A stretch of 64,000 bases of DNA, taken from NCBI RefSeq assembly GCF_008831285.2, contig NC_045145.1, positions 19,776,802-19,840,801 of the forward strand. Reading direction: 5' to 3'. The DNA comes from Nymphaea colorata. Lineage: Eukaryota; Streptophyta; Magnoliopsida; Nymphaeales; Nymphaeaceae. The translations under genes and the position numbers were made by a program. Positions 1 through 64,000 of this stretch are shown piece by piece. The notes beneath the pieces were generated by a model. That model saw only the letters and a list, made by a program, of their open reading frames with translations. It had not been told where the DNA came from and ran no database searches. Within the stretch, counting starts at the first letter, position 1. Every line of letters starts with the position of its first letter.

Positions 1-96
1 TAATGTGCGTTGTAGTTTGTTTCATAAGTTTATGGTAACTCTTAATTTGGCTTGTGTTAAAAATCAAATGAATAAATTAACGACTCATGTCTTCAG

Positions 97-216
97 ATCA
101 TCCTTTACTTAAAGATTAATGCTATTGACGACGAGGAAAATCATCCCTGTGAATCTGAATTGGAAAACTTTGCACATGGGCATTCCAATTCTGTTTCTCC
201 CCTGGCCCTTATATGA
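97..216 (+). pseudogene. Possible terminal coding exon or gene remnant, unassigned
   Basis: A splice-acceptor-like CTTCAG at 91-96 is followed by 40 open codons ending in TGA at 214-216. The peptide is rich in acidic residues and Ser (it includes AIDDEENHPCESELENF), and its composition looks more protein-like than the flanking AT-rich DNA. No domain was recognised. It could be the last exon of a gene entering from the left edge, or a fragment. There is no matching upstream exon in the 96 bases before it, so this rests only on the acceptor and the open frame. Confidence 0.2.
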
Positions 217-1205
217 GTTTATGATGGTAACTATCTGAATTATAAAATGTGGTTTTCAACTTCTGACTCCATGGTTTTGGATTTCAGTTGAGTACTACTC
301 CCTGCTTAACTCAAATAACTAAAAGAAAATTGTGTGTCAATCCCAAGTGTTGAATTAGAACATGAATTACATGGAAAAGATCCATGTTTGCGTCTCACGA
401 TTAGGTCAGTTGGGTGCCAAAGCATTGAATATGATCCAGTTTTGATGAGATATGTAGGTAACTATTAATAACATCCTTCCAGGTATGAATTTCCTATTAA
501 TTCATACAATATCCAGGTTCTGATCCAAATTTCTAATATTGATGGGCAACTTTTCAATGAAAAGGACATCAATAATTTCTCATTTGTGCCGTATGGACCT
601 GGTCCAGATCTGTTACATCCAGTCGCTTTTGAATTTAGATTTGAGTCTTGCGGCGGTAAGTCCAGTCCAACCGGAATTTCCACTCTGAAAAACAAGTCTC
701 TCATTGATTTGGTACACTGCCAATTTCCTAGCAAGGCAAAATAAAGGCAAAAAACAAAAAAAAAAATCACTTAATTCAATGTAAGAACCTACCTTTAATA
801 TGATTTTTCTCATCAGAATCATAATTTTTCTAAGCCGTCAAGTTTGAAGCATCATGATTTATGCGCCCTTCCTCTCACTCTTGTTTCTCCCTTCATATGC
901 ATTTAAATAGCGCCACTCAAAGCTTACCTAATTTTTATTAAATACACTTTGCAGATCGCATTTATTAATTTGTTTTGTCCACCGGGTGATTTTTGGGTTC
1001 GTGTATATCTTCATTGAATCAATATACCCACATGTATTCCTTAGATTCTTACTGCTGTTTTAAATGCAACTTAACTGAATATGAGCCCGCTTTTAATTCA
1101 AAATGCAATTCTCGTTAGTTTTATCCATTCCACCACGTCCACATCAACCACTAGGGTTCTATGCATAGAAGTAACTTATAATTTTTTCTTACAATATTTT
1201 TCCTT
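217..1205. other. Intergenic, nothing recognised
   Basis: AT-rich DNA with only short, low-quality open frames on either strand. No domain, splice-consistent exon chain or terminal repeat was seen. Confidence 0.5.
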
Positions 1206-1319
<114 letters not shown>

Positions 1320-1499
1320 TGCTAGCTTTTAAGAGCGCTTGTTTGGCTTCTCAATGATCCATAAATGAATTCATCCCAAAATGGTTGTTCACGTGGTCCA
1401 CCAAGCTCATGGCTAAGGGATTGATATCTCCAAATTTAAATGCAGTTCTCCATGTAATAAATAATAGCAAACGAGAAAAAACATTAAAAAAAAGGAGGC

Positions 1500-2215
1500 G
1501 GTTGGACGATTTTTGAATCGACTTCAGATTCTGTCGCCTGAGAGCGAGAACAGCAAGCCTATTTGCAATTTGAATCATGAAGTTGTTCGTCTTCTTGAAA
1601 GGTGCCAAACATGGCCTTTAATTGCTTCTGACAACTGGGTCTGCGGGTTTTTACAGTGCCTGCAGCGTCTCATTCATACCTTCTCCATTGCGCGGGGGCT
1701 TTGCTGCCATCTGCGGCTGGGTTGCCATTAATGAAGGCATTGAAGGTTATGATGAGGAGTTTGGACTCACACATCATATATCATGGCATGCTTCTGTATC
1801 ACGTGTATGGACGTTGTTGCATACATTCTGGAGAACTGAGCAGCAGTACAACAACATCACGATGACACAGCAGTTATTAGTGATCAACTGATGAGAAATC
1901 TTTGATAAGATCAGAGGCAGAGCTACAAGACACGAGCCCCCTACCCTTGAAACCGGGGAGACCTCTGCCATCATCAGCAGATTCAGCAGCACCTCAGCAG
2001 CAGCATCTTTGTGGGGTTAACCAAATCTCAGTTGTCTGCTGCTCTCTAATGTGCATGGTTCTTACAGTCTCTTTCTCGCTCTCTCTCTATGTGCTTTTCT
2101 TTGTTCTTTCTTCTAACGTTCTTTCCCTTTCTAGCTGTAGTTCTGCTCCTCCGTTCAGTTTTTTACGAGGCCCATCACAGTTAGAGAAGAAAAAATTTAT
2201 ATTGGAAGTGTAGCC
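1500..2215 (+). pseudogene. Gene-like but unassigned region
   Basis: Several overlapping plus-strand open frames occur here with less AT bias than the surroundings. The first (about 1513-1731) includes the peptide ICNLNHEVVRLLERCQTWP. The next frame (1622-1891) includes FAAICGWVAINEGIEGYDEE. They are in different frames and I could not join them by a convincing intron or match them to a family. This may be a decayed gene or an exon cluster whose partner exons are missing. Confidence 0.2.
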
Positions 2216-2449
2216 GGTGAAGCTCGATCATGTTATATCTAATATCAAAAAGCAACCATAGGATTTATAAGACGCTACTAATATGACCTTATATCCTATT
2301 TTCCATTTAAAAAGTCAGCAAAATTAATTTAAAACAAAGAATTTTTCATATTCGCATGCGAAATTCGAATGGAAGTTCCAGAACACGCTCTGTAGTTTAC
2401 TGTTCAGTAGAGGGAGAAGTGGGCAGATCCTGAAGTTAGAAAAACGGGA

Positions 2450-2680
2450 ACCTTTTAAATGGACGGAGCCCCCACATCCCTGGTCCCTAACGTAGTGGGG
2501 CCCAGCGAGTTCGGGTATCCGATGCGCAGCCACGTCAGCAAGGGGAGGGGAAAGGAAGCAGAGGCGCTGGGTCCCGCCACTCGGTAGGGTCGGCCAAATG
2601 GAGGAGGGTGGGCCCCGCCGTCGCCCTCCTTTGCGTTTGGTGGTTTCTTCCAATTTATCGCTCTTGGGTTAAAAAGGATC
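2450..2680. promoter_or_regulatory. GC-rich island, promoter-like
   Basis: A sharp GC-rich stretch in AT-rich flanks. It contains GGGCCC-type motifs (near 2499 and 2610), which resemble plant site-II/TCP-type promoter elements, and a CCACGTCAGC core near 2530 typical of bZIP sites. Its minus-strand frame is open but has no recognisable domain. No intact gene starts next to it, so it may be the leftover promoter or 5' UTR of a lost gene, or part of a transposable element. Confidence 0.3.
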
Positions 2681-3238
2681 GTCCACATCCGACGAATCAT
2701 AAATTTGATTTTATAGTTTTAAAATGTAACAGTTTTAACTTTTCTGGCTCATGAAATGTAATTCGGAAGTCGAATTTTGAAGAACTTTTTACATTGCTAT
2801 AACTCGATGGATTTTTACATTTGTGCGTGTAGTCAGATTTATGAAAATGTGGCTGCGCATACGATACGAGACATATTTGGAGAGCCCATTTTCACATTTC
2901 TTGATAGAAATATTCGTCATATCTATATTTTACATTCTTACTCGTTTTTTGTAAATTCATTAATAATAAAAATGTGATCTAAGGCATTATGAGTCTATAA
3001 GAACTAAAAATATTTTTCCTCAAGTGTGTAACCAACATACATTTTAAAAAATTAATAATTAATTATTAGAATTTCTTAGCTTACAAGGCCATCTTCTATG
3101 TTCAAAAGAGATATAATTTTTATATTAATTTTCATAATTTTATATATGAAAAACACATCTACATAATTTGTTTTAAAAGAAATGTAAAAATATGTAGTTA
3201 GACAAAACCTATTAGCTGGTCTATTCACACCTTTGCAT

Positions 3239-3241
<3 letters not shown>

Positions 3242-3313
<72 letters not shown>
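3242..3313. repeat. (TA)n microsatellite
   Basis: 72 bp of uninterrupted TA dinucleotides, ending at TATCGACATT. Confidence 0.97.
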
Positions 3314-3316
<3 letters not shown>

Positions 3317-3599
3317 CATTCTTTTATAGTAGGCAAATGGTGGGTACTTTATTGGGCGTAGGCGAGAACCTAGTCCGGAACAAACATAGCCCACATGCAA
3401 TGGGTTCGGACCCACCCTAAAGTAGAATGAGATCTGATCCTGTCAGACTCAGTTTCTTAAGACAAAAGCAGCTAAGTGTGTACTTGAACAGATTTATGTT
3501 TCGCCTTAGCCCTTCAAGCAAGGTACTGTGTTCTCTCTTGTATTTCTTGAGATAGGCACATCTTCATGGGAACTTAAGATTGTGGAATAACTGTACTCA

Positions 3600-3880
3600 T
3601 ATGTAATTGACATTAGATATTAACTTTTTGATATTTAAATCCAACAAGGACATTAGATGTTGAAATTCAAATCCAATTTCTAAGTGAATTCAGATTCAAT
3701 GTGCAATTTTCATAACTAAGTTTGGATTATTTGCGTCTGATAATCGATTACTGGTATCCAACAAAGATTTGATTGGACCTAAAATGTGAGACACATTATG
3801 CTAGTTGGGTTCAGTTTTGATTTTTCAAAAGAGGGCTTGAATCCAATCCCATAAAATTCTATTAAATCAAATTCTGACAG
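3600..3880. repeat. Degenerate AATCCAA/GATTCAAAT-type repeat
   Basis: Recurring short words of the ATCCAAT, CAAATCC and GATTCA type in loose register. The same flavour of sequence recurs at about 37,620-38,170, 19,250-19,400 and 61,640-61,770, which suggests dispersed remnants of one repeat family. No ends are defined. Confidence 0.35.
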
Positions 3881-6230
3881 AAGCTGGATGAAGCATGACC
3901 TTTTTTTACATTCCCAAGGAAGATAACATTATTTTCTTATAAAATTGTTATCAAAATTCATGTTCTAAAGACATTATTAAGTTTTTTTCTACCGGAATTG
4001 AATGCACGATGTGATCAGCGATACATGTTTCTAAATAAACCTGAACATAATTTCATGATGTATTATATTATAAAAATGTGGTCCAAGAACGCGATCGATG
4101 TCTTTCTTAGCAAAAGATGAAGAATTCATGAAGAATCTAATCCACTTGAGCACATTTTGGGCCACATATGGGCCTTGGTCTTCACTGATATGATTCTTTC
4201 TATGTTCCTTTGGTGCATTAGTGCTTGGCCATGGTTGTTCGTACGCTGACGAGCACAAGAGACGCATAAAGTTTTTACAATATTCCAGAGGCGAAAATGG
4301 CGCAGCTTCCACTAGCTAGTTGAAAGCAACAGTCCTGGGAAGACGACAGTGGAAGAGTTAGATCTGGCTTTTGGAAGCTACGGGCATCCAACGGAAGCAC
4401 CATGTGGCCAAAGGACAGCCGATAAAGCAGCTGAGGTGACCCCTCAGAAAAACAAAGGACTACTGCAACATTTTTACTGTAGCTGTACGAGCAGAACAAA
4501 CTGCATAACATTCTCCGCCATCAAAGTTTTTTACATGGTTTGTATTATCTGCACATAGTGACATGTTGCAGACAGCAACTTTTGCTTGAAGTTCTTTTAA
4601 ATTTCTTCTAGTTGGTGTTCTGAAAATTAAGCAAGTTGCTGTAGACTCCACTTTGGGCTTTCCCAGCAGCTACGGTAAGACTGAATTTGTGAAACTTTCT
4701 GCACCAAGATTCTTAGAATGGTTGCTTTTTTTTCATCCATGGCAAAAAAGAGATCGTTCCATTTGTCTGTATTCAATCGAGATATATTCCAAAAGAAGGT
4801 GGGTCACACTTGCTCACTGGTGGTACATTCATCCTCCTTAAGTTTTGTGCGATGGGGAAAGGGACCTTTTAGAGAACGCAGTAAACAGTAAAGCGACTTT
4901 GCTGCCATTGCTGCGGTGAGGTGATGCAGAACAAACATGGAAGCTCGCCTACCTGTACTGTGGAAATCATGAACTCACGAACTCCTGCGAAAGTTCATTT
5001 CAATTTGGAACAGATATGAACACTTCGGAAAGATCGCTCGCATGTCGATCGATGCTTTCCTGTACTTAGAATTTTTTGTCATTAAGGAAACAGAAGTCGC
5101 GAATATGAGAACCAGAAACCTTGAAACTTCTCTTCTTCAATGACGAATCTGAGCTTGGGAGGACGTCCCCTATAGCTTTCTCCTTTTTGAATCGCACTTG
5201 TTTTGGTTCTTTTCTGGTTCTTTTCTGCTGCAACTTCTTACTGTTTGAGTAAGAAGCAGGAGGCTCTGTCCTTCAACAGGGTGGTTTTCGAATATCACAC
5301 AAATAGTTTGTCTACCAATTACATAAAAAATATAGTTAAACAAAGTAGAGTCCAAAATAGGCTTTATAAAATATTACTATATGATTGACTCCTTGATTTT
5401 ATATACAAGTACATATAGTTACATAGATTTACATATTAGTACTCCTCCCCACTTGAGTTTATGTCTCAGCCACCGGATTGACCTAAAACAACAGCAAAGG
5501 TTAAAGCGAATCCTACTTTTCATTAAAGTTGTAGAGCCATGTTTTCTTAAATAAATAAATGAATATTGGTGGCTTGTTGGGTGGGTGGAGTTTGTCGCTA
5601 AGGAACTCTAATTTTTTCTTTTTGGGTCTACAACTAGACGTAGAGGCACTAAAATGATCCGCATTCCTAAGCAACTTTTCTTTTCTGCAAGTGAAAATTT
5701 TAATATAACATTTCTATTCAACAAAGTCCATAGTGTCTTTCATTATGTAAACGGAAGACGCATTAAAAAAAGTATCTCATGTACCGAGACGTTCGAAATT
5801 GACTTGATACTCATCCATTCTTGGAGTCACTTTGAAGCTTTTTGGATTTGGAGTTCCAGACAAATGCTTAATCCAATGAAGTGCAGATAGATTAGTTGAT
5901 GCGTACTGAACGAAGAACGAGGAAATATATAATTTCATATTCGCGTAGACAAGATGCAGGCCACTTGGGATATCCACTTCCAATACGTAAATTATTAACA
6001 TGTTTGTGGTTTTGAGCATAAATCCATTCGTTGACGTAACATGTTTGGCATCTTCAAGAAACCTCCAATTATATTCGGGACATGTGGAGGCACAAACTCT
6101 TAGCTAGAACCACTTTAATGGTAAATACAAAAGTTTTTTGTTTGAACACAGCCAAAGGTATACATCGCTTTACTTTCTTCTTCTGCTTGCAGCTTGCAGG
6201 TAAATTGAATGTGACCCATATTGGTTTACA
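3881..6230. other. Intergenic, nothing firmly recognised
   Basis: Short open frames on both strands, none with a family signature or a consistent exon chain. No terminal inverted repeats were noticed. Confidence 0.45.
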
Positions 6231-6633
6231 TGTATGTAAAAAATATTACCAAGAAATTCATTGTTGTCTTAGCATATGATATTTTGTATGTATGTAAAAA
6301 CTACTACCAAGAAATTCATTGTTGTCTAAGCATATGATATTTTGTATGTATGTAAAAACTACTACCAAGAAATTCATTTTTGTCTTAGCATATGATATTT
6401 TGTATGTATGTAAAAACTACTACCAAGAAATTCATTGTTGTCTTAGCATATGATATTTTATGTGTATGTAAAAACTACTACCAAGAAATTCATTGTTGTC
6501 TAAGCATATGATATTTTGTATGTATGTCAAAACTACTACCAAGAAATTCATTGTTGTCTAAGCATATGATATTTTGTATGTATGTCAAAACTACTACCAA
6601 GAAATTCATTTTTGTCTTAGCATATGATATTTT
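6231..6633. repeat. 58-bp minisatellite, seven tandem copies
   Basis: The anchor AAGAAATTCA starts at 6251, 6309, 6367, 6425, 6483, 6541 and 6599, exactly 58 bp apart each time. Units differ by few substitutions (TTGTTG/TTTTTG, GTCTTAG/GTCTAAG, TGTAAA/TGTCAA); the first copy is the most diverged. There are no unique spacers, so it is a tandem array and not CRISPR-like. It lies outside any gene I could support. Confidence 0.95.
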
Positions 6634-9556
6634 GCAACTAGTTTTATGTTATTCAGCTTGAATTTCGTGTAACTTTTCTATACTCGAATAATTGAATACC
6701 GCTGTGCGTTGCGATTGTCTGAAGGGATCATGATCAAGTTTATTTGGATTAGCTTTTCGTACGTAAGAAGGGAAAAGGAAAAAGATGGATCCACCGATGC
6801 CCTTGATTGACGCAAACAGAACGATGGCATTGTTGTTTTCGTCCTTATTTTAGACAGATGCTTCGATCTTCAATCAGCACATGGCTTTTATCAATGCATG
6901 TGTCCTCGAGTCCATCACACTCCTTAATTGAAGCTCATGTTTTGTGTATTTTACATGTATTAAGTTAAAGTGGTGTAGTTATTAATGCACATATCTGAAA
7001 CCTTTTCTGCATATGACCTGAATTTAACAAACCTAAAGTAGGAGCAGGCTATTTATTAAGCTTCATTTTGAGGTGGAGCTCACATTTTACATGAGAAGAG
7101 GGGACAGACTTGAGAATAGAACTGTATACCAATTTCAAATATAGAGGTGAAATTTTTATACATCCATGAAATGTATAAAGATTTTTAAGTTAAAATCTCC
7201 ATAAATGTTTTAGTGTTACGGATTCGGAAGAACTCAATGATTTCCCTTATCATCAAGTAAAAGTACAGATCCTGTGGCCTACTTGTGGGAACTTTGCAAG
7301 GAAGTCAAAAAGGTCATCAAGTGAGCGGTCCGGTGTGCTCCAGTTTCAGCTTTCCCAAATTTCTAAAGCTCGAACTATGCATCACTATTTTCTCTTTGAA
7401 AGACAAATATGCATCAGTGCTTCCTGTGGAGAAAAGAAGGAAGGAATTTATTTCAAATTTCTAGCTTTTTGACTGCTGGTGCTTCTGGCAGAATTTTTCC
7501 GTAGAAAGTTAATGATGAAAATGAAATGTCATGAGCTTTCTGCTCTGACCATCATATGTTTGGTTTCTTCTATGTTAGCATTTTCTGAAAAGATTGATAC
7601 ATACATACATACATATATATAAGATAGTCGCTAGGATTGTAAATGGGTCAGATCTGCCACGAAGGTTTTTTGCAGGTTCATCTTGTTCTATCCTCATGAT
7701 CTCTAATATACTTCTCTGATCTGCTCCATCTGCATCACCTACGTAACTTGTTCACTAGAGAAGAAAGATAAAACAATCAACTGGATCGACCATCTACTCA
7801 AATATACAAATTTTTTGTTTCCTTTAAACTTTTCCAAAGATCCTGCAATGCCAAACAAATTAAAAAGCAAATTTCAACACAGCCAAAAGCCTTATGCTTT
7901 ATGAAGAACCGTGTATGCATAAACTGTGCACAAACGCACACACAGACATTTTCATGTAAGAACATTAAAAGCCAATTTATATTAATGAAGGCAAACAAAT
8001 AAATAACCCACTCTTTTGGAGACGGTGCAGGCCTGTGCCGAAGAAACACCGGCATGGAGGCCCGTTCGAATTTCAAATTCAATTATTCGACTGCACATCG
8101 AGGTTGAGCCTACGATGAAGAAGTAAGCAAAGAAGGGTAATCGTCTATCTATTAACGTCTGTCTCCTTCTCGACATTAATTTCTTATGTCATAAATGAGA
8201 CCGATCATTTTTGGCAAATGCAGTTCCCTCCTGCTGCAGGTCCCTTTTGGTTTTAATGTTCATGTTCCTCCGGCTTCTTAGCTGCTGCAATAAGTAAAAG
8301 CACCGGCAATTTTTTCTCCCAATACAAGTAAACTCCCCTTCTGTAAATTTTTCCAACCTCTCTAGATTTGCCTGTGGACCTCATAATTTAGCGGGAGAGA
8401 GAGGGTTGAGTTCTGCTGCTTTTACTGCCCAAGTTTAACTGTTCCACTTTCTTGGAATTGTACAGACTCATGAAAGAGACACAAATTATGGATGGATTTT
8501 ATTAGAACAGGAGCGGTGGTCCATGCATAGGCAAACAACAACACCCAAATTGAAAGGCCACACTTTCATTGGTTTGGCCTATTGTTGAACTCCACATGCA
8601 GCACCATACTAATGGCAGCACTCATCACCAGCTGTATGGAGCTCCGCTTGCTGCATCCAAAAGTTTTACATCACTATATATATATATAACGCACACACAT
8701 TCTTGTTTTTCAACATTATATGTGTGTGTGTGTGTGCGTGCGTGCATGCTTCTAAAGCAATGAAGCTTCCAGTATTTAGGCAACAGTGAGTTGGTCCATT
8801 CTTTTTGCTACCCAAGAGGAAAAGCTTGGTAGCACCATCTTCCTTACCCATTATGTTATGTTGGTAGGACTCAAATTGGCAGAACTTTGCAACAGTCGCC
8901 ATATATGTTGAAACAGGAAGAGCTGCATGTTCCACGCTAGCTTCCAAATGAACTACGTCTCATTACTTCGGTCTGGTCACTTTAATTTACATGAGCTAGC
9001 TAAAGTAAAAGTCGATACTTCCGTCGTGTCTCTATTAATGACTAGACCTTTTTTACACTTTTCTTTTCAAGTAAAATTATATTATCACAAGCAACATTCC
9101 ACTATATTGGATAATAAAGTTACTGCGATGGACAAGTTTGAAAAGACATGGACAAATTTAAGAAGAGTGGGAATGCAAGTGGGTCTAGTTTTAATTGCAA
9201 TAGAACACGTCCAAACTCTGCAGAATTTTGTCCACCAAGAGCCTTTTACACAAGAAAAGATCGAATGCTTGGGTCGAGTAGTTGAGTAGCCCCTTTCGCA
9301 TGCCTTGAAAGGGTTCCATCTCGATCCCAAAGGCCAAATTGCTTTTAGTAATTTTTCTTCTTCTTCTTCTTTTTTGTTTTCCATGCGAAGAACCAGAGAG
9401 CTCCAACTGTTTATAGATGTAATTCTGAACAGTGGAAAGATAAAAACTGAGAGCAAATCCTCCGTCTCATGTGGATGGCGTGACATACTGAAGTGAAACG
9501 AGAGCACAAGAAGGAAGAACAATAAGAAATAAAAAAAGGGAATTGACAGAGGCAAT
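6634..9556. other. Intergenic; one (TG)n tract
   Basis: No gene recognised. A (TG)n tract with GC variants occupies 8719-8744. Open frames here, including the 120-codon one at 8927-9289, show no domain and have AT-driven composition. Confidence 0.45.
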
Positions 9557-10060
9557 CGTCACACGCAAGCAACGATCCCCTCTCTCTCTCTCTCTTTCTC
9601 TCCATATAAATATGTAGCTACTTTGAGGAGGACAGCACTTAGGCCTGACAGAGAGAGAATATATATGTGAGTACTAAAGCAAAGAAAAGAGTGGAGAGGA
9701 GGAAACGTTGGAGTAAGAAGGAAGAAATACAGTTAATGGGGGAGAGCTAGGGAGAGAGAATCTGGGGAGAGAAGAAGTTGGATGAGGCAACATTCTAACG
9801 GGAGGATGGGGCCAGGACGTGGGATTCAAGAAGCCATTGGGCACCAGATCCGACGAGTACCTGCCCCTATAGCACGTGCTCCCTCTCTGTGGAGAGCATG
9901 AGTTCGCTCGACTCGTGGAAGAGAGAGATTGGCGGAACTCTTTCTTGTCTTCTAAGGGAGGGAGGGAGGGAGTGGAGAAGACCAGAGGCCGTCTGCTCTG
10001 CACCAACTTGTGAGAACCCTTTACAAATGGTTGTGAACTTGGAGCTACTTCTGTTTTAAA
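9557..10060. other. Purine-rich (GA/GGA) segment, possible unassigned transcription unit
   Basis: A (CT)n tract (9579-9602) is followed at once by a TATA-like CATATAAATATG, then about 350 bp strongly biased to G and A on the plus strand (many GGGAGAG words). This looks like a plant core promoter with a pyrimidine patch next to a 5' leader, but no protein-coding exon follows. The 144-codon minus frame (9674-10108) is Ser/Pro-rich and follows from the purine bias. Confidence 0.25.
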
Positions 10061-10108
10061 CATTACATGTTTCGAGCGAATCTCCAAGGAAAAATAATGA
10101 TACAACAC

Positions 10109-11558
10109 TAAAATTCAATAAAATGGTTGCTCTTCAAGTAATGTTTCCATTAAAAATTGATGATGAAGTTGAATAGCGGATGAAACTTGTGGCCATGGAA
10201 CATTTACAGATTACAAGGCTAATTGCCGTGGATACTTCCGTTTTCTTGTTTTTCCTTTTTATGTTGTCTTAATTGTGAGGATGGAAGCATGAGTTGCTCT
10301 CAGACGCTGGTCACTTTCTTTAGAAGGCCTTTGATCGTCTCTGGTTGAGTTTGATATCAGTTCTTTATGATATTGTGATGAATAAGCTTAAAGATTAGAT
10401 CTTCCCCTGATGTTAAATCATAGCAAGACAACCTTGACAAGATTAAAAGAATATTCCGTAATAAATAAATGAAAACTGCCTCACTGCGTACCGTACTAGA
10501 CGTCGGCAGGTTAATTACCTCAGCTGTTTATGTTTTCTTTTTACTTTTACATGATCAGCTTTGCAAAGAAGAGGCAACAGGGCATGACAAACTAAAGATG
10601 AAATGCTTTTGTTGTGACTTCTTCTTTGGAAAATTGATAAGCCGATAATATGTATTGGATGCATGATCCTGCCACCGTTGGCCGGAGAGAATAAGATATG
10701 AACAGCTACCGGCCGGCCGCCCGGCAGGCCATATGAAGTCAGACAGTCTTTTTCTGTTGTTCAGGCGATTGGAAAAATAACACAGAGATGAGAGAATTTT
10801 GGATAAACCTCTTTCTAGCTCTAGGGGTCGTACAACCAACTCTCACGATGGTCCTCCCTCGCCGGCGCTCCTGAGATCACGAGTCACGACCGAAGCAACG
10901 GCGGCACACCAAAAATGCGTCCCCTCCTGTCACGTCCCCCTTTTCTTTTTTGTCTCACGCAGGCCACGGGGAAGGGGAGGAGGGCACGGACAAAGGAAGA
11001 ATGGGCGTTGGGGAAAGGAGGGGGCGCTCTGTTCCTCCTCCCAAAATCCAACCCAGCACGTGCGAGGCAGGAGGGCCGTTCCGCATGAATCGCAGCCCCA
11101 CCACGACTCCCACAGGTGGCCGATGGATGGAGGGTTGGCCTTGGCCCCCTCCTCACTCCACCACCCACACCTCTCTCTCTCTCTCTCGCTCTCTAAAGAA
11201 GACGATAACTAGCAGAATAACACAGATTTCACAGAGGAATTATTAAGCAAAGAGATGATTCGTTAAAGGTGAAATTTTATTCCGGCAATTGAACAAGGGG
11301 AACATGAACAAGAGGAAGGAGAATTGGGGGTTTGGGTTCCTGATTCTTAATCATCTACAGAGGAACTCAGTAGCTAGAAAAATAAAGACGGGGGGCGGGG
11401 GATTGAGATTTGAGGAGGAGGAGAAGTTCGGTGCCTTGTTTAACAAGAAGCCGGAGAAAGAGACAAAGGATGGAGGCGGAGGGGAGGACTGTAAGTGTTA
11501 AGTTTTCACACTGTGCAGCCTGCCCTCTCTCCATCTTTCTTCTGTCTTCGTCTTCACT
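10109..11558. other. Intergenic and 3' flank of the KRP gene
   Basis: No gene was identified. 10,800-11,170 is GC-rich with frames open on both strands by composition. A (CT)n tract lies at 11,171-11,194. Part of 11,250-11,558 may be KRP 3' UTR, since that gene is on the minus strand and stops at 11,559. Confidence 0.45.
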
Positions 11559-12583
11559 TCACGGCGTCACTTTCACCCACTCGTATCTACCTGCCAAGGG
11601 TACATCCTTCACCGGGTCATAGTTATACCTGAGAAAACGAAAAGGGAAAACCGGGATTAAGGTCGATAATTAAGCCAATTTTCACTCACATGGAGTGACC
11701 TCTATCTTTCTCTCCCCGAAAAGGGAAAAAAATGAAAAAAGAAAAATTGCAAGGAAGAAGAAGTTCGGGAAATTGTACCTCTCGGTGAATCGCCGTTGCT
11801 CTTCCTTGTCGAATGCGGCGAAGAATTCTTCGATCTCCGACACTGAAGGCGCCGATCGTTTTGAGGTTTTCCGGCCGTGATCGCCGTAATTGTTGACGTC
11901 CGGACTCGTCGTTGACTCGAGAGCTTCGGATTCCTCTCCGAGATTGCTCGATGCGGCCGCTTCCCTGATGCTGCGGAAGAGGTGAAAGAATTAACTCAAT
12001 TAAGCGAGCAATTTTGCAGAAAAGACGCAGAAAGGAGAAGGAGAGCAAGGAAGAAGAGAGTGGATTACCTCCCCGAGCATTCGTAGTCCACGGCAGTCTC
12101 CCCCAGCGAAACCTCCACCTGAGATCGAACGAACCCCGACACCGTTAATGAGCGGAACACTCCGGAAGGCCGAAACGGAAGCGAAGATCACCAAAAGATA
12201 ACGAAAATTCTCACCTCCAGATCCGAGACGTCGCCGCACCTCCCCGCACCCGGCGCATCATCCTCCACGCTCGACCCGTTGCTGGAAGTCCTAACCTCCG
12301 CCTCACAGGCGGCGGCAGCGCCGGAATTCACCTCACGTTCCGCCGGGGCAGGCACCCGAGCCGGAAGCTCCGCATTTTTCCCCCTGGCGGGCGCGCTCTT
12401 GACGAGCCTCCGGCTCCTCAACTCGAGGTAAGAGACCTGCAGCTCCCCGACGACAGCGGCTGCACTGCTATTCCTCCTGAGGGCGGCCAAGGCTCGGGCG
12501 CGTGTCCGCACCCCAGCGACCTGAGACACCTCCATCACCGCTACCTCCCCTACTCCTTTGCACTTCCTCATGTACCTCCCCAT
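11559..12583 (-). CDS. KRP: Kip-related protein (KRP/ICK), cyclin-dependent kinase inhibitor, KRP3-like
   Basis: Plant CDK inhibitor that binds cyclin D/CDKA complexes and restrains G1/S entry and endocycle progression in the nucleus. Four exons read on the minus strand: 12583-12215, 12118-12069, 11970-11779 and 11628-11559, with GT-AG introns of 96, 98 and 150 bp, giving 226 aa. The N-terminus shows YMRKCK (residues 4-9), VAVMEVSQ and GVRTRARALA, the block typical of KRP3-type members, then SYLELRSRRLVK. Residues 124-183 are Ser- and acidic-rich. The C-terminus carries the family-defining CDK/cyclin-binding domain: EIEEFFAAFDKEEQRRF (185-201), then YNYDPVKDVPLAGRYEWV (205-222), ending four residues later. 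The start is the ATG before GRYMRK, the expected family N-terminus. The length is normal and no damage is seen. The paralogue number is uncertain; the family call is firm. Confidence 0.96.
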
Positions 12584-13400
12584 GTTTCCCTAATCGGTAC
12601 CCGTCTCCGATTCGGCAACTGCAGGCAGCCAAAGACGACGGCGACGGAAGCGGGTTCTAGAGAGAGAAAAGACGGAGAGCTAAAGATGAGGAAACAAAGA
12701 ACGAAACTTGATTAACAAAATTACACATCAAACACAACATATTACCCAAAAAGAAAACAGAAGAGGACAGAGATTAGAGAAAAGAAAACAGAAGAAACAA
12801 TTAAAACAAAAAGAAGAAGAAGAAGAAGAAGGCAACAGGGGAGGAAGAAAAGGCAGCACCATGACGACCACCGCTCTTGCCAAGAAGCCCCAAAGGACGG
12901 GTCGGAAAACCTGACCGACCCATCAAAGAGAAGGGATCAAGCCCAGGACAGGCGTCTGGGGTCAGTAGAGGAAGCGAAGAGAAGCTCGAGGGCAAGAGGG
13001 GGTGGAAGTCGCCATTAGACGGAGGGTTCCTTTCTCTCGGAGAAGGGACCGCGGTCGCCTTCTCTTCCGGAGGCTGATGACAAGCGAATGTCGCCGTTAT
13101 CATCCCCTACTTCGGAGAACACTTCACTTCCAACCCCTCACGCTCCCTCCCCCTTCGACCCACCGAACTTGGGAGAAAGAGAGCCATAGATAAACAGAGC
13201 CAAAGCCATAGAAACAAGAGAGAAGGGAAAAAAGGAAATAACCAGAGGAAAGGAGGGAGATGGCCTTCGCGGTGCGCGCGTCAGTACCCCGGTGAAAGAG
13301 AGTCGTGTTCTGTTCTCGAAGCTTGTCGAGGAAGGAAGGGAGAGAGAGAGAGAGAGGCAGAGGCCGCTACTGCTACCGGTCAGTTCTTCCCGAATTCCGT
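12584..13400 (-). promoter_or_regulatory. 5' flank and probable leader of the KRP gene
   Basis: Immediately upstream of the KRP start on the minus strand. It holds a (GAA)n tract on the plus strand at 12,811-12,831, which is (CTT)n in the sense of KRP, a common plant 5' UTR motif. A (GA)n tract at 13,340-13,356 is (CT)n in KRP sense and resembles a pyrimidine patch near a start site. GC content is raised throughout. The exact start site cannot be seen. Confidence 0.45.
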
Positions 13401-14251
13401 TTCTTCGCTCCTCCGTTTGGCGATCGGAATCTTACCACCTTTTTTAAACTCCTTTTCCTTCGCCTCCCCCTCTTTTCCTCTTCGTCACTTTCACTCCTCC
13501 CCCATTTATTTTATCTTAACATTTGAGGCGTCAGGGCCAGAGGCAACCGGCCGTTGCACCACCCTTTTCTGTTGACTTTCAGTTTGCGGCGATCACCGAT
13601 CGAGCGGAACCAATTCGGATCATTATTCTTCTGCTCCGCTCTTCATTTTTATTCGGTTCATATTCTATTTTTATTCGGATATTCTGCGTAGAGGAGCGTC
13701 CTGCTCGGCGATTAGCTGCTTGGGCCCACCCGGAAGCTGCTGCCGAGTTTCCGAGACTTTTAACTGCAAAATAACCGCATCTTGAAATTCATAACAAAAA
13801 GGAAGGGCTCCTCCGTTAAAAACGATATCATGGAGCATGCCGGCGTTAGATATTGCTTTTCTTTTGATAGTGATATATATAGGTTTTGTGAAATATGTAG
13901 ATGAACTATATACAAACTGCATGTCTCAAAATAAGCACCCAATTTCTCCTCATCATCCTAAGAATCTGCAATTTTTTTTTTTACATTTTTTATCTTCTTT
14001 TTATGCGACGAGGAATCCGCTAAAAAGCCCTTAACCATTTCCTCGCAGCTCACCATAAGCGAACAAAGCGAGATGATGAAGAACTTGGCATATTCGGGCG
14101 CTAATATTTCCAAAAACCGCAGTTTTGTGCCTATCTATCATCTTATCCAGATGATGCCACGTACTTCTCCTCCCATAAATCAGTATATATATATATATAT
14201 ATACAACATAGAGCTATTATTTTCAATGTCTGCCTGCTTAACATCCCCTCC

Positions 14252-14292
<41 letters not shown>

Positions 14293-14881
14293 TCTGCATA
14301 TAAATTCGGGCGAGAGGGAGTCTTATGTGTGCAGTGGACCATCGGCTGCTTGTTGCGTTTCGTATAGGACAAAAGTGCAATTAAGAATAGAGCATGGAGG
14401 TGTCGTGGCATCTCTTGTGTATATATCTCGAGGATGTGCGGCTAGAAATCAAGCATTTTTGTATCTAAAGGCCCATACGTTTTGTGATGAATGTGATCGA
14501 TCCATGAAGAAGATGAACCTTACAATGCATGGCCGCGGTGATGATGGGCGTTTTTTTTTTTTCTTGTTTTTAACTTTACTTCTGGATTCATCTGCTTGTC
14601 ATGCTTGCTCCACTCTTTTCTTTTTATATTTGGCCTTTTTCTGCGTCGAAGAAGAGAGTGGTTCTCTTGATCATCATATGAAAGTCGTTTTCAATCCATT
14701 ACCTTCTGCCAAACAAGGGTTAAAAACATTTCGTCTATACATTGTTGTGTATCTGCAACATTCTGATTCACAAACCTTAATTCAAGCTCTTTAGTGTTCG
14801 CGAACATCGTTAATCACCCAAACACAGCAATTTGCTCATTCGTGTTTCAAAGATGCACTTGGTCCGTAAGTTCAAAGAGTG
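13401..14881. other. Intergenic with microsatellites
   Basis: No gene recognised. (TA)n lies at 14,183-14,203 and a compound (CA)n(TA)n at 14,253-14,291. The 155-codon plus frame at 14,327-14,794 has no domain and crosses a T-rich run, so I do not call it. Confidence 0.45.
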
Positions 14882-15071
14882 CAGTGTTTTCAGAACCGAT
14901 TCAAATCGAATCATTTGCAACAACAATTTGTTGATTTTTGTTATTAGTCTTTTGTATTTTCAACTTTTTTTTGTTCATTTCTCGTTTTGATTTTTTTTTT
15001 TAAAGAATATAATATTGATTTTCAACCAATTGAAAAAAAAAAAACAAAAAATCGGTTCAGCTGACACACTG
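14882..15071. mobile_element. Small hAT-like MITE (imperfect terminal inverted repeat)
   Basis: The left end CAGTGTTTTCAGAACCGATT is matched in inverted orientation by the right end AATCGGTTCAGCTGACACACTG. CAGTG/CACTG termini are typical of hAT elements. The interior is T-rich and non-coding. I could not find a clean 8-bp target duplication, so the ends may have drifted by a few bases. Confidence 0.45.
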
Positions 15072-18000
15072 CACATTTTTGTTTCGTGATTCGTTTAAGG
15101 ACGGATCATGGCAGCATTTGTTCAATGCCTGGCAATGGTGGATGGAAGTTTTGCACTGTGCGTACTTAATAAAAATAGATCTATGTGTCCTTTTCCAGTT
15201 AAATGGCATGCAACTTTTAATTGAGAGAGAAACTGAAGATACTCAAGGTGACATGAATTCACAAGAGAAACTTGGGTGAACTTAGGTCTACTTATATTTT
15301 GGAGCCCCACGAGATCTAGATTAGTTTGTTAACCATATATTTAGTGCTCCATGTAATATATATATGAATAACTTTTAAGAGTTGAATATAATGCCAACAA
15401 CAGAGAGCTTGATTGGATCTTGTGAAAAAGAAAAACTGATAATACCAAGGATGAACGCCATACTTGATTGATTTTCTTACTGCTGGAGCTTATCAGGCGC
15501 CATGAATCATGATCTGATCCCTTGTTGCAGAACCGGCATCCACATACAAGTGCAACATGTAAACTCGAATTCGAGGCACGGGAGAACAAGAGTATAGGCC
15601 AAATCAGAGAAGATTCCAAACTGGCCAAATTTACTTGGCCTGGTAAAGTCATTTATTTTATGCCTCAAAACATGATCGCTTTCTTGTGAATTGAGGTGAA
15701 ATCCACAGCCTTACAAATTCATGGTTGCTTAGAGGAGGAAAATGAATTTATATATATATATATATAAAGGGAAAATGCCTTTTTTCTTTTCACTTAAAAT
15801 TTGTGGGTTTTTCACATAAGCCAATGTTGTGCCGTTTAATGGGAGAAGGTCGTTGTTGTGGGTAGTTGAACTTTTCGGATTTAGAGTATTGGTGGTGAAA
15901 CTAGATTGTTTATCAGAAATGCTTTTTGAGGAAGGGATTAAAGTAGGTCCTTTATTCTAAGGAAACAAGGGGTTTGGTGGAAGCTTCGACTTTCTTCTTG
16001 TGCAATAGAATGAAATATTCACCTAAAAAATCTTTATACTAATGGCTGGATTTTTCATCTTGATGCATTAAGAAATCCACCAACTATATTTGTTAAGACC
16101 GGCCCTTCTAGTGAGCATCCACTACACTTAAAATTCAACAACTCGGCATCGCATATACCTGAAGCACATTTCATCTAAAACCATTATTCAACAAAAAATA
16201 TGATGTATGGCTTAGAGCCTTAGACATTGTTTATTGAACTAATTATTAGACTAAAATATTACATGAACTAGATTCGAATCATATAAAAACCTTTGTGATG
16301 TCACTAACCTACCACCTCAGTGATTGGTTTTGCCAAAAAAGCCCAACTCGAAGGTTCGGCCCGATGAAAGCATGGATGGTAAGGGCCAGTGTGGCGCTCG
16401 TAACTATTAAATGATTCTTCCCCCAAAATTTAAGGTAGCTTCATAGAACACTTTGTTATAGGGTTTTATAAATTTACCCTACAGTTTCACTGGACAGTAA
16501 CAATTTGTTACTGGTATCTAAACACCACTGGGCTTAAATCATTAGATCAAAATGGGCTCAAGCTTTGCTCCTGACAAGCCCTATCAGGTTTTGCTGGCAG
16601 TGGAGATTATCCTGACACAATTCCAGACTCACCTGAGGCCCATATTTGCTCATCTCTTGATAGGAAGCCAGATGATCCTGACACTGTGACAGGTTCTTCC
16701 TCAGAACCCACATTTTGATCAGGTCGCTTGACAACATCTCTTTGTATGATGAGATGATAAAGGCAGTGGACCACAAGGATGGAATTCAGACTCAGTCTAG
16801 GCCAGACATAAGCAGCATGCATGGCCAACCTGCAACTCACTTTCCCCTTTTTTTTCTTTCTCTTTTTCTTTTCTCTGATACATGTATATAAAGCTGAAAG
16901 AACAAAAAGAAGCAAGGGAAGAAAAGGAGAAGTTTGAACTTTGATTGATCCAGCTCACAGCTGTTGGATTTGTTTCAGTATGGAAGGAAAAGTTATGGGT
17001 ACTTATGAACCCTAACAAGTAAGCAAAAATGAGCTTCTCTTCAAGTCTTCAAACACATTAGTTTGCCCCTGTAAAATTTTCAAAAAATAAGAGTTGGGCC
17101 CCTGTGAAAAATTTTCAAAAAAATTTATTTAGTATGTTCGCGACCATTCGGCCGCCCCTAAGAACCAAATCCTGGCGCCGCCGCTGCAAGTCATGATCTA
17201 GTTGAACCATGGTTTTGTCCACATCTACATGGGCCTGGTTCAGATGGACCCTCTTGCAACCCTTTAGCCAAACAATCTGGGGCACATAATCATGTATGTT
17301 TCCAGTCTATGGCCATGCCCTAATTTAAGTAAAGCAGGATCTATAAGAACAGTGAAACAGCAAGGGGTAATGATATGATATTGACACATGAAACTAATGT
17401 TTTTTAACCCGAGCATACTTTTGGGATGAGGTTTCTTTTTACCAAAATTGCAATATGTGCAAGTTAATGATTTCTGAATTTGCAACATGAAGTTCTGAAA
17501 GCAGAAAGCCAACAGCATTCTCTTCCGCAAGAGAAAAGCAAATTCCAGGTTTTAAACTGTGAACCAAGTACTGGATATGGAAGCATTCAAGGAGAAAAAG
17601 CAAACACCACACGCATCTGTTTGGCCCACTGAAGGAAAATGTTTGCATATTTTTGAATTTTGTTTCCCAAATTTTCAGTCGTAAAGAAGCTTTTACCTTT
17701 GTCATTTTCTTGTATGCTGTCGTTCACCAAGTATGAATCACTGTTTTGTTCGTCTTACATCATCATCAAGTCACAATTTTTGCATTGGAATATCGCAACT
17801 CCGTGTATCCAAACAGTCTGGAAATGAAGCTTCATTGGCGGGCACATCCATCAGTACATACCGACCTTGTTCCATCCATATTTATGAAGTAACTTATCAA
17901 GTTATCATGTTTCTGATTAATCAATGAACTGTTAATTCGATTAACGATGCAGTTCTCATTGTTGCTCAAGTGGCAAATTGAATGTTCAGAAAAATCACCT

Positions 18001-21000
18001 TCATGGCATCGACAGTCGATTGCCACAATGGTGTGGATGTGAGGAACGTTGAAATAAATGCACAATGATGGTTTTCTTTAAGAACTAGTTTTACGATATG
18101 ATCTGGAAAAGATTCAGAAAATTGGGTTGAGCCAATGACAGCTAATCTTTGACAAAGCTGAAAAAAGAAGATTACAGAAATTGATCAAACAATGAGTCGG
18201 TGGCCAAAGAACCATTTTAGATGTATCAGATGTTATTCTGATCAATTTGCAACTGATTGATGAGTTGAATAGCTGGTTTGATTAAGATCAGCCCATTCAG
18301 ACGGATTTTTTCAACGTTAGCTGTTCTGAACAGGCTCCCCAGAATGTGATGATCCTTTCATTAACTCCAGAATGTGAAAGCAAAGAATTTTCCTTTTCGT
18401 TTTTTTCTCCTTTCCTGCGTTTCCTTTCCAATGGACCTTTGACAAATTTCACTGGTTACGGAAGCATGAAAAGCTCACAAAGAAGAGGCTTTATGCATGT
18501 CTTCCAAAGCTTCATTTTTTGCCGCAGGACCTCATATCAGAGGCTGACATCTGGTGCAACTCTGATTCCTTTTCCATTTGACCGGGAACTCTCTCTTCCA
18601 AAGCTTCCATTTTAACAAAATCATGCCAATTTAGTATTGAACATTGACCCCTTTCATGAAGATTTTTCTTATTTAGTATTTGAATCACAGGAAAGGGAAG
18701 AAAAGAAAAGGATCTAAATCATCTACTTTCACGATGCCTTAAAGTTATCACAACCAGGATACGGCTTTTGATATAAAGACATAATGGATTAAAAGTAAGT
18801 GGTTTGTCTATGAGACATCACCTTCATACTGTTTACTGTAGCAAATTTGATAGCTAGGAACTCAAAAGATTCAAAACCAACCAACACACCATGATCTTCA
18901 TTTTTGAACGACCTGTTTAGGCGACGAGAAAGAAAGACTAACTGTAGAAAGACTAGGCTCCCCAACAAACAAGTTTTTTAACTAAAAACCTGTTTTATTT
19001 CAGTTTTCCTATGGAACATGGTTTTAAACATTCTTGGCTAACGGCCACTATTTACCAGTAAAACAACCGGCTGGGGCCACCCATGTTCGGAGACCCCATC
19101 GGACCCATTTTCCGGCCGGCTGTAAGTTTTCCTGGAGTGATCCAGCCGATGCAGTAAGTTGCCAGAAAAGGACACGTCGGAAACGGAAAAAGCAAAAAGC
19201 GTTCCCTCTAATTACTAATCGTTTTTGAATTCTACATGCAAATTCACGACTGAACTAGAATTGGCATCCAATTTCTGGGTGAGGTGAGATCTGACAAAAT
19301 TCCAACTCATTTTTTACATGTAAATATAAAACCGGATGCTAGTCAAATCCGAATTAGAGAATCTGAATTTGATCACATTTAAATTAAGAAACACTGCCAA
19401 TGTTTGGCATTATTTGCAGATCATGGGATCATATATCTCGGGATCTCAAGTCCATGGATTTGAACGGGGACACAACGTCGTTTGTTTGAAAGATGCGTAT
19501 AATTCATGCACTTTAGGTCATGCGTCTTTATCAGTCCTTCCTCAACAAGAAATCCATAACTCTGATCGAAAAGACGGATCTTACCGCTCTGATCAATTCA
19601 GACCTTAGATGGAAGTTCAAGTTTCGACAACCTTAGTTACCCGAAAGTTTAGTTTTATATTAAAGATTCTTAAGAATCTTTGAGCTACAGTCAAAAGATG
19701 AGCTGTTCTGGTTCAGAACTTTTTTTTTAAGTTGAAACAGAAACTATAAGGTAAACTAAGATCCTCCACTAGGAATCCGAGCACCGGAAAATTTAAACTT
19801 CACTCCAAGCTTTTCAAATTTTTAGAAGGCTAATGAAAAGTGCTTTTCTTGGGGAGCAGCCCTTGACTGTACTGCGACATGATCCTTATCTTATATGGTT
19901 GAATAAATATCTTTCTACGACATTGTTCAACAAATTTTGTCTTCGCCATGGGTCATGTGCTCAATTTTCTTTAATTATATTTTCTATTTCAATTTTTTCT
20001 TATTTGTCATTCGTTTTTTTTTTAACTCTACAAGGCATAATTTTTAAGTTTGTCTATTTTAGGTTTGCAACTCTAATTCGGTTCAGCCGATCTCTCTGGT
20101 TCTTCATTCCATGCTTTCCTAAATGTTCTTACTATGAAAAGATCTTTTTCGAGCCTATTTGGCAAATAGAACCATTTGTAATTGTTTTATGAATTTATCT
20201 TAAATGTTGGACATATTTATGAAACCTTTTTTTTATGTGTTTCTTGAATTTATATTCGTAAAACAGTTAAGTCCTGTTCTATTGGACAGTAGCCGAAGGT
20301 CGACTCTACTATAGGGGTGGAGGGAGTGGAGGATCCACCCCTAAAGAAAATCTTGGCTCCGCCCTTAACTATGCCAATCCTCTTTAGAATGGGCTTCTTT
20401 TCAAATTCATCAAACAAAGTTATACAACAAGGGACATTATACAAGGAGAAGTGGTGGAAAGAGAAATTTGTGATTAAAGGCACTGACATTAAAAAAAAAA
20501 ACACTCAATTTTGCAAGACAAGACAATAGTATGTAGTAAACTGAATTATATAAAGAAACATGTGGGTCTCTAAGGGCAACTGCCAACAAGCCTACATCTA
20601 ACTGGGCCACTGGGACAATATTATGTGGGCTGGTAGGGACAGATCCTAGGTTCGAATTGCATCGGAACTTTGATTAAAATCCCCCAACTCTCAGACTTGA
20701 TTTTCAAGGAAAATGCCTCATTTACTGTTTGTTTTTTTTTTTTGTTTAATGTAATTTTTTAATTCTTCCTATCTCATGCAACTTTTTTCTTGTCTGAAAT
20801 AACATATTTTGATGGCTGAATGCGTTTGCAAAAATTTTTGCTAAAACTGACTCCATGGCCATATTGCTCTTTTCTCTTTTCTTCTCCGGTCATTAGTGCT
20901 TCGACCTGTATTCCGGAAGCAGATGCTTTAAGACTTTAAAATATTAAGAAAACTATTGATTGGCAACCAATGAACAAGTATTTTGGCTTTGCTCCTTTAC

Positions 21001-21290
21001 GCCGATACTCAGGCTTGGATGTATCTAAAACCGATTTGCTTGGTCATAAAATTTCAATTTCCCACTCTTACCAAATCTTCTGGTTTTGGAAGTGATAACT
21101 GATGCGGTTTGAAGAGGAGCAGCCTCTCGTCGAGCCAGCACATAAATAATTACGAAAGTTTATCGGATGGCTGGATTGGTTGTCAAAGGCAATGGAATTA
21201 TGAAAGGTGTATAAATAATTTAAAAAGTTATAAGAAGCAAACGTAGGGTGCAAAAAATTAGGGGTCAGCGCAGTGTCTCGTTTTTTTGCT
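15072..21290. other. Intergenic with transposon-like remnants
   Basis: No intact gene. Two spots, 17,065-17,185 and 20,300-20,370, share the signature AAATTTTC or CCCCTAA-type words followed by a CTTGGCTCCGCC/CCTGGCGCCGCC ending, common at the edges of old plant retroelement insertions. 20,560-20,700 contains GGTTCGAATTG, a weak Pol III box-B-like word. 19,250-19,400 has the degenerate AATCCAA-type repeat. The remaining open frames are short and unconvincing. Confidence 0.4.
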
Positions 21291-21501
21291 TGGCCTGTGC
21301 TCTCTCTCTCTCTCTCTCTCTCTATCGCCTTGAATCTCGATATGGTTAGCTAGATTCGGTCATTCCGATGGTTTGGCGGGCGATGGCCACTCGCAGATGT
21401 TGGTTCGTTTCTCTGTGAATCGCTGGCCTTCGCGTCAGGTAATTCGCTTTAGCTTCCTTGTCTGTGGCTTGCTCAATCGTTGATCGCATACGCACAAGAA
21501 G
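21291..21501 (+). promoter_or_regulatory. 5' leader/core promoter region of the DUF829 gene with (CT)n patch
   Basis: A (CT)12 tract at 21,301-21,324 lies about 180 bp upstream of the start codon, typical of a plant pyrimidine patch near the transcription start. An earlier ATG at 21,368 opens a frame (MVWRAMATRRCW) that is not the conserved one, so a short upstream ORF is possible. Confidence 0.4.
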
Positions 21502-24500
21502 ATGTGGAGCGATGGCCGTTTTTACTGGGGAAAGAAGGAAATTGAGGCAAAGGGAATCGTGGTGGCGTTTGTGTGGATGTCCAGTCAGGAGAGGAACGTG
21601 AGGCCTTATGTGCAGCTCTACTCTTCTCTCGGATGGAATTCGCTTGTCTGCCACTCTAATTTACTCAATCTGTAAGCTTCTCCCCATTTGGGTGTCCCGC
21701 AAGTCTGATGTTTGCTGCGGTTTGAGTTCATCCTCTCAATTGATTGGACTTTATGTTTTATTGGTTGATCGAAGTTGCTTGCTTTTTTTAATTATGTAAC
21801 TCGAGCTGTTCCTTTTTTGGCTTATTTTCCTTCATTTTTGTAATGGTCTCAATGAATATGGAGTCGTTGGTGTATTTTTTCATGGCGTTTTACCCCTTCC
21901 TATGCCCAAATTGGGCCCTTACTCTTTATGTGATAGTTATCTCTGTTGTTCAGATTGATATGCGTACTAAATTATTGGGTATTTGAGCTGATTCTATTGC
22001 AAATGGTTCCAAAAGACTTGCAAATGTAGCTTCATAGTCCTAACGGAGGAGTTTTTCTTATTTCGTTCATATGGCGATCTTTAACTGGACCTGCAAGAAT
22101 GGTTTTTGATAAGTTGCTGAATCTTGGCCCTAGCTGCTTGCATGTTTTCGAGAAAGATTTCAGTGAGGTCATGTAGGCGCTATCAGTTTCAGGACATTCT
22201 CTGTGATGATGGTTAAGCAGAGTGGAAGAGAGAGGAGCGGGTGTCTTGGGCTCTCAGTTTTGCACAGGGTTCCAAAATACTTGCAAAGGAAGAGTTTTTC
22301 TAATTTCATTTATATGGCGATTTTTAAATGGAGTTGGAAGGATGGTTTTTGTTAAGTTGCTGAATCTTGGCCCTAATTGCTTGCATGTGTTCGAGTCTGG
22401 AGAATGATTTCGGGGAGGTGATATAGGCGCTATCAAATTGAGGACATTCTCTGTAGTAATGGTTAAAGGGTATGGAAGAGAGAGGAGCGGGTGTATTGTG
22501 CTATCCCCTGCATGACCACTTCTTGTTGAACTGTCTTTGGACTGAAAGTTTAAATGAAGATATTTTCGCTAATCACCCTCTGGTTTGTCCCTTCTTACTG
22601 AGTGACAGATTTGGTGTAGCCCAAGTTGGTTCCATGTCTAGCATGTAGAACTCTATCAAACCCGTCGAGCAACACATTGGGTCTTGCAGTGGTCACTGCA
22701 GATTCTTGACGTATTGAGTTATTTCTTCAAAAGTATGTCAAGAGCTTAACCATTAACAAAATGCAAAACTAAGAGTAGCTAAACGTATACTGTTTAATTA
22801 ATAAAATGCTTCTTTTGTAGGATAAATAATTCCTGGCTTACAAACTTAGGATAGGACAATTGAAAATGTTGATAGATTGATTGTTTTAAAAGTTATTGTA
22901 TTGCTAGTTGATTTTTTGAGAAAGACAAGGTTCATTATCATGATAATGACATCTAAAGAACTTCCATTTCCGATGGATTTGCCGTTGTTTTTGAGTTTGC
23001 AGAAAAGTCTGTATACCTTTTTTATTCCTTTTAGCCATTCACAATGGCTCCAAACTTGACAATAACTAAGCATTTTTTGAATTTTGAATTATTCTGTAAT
23101 CATTTCCTATACTGTTCTGTATAAAATTTCATTTTTTAACATATTGTCTCATTAACACATTGCAGTTTCAGATTTGAACTTGAAAGTATTTCATCACTAG
23201 ATTCATTTGCGAAGAAATCCATATCATGTCCTTAAGCTCTGTCAATTTTTGTCACCGTTGTATACTTTTCTATCAATAGGTTCCTCAAGCACACACTGAA
23301 GTGCGGCACTCAAAGTTTCACAATTGTTCAGGCAAAAAATATCCAAAGGACCCTATATAAAGATCTTAAAAACCTTGAGGATGCTTTGAAAGGTCAATGG
23401 CTCTAATGTGGCATAGGATTGCTGATGTAGCACCGATATAGCATTAAAGTTTAAACACAAGCTCCTGTCAGTGCTCCTTGTCAACATTCTCAAGCATAAT
23501 GAATAAAGCATCCGAGGCTTGATTTGAAAATGGACTCATCTGCACTCTGGTCACAGATTCGCATAGTTGATCAGTATCATTAGATGATTCACATTTATAA
23601 GGCAAATTACTAATTTAACAACCTCTGTATTCTACTAGCATGTATCATCTTTTGTCCTTTATGTAGATTGGCGTCTTAATTTCTTTCATAATTTTGTGGC
23701 TTAGATATGCTGTAGGTCTTACTGTTTTGATCATGAGGATTTTGTAAGCCTCGAAGTAGATTATTTATTTGGAATAAATCTACTTAGTGATCTTTTTCAC
23801 TATGACTAAATGATGATCAACTTATAGGTTTTTCCCTGATAAAGCCATGTCACTTGCGCTTGGCATCCTAGATGAGCTTATCAAGGTTAGTCCTTTATTT
23901 GTTACCTTAAGAGATAAAGTGATAACTACTTTGCAATCTTATAAGCATTCAGTTTTGTTCTCTAATGAATTGCAGGTGGTCAAGATCAAACCATGCCCTA
24001 TTGTGTTAGCTGCATTTTCTGGTGGAACGAAAGCTTGTATGTACAAGTTTCTTCAGGTATTCTAATTTGATATAATTAAACTGAATAACATTAGCATACG
24101 ATTAGTACATGGTGAATCCATGTCACTTGTCTTTTATTTTGTTCCCAGGTGACAAGTATATGTATGCACCTTGTTGCAGTGGCTTTTTTTTTTTTTTGGT
24201 AGAATGTTGCTTTGTGTAGCAAAGCAGATTTTTGTTCATGTTACTTGGTAATATATACTAACACTGACCTTTTTGCAGATAATCAGTGGGAGCATAGAAG
24301 GACGTTTAAGTCAGGTAGGACATGACCGTTAAGGCATTAAGAATTTTGAGATTATTAGTCTATTTGGTCTGTTTAGACAAAGCGAATAAGAAAACTATAG
24401 CTTCAGGATAATCACATTTAATAAGTGAAGGGCATGACATGAATCCATTTTTATATACAGAATACGTATTCATCTTAAAGACCACATGCAGGAAACGTGA

Positions 24501-27500
24501 TATTAGGCTTTAATTCCCGCTCATTTTGGGATCTGTAAGTTTTCATCTGGTACCTGCTTCTGCTTTTACGCATTGGGATCACATGAATAAAATATGGGAC
24601 TCATGCATAAAAACAACAGAAGGTACCTGGAAAGGATAGAAATGCAGATTCTTGGGAGGCACAGTGATTTGTTTCAGTGAGAAATATACAATGATTTTGG
24701 CTTCTCTGAGAGGATTATAAAGTTTTCATTGAAAATGTTACTGCTCTGGTTGATTAAAAAGTTTGTTTCAGTAAATGAATAGCGGTGGTAAGTTGTTACC
24801 ATGTGACTAGGGTATTTGCCATGATTTGTTGCATGCGTGTGATTTTTTCCTGTATAGATTCATCTTGTCATCAGATTTCACGTTGCTGAGAAAAGAAATC
24901 ATTGACTTTGAGTTTGACTAGTGGAATGTATTGCGAAAGTTATTCTTGGAGGACCATTTTCTTTTCAGATAAGGGTAGCTAGGCAAAGCTGATTTGAAAT
25001 GAAAAGGGCAGTTTTTCACCTTTTTTAGATTCCAGCCTGAGAGAATGAATGTTTGGTATGCATGGTTATAGACGAAGTTGTCATAATGAATGGTCTCCTC
25101 TCATGGAACTTTAAATTAACTGAAATTGCATACCATGGAGTACATTTATGGAATATCTAGCTTTAATGCTGATTGGGATTCTGTATGAAATTTTCTTCAA
25201 CATTTCTTTGAAGTCTATTAAGTTAACTCCATGAAGAGACACAAGTTCCCTTAGAAATACACATTATAAGGGATATGCTTATGGGGGCATCACACATCGA
25301 GCATGCTCACGGGTGTGTGTGTGCGTATGTCAGTGTTGGGTTTTCTGTTTATGTCCACGAGATGGGGGTAGCTGAAGGAAGGAATGCTTTCTAAGATAGT
25401 TACGCACACCCCGGACTGGAAACCAAACTGTCAGCAATAAATAGAATGTTTCGGTTGATTTGATAACGCTTCTCCAAGAAAAAAGCTGGCTGTTTGGCAA
25501 AACGCTTGAAATTTTTATGAGTATCACCCCTGGATTTATCTTCCAGTTAAGTTCCTGATTTTAGGACTATTTGAATGACCATTACAGTGGTCATAGAAAG
25601 CTCACGACTTCTTGTCATGTACACTTTATCAACATCAACAATTTTCTTATGAATAAATCCAGGCATTCATTTAAGCTCATCTAAAGAAGATGGTTACCAC
25701 TTTCTTTATGATTGAAAGAATCAAGATAGTATATTTTCAGTGGGTCCAAATTTTGTGAGCACAACTAAAATGTTGGTGCAACAAATACCCTTGTCCCTTG
25801 GTAGTTTAGTTGTTATTGTGGAGCTTCTATGGAGCAAATAGAATTTGAAATGCCTTTTTCTATCTTTCTTTAGGCAATTCAGTATGATGGCATCCTTAAT
25901 CTTTTAACAGACCCAAACATCTTTTCCTATAGAGACCAAGGCTGACTTATGGTTACTCCATCCAGGTCAACTAGTTAAGCTGGCTATCTTGACCTAAAGA
26001 TGGTCCTGTCCTATAGAGGTAAAGGCAAATAAATGCAAAGCATTACAGACATATAGGTGAACCTATGTCAAACAAAAGTACATGAGGAATCACAAAACCG
26101 TTAGCTGGACAGCAACAGGAAACATAAGAATGTTGGTGTATGGGGTTTATTTGTTTACCATCGATGTTGAATATTTCCCCATGCTGAATCTGCTGCACGT
26201 TTTGACGTTTCCTGCATCCTTGCCCAACAGAAGTTGATTTCCTCCTGACTCTTTTAGTGAAAACACAGATATGACTGTTTAAAATGGAATAAGAACAGTC
26301 CTTGTATGGAACTCATTTTCTTTGTTTGTTACTAAAATGGAATAAGAACAGTCCTTGTATGGAACTCATTTTCCTTTTTTGTTACTAGACCAGAAATATG
26401 AAGTTAACCCTGTCAGGTTCTTTTACAAAAATTTTCTGCTAAGCTCTCTCTCCTGATTATGTTGTTTCTCATGTATGCAAAGAATGACTCTTTGATTATG
26501 TTGTTTTTCCTGTGAAGAATGAGTATCAGCTAGTCAGAGACTGTATCTGTGGACAAACATATGATTCAACCCCTGTTGATTTTACCAGTGACGTGGGCAC
26601 TAAATTTGTTCTTCATCCATCCATTTTGAAAATGTCTAGTCCACCAAGATTGGTATCTTGGGCTGCTAAGGCATTGTCTTCCACTTTGGATGCTCTGTTC
26701 CTTACCAGACATGAGGCACAGCGTGCGGAGTATTGGCAAACTTTGTATGCTTCAGTTGTAAGTTCTCTCCTTAGATTTTACAACTTCTTTAGAAACTGTG
26801 CTCCATTAACACTATTTCATTAGTTTCCGTTTGATGCAGAGCATGGGTCCATTTCTTATCTTTTGTTCAGAAGATGATGATCTTGCTCCTTATCATATAA
26901 TATTAAATTTTGCAAAACGATTGCAAGATCTTGGTGGAGATGTTAAACTTGTCAAATGGCAAATTTCAACTCATGTAGGTTAGTTTCCACCTTTCTCATT
27001 TCCTTTTTGTTTTTATTTCCTCCAAAAATTTCTCAATTTTGTTGTACTTCCAGACCTTCCCAGTTCCCACCCTTGTTCTGTTGCCATTCTGTTTGCAGGA
27101 CATTATAAACTTTTCCCCACAGAATACAGAAATGCTGTAACTGAGTTTCTAGTGAAATCAGCTTTTCTTTATTCCCAGAGAAATCAGCAACCTCCTGGTG
27201 GAACATCAGGTAATGGTTTGGGGTCTAACGAGATATCCAAGTCGGTCTGCAATCTCCATAAAGCTGCAGTTAACTCAAACCAGAGTTTTGGACGAGTTGC
27301 AGTTGGACCAAGTGATCACTTTTTCTTGCCTAGTTCAATGGAATTTCTTGATGCCAAGGGCATGGGACCAGAGCAAGATGAGCGCAGAGAAAATTTACCT
27401 CCTCTCTCTAATCCCCCAAGCATCAACCCTCGCGGTGTGCTGGGTAAAATACTGTTTGATGTGTGTGTTCCCAAGAACATTGAAGGTTGGGATGTCAAGC

Positions 27501-27592
27501 ACATGGATTTGTTGCCCCGCCATGTATTTTCTTCTGCACATGCCAGTGCCAACTTTAACCCACTCAAATGTATCAGGCGGTCAAGATTGTAA
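21502..27592 (+). CDS. DUF829 / TMEM53-family alpha/beta-hydrolase-like protein
   Basis: Plant member of the DUF829 (TMEM53) family; biochemical role unknown. Seven exons keep frame across GT-AG sites: 21502-21671, 23828-23885, 23976-24056, 24279-24314, 26518-26757, 26840-26978 and 27099-27592, giving 405 aa. The start MWSDGRFYWGRK is the usual family N-terminus. A hydrolase-like triad is visible: AFSGGTKA with Ser91 after a hydrophobic strand, CSEDDDLAP with acidic residues 207-209, and HVGHY (240-244) with the likely catalytic His. Conserved blocks PVDFTSDVG and RAEYWQTLY lie in exon 5. The C-terminal exon adds the plant-specific SDHFFLPSS and GVLGKILFDVCVPKN and ends KCIRRSRL. Intron 1 is about 2.16 kb and intron 4 about 2.2 kb; each carries a local duplication. 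The length is as expected, with no frame damage. Substrate and location are not evident. Confidence 0.95.
22001..22505 (+). repeat. Tandem duplication of about 245 bp in intron 1 of the DUF829 gene
   Basis: Two adjacent diverged copies, about 22,001-22,255 and 22,264-22,505. They share TTGCTGAATCTTGGCCCTA, TAGGCGCTATCA and AGAGAGGAGCGGGTGT in the same order. The offset is 243 bp at the shared GTTTTTCT. Copy 1 has an extra dozen bases before GTTTTTCT. The frames across it are not coding. Confidence 0.85.
26281..26386 (+). repeat. 53-bp tandem duplication in intron 4 of the DUF829 gene
   Basis: AAAATGGAATAAGAACAGTC begins at 26,281 and again at 26,334. The copies are nearly identical over about 40 bp and then drift in a T-rich tail, so the duplication is young. 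Confidence 0.9.
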
Positions 27593-28145
27593 ATTCTAAT
27601 GTGGGCTGTCATGTACACCAGTGCAATGAAAATCAAATTAGAGAAACAGAAATTCTTCTCTGGTGGTGACCTCTTGTTGGTCCCTTTGCAATAAGAGAGC
27701 AGGATGGAGACCGTTACAGGGCCGAAGGTTTTGAATATCATTTCTGTAAATGTGTGCAATCAATTTCCAAATATGATATGGAGATTACAAGTAATTGTTA
27801 TGATGATGCCCACATAAATAGGCGACCGCCTCCGTTTTCTGAGATTATTGTAGAGGACGATGATAACTTGATAGCTTGGATTTTGTAAATGGGATAGAGT
27901 GACCTTTGTAATTAGCACTTTACTGAAAAATATGATGTTTCTATTTCTTGCCAAGGTTTCCCTACTTTCTCTTCTCCTGCTGCAGTAGTCTGTCAGTTTC
28001 TTTGTGCATTCGCCCTCACATGGTGTTATTGCTTTTGCTTATGCCAACCGTGAAACTAAATCTGGCTGGGCACACGTTCGGTGCTTTGTTGGCTTTGGAT
28101 CTCATAGGAGTTTTGGCTATCCCATCAGGTAGCCCGATACTCATG

Positions 28146-28184
<39 letters not shown>

Positions 28185-28808
28185 GAGAGAAAGAGAGAGA
28201 GAAATTGATAGGTGCTATACACTTAGATGGAAAAAGAACAACCTCACCAACCTTTTCTATATTAGCACTTCAGAGAAAAATTAAAAAAAAAATATGGAAA
28301 CTAAAAAATGTGGAAACTAATGTTAGATGATGAAAATGCTTCATCACCTTGTTTTCACTGTCTTTCTTTCAATTGTCTATTTCAAACAGACCAAGAGTTA
28401 AGGTTGTTCTTCATCAGTATAGCGTTTAAAGGTCTAACACACACACACACATATAACTATATAGTTATATAGTTATCAAAATCTCATATTTCAAACCTTG
28501 AAAGGAATCATTTAGCCTGTCAGGAGATTGAACAATTGATATTAAATTGCAAATATAAAAACTAAACTGTTTTTTTTTTTCAAAAATTGGCAATACCATT
28601 TAAACTAAGGGGAGAGAGAGAGAGAGAGTAAGAGAAATGAGTCTCCTTAAACAAAACCCTTTGTCTTTTTGAGGGGTATTTCAGAATTTTGAAAAAACAA
28701 ATTTGTTTATATATTTGTAACTTGATCTCTATCGTCCAATTTACTTAGAATTTATGGTCTAGATGATTTCATTTAAGGTTTGTGAATATGATTGGTTTAG
28801 TAGCTACC

Positions 28809-28892
<84 letters not shown>

Positions 28893-29120
28893 GTTCCGTT
28901 ACTATAATCAGGCTCAAGCATCATATTGAACGGCTTAGCCCGATTTGTATCTGGCCGAATTTGAGGTGCACATGTATCGGCTTTGGAAAAGTTCCTTATT
29001 TTCAATTAGATTCCATGCAGGAAAAACGAAAAGAAACATCGAATGATCTTATTTGCATCCGTAGGATTAGATTTTGGAATTGGGTTAGTTCTTATATGAA
29101 AACTGTTTCTCAATTAGATT
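27593..29120. other. 3' flank of the DUF829 gene and intergenic microsatellites
   Basis: The first few hundred bases probably include the DUF829 3' UTR. (TA)n runs 28,148-28,180 followed by a GA-rich tail to about 28,203. A short (CA)n is at 28,440-28,453. A longer (TA)n (28,812-28,873) passes directly into (GA)n (28,874-28,892). No gene is recognised. Confidence 0.6.
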
Positions 29121-29121
29121 A

Positions 29122-30109
29122 GGGGCTCGTTTGATTGTCTCTGAGAAAAAGGTTGAAATTTGTACGGGCGGGTGAAATTCTAGCCCAACTGAAAACGCAA
29201 CAAATGGGGTGAAATTTCACCCATTTAACGTAAAAGGGAGCGGGTGAAAGCTCGACTTCCCTGTGCAGCTCCTCCTCCTTCGCATTCCTGCCTTCTCACC
29301 ATCGCACCAGAGGCGTTGCCGCTCTCACCGTCACCCCTCCGCCGTCGCAGCTCCCCTCCACAGGCCGAGCCATTTCCAGCAGAAGGCCTTTCTTCCCCAC
29401 CAATTCCTCTATAGGCCTCCCATGCGTCCTCAGCAACCGAGTCCAGGGGTTATGGGGTTGAGAGAGGCGCTGTCAATGGCGGGCCACGGTTTGCCGGATT
29501 GGAACGGTGGGGGCAACTGAGATTCTGGTTCTGCTGCTGAATGCAGCGATGGCTTCATAAGCGATGTCGTTTTGGGGGAAATTGAGTATGGCAGAGGGTT
29601 TGAACTCACAAACACGGCTAAAACCTTTCGCTTCTAGCTCAACTCATCCTCGATAATTTCGTATAAATCTTCTCATTCACAAAAATTGAACTATCTTCCC
29701 CTCTTTGCTGGTTTCCCCTCCCTTTAATTGAATCTTCCCCTCTATTGCTGCTTTCCCTCCCATGGATTTTCCCCTAACCATTTGTCCTTTATCACTTGAA
29801 TACAAATAAAATTGGATAGTGCATTATTGGAGAATTATAATGTAGAATGCCTCAACACAGTATTCAAGATTCAGTTATTTAGTTTCTCCTTAAACATTCA
29901 GTTGTTTTCTTCTAATTTCTCTTCACATTCAGTTGCTAGTTGCTTTTCTATTTTATGCATGATTAAATTTACCACATTAAATTCTTTATGTGCATCAAAC
30001 AAGATCTCAAATTGAAAGTGAAAAAAATTTCTATCTTGTAAAATTTTTCAAAAAAATAATTTACGATAATAAATTTACCACATTAAATTTCACCCGACAA
30101 TAGACCCTA
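29122..30109. mobile_element. Candidate non-autonomous PIF/Harbinger-like element with GC-rich interior
   Basis: The left end reads TTA then GGGGCTCGTTTGATTGTC. The right end, read inverted, is TTTAGGGTCTATTGTCGGG. Both ends are followed inward by GGTGAAATTT words (sense near 29,150-29,220, inverted near 30,090), giving loosely matching termini of the GGGNCTNNTTGATTG type. The flanking triplets are TTA and TAA, so a perfect target duplication is not kept. The interior at 29,260-29,620 is unexpectedly GC-rich and looks like the 5' part of a gene (open plus frame 29,263-29,520); I could not assign it. No transposase is seen. Confidence 0.35.
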
Positions 30110-30984
30110 AATGCAACCAAAGAAAGAGAAAAGGGAGGAACAAACCAAACCCAACGCCCAAAACTATTTGCACATGTAAGAAGCCATGACTTGCTACAGC
30201 CTTATATGAAAGAAAACTTGAAATAAAAGGATTAAAATCAAATTACCCGTTGTTTTACACAAGTTGCGCAAGAGACAACACATGTGACGAAAACAAATGG
30301 CCGTGCTTGTACTGTTGCTGTTTGCTTTCACGAAAGTTCAGCGTTTTCCCTGAAAGTTCGTCTCAAAAGGCAAAGAAAGAGAAAACACGGAAATGACCTG
30401 TCCACTTGTAGATCAAGAGCAGCAGCGCGTATGGATGATAAGTTGTCAGGTTGAGGTCCCAACTCGGCTGTTCCGCAACTTTCTTGTTCTCCCAAAACAT
30501 CCCAGGTATGGCTTCTAGCACTCGTGTTGAATGGATGTATACCTGTTGTCAATTTAGATTCAATCGTGTTTTCCAAATTTAAAAAACGAAACTGTTCTTT
30601 TACCGCTTGAAATTTAAGAAATTCTGGTCTATTGTTCTTTCAAATTTTAGCCCCAGAAGGCCCTGATCGATTGGTGAGAGCGACTTGTGAGAATCACCAA
30701 CGTGAAAAGATGTCCCAAGTTTCGAATCCCCCTCACAGCAAGGTCGAAGCTGAATCCTTCTCTGCAGGATAATTTCTTGAATGACGCATCTTGACATAAG
30801 CATTTGAAGCCTAGAGGAATAGAAGCCATCGTTCGTGCAAAGTAAACCAAACGCATCTACAAATTGCACGGGATTCCATATCTCTAACAATCAGTCTTTT
30901 ACATGTCAATAGGAAAAAAGGCATTATGTACACCCTAAAGGCCAGGCCAGCTACACATTAAGAGCCATGTATTACTGGGCGGGT
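30110..30984. other. Intergenic between candidate element and membrane-protein gene
   Basis: Minus-strand open frames (30,328-30,576 and 30,600-30,890) have balanced composition, for example GLLCTNDGFYSSRLQML, but no recognised domain. Part of this may be the 3' UTR of the membrane-protein gene, whose stop is at 30,985. Confidence 0.35.
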
Positions 30985-33900
30985 TTATAGGTATATCTCA
31001 GGCTGAAATGGATTCATTCCTTCTTTCATCGGCAGACAATAAGCCATCAATGTCTTCACCACCTTAAAATATCGCCTTCTGTAAGTTGGGAACTTGCTGA
31101 TGCTCCTTGTCATCCCCTGTAACCTGCCAGCTAATGCACATTAGTCTTCCAGTAAAACTCCTTGGATATTTATCAGAAGTGTTCAAGATAATAAGAGTGA
31201 ATAAGAAGTGCTGCACATCAATTGTTCATATGAAGAAGCTCGGCATCCTCGTAAAGGTGAATGTTGCATGAGATGCGTTGAATGAAGAGACCCAACGAAA
31301 AGAATTAAAAGCTATGGGCAAAAGTTCGATACACCTTTTCCGAGGAAAAGGAATAAGTTTTACCTTCTGCTTATGGCTTGAATCTGTGCATTTCTAAGCA
31401 TGTCCTGAGGAACCACCGAACCATTTTCCCAAGCTTCCATTCGTTGAATATTTCCTCCAAACAGGGTGAATTTCTCTAAGAATTTCAGTTCACTCTCTCC
31501 CAACTTTATGGCCTTGATCTGGTCCCTCAAAACAATCACTGGGTTGAAAAACCAATCGAATAGCCGGTCCTGTGGGCCGTTGAGATGGGTGACTTCAATT
31601 CCACCACTCAAAACCAGTCCAGTAGCTCCAGTTTTAATCGAATACAACAAGCTTTGTAAAATTGCATAAGATGGTAAGCCAAGACCAATGATGATAGCAT
31701 GGTTGTTGCTGTCGTTGCTGCTGCTGCTGCACCATTCTTTCAGGTCAGACATCGTTATGGCATTGACATCAATCAGTCCCTTGCCCTTCACTTCACAGGA
31801 CCTCATCATGCCTTCCCATATCTGCTGCATCAAATTGAAAGAAAGTATGTTTTATCATAGCTGGCAGAAAATCGTTATAGGAGACCAGAACAATAAACAG
31901 AAAGTAGGACCATTTATGAGATTGCTGGTGTTCTGATGTTCAGATGGTTGATATAATCTAAACACCCCTGACACTTAGTCAACCAGGTAATTCAAGTCTA
32001 CTAAACAACTAGGGGGAGCTATTCAAGTGACTTATCATTAAAGCCTTTCATGTGCACACGGGTACAATACAACCGAACAAAATATTACACCACTAGGTCT
32101 TCAAAACATTCGCAACATATACTATAAAATTTGAACAAGTCAAATGTAGTGGTTTAGTTCCTCAGAAGAATTCATCATGCAGATACAAAAAATATTATAA
32201 TATTGTAAATACTGATCCAGGTGTTCGTGCTTCCAACTGAAATAGATATGGGAAAGGGAAAATCAACTGAAAACTCAATTGCAAATCATACCTGTACCAT
32301 TTTCACTTCTTGTATTGTTTCTTGAACAGACATTGTAGGAACTAAATTCGGTATAAGCATCCCTGGTGATCCATCAGGCGAAGGCATCTGCTGATGAAGG
32401 GGTGGAAATAAGCCTCCTGGTTCATGGACAGATCCAACTGAAAAACTTGAGGAATGATGGCTTATTTTCTTTCTAAACTGAGGCCTGAGAGTTGGAAGCG
32501 AATATATGCATATTAGATAACAAGGTGCGCATGGATCTGTTTTTCATAACAAATCAACAATACGACAATCCAGTAAAGTGAAGGAAACTTCTAATTTCTT
32601 ACTTTGGTAGGCAGGATCCCTCCCTCAGATAAAGATAATCGTTAGTATACTCATCAAATTCTGCTACCATTGCAACCACGTAGGCAATACCTCTCCTAAA
32701 AGATTTTTCCTGCCACGAATTTGTCGAAGCATGACATGGAGAAATATGCCAAGAAACAAATAAAATTGCCTGTTGTATGTCAAAGAGGAAAAAACTAGAC
32801 AATAGAAGGAATACGTGTGGTGGTACCTACCTGATAAACAACAATCGATCCATACAAGCCAACAAATATGCTTGAGAAAATGGCAAGAACAATACTTGCA
32901 ACGACAATTAAGGGCCACAAAAGAATTGCCAAACCAGCAATTGGCACACAAACAGTTTCCAAAAATGGCCCTTCCCTGCTCACTAGGTCATGCAGCAACC
33001 TCCACCATCCCTTGAAAAGCATGTACGGGCTCTTTACAACAGATATTACTGTGAAAAGAGGAAGCTCTACAAGCAGGCCCATAAGTCCCACCATGATGCA
33101 GGCTGGGACTACCATCAGTCTGCAAGAATATCAAGCAATCACAATTGTATCTTATATTTCAGTCGTTACAAGCCAGAACCATGTCCTAGTTCTGCAACGG
33201 AAAAACCAAGCAATCACCAAAATAATATTTAAAATTTATTGGTACTGATCCAATCTAAATGCTTTAAATAGTTTTCAAGTTGTTACATGCCAAATACATC
33301 AATCCTTCCTAAAAACAGCGAAAATGAAATTGTGATTTATCTTTGGCAGGTTTAGGAAGTAACACATGCAATTCAGTTTGAAGATCCTTTAGCCGAGTCA
33401 TATTCAACACTTCTTGATTGTGGATGAGAGTCCAGGCCATTGAAGCAGCAGACTGCAATGAGGATGGTTTGTCGAGGGAGACAGCTTCCAGTGAATTTAC
33501 CCTATGTTTAACTACATTCGTCTGACTAGCAAGTTTTCCCGTTTGACTGTTTTACTTTCTTCTTAACAAGTTGTGTTAATATAGGTGAAATTATTGTCTC
33601 TATGAAAGAATAGAGGAACTACTTTCTACTTTCTTCTTTCACTCAACCACAAGCCACAGCTTTTCCCCACTACCATCATCACCAGCACCTCATCGCCCTC
33701 CTTCTCCACTATTACCACTAAGATCAGTAACTATTCTTCAACACGAACACACCATCTTTTTTTGATGACCATCACCGTCACACTTTCGCCACGTTTCTAC
33801 CATGATGACCGAATCCTTTCTTTACTACCACTAGTAAATGGGAGCTTTTTCACCATCATCATCATTCATCACTACCTACACCACTTCCTTTTCTTCAACC

Positions 33901-35523
33901 TAAGATGTCAATAATACTACTGTAACAACAATTTTCCTTCCTTTTGCAGTACCAAGTCCAGTATAACCACCACAGCAGTAACATTTTCTTCAACACCGTC
34001 CAGAAAAGAGAGGGATAAGGCTCACGAGAATCAAACTAGAGATGCACCTCCTCACATGCCCCTAGCCAGTCCAGCTATGCTATGCCCTGGAAGCAATATT
34101 CTCTTCAACACAGGCCTCACTCTTCAACATTAAACCTGTTTTCATCACACTAAGAAATGTTAGACCATAATTTTTAACAATAAAAGCATCGCCAGTAGGC
34201 AACTAACCGTCGTACTTCTGTATGCATCCTTTTTTATATGCCACCATCATCAACCATCTCCTTTAACCGTCGTACCTTTTTATGCTTCCTTGTTTATATG
34301 CCACCATCATCCACCATCTCCTTTTCTTCTTCATCCAGTTTAACATAAGGTTGTTGATCCAAATTTGACATAGATATAAGTAAGGCAAAAATCCTCTTTG
34401 CAAATGTACCTCTATTTATATATGTATGAAAGTTGAAAACACGACTCAAGGATAAGCAAACAAATATCTGCAACATATTCTATTTCACTAAGTCTGCTGT
34501 GAAATACTTATGTCGTCTTAGCATTTGTATTGTCCTCTTCAATCCATCTCTTTATAAAGCTTCGAACACTAAACTTTAGGTGATTTGTGCCTCCCTAGAA
34601 TTGAAAATAGGAAGGAGACAGATTATCTGAAAGAACATGAATCAGCAGAGGGTTAGAATAGGAAGCCAACCTTATGGTTTGAGTTTCATGAGAACTATTT
34701 CCTTCCTGCATCTCCTTCAAGAACTGAGAATACGAGTGATAGCAAACATCAGCGCAATCTCGAACAACGGTGCAGCTGCCTTTAACAGTAGCCCAGGTCC
34801 CGTCCTGATCAAGAACCAAATTGGGTATCAGAAATAACAGAAAAGAAGCCGGTAGGAGGGACACCCATATCCCGCTTAAGAAAATTTACCACGAGGCAGT
34901 GCAAGAATTTCCTCGAATGATCATCGATCCTAAAAGCCTCGAAGGTCGCCACCCAAGGTGAAAAGAACCCATATCCGATTCCAACCAGGATACTTCCAGA
35001 GACACCCAAAGCCAACCACAAGGAGAAGACTACTGGCAGAGCCAGTAAGATGACTACCTTAAGTGCTGCATCAAATCGATTGGTCCTGTAAGCGATTAAG
35101 AAAAACAACATAGATTCAGATAAATTGAAAAAAGGAAAACAAAAATAAAACACCAACTTGAAATTGTGAAAAGAAGTTCAAGTTTCAGACTCTCATGGAT
35201 GGCGTACTTTAAAACAGCATTAACGGTCCATACGAGGTGTGCGGGAAATAGCCCAATTATCACCACCGCGTTGCCAAGAATAAAGAGAAAGGATGCAACA
35301 GGACCAAACAATAAGCCTGGCACAAGCGAAACGGGGCATCAAGAAACATGAAGAATCTAATCATTCTGGTGATGAAAATGATGAAAGAGTTGGTTTGCGT
35401 GGCACCACCTTTCAGAGCACCCAAAAGAAGAGCTGTGAAGAAGGCAAGAACAACATAACCGATCTGAGCATATTTAACCACGGAGGGATAACATGATTCA
35501 ATCTCTGGGAATGAAGAACCCAT
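30985..35523 (-). CDS. Plant membrane protein of the uncharacterised At3g27390 family
   Basis: Multi-pass membrane protein of unknown function, conserved in land plants. Nine exons on the minus strand keep frame with GT-AG sites: 35523-35409, 35316-35208, 35085-34890, 34804-34671, 33119-32831, 32709-32603, 32484-32292, 31821-31364 and 31123-30985, giving 579 aa, the usual family length. Hydrophobic segments lie near residues 18-40, 42-70, 78-110, 186-212 and 243-279. Family blocks include FILGNAVVIIGLFPAHLVWT, DGTWATVKGSCTVVRD, KSPYMLFKGWWRLLHDL (214-230) and REGPFLETVCVPIAGLAILL (233-252). After the last membrane segment comes a Ser/Pro-rich linker (about 320-375). A soluble C-terminal region contains IIIGLGLPSYAILQSLL and LFDWFFNPVIVLRDQIKA, then RLQGMTRSISKFPTYRRR near the end. 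No damage is visible. The acceptor of exon 8 could shift by three bases, adding one Gln. Confidence 0.95.
33120..34670 (-). other. Long intron 4 of the membrane-protein gene
   Basis: About 1.55 kb without coding signal. 33,650-34,000 is rich in ACC/ATC/CCA trinucleotides. A roughly 60-bp tandem duplication lies at about 34,205-34,325, with AACCGTCGTAC starting at 34,205 and again at 34,265, each followed by TATATGCCACCATCATC. Confidence 0.7.
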
Positions 35524-35960
35524 CCCATGAATATAGCGGAATCTCTCTCTTTCTCTCTCTCCCTTTCACGTATACAACCGTCAAATATAATGGAGTGAAT
35601 TTTGCAGGAGACGTGGAGGACAAGACAGAGAGGTGGAGAGACAGAGATTCGCGGAAAAGACGCAAGAATGTTCCACGCGGGAAAGGAGACTAATATCCAG
35701 CCAACTCGGATGGGAAGGAGGTGATAAACATATCCTAATGCGCTTAGGCGAGAGGCACTGGTGTGAACATTTGATTTGCTTTTCAAAACTTTTGAAAGCC
35801 CACCGGCGGCGGAGTCTACTAGGCCTTCGAGTCGTTGCTCTGTATATATACGAGCTCAATTCCTCTAATCATCTTCAGCTCCCCATTATAACCATCCGAC
35901 ATAATATGGGTCTGATTAAAGACTCTCGTGCACGGCATCGGATCATGTGTTGTGAAAAGT
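35524..35960 (-). promoter_or_regulatory. 5' flank of the membrane-protein gene
   Basis: A pyrimidine-rich tract (CTCTCTTTCTCTCTC on the plus strand, GA-rich in the sense of the gene) lies at about 35,541-35,562, only about 20-40 bp upstream of the start codon, so it is probably in the 5' leader. No clear TATA box was picked out. Confidence 0.35.
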
Positions 35961-35964
35961 TGGT

Positions 35965-35966
<2 letters not shown>

Positions 35967-36048
<82 letters not shown>

Positions 36049-36063
36049 AAAAAAAAAAAAAAA
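35967..36063. repeat. Compound (TA)n(GA)n(A)n microsatellite
   Basis: About 60 bp of TA (35,967-36,026), then about 22 bp of GA (36,027-36,048), then a run of about 16 A. It abuts the 3' side of the minus-strand LINE relic. Confidence 0.95.
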
Positions 36064-36430
36064 GAGTTGATAAAATGGAAATATATAACAAAATTTGAGG
36101 ACAATAGGTTCCCTAAGTACAAAAACAATCCGCAAAAAATAAACCGCAAAAACAGAAGCAGGAATAAGAAATATACCATACAATACACAGAAAAATAAGA
36201 GAGAGACGAAAGACGGAGCTGCATAGTCACCCAGCCGCAGACGGACAGCGGCGCTTCAACCGAATGGCAAACTGGACATCCCCTTGCACAAGACGAGCCA
36301 CAGAATCTGGCGAAGAGAAGGTGTCTCTGAAGACTCTGTTGTTGCGCTCTTTCCAAATGCGCCACCAAGTTGAAATGAGCCACAGCCTCCAGACATGACA
36401 CCAGGAAGCAGTCAGGTGGGGGAAAGGGCA
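36064..36430 (-). mobile_element. Non-LTR retrotransposon (LINE) 3'-terminal fragment
   Basis: The minus-strand frame from about 36,405 to 36,227 reads SWCHVWRLWLISTWWRIWKE followed by RNNRVFRDTF. This is the characteristic end of the zinc-finger reverse-transcriptase-like (zf-RVT) region of plant LINE ORF2 proteins, where the W-x-IWKERN-x-R-x-F pattern is diagnostic. It stops after RLKRRCPSAAG and is followed by about 160 bp of LINE-like 3' UTR. The reverse transcriptase and endonuclease domains are absent, as expected for a 5'-truncated insertion. On the minus strand the tail ends in T, CT and AT runs and not the usual poly(A). Confidence 0.75.
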
Positions 36431-37600
36431 AAAGAGAAAAAAAGAGAGAGAGAAAAAGGGATTGAAACATCCGGATGTCAGAATAATTTCAGCTCGTTTA
36501 TATATGTAGTCTCTAGAATAAGCATACATAACAACAGCAGGTTTGATAGAAATGACATGCCATTGGATGTTTAATTTCTCTGCGCAATTGACTTGGATTT
36601 CCTATTCTCAGAAGGAAGACGTGCAAGTCATCACCATTATATTTTACTTTTCCATACTCTCCCTGGAGATGTCAACGGTATTACGTGAATTTATTTAAAA
36701 TTTGGAAGATCCAAAGGGTGGTTTTTCAGGGCCAAGCCAAAATTTCTGACTGAGGGTAACCTTTGTCTTTGGGGAGCAATCATTTCCGCGGGCCTAACTG
36801 CCCACATGTATTCCAACCTTTCTTATTCAGCATTACATGCCCACACATTTCCACAAAAATTATTTGTCTTATGTATTAGTTGTTTCCAAACCATATACTT
36901 GCTCATATATTGATGCCTCCATTTCTTGCTTAGCGTCCCTCAATCACTTCCTTATGTATTTCGAGGATCTAAGATCTTTTAAATTAGTGTCTCTCTGCTA
37001 AAAACTTCTGCTGCACCACTAAAAACTGCTAAAAATTGACAAAATCCTCATACCAGATCAAATTTGTTAAGTGTGTGATTGGTCAGTGAAAGTTTACTTT
37101 CCCTTTTGGCGCATTTGATGAGCAGAATTGTTTCTACTGCAATAAACATTATTCCTAAAGTATATTGACAATTACCATAGTTGAGATTCTCCCCTTGATA
37201 TTTCAATATCCTGGTTTTGATGCGTGGTAGATAACTTCATTAAGTTAGTGAGACCATGTGACGTAAGTCCAAAACCATCTACATCTCATCATATGTAAAG
37301 ATTAATGCTATTTGGTTTTTGTTTCTTCTCCTATCTGCATCAATGTGCTATCTGCCAAAGTCAAGGTCCCAGAATTTCAACATGGCAGACGACCTTGCTA
37401 AGTCATGGCGGAGAAACTTTAGCTAAGAAAGCATCACATGTGGATGTGGTTTGAATTTGGCTATCTTGTGTGTTTGGGGTCAAAATCTTCGAGAGTATGA
37501 AAAAGTGATGTATTTATTAGTCAAAACTTTGAACGAATGAGACCGGTTTGTGATACCACATGTATATTAACTAGGGATGTCAAGGGATTATTCTAGAATC
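36431..37600. other. Intergenic, nothing recognised
   Basis: No open frame of interest, no terminal repeats and no recognised domain. Confidence 0.5.
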
Positions 37601-37619
37601 ATATATTTATAGTCTTAAC

Positions 37620-38170
37620 TAGACCTACCTTTTCAGATATTCATATGTTCGGATTAGAATTTGGTTTTGAATATGAATGAAGAAAAGTTTTGTCTGAATA
37701 TGAATATGAATCTAAAATCAGATTTCACAATTCAAATCTGATATGAATCCAATTTTTATGTTTACATCTGAATTTGAATCTAAAATCAAATTTCACAATT
37801 TGAATCCAATCTGAATCCAATTTTTATGTTCACATATGAATTTGAATCTGAATTTTGAACTGAATCTAAATCTGAAACCAGATTTCACGATTCGAACCTG
37901 ATTTTTATATTCACATCTGAATCTAACATATTTTCAAAATGTAAGGTTGTTGGATATAGGATATTTGTTGAAAACTAAATCTGATGCAAATATGAATCTG
38001 AATCCGATGGGATATTTATATATATCCAAACCCGAATCTGATCCAATGTCATGTCTTAAATCCAAATCTGATGATCCGATTTCTTAATCAAATATTTTTG
38101 TTTTCCAAATCTAATTCTGTTGGATGGTTCCGCTAGATATCCAATTGAAATCGGACATATTCACATCCTC
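37620..38170. repeat. Degenerate tandem repeat of GAATCTGAATCC-type words
   Basis: Blocks of about 80-90 bp recur in loose tandem. ATCAGATTTCACAATTC, ATCAAATTTCACAATTTG and CCAGATTTCACGATTCG each precede AATCCAATTTTTATGTT-like or TGATTTTTATATT words. The sequence is non-coding and resembles diverged dispersed plant repeats. Similar material occurs at 3.6-3.9, 19.3 and 61.7 kb. Confidence 0.6.
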
Positions 38171-38295
38171 TTTCCTCCTACAAACAAAAGCACAGGTCTC
38201 TAAGTTGGACAAACGTAGGACAATCATCCTTTGCAAATAGGCACCCAAAAGTTTCTTCTTTTGTTATCAGATGCTGACCATAACATGATGAATGT

Positions 38296-38598
38296 AAGCC
38301 TGGGCATCCAGGCCGGCTCGGCCGGGCCCTATAAGAACCTGGGTACGGGCCGGCCCGATTAAATTATAAAATATATTTTTTAATATAAAAATAATATATA
38401 TATATTAAAAATTGTAATAAAATATTATAATTATATATAAAAGTAATAATAATATTTATTAAAAAACTGTTATGAGGCACACTTGGGCTAGCCCCATAAT
38501 TTTTCCAGCTGGCCCGGTGTCCTTTTTTCTGGGCCCAAGCCCGGGCCTGAGTTGGGCCGAATACCGAGTACCACCGGCAGCCTGGTCCACTGCCTTCT
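38296..38598. mobile_element. Candidate hAT-type MITE, GGGCC-rich ends with AT-rich core
   Basis: The 8-bp direct repeat ATGAATGT occurs at 38,288-38,295 and 38,599-38,606, as expected for a hAT target duplication. The left arm begins AAGCCTGGGCATCCAGGCC and is rich in GGGCCGGCCCG. The right arm has CTGGCCCGGTG, GCCCGGGCCTG and ends CAGCCTGGTCCACTGCCTTCT. The core (38,370-38,470) is almost pure AT. The terminal inverted repeat is poor, so the exact ends are uncertain. There is no coding capacity. Confidence 0.45.
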
Positions 38599-38659
38599 AT
38601 GAATGTGTTTGACGCTGACCTCTGAACAACTCTAAGGTTTTTGGTTTAGTAGAATGAGA

Positions 38660-38760
38660 AAGCCGAAGGGTTACGCTGCATCACCACGGTGGCCCCTCTC
38701 TGTTCCGGGTTCGAGTCTCCATCCTGGCTCACATTCTTCTAGAAACCACTCTCGGGGTGG
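38660..38760 (+). repeat. Possible tRNA-derived SINE head (box B-like)
   Basis: GGGTTCGAGTCTCC near 38,707 fits a Pol III box B (GGTTCGANTCC). A box A-like word is weak (GGTTACGCTGCATC near 38,670). No poly(A) tail or target duplication was established. Confidence 0.25.
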
Positions 38761-39507
38761 GACATCTAGCTGTGTTGCTCTAAGGTCAGGGACTACACAA
38801 GCGTTGAGTAGAGAGTTCAAATAACATGGTGGCTCTTGTGGCAAAATATATATGAGCAGAATCCCATTATCCAAAGATTGATAACTCTTATGGCATTTAA
38901 TAGAAAGAAATTTCACATAGAGTAGTCGATGCAGTACATAAAATTTCATCCGCTCGATATGTACATCCTCAGATTTTAAACGCCCCGTTAACGTTTTAAT
39001 TATTTGGAATTGTTATAGTTAATCGGAACGGAATATTAGAATGGTATTCCCACAAAAGCTGTAATGCGTGTTTACATGTTCTTGGAGACTGGGAGCTCCA
39101 ATTGGAAAGCTTTTTCAACTATCCTGCCCTTTAGTCAATGGGTATGATTTGAATTTTGTGCTGAGGTTTGATTAATAATTCGACGACTTCCAAGGGTCCA
39201 ATTATTCATACAAAGCTATATATATTAACAGCGCTAGTCTGATTCATCGCCTACAATAATAAGATGCAGGTGTTGATACTTTGTTAGTTTGGAATATGAA
39301 CAAATTGACGTGGTTTAGGTTGCATACATTTATTTTCTGTACTTACTGGGTCCACTGTTGGTTCGACCTAGTTGATAGCCAAAACCAATATAAGGATATT
39401 TAATAAGCAGTGGTACAATGGAGTCTGCAAGCACCATGTTATTGTTTTATGAAACACGGGTGTGGCCATGTCTAGCAATTGATTGTTAGATTTAGGCCAT
39501 GTTTTTT

Positions 39508-39720
39508 GCAAGGACATGATGTTCTTAAAGCATGACTGTTGTCGTAGTAATCGCTTAAAGAAGATAATGTCCTTCTTACCAAATGCAAACTACATAACAT
39601 TTTATGATTTTTGGCAGTTAGGAGTCCAATTAGGATCTTATTTTTTCATGTATTTGGTTGATGCTATCGATTTACACCCCCATCTTAATTGCAGGCCGCT
39701 CTGTTCTATTTGGTTTACCC
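39508..39720 (+). repeat. Dispersed repeat, copy 1 of a pair
   Basis: Shares the ordered words GGACATGATGTTCTT, TTCTTACCAAATGC, TTTTTGGCAGTTAGGA, GTCCAATTA/ATCCAATTA and CATGTATTTGGT with the segment at 62,282-62,500 in the same orientation. The copies are diverged, with internal indels. The open frame across copy 1 is not conserved as protein in copy 2. Confidence 0.75.
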
Positions 39721-40440
39721 CGTCTTATTTGTTTGATCCATCATGATGGATGGTTTAATTAGAGGTGACACCACAGATGAGCTGATGAGCTGGTGTGGGC
39801 GGTTGCCTACACTAGCCATTCAATGTGTATTTATTTTGTTATAGCTTTTCAAAAATTTGTTTTATTATATACATAGTGCTCTTGTGGATATATAAATTTG
39901 TAAATGAGCGTTTTTTTCTAGCTTAGCCACTGGACTCAATATATTAATACTATGATCCTCACAACCAATTCCCCAAAAATGGAAAAATTTTAATGAATCT
40001 TTTGGCAGTTCAAACCCAAATGGGCAATTGGATCAGATTTGGATGTTGAACAGAATCGTTTATATTTTATATTTTTAAAAATAAATTTAAAGATTTCAAA
40101 GCGATTTTGAACCTAAGAAAACAAAAAGCCTTCTATCGCGTGAATAGAAGACTTGCTCCAGATTTGGCCATTTTTAAGGCTCGAACACGTCTTTTTTCAA
40201 ATAAATGCTTCAACTTGGATTTGCAACGGGTCCACCTCCTTCAGATGGAAAGCGTACAACTGTCAAGCACTATATCATAGAGCGAGGTGTCGTGGCGCGA
40301 ATACTGGTTCCGGAACAACACGCGCGCGCCATTCCGTCCCTCCCGGCTCGCTTCCTTCTTCTTGAATAATGGCTCCTATAAGGTACATCCTCGGCGCGTC
40401 GTCGATCACAGAGGAGAAAAACGTCACCCATGAATGGCAA

Positions 40441-40945
40441 GCCGATGCTTCCGGTGCAAGCAATGAGAAGAAGGATCCGCCATCGCGAGATGCTCGCTCT
40501 GCCGCAGAAACGATGCTTCCGGTACAAGAGATGAGAAGACGGAGTGGCCCTGCGTTCCGTCGGTGTGGGCGGCAAGCCGGCAACGGCCTGTCCGCCATCG
40601 CGATGATCGCTGACGGTAGGCAAGAGTCTTTGTGTGTGTGTGTGAATCAAGTGCTTCTATGTTGCTTAAACGCGAGCTGAGAGGGAAGATTTATGCGAAC
40701 TCTGGTTCTTGATGTCTTTGCTGCAGCAGCCTGCCGCAAAACGTTGCTTCCGGTACAAAAGATGAGAAGACGGATTGGCCCTGCGTTTAGTCGGTGTGGG
40801 CGGCAAGCCGGCAACGGCCTGTCCGCCATCGCGATGATCGCTGACGGTAGGCAAGAGTCTTTGCGTGTGTGTGTGAATCAAGTGCTGCTATGTTGCTTAA
40901 ACGCTAACTGAGATGGAAGATTTATGCGAACTCTGGTTCTTGGGT
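40441..40945 (+). repeat. Tandem duplication, 232-bp offset, with a third partial copy
   Basis: GCCGCAGAAACGATGCTTCC at 40,501 recurs as GCCGCAAAACGTTGCTTCC at 40,733, and nearly everything to about 40,945 repeats, including GTGTGGGCGGCAAGCCGGC and ATCGCGATGATCGCTGACGG. A shorter diverged piece at 40,441-40,480 (GCCGATGCTTCCGGTGC then ATGAGAAG) looks like a third partial copy. The high identity means a recent event. Confidence 0.93.
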
Positions 40946-41259
40946 TCTTGATGTCTTGAACTCCTGTTTGCGTGTTTTCTTTTGATGAAAGTATACAACA
41001 ATGAGTTAGTTAGGGTTCCTACACGTGTTTCTCTCATTTCTGTCATGGACCGTTGATTTTGGTGGCTATGTTGATAATGTGGGGAAAACTGGTTCGTAAT
41101 TGTAGGGTTTCAAGGTCAGCGACTCAGCGTCTTGGATTTCGAATGGGGCAGCAACATGTCTAGATTGGAGAAAGAACGGGCGAGGCTGTACCTGGCCACG
41201 CATCATCAAATTTGCGGCACTACGATGGACTAGTTACACTTGCTGGAGTCATTAAGTCG

Positions 41260-41558
41260 ATTGTGATTCTTGCTGGCAACGAGGAGATTTTGCAGGTAGA
41301 GGCATCTGGCATGCCTGTGTTAGTTTTAACCGCATTTTCCTTTTTTCGTGCTCGATCTTCTGTGTAGTATTTCTTGAAATTAGTAGTTGGTTGTAAATTC
41401 AAGTAAAGTCTATTGTGATTCTTGCTGGCAACGAGGAGATTTTGCAGGTAGAGGCATCTGGCATGCCTGTGTTAGTTTTAACCGCATTTTCCTTTTTTCG
41501 TGCTCGATCTTCTGTGTAGTATTTCATGAAATTAGTAGTTGGTTGTAAATTCAAGTAT
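41260..41558 (+). repeat. 152-bp tandem duplication
   Basis: ATTGTGATTCTTGCTGGCAA starts at 41,260 and again at 41,412. The two units are almost identical through GGTTGTAAATTCAAGTA, with a TTCTTGAAA/TTCATGAAA difference. It is very young and lies in the same locus as the 232-bp duplication. Confidence 0.95.
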
Positions 41559-43200
41559 GGTTGCTAGAATGGCTATTTAGAGTGTCATTGCTAGTCATTC
41601 TTTTATTGTCCTTAATTAGGAAAATCTTGAAAAGGTGTGAGCTTGTGAGCGTGCCATTAATGTTTTTAAATATCGTAAGTAATATTCTTTCTTCTTTTGT
41701 ATTAATATGGCTTAACATTTCTTTACTACTTAATTTTTTAATAGTTTTTACCTTTTTATTTCTCTTTTGTGCACCCCTAAGAATGTTACTAGAAGTTATT
41801 TTCCCCCATGTTCTTCTTCTATACGCTTTTGCAAATGGTAAGGTTTTCCTTTGATGAAATTGGTGGGAGGCATATGCTATGGATCCTACTTTGCACTATG
41901 CAGTCCACTGCATTTAGGTCCATTGCTTGGAGGAGTGTAGGAGAATAAAGATCTTTTTGTTTGTTTTTATTGCTGGATAATATGCATCTTCTTATGTTTT
42001 ATCATTGTTATCCTTTAATTTATAGGAAAGTACAACAACTGCTATGCTTGCATATGTTTCAAGTGGAATGGGTGAAAATCCTGCTACTGTAGTTGGTGCA
42101 CATGTACCACACTTAGCTTCCACAAACTTACATGGGTTCAAGTCTTTAACTGACACCCTGTTCATGGTCATACCTGGTGCACTTTTGCTCATTATTTGAG
42201 TTATCTGTCAGTTTCTAGGCATCAATTTGGTCTTCTGTTTGTCTTTCAATACATTAGCAAAAATCATGATACTTCTGAACATTAAGTACATTAAGGGATG
42301 ACTTGACTGAGCTTTATTGAGGCGATGATTGTCACACTAGAGTATGAGGGTTTTGGTGAGTCAAAACTGGAAAGGCAATTGGCCGTGCAAGAACCAAAGC
42401 AGATGGGTTGTTGTTTTGTATTTGATGGACCAATTTTTCTTGAAGGGATTATCCTTATGTTCCTGCCTTCATTTGAATGTCACCATATCTACTTGAGAAT
42501 TAGTTCATATTGGTGATAACTCATATAACCAACTTTAATGTGTTAATAGCAAACACAAACACAGTCATGCAACAAATTGGTCTTTGAGATAAATCATATG
42601 GTGCTTGGAGAATAAGATCACACCATGTAATGGATGGTATCGAATGCAAGCTTCACGATCGTCATGGGCTGTTCCTGAATAAGGAACACATACAATCACA
42701 ATTGTGTTTTTGTGGTCAAGTCAATCAACCATCTGTCATATGGAATTTATAGTTATTGGATACAATATAGATTTTGAATACATAATTCTGGATTGTCTTC
42801 TGGTAGTGTTTTCTTGGACTGGGACTTATTTCTGTTCAAGATTTTGATATTACTCCTATTTCTTGACAGATCTTGCTACTTCAAATCTGGTCTGAGCTTC
42901 TAAATTTGCTAACCGAGATGAACTTTGTTTTCTTTACACTACTACTTGTGATTTATCAAGTTTATTTTATTTTATTGTATTGCAGTTTCCTGGAGGTAAA
43001 TGTGGCTGCCATTTTGTGTTGGCGGTATACATTCTATCTGGCACAATTTGAGGTACACATTTTGTTTGGTGTAGTTTGTATTTGGCTTTTGTCTTTTACA
43101 TTGACATTCATTTCCTTTCTATTCAACTATAAGTTTGCAAAAACTATTGTTTTGCAAAGAGAATGGTAAAAGCTAAAAGGAAAAGGGAATTATTGTCGAT

Positions 43201-43639
43201 TGGCTACAAGCAGAAAATTGAGCAATCTAATGTATGATAATGCATTGTAAAGTGAAGCATTACGTTAGTATGCTGTTGAAAATATTCATTTGTACAGCTA
43301 GTGTTAGCATATGTAATGTGGTTTCTTGCACCAGTACTTCCATGGTGATTGCACTTGTACTCTTTAGTAGAAATCAACTAGTTTTCTGGTTTAATCTAAT
43401 CTAATATTTTGATTTTATGATCCAAATGAATATATTCTCATGATCGACATCAAAAGTGTGTGCTGTTAACTATACATTTCTTGACATGCCTTAATAGTTT
43501 ATGCATACTTCAGGTCTGAAGAACAACACTTTTTAGACTTAAGTTTAGAATTGACAGCTGACATTTTTTATTGTGAGATGGAGTATAATGTAGCAGTGTT
43601 AATTTTGCATGCGTATGTGTGTTTATGTGGACATTTTTT
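43201..43639. other. Transition into the AT-rich array
   Basis: Non-coding AT-rich sequence. The first recognisable satellite words appear at about 43,640. Confidence 0.5.
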
Positions 43640-45599
43640 ATTTTGATTTTTTTTTCAATTTTTTTGCATTTTGAATTAAACATAGAAAACCTTTTGAACT
43701 TTTTTGCGCTTTTCTAAATCTTTCATATTCATGAGCAATTACAGAGTTTTCCACTCCTAGATATTTTGAAAGTTGTGTTATTAATTTTGGCGCACTGAAA
43801 ATTTCAAAGATTCTTATCAAACCTTTTAAAACAGGCTATCATATTCTTTTTTTCTTTTGCCAACTATTTTCGGAATCCTTATAATATTTTTTACAGGTTT
43901 TTTTACTTAATAATGTTAGAGTTTTCTAAATCATTAACAGTCTTGTGTATTTATGAAGTTGTGAACTCATAGATATTTCCAAACGTGTATTTAAATATTG
44001 ATTAAACGTAAATTTTGAAAATTTTTTATCAAACATCTTTAAAACATTTTCCGATTTTAGAATTCCTTTTTCAAAATTTTTGCATTTTGAACTACAAGTA
44101 AAAAACATTTTGAACTTTTTTGCGCTTTTCAAAATCTTTCATATTAATGAGCATTCATAGAGTTTTGCACTTGTGAATATTTTGAAAGTTGTGTTAAAAT
44201 TTTTATCACACTTAAATTTTCAAAGGTTCTTGTCAAACCTTTCAAAAGCATACCATCATATTCTTTCCTTTTTTTCTCAATGTTTGTAGAATCTTCTATA
44301 TCCTTTTTACACATGTTTTAAACTTATTTTTCTTAATTTTTTATGCGTTTAACTTGTAGTTGAGATCATTTTTAATTAAACTTTTTTAAATCTTTGAAAG
44401 TCTTCATCTATAAAGTTTTGAACTCATAGATATTTGGTAACGCGTGTTCAAATTTTGATGGAAAGTAAATTTTGAAAGATTTTTATATACATGTTAAAAA
44501 CATATTCTGATTTTGAAATTTCTTTGTCAAATTTCTGCATTTTGAAGTATAGTATAGGAAACATTTCAATTTTTTTTGTGCTTTTCTAAATTTTTTAAAT
44601 CAATGAGCATTCATAGAGTTTTGCACTCGTAACTATTTTGAAAGTTGTGTCAAATTTTTTATCACACTTAAAATTTCAAAGTTTATTACCAAACCTTTTA
44701 AAAAAAACTAACTATGATACTCTTTTCTTCTTTTGCCAAATATTTGTGGAAGCATCCTTAATCCTTTCTACATGGTTTTTAAACTGTTTTTCTCAAATTT
44801 TCATGATTTTTAACCTAAAGTGGGATTATTTTTAATAATTTTAAGTTTTTCCAAATCATTAGCACTCTTACAATTTATGACGTTTTAAATTCATAGATAT
44901 TTGTCAACATGTGTTTAAATTTTGATCAAACTTAATTTTTTTAGGGTTTTAACTAAACATGTTAAAATCAATTTTTGATTTTGAAATTTCTTTTTCAAAT
45001 TTTCTGCATTTTGAATTAAGTATAGAAAACCTTTTGAACTTTTTTGCGCTTTTCAAAATCTTTCATATTCATGAGTAATTATAGAGTTCTCCACTCGTAG
45101 ATATTTTGAAAGTTGTGTTATCATTTTAAAAAGATATTTTAAAAGTTCTTATCATATCTTTTAAAAACAAACTATCATATTCTTTTCTTCTTTTGCCAAA
45201 TATTTTCGGAATCCTGCTAATATTTTTTTACAGTTTTTTTAACTTAATAATGTTAGGGTTTTTAAATCATTAACACTCTTGTGTATTTATGAAGTTTTGA
45301 ACTCGTAGATATTTCCAAATGTGTATTTAAATTTTAATTAAAAGTAAAATTTTAAAGATTTTTATCAAATATGTTCAAAACATTTTCTGATTTTAGAATT
45401 TTTTTTTCAACTTTTTGGCATTTTGAACTAAGTTTTAAAAACATTTCAAACTTTTTTGCGCTTTTCAAAATCTTTATATTAATGAGCATTCATAAAGTTT
45501 TGCACTTATGAATATTTTGAAAGTTGTGTTAAAATTTTTATCATACTCAAATTTTCAGAGGTTCTTGCCAGATCTTTTAAAAATAGACTGTCATATCTT

Positions 45600-48480
45600 T
45601 TCTTTTTTTGCCAAATGTTTGTAGAATATTTCTAATCCTTTTGAGTTTTGACACACTTTTTAAATTTATTTTTCTCAAATTTTTATGATTTTAACATGTA
45701 GTTGGATCATTTTTAATTAAACTTTTTTAAATCATTGAAAATATTAGTGTCCATAAAGTTTTGAAGGAGTGTTTAATTTTTGAAAAAAATGTTTATCGAA
45801 CATGTTAAAAGCATTTTTTTTATTTTTAAATTTCTTTGACAAAGTTTGTGCATTTTGAAGTAAGTATAAGAAACATTTTGATTTTTTTTGTTTTTTTGTT
45901 TTAAATCTTATAAATTAATGAGCATTTTGCAGTCTTAACTATTTTGAAAGTTGTGTTAAATTTTTTCACATTTAAATTTTCAAAGTTTCTTATCAAACCT
46001 TTTAAAAAAACTTACTATCATATTCTTTTCTTCTTTTGCAGAAGCTTGTTTAATCCTTTTTACATGGTTTTTAAATGTTTTTCTTCAATTCAATTTTTCA
46101 TGATTTTTAAGCTAAAGTTGGGATCATTTTTAATAATTTTAGGTTTTCTGAATCATTGTTGCATATTTATGACGTTTTAAACTCATAGATATTTGCAAAG
46201 GATGAAACATAAATTTTGAAAGCATTTAGTCAAACATGTTAAAATCAATTTTTTGATTCAATTTTTTTGCATATTTGAATTAAGTATGAAAAAACTTTTG
46301 AACTTTTTTCTGCTTTTTTTAAACCTTTCATATTAATGAGCAATTATAGGGTTTTCCACTCGTCAATATTTTGGAAGTTGTGTTAAAATTTTTAGTGCAC
46401 TTAAATTTTCAAAGAATCTTATTAAACCTTTTAAAGACATTCTATCATATTCTTTTTTGCTTTTGCCAAATAGTTTTAGAATCTTTCTAATATTTTTTTA
46501 CACTGTTTTTTACTTAATAATGTTAAGGTTTTCTAAATCATAAACCTTGTGTACTTGTGAAGTTTTGAACTATTACTCATAAAGATTTCCAAAAGTGTAT
46601 TTAAATTTTGATTAAAGTAAATTTTGAAAGATTTTTATCAAACATGTTCAAAACATTTTCTGAGTTTAAAATTTCTTTTCAAATTTTTGGCATTTTGAAC
46701 TAAGTTTTAAAAACATTTCGAACTTTTTTGCACTTTTCAAAGTCTTTCATATTAATGTTCTTTTCAAATTTTGGGCATTTTGAACTAAGTTTTAAAAACA
46801 TTTCGAACTTTTTTGCACTTTTTAAAGTCTTTCATATTAATGAGCATTTACAGGTCTTTCATTTCAAACTTTTTGAATTTTTTTGTATTTTTTTCATATT
46901 AATGATAAATTATAGAGTTTTTCACTACTAGTAGACATTTTGAAAGTTGTGTTAAAATTTTTGGTGTATTTAAATTTTTAAAGATTCATATCTTTCCTTT
47001 TTTTGCCAAATGTTTGTAGAATATTTCTAATCCTTTTGAGTTTTGACACACTTTTTAAATTTATTTTTCTCAAATTTTTATGATTTTAACATGTAGTTGG
47101 ATCATTTTTAATTAAACTTTTTTAAATAATTGAAAATATTGAGTGTCCATGAAGGAGTGTTTAATTTTTGAAAAAAATGTTTATGGGAACATGTTAAAAG
47201 CATTTTTTTATTTTTAAATTTCTGTCAAAGTTTCTACATTTTGAAGTAAGTATAAGAAACATTTTGATTTTTTTTGTTTTTTTGTTTTAAATCTAATTTA
47301 GCATTCATAAAGTTTTGCAGTCTTAACTGTTTTGAAAGTTGTGTTAAATTTTTTCACATTTAAATTTTCAAAGTTTCTTATCAAACCTTTTAAAAAAACT
47401 TACTATCATATTCTTTTCTTCTTTTGCAGAAGCATGTTTAATCCTTTTTACATGGTTTTTAAATGTTTTTCTTCAATTCAATTTTTCATGATTTTTAAGC
47501 TAAAGTTGGGATCATTTTTAATAATTTTAGGTTTTCTGAATCATTGTTACATATTTATGACGTTTTAAACTCATAGATATTTGCAAAGGATCAAACATAA
47601 ATTTTGAAAGCATTTAGTCAAACATGTTAAAATCAATTTTTTGATTCAATTTTTTTGCATATTTGAATTAAGTATGAAAAAACTTTTGAACTTTTTTCTG
47701 CTTTTTTTTAAACCTTTCATATTAATATTAATGAGCAATTATAGGGTTTTCCACTCGTCAATATTTTGGAAGTTGTGTTAAAATTTTTAGTGCACTTAAA
47801 TTTTCAAAGAATCTTATTAAACCTTTTAAAGACATTCTATCATATTCTTTTTTGCTTTTGCCAAATAGTTTTAGAATCTTTCTAATATTTTTTTACACTG
47901 TTTTTTACTTAATAATGTTAAAGTTTTCTAAATCATAAACCTTGTGTACTTGTGAAGTTTTGAACTATTACTCATAAAGATTTCCAAACGTGTATTTAAA
48001 TTTTGATTAAAGTAAATTTTGAAAGATTTTTATCAAACATGTTCAAAACATTTTCTGAGTTTAGAATTTCTTTTCAAATTTTTGGCATTTTGAACTAAGT
48101 TTTAAAAACATTTCGAACTTTTTTGCACTTTTCAAAGTCTTTCATATTAATGTTATTTTCAAATTTTGGGCATTTTGAACTAAGTTTTAAAAACATTAAC
48201 ATTTTCTGAGTTTAGAATTTCTTTTCAAATTTTTGGCATTTTGAACTAAGTTTTAAAAACATTTCGAACTTTTTTGCACTTTTCAAAGTCTTTCATATTA
48301 ATGTTATTTTCAAATTTTGGGCATTTTGAACTAAGTTTTAAAAACATTTCCAACTTTTTTGCACTTTTTAAAGTCTTTCATATTAATGAGCATTTACAGG
48401 TCTTTCATTTCAAACTTTTTGAATTTTTTTGTATTTTTTTCATATTAATGATAAATTATAGAGTTTTTCACTACTAGTAG
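45600..48480 (+). repeat. Recent duplication of a 1.39-kb block inside the array
   Basis: A block starting near 45,600 is repeated at an offset of about 1,388-1,395 bp with very few changes. TTGAGTTTTGACACAC is at 45,641 and 47,036. The frame that starts at 45,944 recurs at 47,332, differing mainly at one Leu/Met. The right part of the second copy contains an extra internal repeat of about 110-150 bp near 48,140-48,300. The other array units are much more diverged. Confidence 0.88.
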
Positions 48481-51400
48481 ACATTTTGAAAGTTGTGTTA
48501 AAATTTTTGGTGTATTTAAATTTTTAAAGATTCATATCTTATTTTTGGAATCTTTTTAATATTTTTACACGGTTTTTAGCTTAATAATGTTAAACTTTTC
48601 TAAATCATTAACACTCTTGTCTACTTACTCTTGCGTATTTGTGATGTTTTGAACTCATAGGTTTTCTTCTTTTGCGAAATATTTTTGGAATTTTTCTAAT
48701 ATTTTTACACGGTTTTTAGCTTAATAATGTGAGAACATTATTAACACTCTTGTCTATTTACTCTTGTGTATTTGTGATGTTTTGAACTCATAGGTATTTC
48801 CAAACGTGTATTTAAATTTTGATCAAATGTACATCTAAAAAGATTTTGTCAAACATGTTCAAAACATTTTCTGATTTTAGAATTTCTTTTTTCAGATTTT
48901 TCTTTTTTAATAAAGTTTTGCACTTGTAGATTGTAAATGTTTTGAAAGTTGTGTTAAAATTTTTATCACTTGAATTTTCAAAAGTTTCAAAAGTTCTTTT
49001 GTAGATTGTAAATGTTTTGAAAGTTGTGTTAAAATTTTTATCACTTAAATTTTCAAAAGTTCTTGTCAAATCTTTAAAAACAAACTATCATATTCTTTTC
49101 TTTTTTGTCAAATATTTGTAGAATCTTTTTTTATTTTTTTGATAAATTAATGAGCATTCATAAAGTTTTCATGGATATTTGCAAACACGTGTTTAGTCAA
49201 ACATGTTAAAATCAATAATTTTTTTTTCAATTTTTTTGCATTTTGAATTACTAAAATTTTTAGTGCACTTAAATTTTCAAAGAATCTTATTAGACCTTTT
49301 AAAGACACACTGTTTTTTACTTAAAAATATTAGGGTTTTCTAAATCATAAACCTTGTGTACTTGTGAAGTTTTGATTAAAAGTGTATTTAAATTTTAAAC
49401 CATGTTTTCTAACATTATTATTTCCAAATGTGTATTTAAATTTTAGAATTTCTTTTCAAATTTTTTGGCATTTTGAACTAAGTTTTAAAAACATGTCGGT
49501 GCTTGCTTTTCATTTTTTGGCATTTTGAACTAAGTTTTAAAAACATGTCGGTGCTTGCTTTTCACTAGTAGACATTTTGAAAGTTGTGTTAAATTTTTTG
49601 GTGTATTTAAATTTTTTAAGATTCATATCTTATTATTTTCTTCTTTTGCCAATATTTTCGGAATCTTTCTAATATTTTCACACGGTTTTTAGCTTAATAA
49701 TGTTAGACTAAATCATTAACACTCTTCCATTTACTCTTCCATTTACTCTTGTGTATTTGTGATGTTTTGTTCAAATGTAGATATGGAAAGATTTTGAAGA
49801 TTTTGTCAAACATGTTCAAAACATTTTCTGATTTTAGGATTTCTCTTTTCAGATTTTTCTTTTTTTAGAACTAAGTGTAAAAAACATTTTTCAAAATCTT
49901 TTATATTAATGAGCATTCATACAGTTTTGCACTTGTAGTTTGTAAATGTTTTGAATGTTGTGTTAAAATTTTTATCACACTTAAATTTTCAAAAGTTCTT
50001 GTCAAATCTTTTAAAAGCAAACTATCATATTCTTTTCTTTTTTGTCAAATATTTGTAGAATCTTTTTTTATTTTTTTACACATTTTTTGTACTTATTTTT
50101 CTCAAGTTTTTAAGATTTTAAGTAGTTAGAATCGTTTTTAATTGAACTTTTTCTAAATCATTGAAAGTCTTTATGCATAAAGTTTTGAATTCATAGGTAT
50201 TTGGTAACGTGTGTTTAAATTTTGATCAAACTTAAATCTTTTGAAAGATTTTTATCAAATATGTTAAAAACATTTTTTTATTTTGAAATTTTTGTATTTT
50301 AAAGTAAGTATAGGAAACATTTCGATTTTTTTGTGATTTTGAGCATTCCTAAATTTTGAAAGTTATGTAAATTTTTTATCACATTTAAAATTTCAAAGTT
50401 TTTTCTTTTTTTCTTTTGCCAAATATTTGCATAAGCATCTTAATCCTTTTTAAATTGTTTTTCTCAAATTTTGATGAATTGTAATTGAAACTAAGATCAT
50501 TTTTAATAAATTTATAAATCATTGACTTTTTACGTTTTTTTAAGTTGGTTTTCTCAAATTTTTATGAATTGTAATATGAAACTAAGATCATTTTTAAATA
50601 ATTTTATAAATCATTGACTTTTTACGTTTTTTTTAAAGATCATTTTTAATAATTTTATAAATCATTGACACTCTTACATATCTTCTTTTCTTTTTTGTTT
50701 GTAGAAACTTCTTAATCTTTGTTACACATTTTTTAAACTTATTTTCTCAATTTTTTATGATTTTATCCTGTATTTTGGGACCATTTTTAGTTAAACTTTT
50801 TCAAATCATTGAAAGTCTTGGCGATCCGTAAAGTTTTGAACTCACCGGCATTTGGTAGCGCATTTATCAATAAATTTTGATCGAACGTAAATAATGAGAC
50901 TTCTATCGAACATGTTAAAAACATTTTCTGATTTTGAAATTTCTTTACCAATTTTTTTCAATTAAATATAAGAAATGAAAGAGCGAACGTAAATAATGAG
51001 AACATGTTAAAAACATTTTCTGATTTTGAAATTTTTTCAATTAAATATAAGAAATGTTTTGAATTTTTCTGTTCTTTTCTAAATTTTATTAATTAATGAG
51101 CATTCATAGAGTTTTGCACTCGTAATTTTTTTTGAAAGTTGTATTAAATTTTTTATCACATTTAAATTTTCTAAGTTTCTTATCGAACCTTTTAAAACAA
51201 CTGATTTGTCATATTCTTCTCTTCTTTTGCCAAATATTTGTGGAAGCATCCTATTCCTTTTTACGTGGTTTTTAAATTGTTTTTTTCAAATTTTCATGAC
51301 TTTGAACCTAAAGTTGGGATCATTTTTAATTATTTAAGGTTTTTCTAAGTCATTGACACTTTTACATATTTTTATGAAGTTTTGAACTGAACTCATAGAT

Positions 51401-52709
51401 ATTTGCAGTCACATGTTTAAATTTTTTTCAAATGCATTTATCGAACATGTTAAATATAATTTTTTATTTTTTATTTTTTTTCAAATTTTCTGCATTTTGA
51501 ATTAATTAAGTATAGGAAACCTTTTGAACTTTTTTGGCTTTTTAAAATCTTTCATATTATTTTTGGTGCACTTAAATTTTCAAAGATTCTCAACAAACCT
51601 TTTAAAAAACAGGCTATTACTTTCTTATCTTCTTTTGCCAAATATTTTTGGAATCTTTCTAATATTTTTTACATAGGTTGTAACTTAATAATGTTAGGCT
51701 TTTCTAAATTGATGAAGTTTTGAACTCATAAATATTTTCGAACGTGTATTTAAATTTTGATTAAACATAAATGTTGAAAGATTTTACCATACATGTTAAA
51801 AACATTTTCTGATTTTGGAATTTCTTTTTCAAATTTTTCGCTTTTTTACTTTTTTGCGCTTTTCAAAATCTTTCATATTTATGACCATTAATAGAGTTTT
51901 GCACTTGTGAATAATTTTTTTCAATTTTTTATGATTTTAATCAACATTTGGTAAGGCGTGTTTAAATTTTCATCAAACGTAAATTTTGAAAGATTTTTAT
52001 TAAACAATGTAAAAACTTCTGATTTTGAAATTTTTTGTCAAATTGAGCATTCATAGAGTTTTGTGAAATTTTTTGAAAGTTGTGTTAAATTTTTTGACAC
52101 ACTTTAATTTTCAAAGTTTCCTATCAAACCTTTTAAAAAAATTGACTTATCATATTCTTTTCCTTTTTCGCCAAATATTTACTGAAGCCTCTTAAATTGT
52201 TTTTCTCAATTTTAATATTTTAACCTAAAGTTGAGATCATTTTTAATAAATTTAGTTTTTTCTGAATCATTGATTATTTATGAAGTTTGAAGTCATGGAT
52301 ATTTGCAAACACGTGTTTAAATTTTAATCAAACGTAAATTTTGAAAGTTTTTTATCAAACATGTTGAAAACATTTTTATAATTTTAGATTTTTTTTTCAA
52401 CTTTTCTGCATTTTGAAATAAGTGTAAATAACTTTTTGAACTTGGCACTTTTTGAAGTCTTTCATATTGTTTTGAAAGTTGTAAGTTACATACGTTTTTT
52501 CTAAATTTTCATGTTTTTCAAACAAACTAGGGTTATTTTTAATCGTTATGAGCTTTTCCAAGTCTTTGCTAGTCTTGAGTGAAGTTTTGAGCTCATGGAT
52601 AATTGCAATGTCCATAAATTTATTTTAAAAACATTTTATGATTTTTGATAAAAATCAAATTTTTAAGTTTTTGGAAAAAAACTGTCATATTATTTTCTTC
52701 TTCTGTCAA

Positions 52710-52780
52710 AAATTTGAAAAATCTTCTTAATATTTTAGCTTCTCAAATTTGAAAAATCTTCTTAATATTTTAGCTTCTCT
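52710..52780 (+). repeat. Short tandem duplication at the transposon insertion edge
   Basis: AATTTGAAAAATCTTCTTAA followed by TATTTTAGCTTCTC occurs twice in tandem immediately left of the PIF/Harbinger element. Confidence 0.85.
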
Positions 52781-55510
52781 TAGAGGTCGTTTGATTGCTG
52801 TCCACTGGGACGACAGACAGGACGTCCTGTCCTCATGGACAATGGTGTTCCTTGTCCACCGTTTGATGATTTTAGGAACAGAACTTTATGTTCTTCTTGT
52901 CCGGTGTTTGTTTCGTGTGTGTCTGTTCTGTCCGTCCTGTTTGACGTTTGTATTTTTCTTGTCCGATCTATTCGTTATGTCCGATGTTTAATTCTGTCTT
53001 ACGTTTGTACTACACAAAACCTTCAATTTCAATATCTCATGTATTTATTTCCAGATAATATTTTGAATGCTTTCAATTGAACATAAAATGAATCATTCTT
53101 GAATGCCATAGTACAAAAACGGACATTTCACAATTTTCTCTATCAATGTTAACAAGTATTAACAAGTATCAAACAATTACAAAAGTATCTGATAGATGAA
53201 GCAAGGATTATTACATCGACTGTAAAAGCAAAGTACAAATACAAGTGTTTCACTTCTAAATCCCGTAAGTTTCTTGTGCAGTACATAAGGACAAAGAGGT
53301 TTAACATAATGCAATACCAATTTGGTTCTTTAGAAATAAAGTTGGAGAATGGAACAGCTGCCGTTCATGACATAATGTCGGTGTTGTGTTGTAGGTCAGG
53401 CGTCTGTTCCCAACTTCTGCTTCCCTCCTTTTGAAATCTGCTTGTAAAGACATTTTTTGTCAGCTCCTTGTGATGTTAGTAGCAAGATAACAATCTTGCT
53501 TTCTATCAACAAGAAGTTTACTTTTGGCAGGCATCAACAAGATTTTCCAAGAGAGGCAGCATGGGTTTTGAACTTTCTCCTTCAGTTTGAAAATGAAGTT
53601 GAATCCATTAGCCATGTGCTTGGGAGAATGTATAATACACACTGAGACGTGTTCCTGGTGAAGACTGGTTAAAAGTAAAAGGCCACTTAAAATTTCAAGG
53701 CCATGCTTTGCAATTAGATGTTGTTAACCTAACGTTCTCTTTTCCCCAACCATGGCCAAACTGTCCTTTAAACTTCCTCTGCTACAACTTTGGAAACATA
53801 ATTCTAGACTCATTAACCCCAAATTTCTTTGCCAGTCACAAGAAGCATACTGCCGTAAGTCAGAAGAAAAGCCTGTCCATGTAGAGAATATAGACATGGT
53901 AAAATCTTTCAAACAACCAAACCTTAGACGATCTAATGAAGCATTTTACAAGTTTTATGTCTCATCTGTTCTGAGAAGCAACTTTCAAATATACATTCAT
54001 ATTTATGATAGACCCTTACATTCTTTCATCAACGCATAAATTAAGACTGCATAAGCTTAAACTTTGACTAGTGGAAGCTTTTGAAAATAATAAAATAGGA
54101 TAAACAACTGAATGATGTTTATGTGCATGGGTAGACGGGTTCAGATCCAATTAGATTTCAACTCATTCCAGAAAGTTGCAATTCATTCCCCAGTTTCCAC
54201 AGATTGCTACGCAAATGATGTGTTTCAGATTTCGTTTTTCAGAAAAACAACTACAAAAACCGTTGGATCTTTAATCAATCTACTTAAAAACATTTGATTT
54301 TCTTCAAAATAACATTTGTTGTCCTTATATTTTCTACAAATACAACTGCAGACCTGTTTCAGTGTTTCACTTATAAATCCTGCAAGTTTCTTCTGCAGTA
54401 CATAAGGACAAAGAGGTTTAACCTGATAGTTCCATGAAGGCTGTTTTATTTTCAATAGAATTCCATTTGTCAGTTAAAATATTATGTAGCTGAGAATTCA
54501 CTGCTTTAATTTCTTTGTCAAGCTTGTATTAGGATAATATCGTCAGCTTATCTGCTTTTTCCCAGACTCTGCTAAAGTTCTTGTTTACCATCCTTTAAGA
54601 CGAGTTTTTTTTATTCTGTGAGTTCTGCTAAGCAGAAAAATAAGTTGCAAACCACTTTACCGGCATGTTTCTGCTGCCAATGAGTTGTGTACTTCGGGGG
54701 GTCTTCTTGTATCTACAGGCAGGTGCTATTTAGTTGTTCTTGTTGGTGATACTTGCAGTCCCTTAACTTAGATATCATTCAACCCTCTGGTAAATTCTTG
54801 GTGTGGTCTGACTCAAATGCGGACGTGCAGGCACGGACGCATAAGAAGCACTACTACTCACTGACGCACAAAGCAGAGAATCTGAATGAATTTAATAAAA
54901 GGAAAATTACCTAATTTTTTACATTGTAACAGAATTCTTTGTTCAAGAAGACTACTTGAAGAGAACAGTTGCAGAAGAAAAATGGTGGAAGGACTACAGT
55001 GGTTCTCCCCATAGTTGCTGCGGACTACAATTAGAAACAGGAAGCAGTACTAGAATCAGAAATAACATGCAGGAAATGGGTAAGGAAGAACACGGGGAAC
55101 TATACAGCAAACGATATATTAGATCATGCCTGAAACTTATAGTAAATTGATATTAATAACAATTTTTTAGAAGAGAAACGAATGCAATGTAAGAGTTGAT
55201 ATCTAAGGCATGGGAATTGAGATCTCCCCCTCGGTGAATGAGAATCATGCCCTACTCTTAATGAATTCCACTTCACAATTCGTAAGAGTCAGGGTTCTTT
55301 ATTTCAGCTGATAAAAGAGTTTATTAGTGAACTGATCATTAAAGCTCAAACGAATCCGCAGCTATCATGAAGTCCGGGAAAATCTTCAGTTCTATATATG
55401 CAGAACAAAGGGCAGAAGGTGGGTAGCTACATAATCGTTGATAAGAAAGAAATTAAAGCAGTGAATTCTCAGCTAGTCACTTGGATTAATGAAGGTAAAG
55501 ACATACATAC

Positions 55511-55852
55511 CTGGGCTTTGAGGTCGGTGGTGCAGAGGAGGCGGAGGAAGGTGGAGAGAGGGGAGGCGTGGAGGGAGATGGAGGGATTGTCCTTGCTGAT
55601 GAGGAAACCGAAGTTGGGATGGGTTGGCTGCAGGGGAGCAAGAATGGGTGAGAGGAGGTGGAGGTCTTGCGTCTGGTTCTGCAAGTCATTAAAAGCTACG
55701 ATTGTGAAGCTGCGGAAACGATCGTTGACGATGGAGGGGAGTTTGCCCGATTGTTGGAGCTCGGAGATGGAGGTCCACGCCCTTTGAAGGATGCATGTGG
55801 AGAGAATCAGGTTAGCCTTCGCTGTGCCCCCACTGAACTTGCAACCTTCCAT
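55511..55852 (-). pseudogene. Captured first exon of a SAG101-like (EDS1-family) lipase-like gene
   Basis: A 114-codon open exon on the minus strand starts MEGCKFSGGTAKANLILSTC and ends in CAG followed by GTATGT, a good splice donor in phase 0. AKANLILSTCILQRAWTSI matches the start of SAG101-type proteins, where a short helix with a Leu-x-x-Ser-x-x-Leu pattern precedes Trp-Ser. NFGFLISKDNPSISLHASPL matches the SAG101 block with the F-x-x-N-PS-x-S-x-H/N pattern. In plants, SAG101 pairs with EDS1 in immune signalling. The GHSLGG-like region, the rest of the lipase-like domain and the C-terminal EP domain are not found downstream, so only exon 1 and part of intron 1 are present. An in-frame ATG at 55,888 would add 12 residues. 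The frame is intact with no stop, so capture looks fairly recent or the exon is still translated. Confidence 0.65.
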
Positions 55853-55859
55853 GGCTACC

Positions 55860-56150
55860 TCGAAATTCACAGGAAGATGGAGAGACAAGAAGGGGCTACA
55901 GGGTGACGGCTAGGGCAGCTCGGGGGCGTAGATGAGGGCGGAGATGGAGGAGAAAGTAAGGTCGGGGGTGGAGAAGAGGAGAAAGGCAGGGGAGGTGGAG
56001 GCGGAGGTGGAGGAGAAGGAGATGGGGGCAGAGGTTGAGGGCTCGGGGAGAAGGAGATGGGGGCAGAGGTCGAGGGCTCGGGGTCTTCGGGGGCAGGAGA
56101 CGAATTTCGGGTTAGCTCGGAACAGACTGGGACAAAAAATTTATTTATAC
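55860..56150 (-). promoter_or_regulatory. Promoter/leader-like segment upstream of the captured exon
   Basis: On the minus strand a TATA-like GTATAAATAA lies at about 56,150-56,141, about 290 bp before the exon's ATG. Between them is a C-rich, CCNCC-type stretch (55,930-56,090). It might be a captured promoter and 5' leader or just low-complexity filler. The Pro-rich frame across it (55,867-56,316) runs over the transposon end, so it is not a real protein. Confidence 0.35.
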
Positions 56151-56270
56151 CTTCGCTCAACCGTCCGTTCTGTCCACCATGTCTTCTGTCCAACGTTTGA
56201 TGAAGAAATTTACTAAACAGGACACGCGTGTCCTGTTCTGCGTGTCCTGTGGTCATCAAACGACCTCTTA

Positions 56271-57090
56271 TATACTCTTGCTGAAGTTTGACCCAAAATG
56301 TTGTACAGTAGGACAAAATTTTCCAATTTTTGAAATTTGTTTACATTTTTTTCTAATGCTTGAAACTTTTTTTGAGTTTTTCTATGTCTTTGACAGTCAT
56401 GAACATTAATGAATTTTTGAACACATATATGTTTGTAAATTTTTGTGAAAATTTTGATCAAACTTAGCTTTGAAAATTTTTTTATTACCTTTTACAAATA
56501 TTTCATGATTTTATACAGTGTAGAAGCTTACAAACATTCTTAAAAGCGAATTGTCATGTTCTTTTCTTTTATTGTTAAATATCTGCGAAAACATCTTACT
56601 TTTTTTGTAATTCTTATGTACTCAAAAAAAGTTTTCAGTGAAAATTATTCTAAAACATGCACAATTTTTTACAAATTTTAAACTTTATAGACATTTTTTT
56701 TTCAAATTTTCTGTATTTTTAAATTAAGAATCAAACCTTTTTATGATTTTTTTTATCTTTCACATCAAGGAACATATAATGTTTTGCACTCATATATATT
56801 TTCAATGTTGTGAAAATTTTTCTCAAATTTAAATTTTCAAAGATTCTTATCAAACTTTTTTGGAAACATTTCCTGCTATTGATTACATGAATGAAGTTTT
56901 TGAAGAACCGACGGTCATAGTCGTTTCTTCTTTTCTCTATAAAAAACATTTTTTAATTTGGAAGACTTTAGATTTTATGATGTTTTTGAAAAAGTCTTGT
57001 TATTTTTTTTTTGCGAAATATTTTCCAAATCTTTTTATTTGTTGCATTTTTTTGTTTTTATTCCTAAAGTTTTTCCTCAAAATATTATAA
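56271..57090 (+). repeat. AT-rich array, continuation right of the transposon
   Basis: The same vocabulary as the main array returns (TTTTGATCAAACTTAGC, GAATTTTTGAACACATA, AAATTTTCAAAGATTCTTATC), but the units are more diverged and no periodicity is kept. It gives way to other sequence by about 57,100. Confidence 0.65.
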
Positions 57091-57229
57091 AATGTCACAA
57101 ATGTATATCCAACAACTTCTTGAACTGAAAGATAGGGGGAATATCGTAAGGTATCCTGGTTGTGAAAAGCCCTATATGGCATTAAATAGATTATGAGGGC
57201 CTGCTTTTACAAGTTGTTTGAAGTAATGT

Positions 57230-57540
57230 ATGCATTTTGACGGCCAGAGATCCCTTTCTCATTATTTCACATTATTTCTTATTCATAAAGAAGAATACAA
57301 AAGGCATTATTATGGTGGATGTTTATATTGATGACATTATTTTTAACTGGTGACAACGAGCAAGAAATTGCAGAGACCATGCTATATATTTATCATCTCA
57401 GTTATCTTAGGTATTTTTTGGGTATAACAGTTGCAAAAAGTACATACGGTGTCATTCTATCTCATACATCTATGATTTGCCAAAGGAGACTAGAATGCTT
57501 GGAGTGAAACCAGCATTCCCATGAATTCAAGATTTCATAG
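57230..57540 (+). mobile_element. Ty1-copia retrotransposon reverse-transcriptase fossil
   Basis: The frame near 57,275-57,340 reads LFIKKNTKGIIMVDVYIDDI, the copia reverse-transcriptase region around the catalytic YVDD motif, here YIDD. A single-base frameshift follows. The next frame reads LTGDNEQEIAETM and then LRYFLGITVAKSTYGVILS, matching the conserved LGP-LRYFLGIEVA-x-S-x-x-G-I-x-x-S block. The domain is decayed beyond this. No long terminal repeats, integrase or RNase H were found within reach. Confidence 0.85.
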
Positions 57541-57614
57541 ATGTTATGTGGATTTAGAACTAGTCGACAGTAATCGTACGAATTTTTTGTTTGTATGCTT
57601 GTCTATTATCTAGT

Positions 57615-57690
57615 AACTTGAAAAATCAAGTCAATTCATGCCCCGGTGGATTAACTTGAAAAATCAAGTCAATTCATGCCCCGGTGGATT
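57615..57690 (+). repeat. 38-bp tandem duplication next to the copia fossil
   Basis: AACTTGAAAAATCAAGTCAA begins at 57,615 and 57,653, and each copy continues into TTCATGCCCCGGTGGATTA. The two units are identical. The unit itself contains the small inverted repeat ACTTGA...TCAAGT. Confidence 0.95.
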
Positions 57691-57699
57691 AAGTTTATT

Positions 57700-60600
57700 T
57701 TCGAAGCTGCTATGATGGTCGCTAAATATTTAATGGCCAGAAAGATTACCGGACACCTGAAAATCTCGCTGGAAAATCCTCTTGAGTAGGTGCAGTTAGA
57801 CCACAAAGAACATGAACATCCCTTTTGTTTCTATCAAGGGCTTTTCTTTTCCATCATATATACATGATTGTTTAAAAAAAAAATTAATTAGTGGACAAAA
57901 ATGGACTTGGTCAGCGTTGACCAAGTACAAAAAAGGATGGATAAGGCTGGGTGAATTGACCGCACCCGACACCGGTTTTATCTTGTCCAGACCATGGCCA
58001 AGGGCATACTCATGTACCCATGTCATATCCATGTCGACACAGATACCTCACCCAAATAAAGGTACCTGTGTGACATTTTTTACATTTTTGTCTTGTTTAC
58101 CATCACCCATTCATTATTTTGGGCCAAGTGTTCTAGCCATCTACTTGGATTTAGCACCTTCAAGTTGAGGGAGGTCAAAAGTAAGATAAAGAGGTTGTCA
58201 TGGCTACTTTTCATCTGCATCTCTTGGAGGGTTTATTTGTATCCTTAATCATGCATAAGGTATAAAATCCTCCAATGTTTCTGGATATTAAGCTATTAGT
58301 ATGATATCCTTTTTGTGTTTTTATCTAGTCCTAGAGTTACGTATCAAGTTAAAGAAGTGGACGACCACCTTTTTTTTTTTGTGAGTATCAAATTATTACC
58401 ATTTTATTGTGGATACCTGATATTCTATTTAGTATATTGTCAGAGCATGATCAACATTATGTCATATAGACACTCGTGGAAATGCTGCCCATGTTGACTT
58501 GGGTGCAATTACAGGATCCAACTTGGATAAAGCAGAATATCTTGTGTTTGCTATATATATACATGCACACACACAACTCTCTCCTCACAAAGTTTTTCAA
58601 AAAATGATTCACACCCACACCGGCACCCATTGGAACTAGCCTGATTGGTCAGCATACTGTTATGGACAGGTACACTGTCATGTGCATGTTTCCAATGCAT
58701 TTAGTAGTATGTAACTTGAATATTCAAATGTGCATGTCCATCTTACTTCATAGAAACAGTCTTAGGTAAGTTGTCACACAGACACTCTTGAAAAGGCACC
58801 ATATTTTGTTGACATAGCTGAACACTGGTGCAAGTATGGGGCACAAGCATATATGCATCTTTTGTTTAGTTTGGCACTTTGTTTAGTAAATCTATATCTT
58901 ATGAATATAAACAACGAATATATGTTTCTTCTTACTTAAAATCTAATTGTTCTTACTTAAAATCTAATTGTTGGTGTGTCTGTGTCATATATAACATGGA
59001 TTACCGCCTTCCGGATGCGTCCAGCCTCTCACACATGCAGCCTAATGTATTGCACTGGGCTGCATGTGTGACGTTCGGATGGTCAGATAGCCATAGGAAT
59101 CCATTTCTTATATATGTGTGTGTCTGTCTGTGCTTGTTCACCCAAGTTTTAGAAATGCCTCGTAGTTGTATCCACGCTTGGACCAGCACCCTTGTGATGT
59201 GGACGTAAATGAATAAGCAAAATAATGATATATATGGTTGTATTTATGTTTTTATGTATGTCTTTTTCTTTCTGCACTAATTCATATTGTTCAATACACC
59301 AAAGTTACTAAAATCTAAAATCTCCTGCATAAACTGGAAGCATATTTTGGAACTCAAATGCTTTGATTTTGACAAAGTAGGGATGCTAGGGAAAACTCAG
59401 TTGGAGGCTTGATTTATAAGGATTGCAGAACTCATTTGTGATTTATCGTTTGTTTGCTGTTGGGCATTCTTATTTGGCTGCTTTGTCATGGTTTTTCTTT
59501 TAAAACTAGACTAACCTTTTACGAATCTACATTCCAGCAAGTACTGTTTTTGTTAATTTCATCTTCTTTTCTACTTAATTATCATGTTTTCCATGTGCTT
59601 ATCGTTTCTTATAGTCTTTCTTTCTAGCACGTTTCACATGTTTCCATCTAGTACTGTTTTTGTTAATTTCATCTTCTTTAAAAATGTCTTGTGTTTTTGT
59701 TCCTTGGCATTTTAATTTTTATATATATGTGACCTTGTTTTTGTGGATCTGACATGGCGTTCCAGTCATACATGGGTATTTCAAGGAAGCGGGTTAAGTG
59801 GTAAGGCTAGGATCCAACATTGTCCCTTAATAACACATGAATATGATTTTGCATAACTTGGCCAATTTTGTCTAAAGGTTGGTGTAGGGCACTATCTACT
59901 TCTGCCTTTATTTTCAGAAACAACCTATGTTCTGTGCGGTTCAACAAAAATAATATTTTGCCAATTAACATTAGGTTGCCACATAAGTTTGTGCTAGTCT
60001 GATAAAAGAACTAAAAGACTCTCTAGTAAAACAAATCTTAAGTTCAAATATTTCTATTTCTTCGAATTTAGTTAATTTCTTTAATATAATGTGTTAGGTG
60101 AATGGTTTTTTTTTTCTTTATTAATTCTAGCAAATTATCTATGGAAAACTTGTACGGACGCACAAAGTTGTTTTTTTTTTTCCATGAAAGCTTTCACAAG
60201 GCAAACAGGTAACTTTTTCAAGTTTGATTCAAAAGTCTCCAGCTTTTTTGTGATCTAGGAAATTTTATTATTATTTTTTTAAATAAAGCTGAAATGGAAC
60301 CCGGTGAAGGTTCCCTCTCAACAGACCTTACCTTTAATTGGAAAATGATGATAATAATTGGGAAGCCCAAACAAACATAAATCCCCAGCACAAACCGAAT
60401 GGATTACGAAGCAATCCTCTGGATTCCCGAATAACTCACACACGAATTAAAACCCAAATTCTTTATGGATTGTGATAATCAATCATCAAACCGTTCATGA
60501 AGAACGATGGATCCCCAAGAACGATCCAAAATGCCCTTGTTTTTTGTCAAAGATTTTGTAGAAACTCAAATTTGATGATGATTAAGTTATTAGAAGATTT

Positions 60601-62280
60601 CCAGGACTATGTTATACATAGTGAAAAATTTATTCCTTTTCAATACTGTTTACCTTGATATTTCTGATTTTTCTAGTGGAACACGCATTTTATAGGTAGC
60701 ATAGGCAGCATTTCCTTGTTATTTTTATGTTTATGCATTTCCTGTTCATTCTATTGTTTTCATATTTCCATATTTTTTTTCTATTATTAAAATTTTTGGA
60801 TGGATGTTTAAGATTTAGAAGTTAAATTTTCTATTCTTTATATGACGTATATAACTTTGAACCCGACCATTATGGGTCACATTATGCATTTTTACAACAT
60901 TGCATGCTAGTCTTGAATGTCGACCAACTTAGTTGATTGCTGGTATACTGCATCTCGATCAACAATCTGGAATGAGAATCGGTCATTTCAGTGGTATTTC
61001 TTTTTAACTTTTTTAATTCATGATCTGTGCTTGGAACGTCAAAGTCCTTTTAATATATTACAGTCTTATTAATGTTTATTTTCTCAAGTAGAAATCTCTT
61101 GTTTTTTGCAATTTTCAAATTATACGTCAAGGAAGGCAAACTACATATGCCATTTATCTATTTTCTAGATGGTGCATCGGTTTAGGTTAACTTCTATGTT
61201 GCATTTTCTATACCATAGCTTCTTCTAAATTCAAGTGCAACTCTGAAAAGAAAAAGTGAGGCCAATATCTGATCATGCCGGCAGTTTGATTATTTGCAGT
61301 TTTGTGTTATTGATAGCATCGACGAAAAACGAAGTTGGAAGGATGCGTGGCAGTTTACCATTGGTCAAAATTAACCCCCCGAAGCGTTAAATTTAGTCTA
61401 CATTTAACTTTTGAATACTGTTATTTTCAGTATTCTGGCTTTGATTTTGAAAAATATCGTATTTAGTCTAGAAATTGACGATATTAACTAAATAGGCTAT
61501 CATAATAGCATTGTTGAAGTTAGTTACGAGACATGTTCAACCATAATATGCGTTCAAACCAGTTATGTTAATGAGTTGGTCAATCCGACAAAACAGATTT
61601 GGAAGATGGTCTTTGGCTTTATGTCCTCCAGGTATTCAAACCTGGGAATCCAATATATTCGCAATGCAATTATGCATAACGGTTGAATCTTATTCCTGTC
61701 AGGCTCAGATTTGATTTCAGTTTTCAAGTCTGAATTTAAATCTGATTCTTATTGAGGAAAATCTATTTAAATGGGATAGGTTTAAGGGCAGGTATGCCTA
61801 CTTTCAGGGAGAATATTAAAGAGTAATATTTGAGAAATCTAAAAGTTGCTTCTGTAATTACTGTTCTTTTTGTTCTATTCAACATTCTAAATCATGTATT
61901 AATTAATTAAAATTATGGTGCGGAACTTTTTTCTTTTTTCCCAATAATTGAAGGTAAAACTATTTTGATTCCATGGTGTAGGGCTGCAAATAATTTGCAA
62001 ATAGCATCAAAACTCCAGCAATATGAATTTGTATGTGTTCTACATCACAAATTCATTGTTGGCGGGAACAAAGCCTTAAAAACATCTGGGCATGAACCCC
62101 GAAAGACGAAAAAAAGGGCATAAACCTCTCTACCCTTCTTTCTTTATGAATTAAAATATCTAAACAAAGGGGGGATGACCGGTCAGGGTGGCGCAATATT
62201 GATAACGTTCTCTGTGTTTTCACAAAGTGCCACAAAAATCACGCACTATATACTGTTAAAGTTATTTATAAAAAGTCATT
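57700..62280. other. Intergenic with dispersed repeat debris
   Basis: No gene recognised. 57,895-58,060 contains GACCGCACCCGACACCGG-type sequence seen in repetitive plant DNA, loosely echoed at 58,605-58,640. A short duplication of TAGTACTGTTTTTGTTAATTT-like sequence occurs at about 59,535 and 59,650. 61,640-61,770 has the degenerate AATCTGATTC-type repeat. Confidence 0.4.
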
Positions 62281-62281
62281 T

Positions 62282-62500
62282 TCGAGGACATGATGTTCTT
62301 GAAACGTTGTGTTGTAAGAGTAAGCATTCATACAAGGTCGTTCTTACCAAATGCCACCTCCAAGAGCATACATACCTTGCAAATAGAAATTTTCCGGTTT
62401 TTTGGCAGTTAGGAATCCAATTAAGGTCTCGTCTTTGCATGTATTTGGTGTCTTGATTGCGGGTCACATAAGGGCCCGATCTATTTGGTGTAAAAGTAAG
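62282..62500 (+). repeat. Dispersed repeat, copy 2 of a pair
   Basis: Partner of the copy at 39,508-39,720: GGACATGATGTTCTT, GTTCTTACCAAATGC, TTTTTTGGCAGTTAGGA, ATCCAATTA, CATGTATTTGGT and, after a gap, CTATTTGGT occur in the same order. It is diverged and non-coding. Confidence 0.75.
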
Positions 62501-62821
62501 ATATCCAACCAACTATCCGGTTTGGACCTCCAGCAGCTTGATCAATAGGACTTGGTATGGTCCGATCAAAGTGACGATAATTCGATGGAAGAAAGGAAGG
62601 TGGGTTTGGTTTTTAGGTTATATTTTTCATGTACCCAACAGGGTCTGGATCACTTTGTTTTTGCTGGAAACGGATCCGATAATACGCTAGAGCGTGAAAG
62701 CCCACCGTAATAAAAAAAAAGAGTTTACAAAAAAAATCCATCTAATTCTGTGCAAGATCGCAAATACCAGTCTATCAAAAAACATTATTCCATTATAACC
62801 TATAGCACCATATTCAAGGAC

Positions 62822-62824
<3 letters not shown>

Positions 62825-62881
<57 letters not shown>
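62825..62881. repeat. Compound (TA)n(GA)n microsatellite
   Basis: TA dinucleotides to about 62,859 pass directly into GA dinucleotides to about 62,880, the same order and strand as the other compound microsatellites here. Confidence 0.95.
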
Positions 62882-63226
62882 ATAATTTCAACTTTTGATT
62901 TCTTTTTTAGATCAACGATTTAGAAAAAAAAAGGACATGAACTAATATTAGATTATAAAAATGGCCTATATCTTTTTTTTTTCTCAATCACTGATCTGAA
63001 TATAGGATTATGATTATTCCTATCATCTGTCTTGCGTGGGATCCCACGATCTACATAGAGGGAAAATTAAGACGTGAGAGTAAGGAGGAAGAGGTGTAAT
63101 CTGTGCGCTTACTAAAGATATTTAACGATATAAACTTGCTAGAACTTGATGGCGACGAAATCCTTACATCCAATGAAGTGATCCAGGAACATATTTTTAG
63201 GACTTGTGTAATGAACTAATGATTGG

Positions 63227-64000
63227 ATGACATTTTTTATTTTTGTTAGGACAAGTTCAAGTCTTGATTACAAGGTCTTGCAAATGGTAAGTTCTTCTTT
63301 TGCATGCCGTTTGTCACTCAATGCCCTATCACCCATTAAAAGGCTGAGACGCGTGCCCATCTATGACGCATTAAGGTTTCACTTTTCATTTCCTGTTGCC
63401 ACTATCACCTGAGAGTTGGTTGAACGAACGAGAGATTCTGTAGTTCAGATAGGACGGAACGGATGTTTCTGTACATCTTAGATTCAAAGAGGTTTTCATT
63501 TTCTTTTTTCTGAGACTGCTTATGAATTTTTCGTCTCTCTGTTGTCATTGAGTATTTGATATTCGTTTTATCTCTCCATTTTAATTCTAGTGCAGGATGT
63601 GGCGGCGTTCATGCTGTGTATATGGTGGTGGTGAGAAAGAGAAGTCGGACATGGATCCTACAGGGGTTAGAATTTTGCCGCGGAAATTTAATGTATAGAT
63701 GCATAATACGGCCTGGGACAATTACAATTCCTGGAAGATGCCCACTGGAGGTAAATTGCAGTTTTCTGCTTCATTGCAATATGCAGCTGTGATGCTTTTG
63801 TATTTAGTCAGAAGATACACTTTTGAGGTTCAAGTTTCCAATGGTCTATTAATGCCACTGTGGGCCTAAGTTTACTTCATTCTTTTGTCTGCCTTCCAAC
63901 AGATGGCTCTCTGGGATTCAGTTTTTCAGATTTTGTTGGAGCACATTGTTGGAGCAGTGCATAAGCCCTGCACTTTTGGTTCGTTAATGAAGCAGAGAAT
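63227..64000 (+). other. Exon-like pieces at the right edge, unassigned gene fragment
   Basis: Three pieces have good splice borders: about 63,251-63,286 (after TTTTTGTTAG, before GTAAGTTC), about 63,596-63,750 (after CTAGTGCAG, before GTAAATTG) and from 63,902 (after CTTCCAACAG). The second and third join in frame as RPGTITIPGRCPLE then MALWDSVFQILLEHIVGAV, but the first does not join them without a stop. No family was recognised. The early pieces could be 5' UTR exons of a gene continuing beyond the window. Confidence 0.25.

Follow-up and report, generated by a model that had tools for sequence, protein, structure and literature searches.

The window that we analyzed is a 64,000-nucleotide stretch of the Nymphaea colorata genome, located on contig C8 of a 783-contig, 407.8-Mb assembly; positions 52783-56267 of it are, judging by sequence, a non-autonomous PIF/Harbinger element, a mosaic of the Pack-type kind. 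The element begins with the terminal inverted repeat GAGGTCGTTTGAT (52783-52795, plus strand), ends with its counterpart ATCAAACGACCTC (56255-56267, minus strand), which matches it at 13 of 13 bp, and has a TTA target-site duplication on the left (52780-52782) and on the right (56268-56270). An earlier note on this DNA had pointed to this perfect 13-bp inverted repeat with TTA on both sides, and it is indeed there and is unique: among perfect 13-bp inverted repeats flanked by TTA and lying 200-8000 bp apart, it was the only one in the whole window, and there were none across 30 3-mer-shuffled windows.

The insertion had also been placed in a satellite array, which agrees with the self-similar AT-rich DNA found on both sides of it, consisting of the main block of a degenerate AT-rich satellite array (43631-52468) and array-like copies to the right of the element (56378-56868). 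Comparing the array with itself gave 202 similar pairs, and among the 70 listed most were 65-85% alike. A search of the window for an array copy that bridges the insertion point without the element (an empty site) found none. The window also contains a minisatellite at 6230-6634 (7 copies of a 58-bp unit) and two neighboring tandem duplications at 40499-40942 and 41254-41557, with units of 231 bp (94% match) and 152 bp (98% match); by eye, the stretch at 57300-57500 resembles a decayed copia reverse transcriptase fragment.

The first 460 bases of the element (52783-53242) are a PIF/Harbinger-derived left end that matches left ends elsewhere in the genome, transposase-bearing elements included, with identities of 78-90% over element positions 1-282 and 78-93% over 284-460; the last 385 bases (element 3101-3485, 55883-56267) are the right, promoter-side end, with 76-86% identity to right ends elsewhere. 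Many element ends are matched by these two stretches, and the counts are lower bounds because 40 of 461 candidates were scored. Five loci (L014-L018) in which both ends, or the greater part of them, are present were compared. A Pfam scan, which covered L014, predicted DDE_Tnp_4 (1.4e-17, in two stretches) and Myb_DNA-bind_3 (1.8e-10) domains there. Five of the seven copies (the window copy, a second copy on C2 described below, L014, L016 and L017) have TTA at both ends; at L018 the flanks are GAA and TAA, and for L015 the fetched stretch stops short of the right terminus. Taken together, the TTA/TAA duplication, the short terminal inverted repeats and the DDE and Myb-like domains predicted in a same-ended relative point to PIF/Harbinger, and a search for other elements with these ends, which the earlier note had proposed, led to transposase-bearing relatives that share both.

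These relatives are alike at the left and differ in the middle. The left 3.6-3.7 kb is common to L014, L015, L016 and L018 at 96-98%, and the DNA that follows this gene block, from some 3.7 kb inside the left end to roughly 1 kb short of the right end, is unlike in L014 compared with L015, L016 and L018. The interiors of L014, L017 and L018 have piecewise matches to several contigs; that of L018 has, over most of its length, a 98% twin on C14. L017 (C4:27010025-27013613) is another short family member, and its interior has a 94% twin on C1 (C1:42075289-42078468). At C1:5446095-5457403 and C13:3974423-3987256, left-type ends form inverted pairs separated by 11-13 kb, which may be elements with a left end on either side.

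The interior of the window element, about 2.6 kb, is derived from four unlinked loci on C5, C8, C10 and C12. From left to right, there is a C12 piece (53306-54334, plus strand; 84% including gaps, 74/1029 substitutions) that at its donor lies downstream of NDUFA9-like (complex I) exons; a C5 piece (54341-54486, plus strand) from C5:151531-151676 (94%, 9/146 substitutions); a C10 piece (54510-55370, plus strand; 83% including gaps, 74/795 substitutions) from downstream of a receptor kinase frame of 939 residues with Malectin-like and kinase domains; and a SAG101-like piece (55378-55885, minus strand; 86% including gaps, 28/472 substitutions) from C8:21474939-21475420, made up of the 5' leader, exon 1, the splice donor and part of intron 1. 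The earlier note had seen the capture of part of an immune gene, which holds for the SAG101-like exon, but the cargo as a whole is a four-donor mosaic and more than one capture; a single capture of SAG101 DNA is ruled out, as most of the interior is accounted for by the three other donors. The C12 and C10 pieces are unsupported as gene fragments, since both derive from downstream of the recognized exons or frame, although unrecognized genes may be present there; the C8 piece is the one part that is clearly genic. The element thus carries, as a Pack-TYPE element should, a captured host gene fragment whose parent lies elsewhere, along with three non-coding or unassigned pieces. For the C5 and SAG101 segments, all first-look candidates were scored (7/7 each), and the matches consisted of both copies of the element and the donor, with cluster relatives in addition for SAG101.

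The SAG101-like exon itself (55511-55852, minus strand) is 114 codons long, uninterrupted, as had been noted from the sequence, and is followed by a GT splice donor at 55510-55509; the bases directly after the frame, GTATGT, are the same in the donor gene. Searched alone, the exon gave SAG101 as its top match, but with an E of only 0.9, and no Pfam domain was found in its 114 aa. A profile built from eight sequences (the exon and seven genomic relatives) had four matches in PDB, all of them SAG101 (best E 9.5e-9), so the suggested likeness to SAG101 held up at the level of the profile. The parent locus that had been postulated was also located: the donor lies on C8 like the window copy, 1.64 Mb from it and in a tandem cluster, and its exon 1 is 84.5% identical to that of the element (tblastn). 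Frames downstream of exon 1 at the donor contain Lipase_3 and EDS1_EP domains (Pfam). The EP domain is closest to SAG101 (1e-49, vs 9.9e-25 for PAD4 and 1.5e-20 for EDS1); the lipase-like frame alone does not tell PAD4 (2.7e-18) and SAG101 (9.3e-18) apart. The genome has 14 EDS1_EP matches, 12 on C8 and two on C3, and 12 of the 14 span most of the profile. One cluster of these, at C8:21428526-21491561, is SAG101-like where tested; a second, at C8:21825940-21860002, has lower scores with the Pfam model. A tandem SAG101 paralogue is ruled out as a better donor, since the others align over at most 120 bases vs all 508 query bases for the donor.

Similarity to the donor ends inside intron 1, so the lipase-like and EP exons are missing from the element; a complete SAG101 gene within it is ruled out, and of the lipase-like and EP domains that mark the EDS1 family it has neither, only exon 1. 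The earlier note had named two outcomes that would count against its reading, a lack of EDS1-family similarity and the exon belonging to a complete gene inside the element. Instead, the exon profile finds SAG101 and the later donor exons are absent, and the reading of a Pack-type PIF element that carries part of an EDS1-family gene is borne out by relatives with transposase and both ends and by a parent locus on C8 with Lipase_3 and EDS1_EP. The intron piece contains 34 bp (55463-55496, minus strand) that the present donor locus lacks; this insertion was not found in other cluster members in a search of 14 fetched loci (the C2 copy included), the best match outside the element being 21/34.

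The joints between the pieces carry what look like traces of repair. The C12 piece is flanked by two copies of the junction between transposon and C5 DNA: the left copy (53234-53305, plus strand) contains a 62-bp repeat that is 93.5% identical to 54361-54422 in the right copy (54335-54422, plus strand), with TACAAATACAA in addition at both places. The 62-bp core differs at 4/62 positions (6.5%). Since the junction lies on either side of the C12 piece, the C12 piece probably entered after C5 DNA had become joined to the transposon. Between the C5 and C10 pieces is a 30-bp filler (54487-54516, plus strand) that repeats 55446-55475 of the SAG101 intron piece perfectly in inverted orientation; 13 of its 30 bases are missing from the present SAG101 donor, so its template would have been either the captured piece or a donor state since lost. 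The last seven bases of the filler, TTTCTTT, are common to the C10 donor (an apparent 7-bp microhomology), and AGACA is common to both sides of the joint between the SAG101 piece and the right end. On inspection, neither edge of the C12 piece nor the joint between C5 and filler had obvious microhomology, and the 7-bp joint AGTCCGG between the C10 and SAG101 pieces (55371-55377) has no assigned source.

A second full-length copy of the element lies at C2:28852091-28855622 and has its own TTA on both sides. The two copies have 43 differences in 3440 aligned bases (1.25%), unevenly distributed: 3.8% (13/342) at the right end and 0-1.6% in the other segments. The right terminal repeat of the C2 copy has two changes, its exon has a 7-bp insertion, and the window copy is without 42 bp near the right end. 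No similarity was found between the flanks of the two copies within 1 kb on each side. By eye, and with its flanks translated separately, the insertion on C2 interrupts a short reading frame that starts like a signal peptide. Two copies 1.25% apart, in unrelated flanks and each with its pair of TTAs, make it most likely that the mosaic moved as one unit after it was assembled; the two unrelated TTA sites thus also suggest the mobility after capture that is expected of Pack-TYPE elements. Probes from the C5 piece, filler and SAG101 found no third mosaic copy, with all first-look candidates scored (7/7, 5/5, 7/7).

Substitution divergence from the donors is 7.2% for C12, 9.3% for C10, 5.9% for C8 and 6.2% for C5, with no significant difference among the four (p 0.12). 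Such similar values, together with the 6.5% divergence of the internal duplicate, are what would be expected of captures made within a short time; they fit one event, and several closely spaced events also fit. It seems likely to us that the element as a whole arose by break repair with template switching between surviving ends, followed by movement with transposase made elsewhere. A break would have occurred inside a transposase-bearing ancestor; repair synthesis would have switched between ectopic templates, copying the C5, C12, C10 and SAG101-like C8 pieces between the surviving ends, and that repair would have left the inverted filler, the short microhomologies and the duplicated flank as its scars. 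Since both ends were kept, transposase from elsewhere could have mobilized the mosaic, giving rise to the copies in the C8 satellite array and at the unrelated C2 site. An inverted filler, microhomology and a duplicated flank form the pattern that template-switching or patch-type break repair is described as leaving (PMC7407515, PMC8277862).

A rival origin for the mosaic is stepwise capture, in which neighboring insertions fuse and are mobilized with the DNA between them, repeatedly and at several loci (the local-hopping model of Pack-CACTA and Pack-TYPE elements). This model is published, with a maize Pack-PIF as an example (PMC8903248), and the relatives of the element likewise carry differing interiors, but we consider it an unlikely origin for the window element: several rounds, spread over four chromosomes or contigs, would be required; within 52796-56254, nothing matches the 13-bp end at three or fewer mismatches; and stepwise fusion does not predict an inverted templated filler or a flank duplication. 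Starting again from template-switching repair, we would venture, as a tentative extension, that the family is a serial capturer, whose members, those with transposase among them, have similar ends and a similar gene block around differing interiors, and that the window element is the product of one template-switching burst that set the SAG101 exon behind a transposon promoter. As part of that tentative reading, the region from the gene block to the right-end promoter may be a long 5' leader or intron, which would tolerate cargo.

The promoter in question would be the one marked by TATAAAT (56143-56149, minus strand). The earlier note had seen a TATA-like box upstream of the exon, and the box is present at 56149-56143 but belongs to the right end of the transposon and is foreign to SAG101: it also occurs in the C2 copy and in all five relatives examined. 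Its start is 119 bases from the end in four copies (window, L014, L017, L018) and 105-106 bases from it in two (L016 and C2); the very end of L015 is missing. The first ATG past the box in the window copy is the SAG101 start, which opens an unspliced frame of 127 residues, and the transposase and Myb-like frames of L014 are on the strand that reads away from the right end. A fusion of the transposon promoter with the SAG101 exon is therefore plausible as far as the DNA can tell. The open frame by itself is uninformative, since the frame of the C2 exon is broken by its 7-bp insertion and neutral copies often stay open: in simulations that left out insertions and deletions, a neutral copy remained open in 75% of runs at 10 substitutions and in 63% at 15. 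Between element and donor, the exon has one synonymous change at 82 sites and 16 nonsynonymous changes at 260 sites (ratio 5.2, p 0.084), and no purifying selection on it was seen in this comparison. Coding constraint on the exon thus found no support when tested, the intact frame that had been taken to leave open a chimeric transcript or small RNAs carries little weight, and most likely the cargo has no coding function and is decaying.

Two functional readings compete with simple decay. Small RNAs made from the element could dampen the parent cluster of SAG101-like genes, and the element does contain an inverted repeat; this is, however, only 30 bp long with arms about 930 bp apart, and the 5.9% divergence from the donor should weaken siRNA matching, so we regard such a role as quite improbable. 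We would give even less credence to a functional chimeric gene, driven by the right-end promoter from the SAG101-start AUG and yielding an N-terminal SAG101 fragment, of 127 aa in the unspliced case, or a spliced fusion, and so interfering with EDS1-SAG101 signaling: the shared TATAAAT, the lack of an intervening ATG in the window copy, the open frame with its intact splice donor and the like direction of the L014 frames would all suit it, but the C2 frameshift, the substitution ratio and the location in AT-rich satellite DNA argue against it.

Chimeric Pack-MULEs with multiple donors have long been known. Pack-PIFs of both maize and rice have likewise been described already (Gisby and Catoni, 2022; PMC8903248), and as described there they resemble the Nymphaea element in their PIF/Harbinger ends, TTA/TAA duplication, internal host gene fragment and non-autonomous nature; the pieces of the maize example, however, are 163 and 58 bp, while the Nymphaea element has about 2.6 kb, taken from four chromosomes or contigs, and visible scars of repair. 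A model of multicopy Pack-TIRs that involves template switching has been published (PMC8277862), and the gap-filling and FoSTeST models given there for animal Pack-TIRs share with our element microhomology-associated template switching, inter-chromosomal capture and, if multicopy, later transposition; they differ in concerning animal systems, and the text of that paper does not mention Harbinger. Patch-mediated break repair in rice (Vaughn and Bennetzen, 2014, as summarized in PMC7407515) is similar in its insertions from ectopic donors and tandem duplications at the break, but in that summary the insertions are of 10-1000 bp and are not tied to a transposon that later moves. Turmoil-1 of C. 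elegans, according to PMC2572040, is likewise a Harbinger element with captured coding sequence, but it has a transposase, and its capture is located in inverted repeats of 760 bp.

Thus, the kind of element is already known, and it is the assembly that is unusually clear in the Nymphaea copy. The finding would have little import for plant immunity unless the element is expressed; its value lies in the mechanism of capture, for which a 2026 review suggests that an undiscovered mechanism might still explain how DNA transposons take up unlinked gene fragments (PMC13317346). Four donors, an inverted filler, microhomology and a duplicated flank can be read in one two-copy element, with transposase-bearing relatives in the same genome, and this combination of a readable record of assembly with relatives alongside it allows a direct test of template-switching repair in related genomes.
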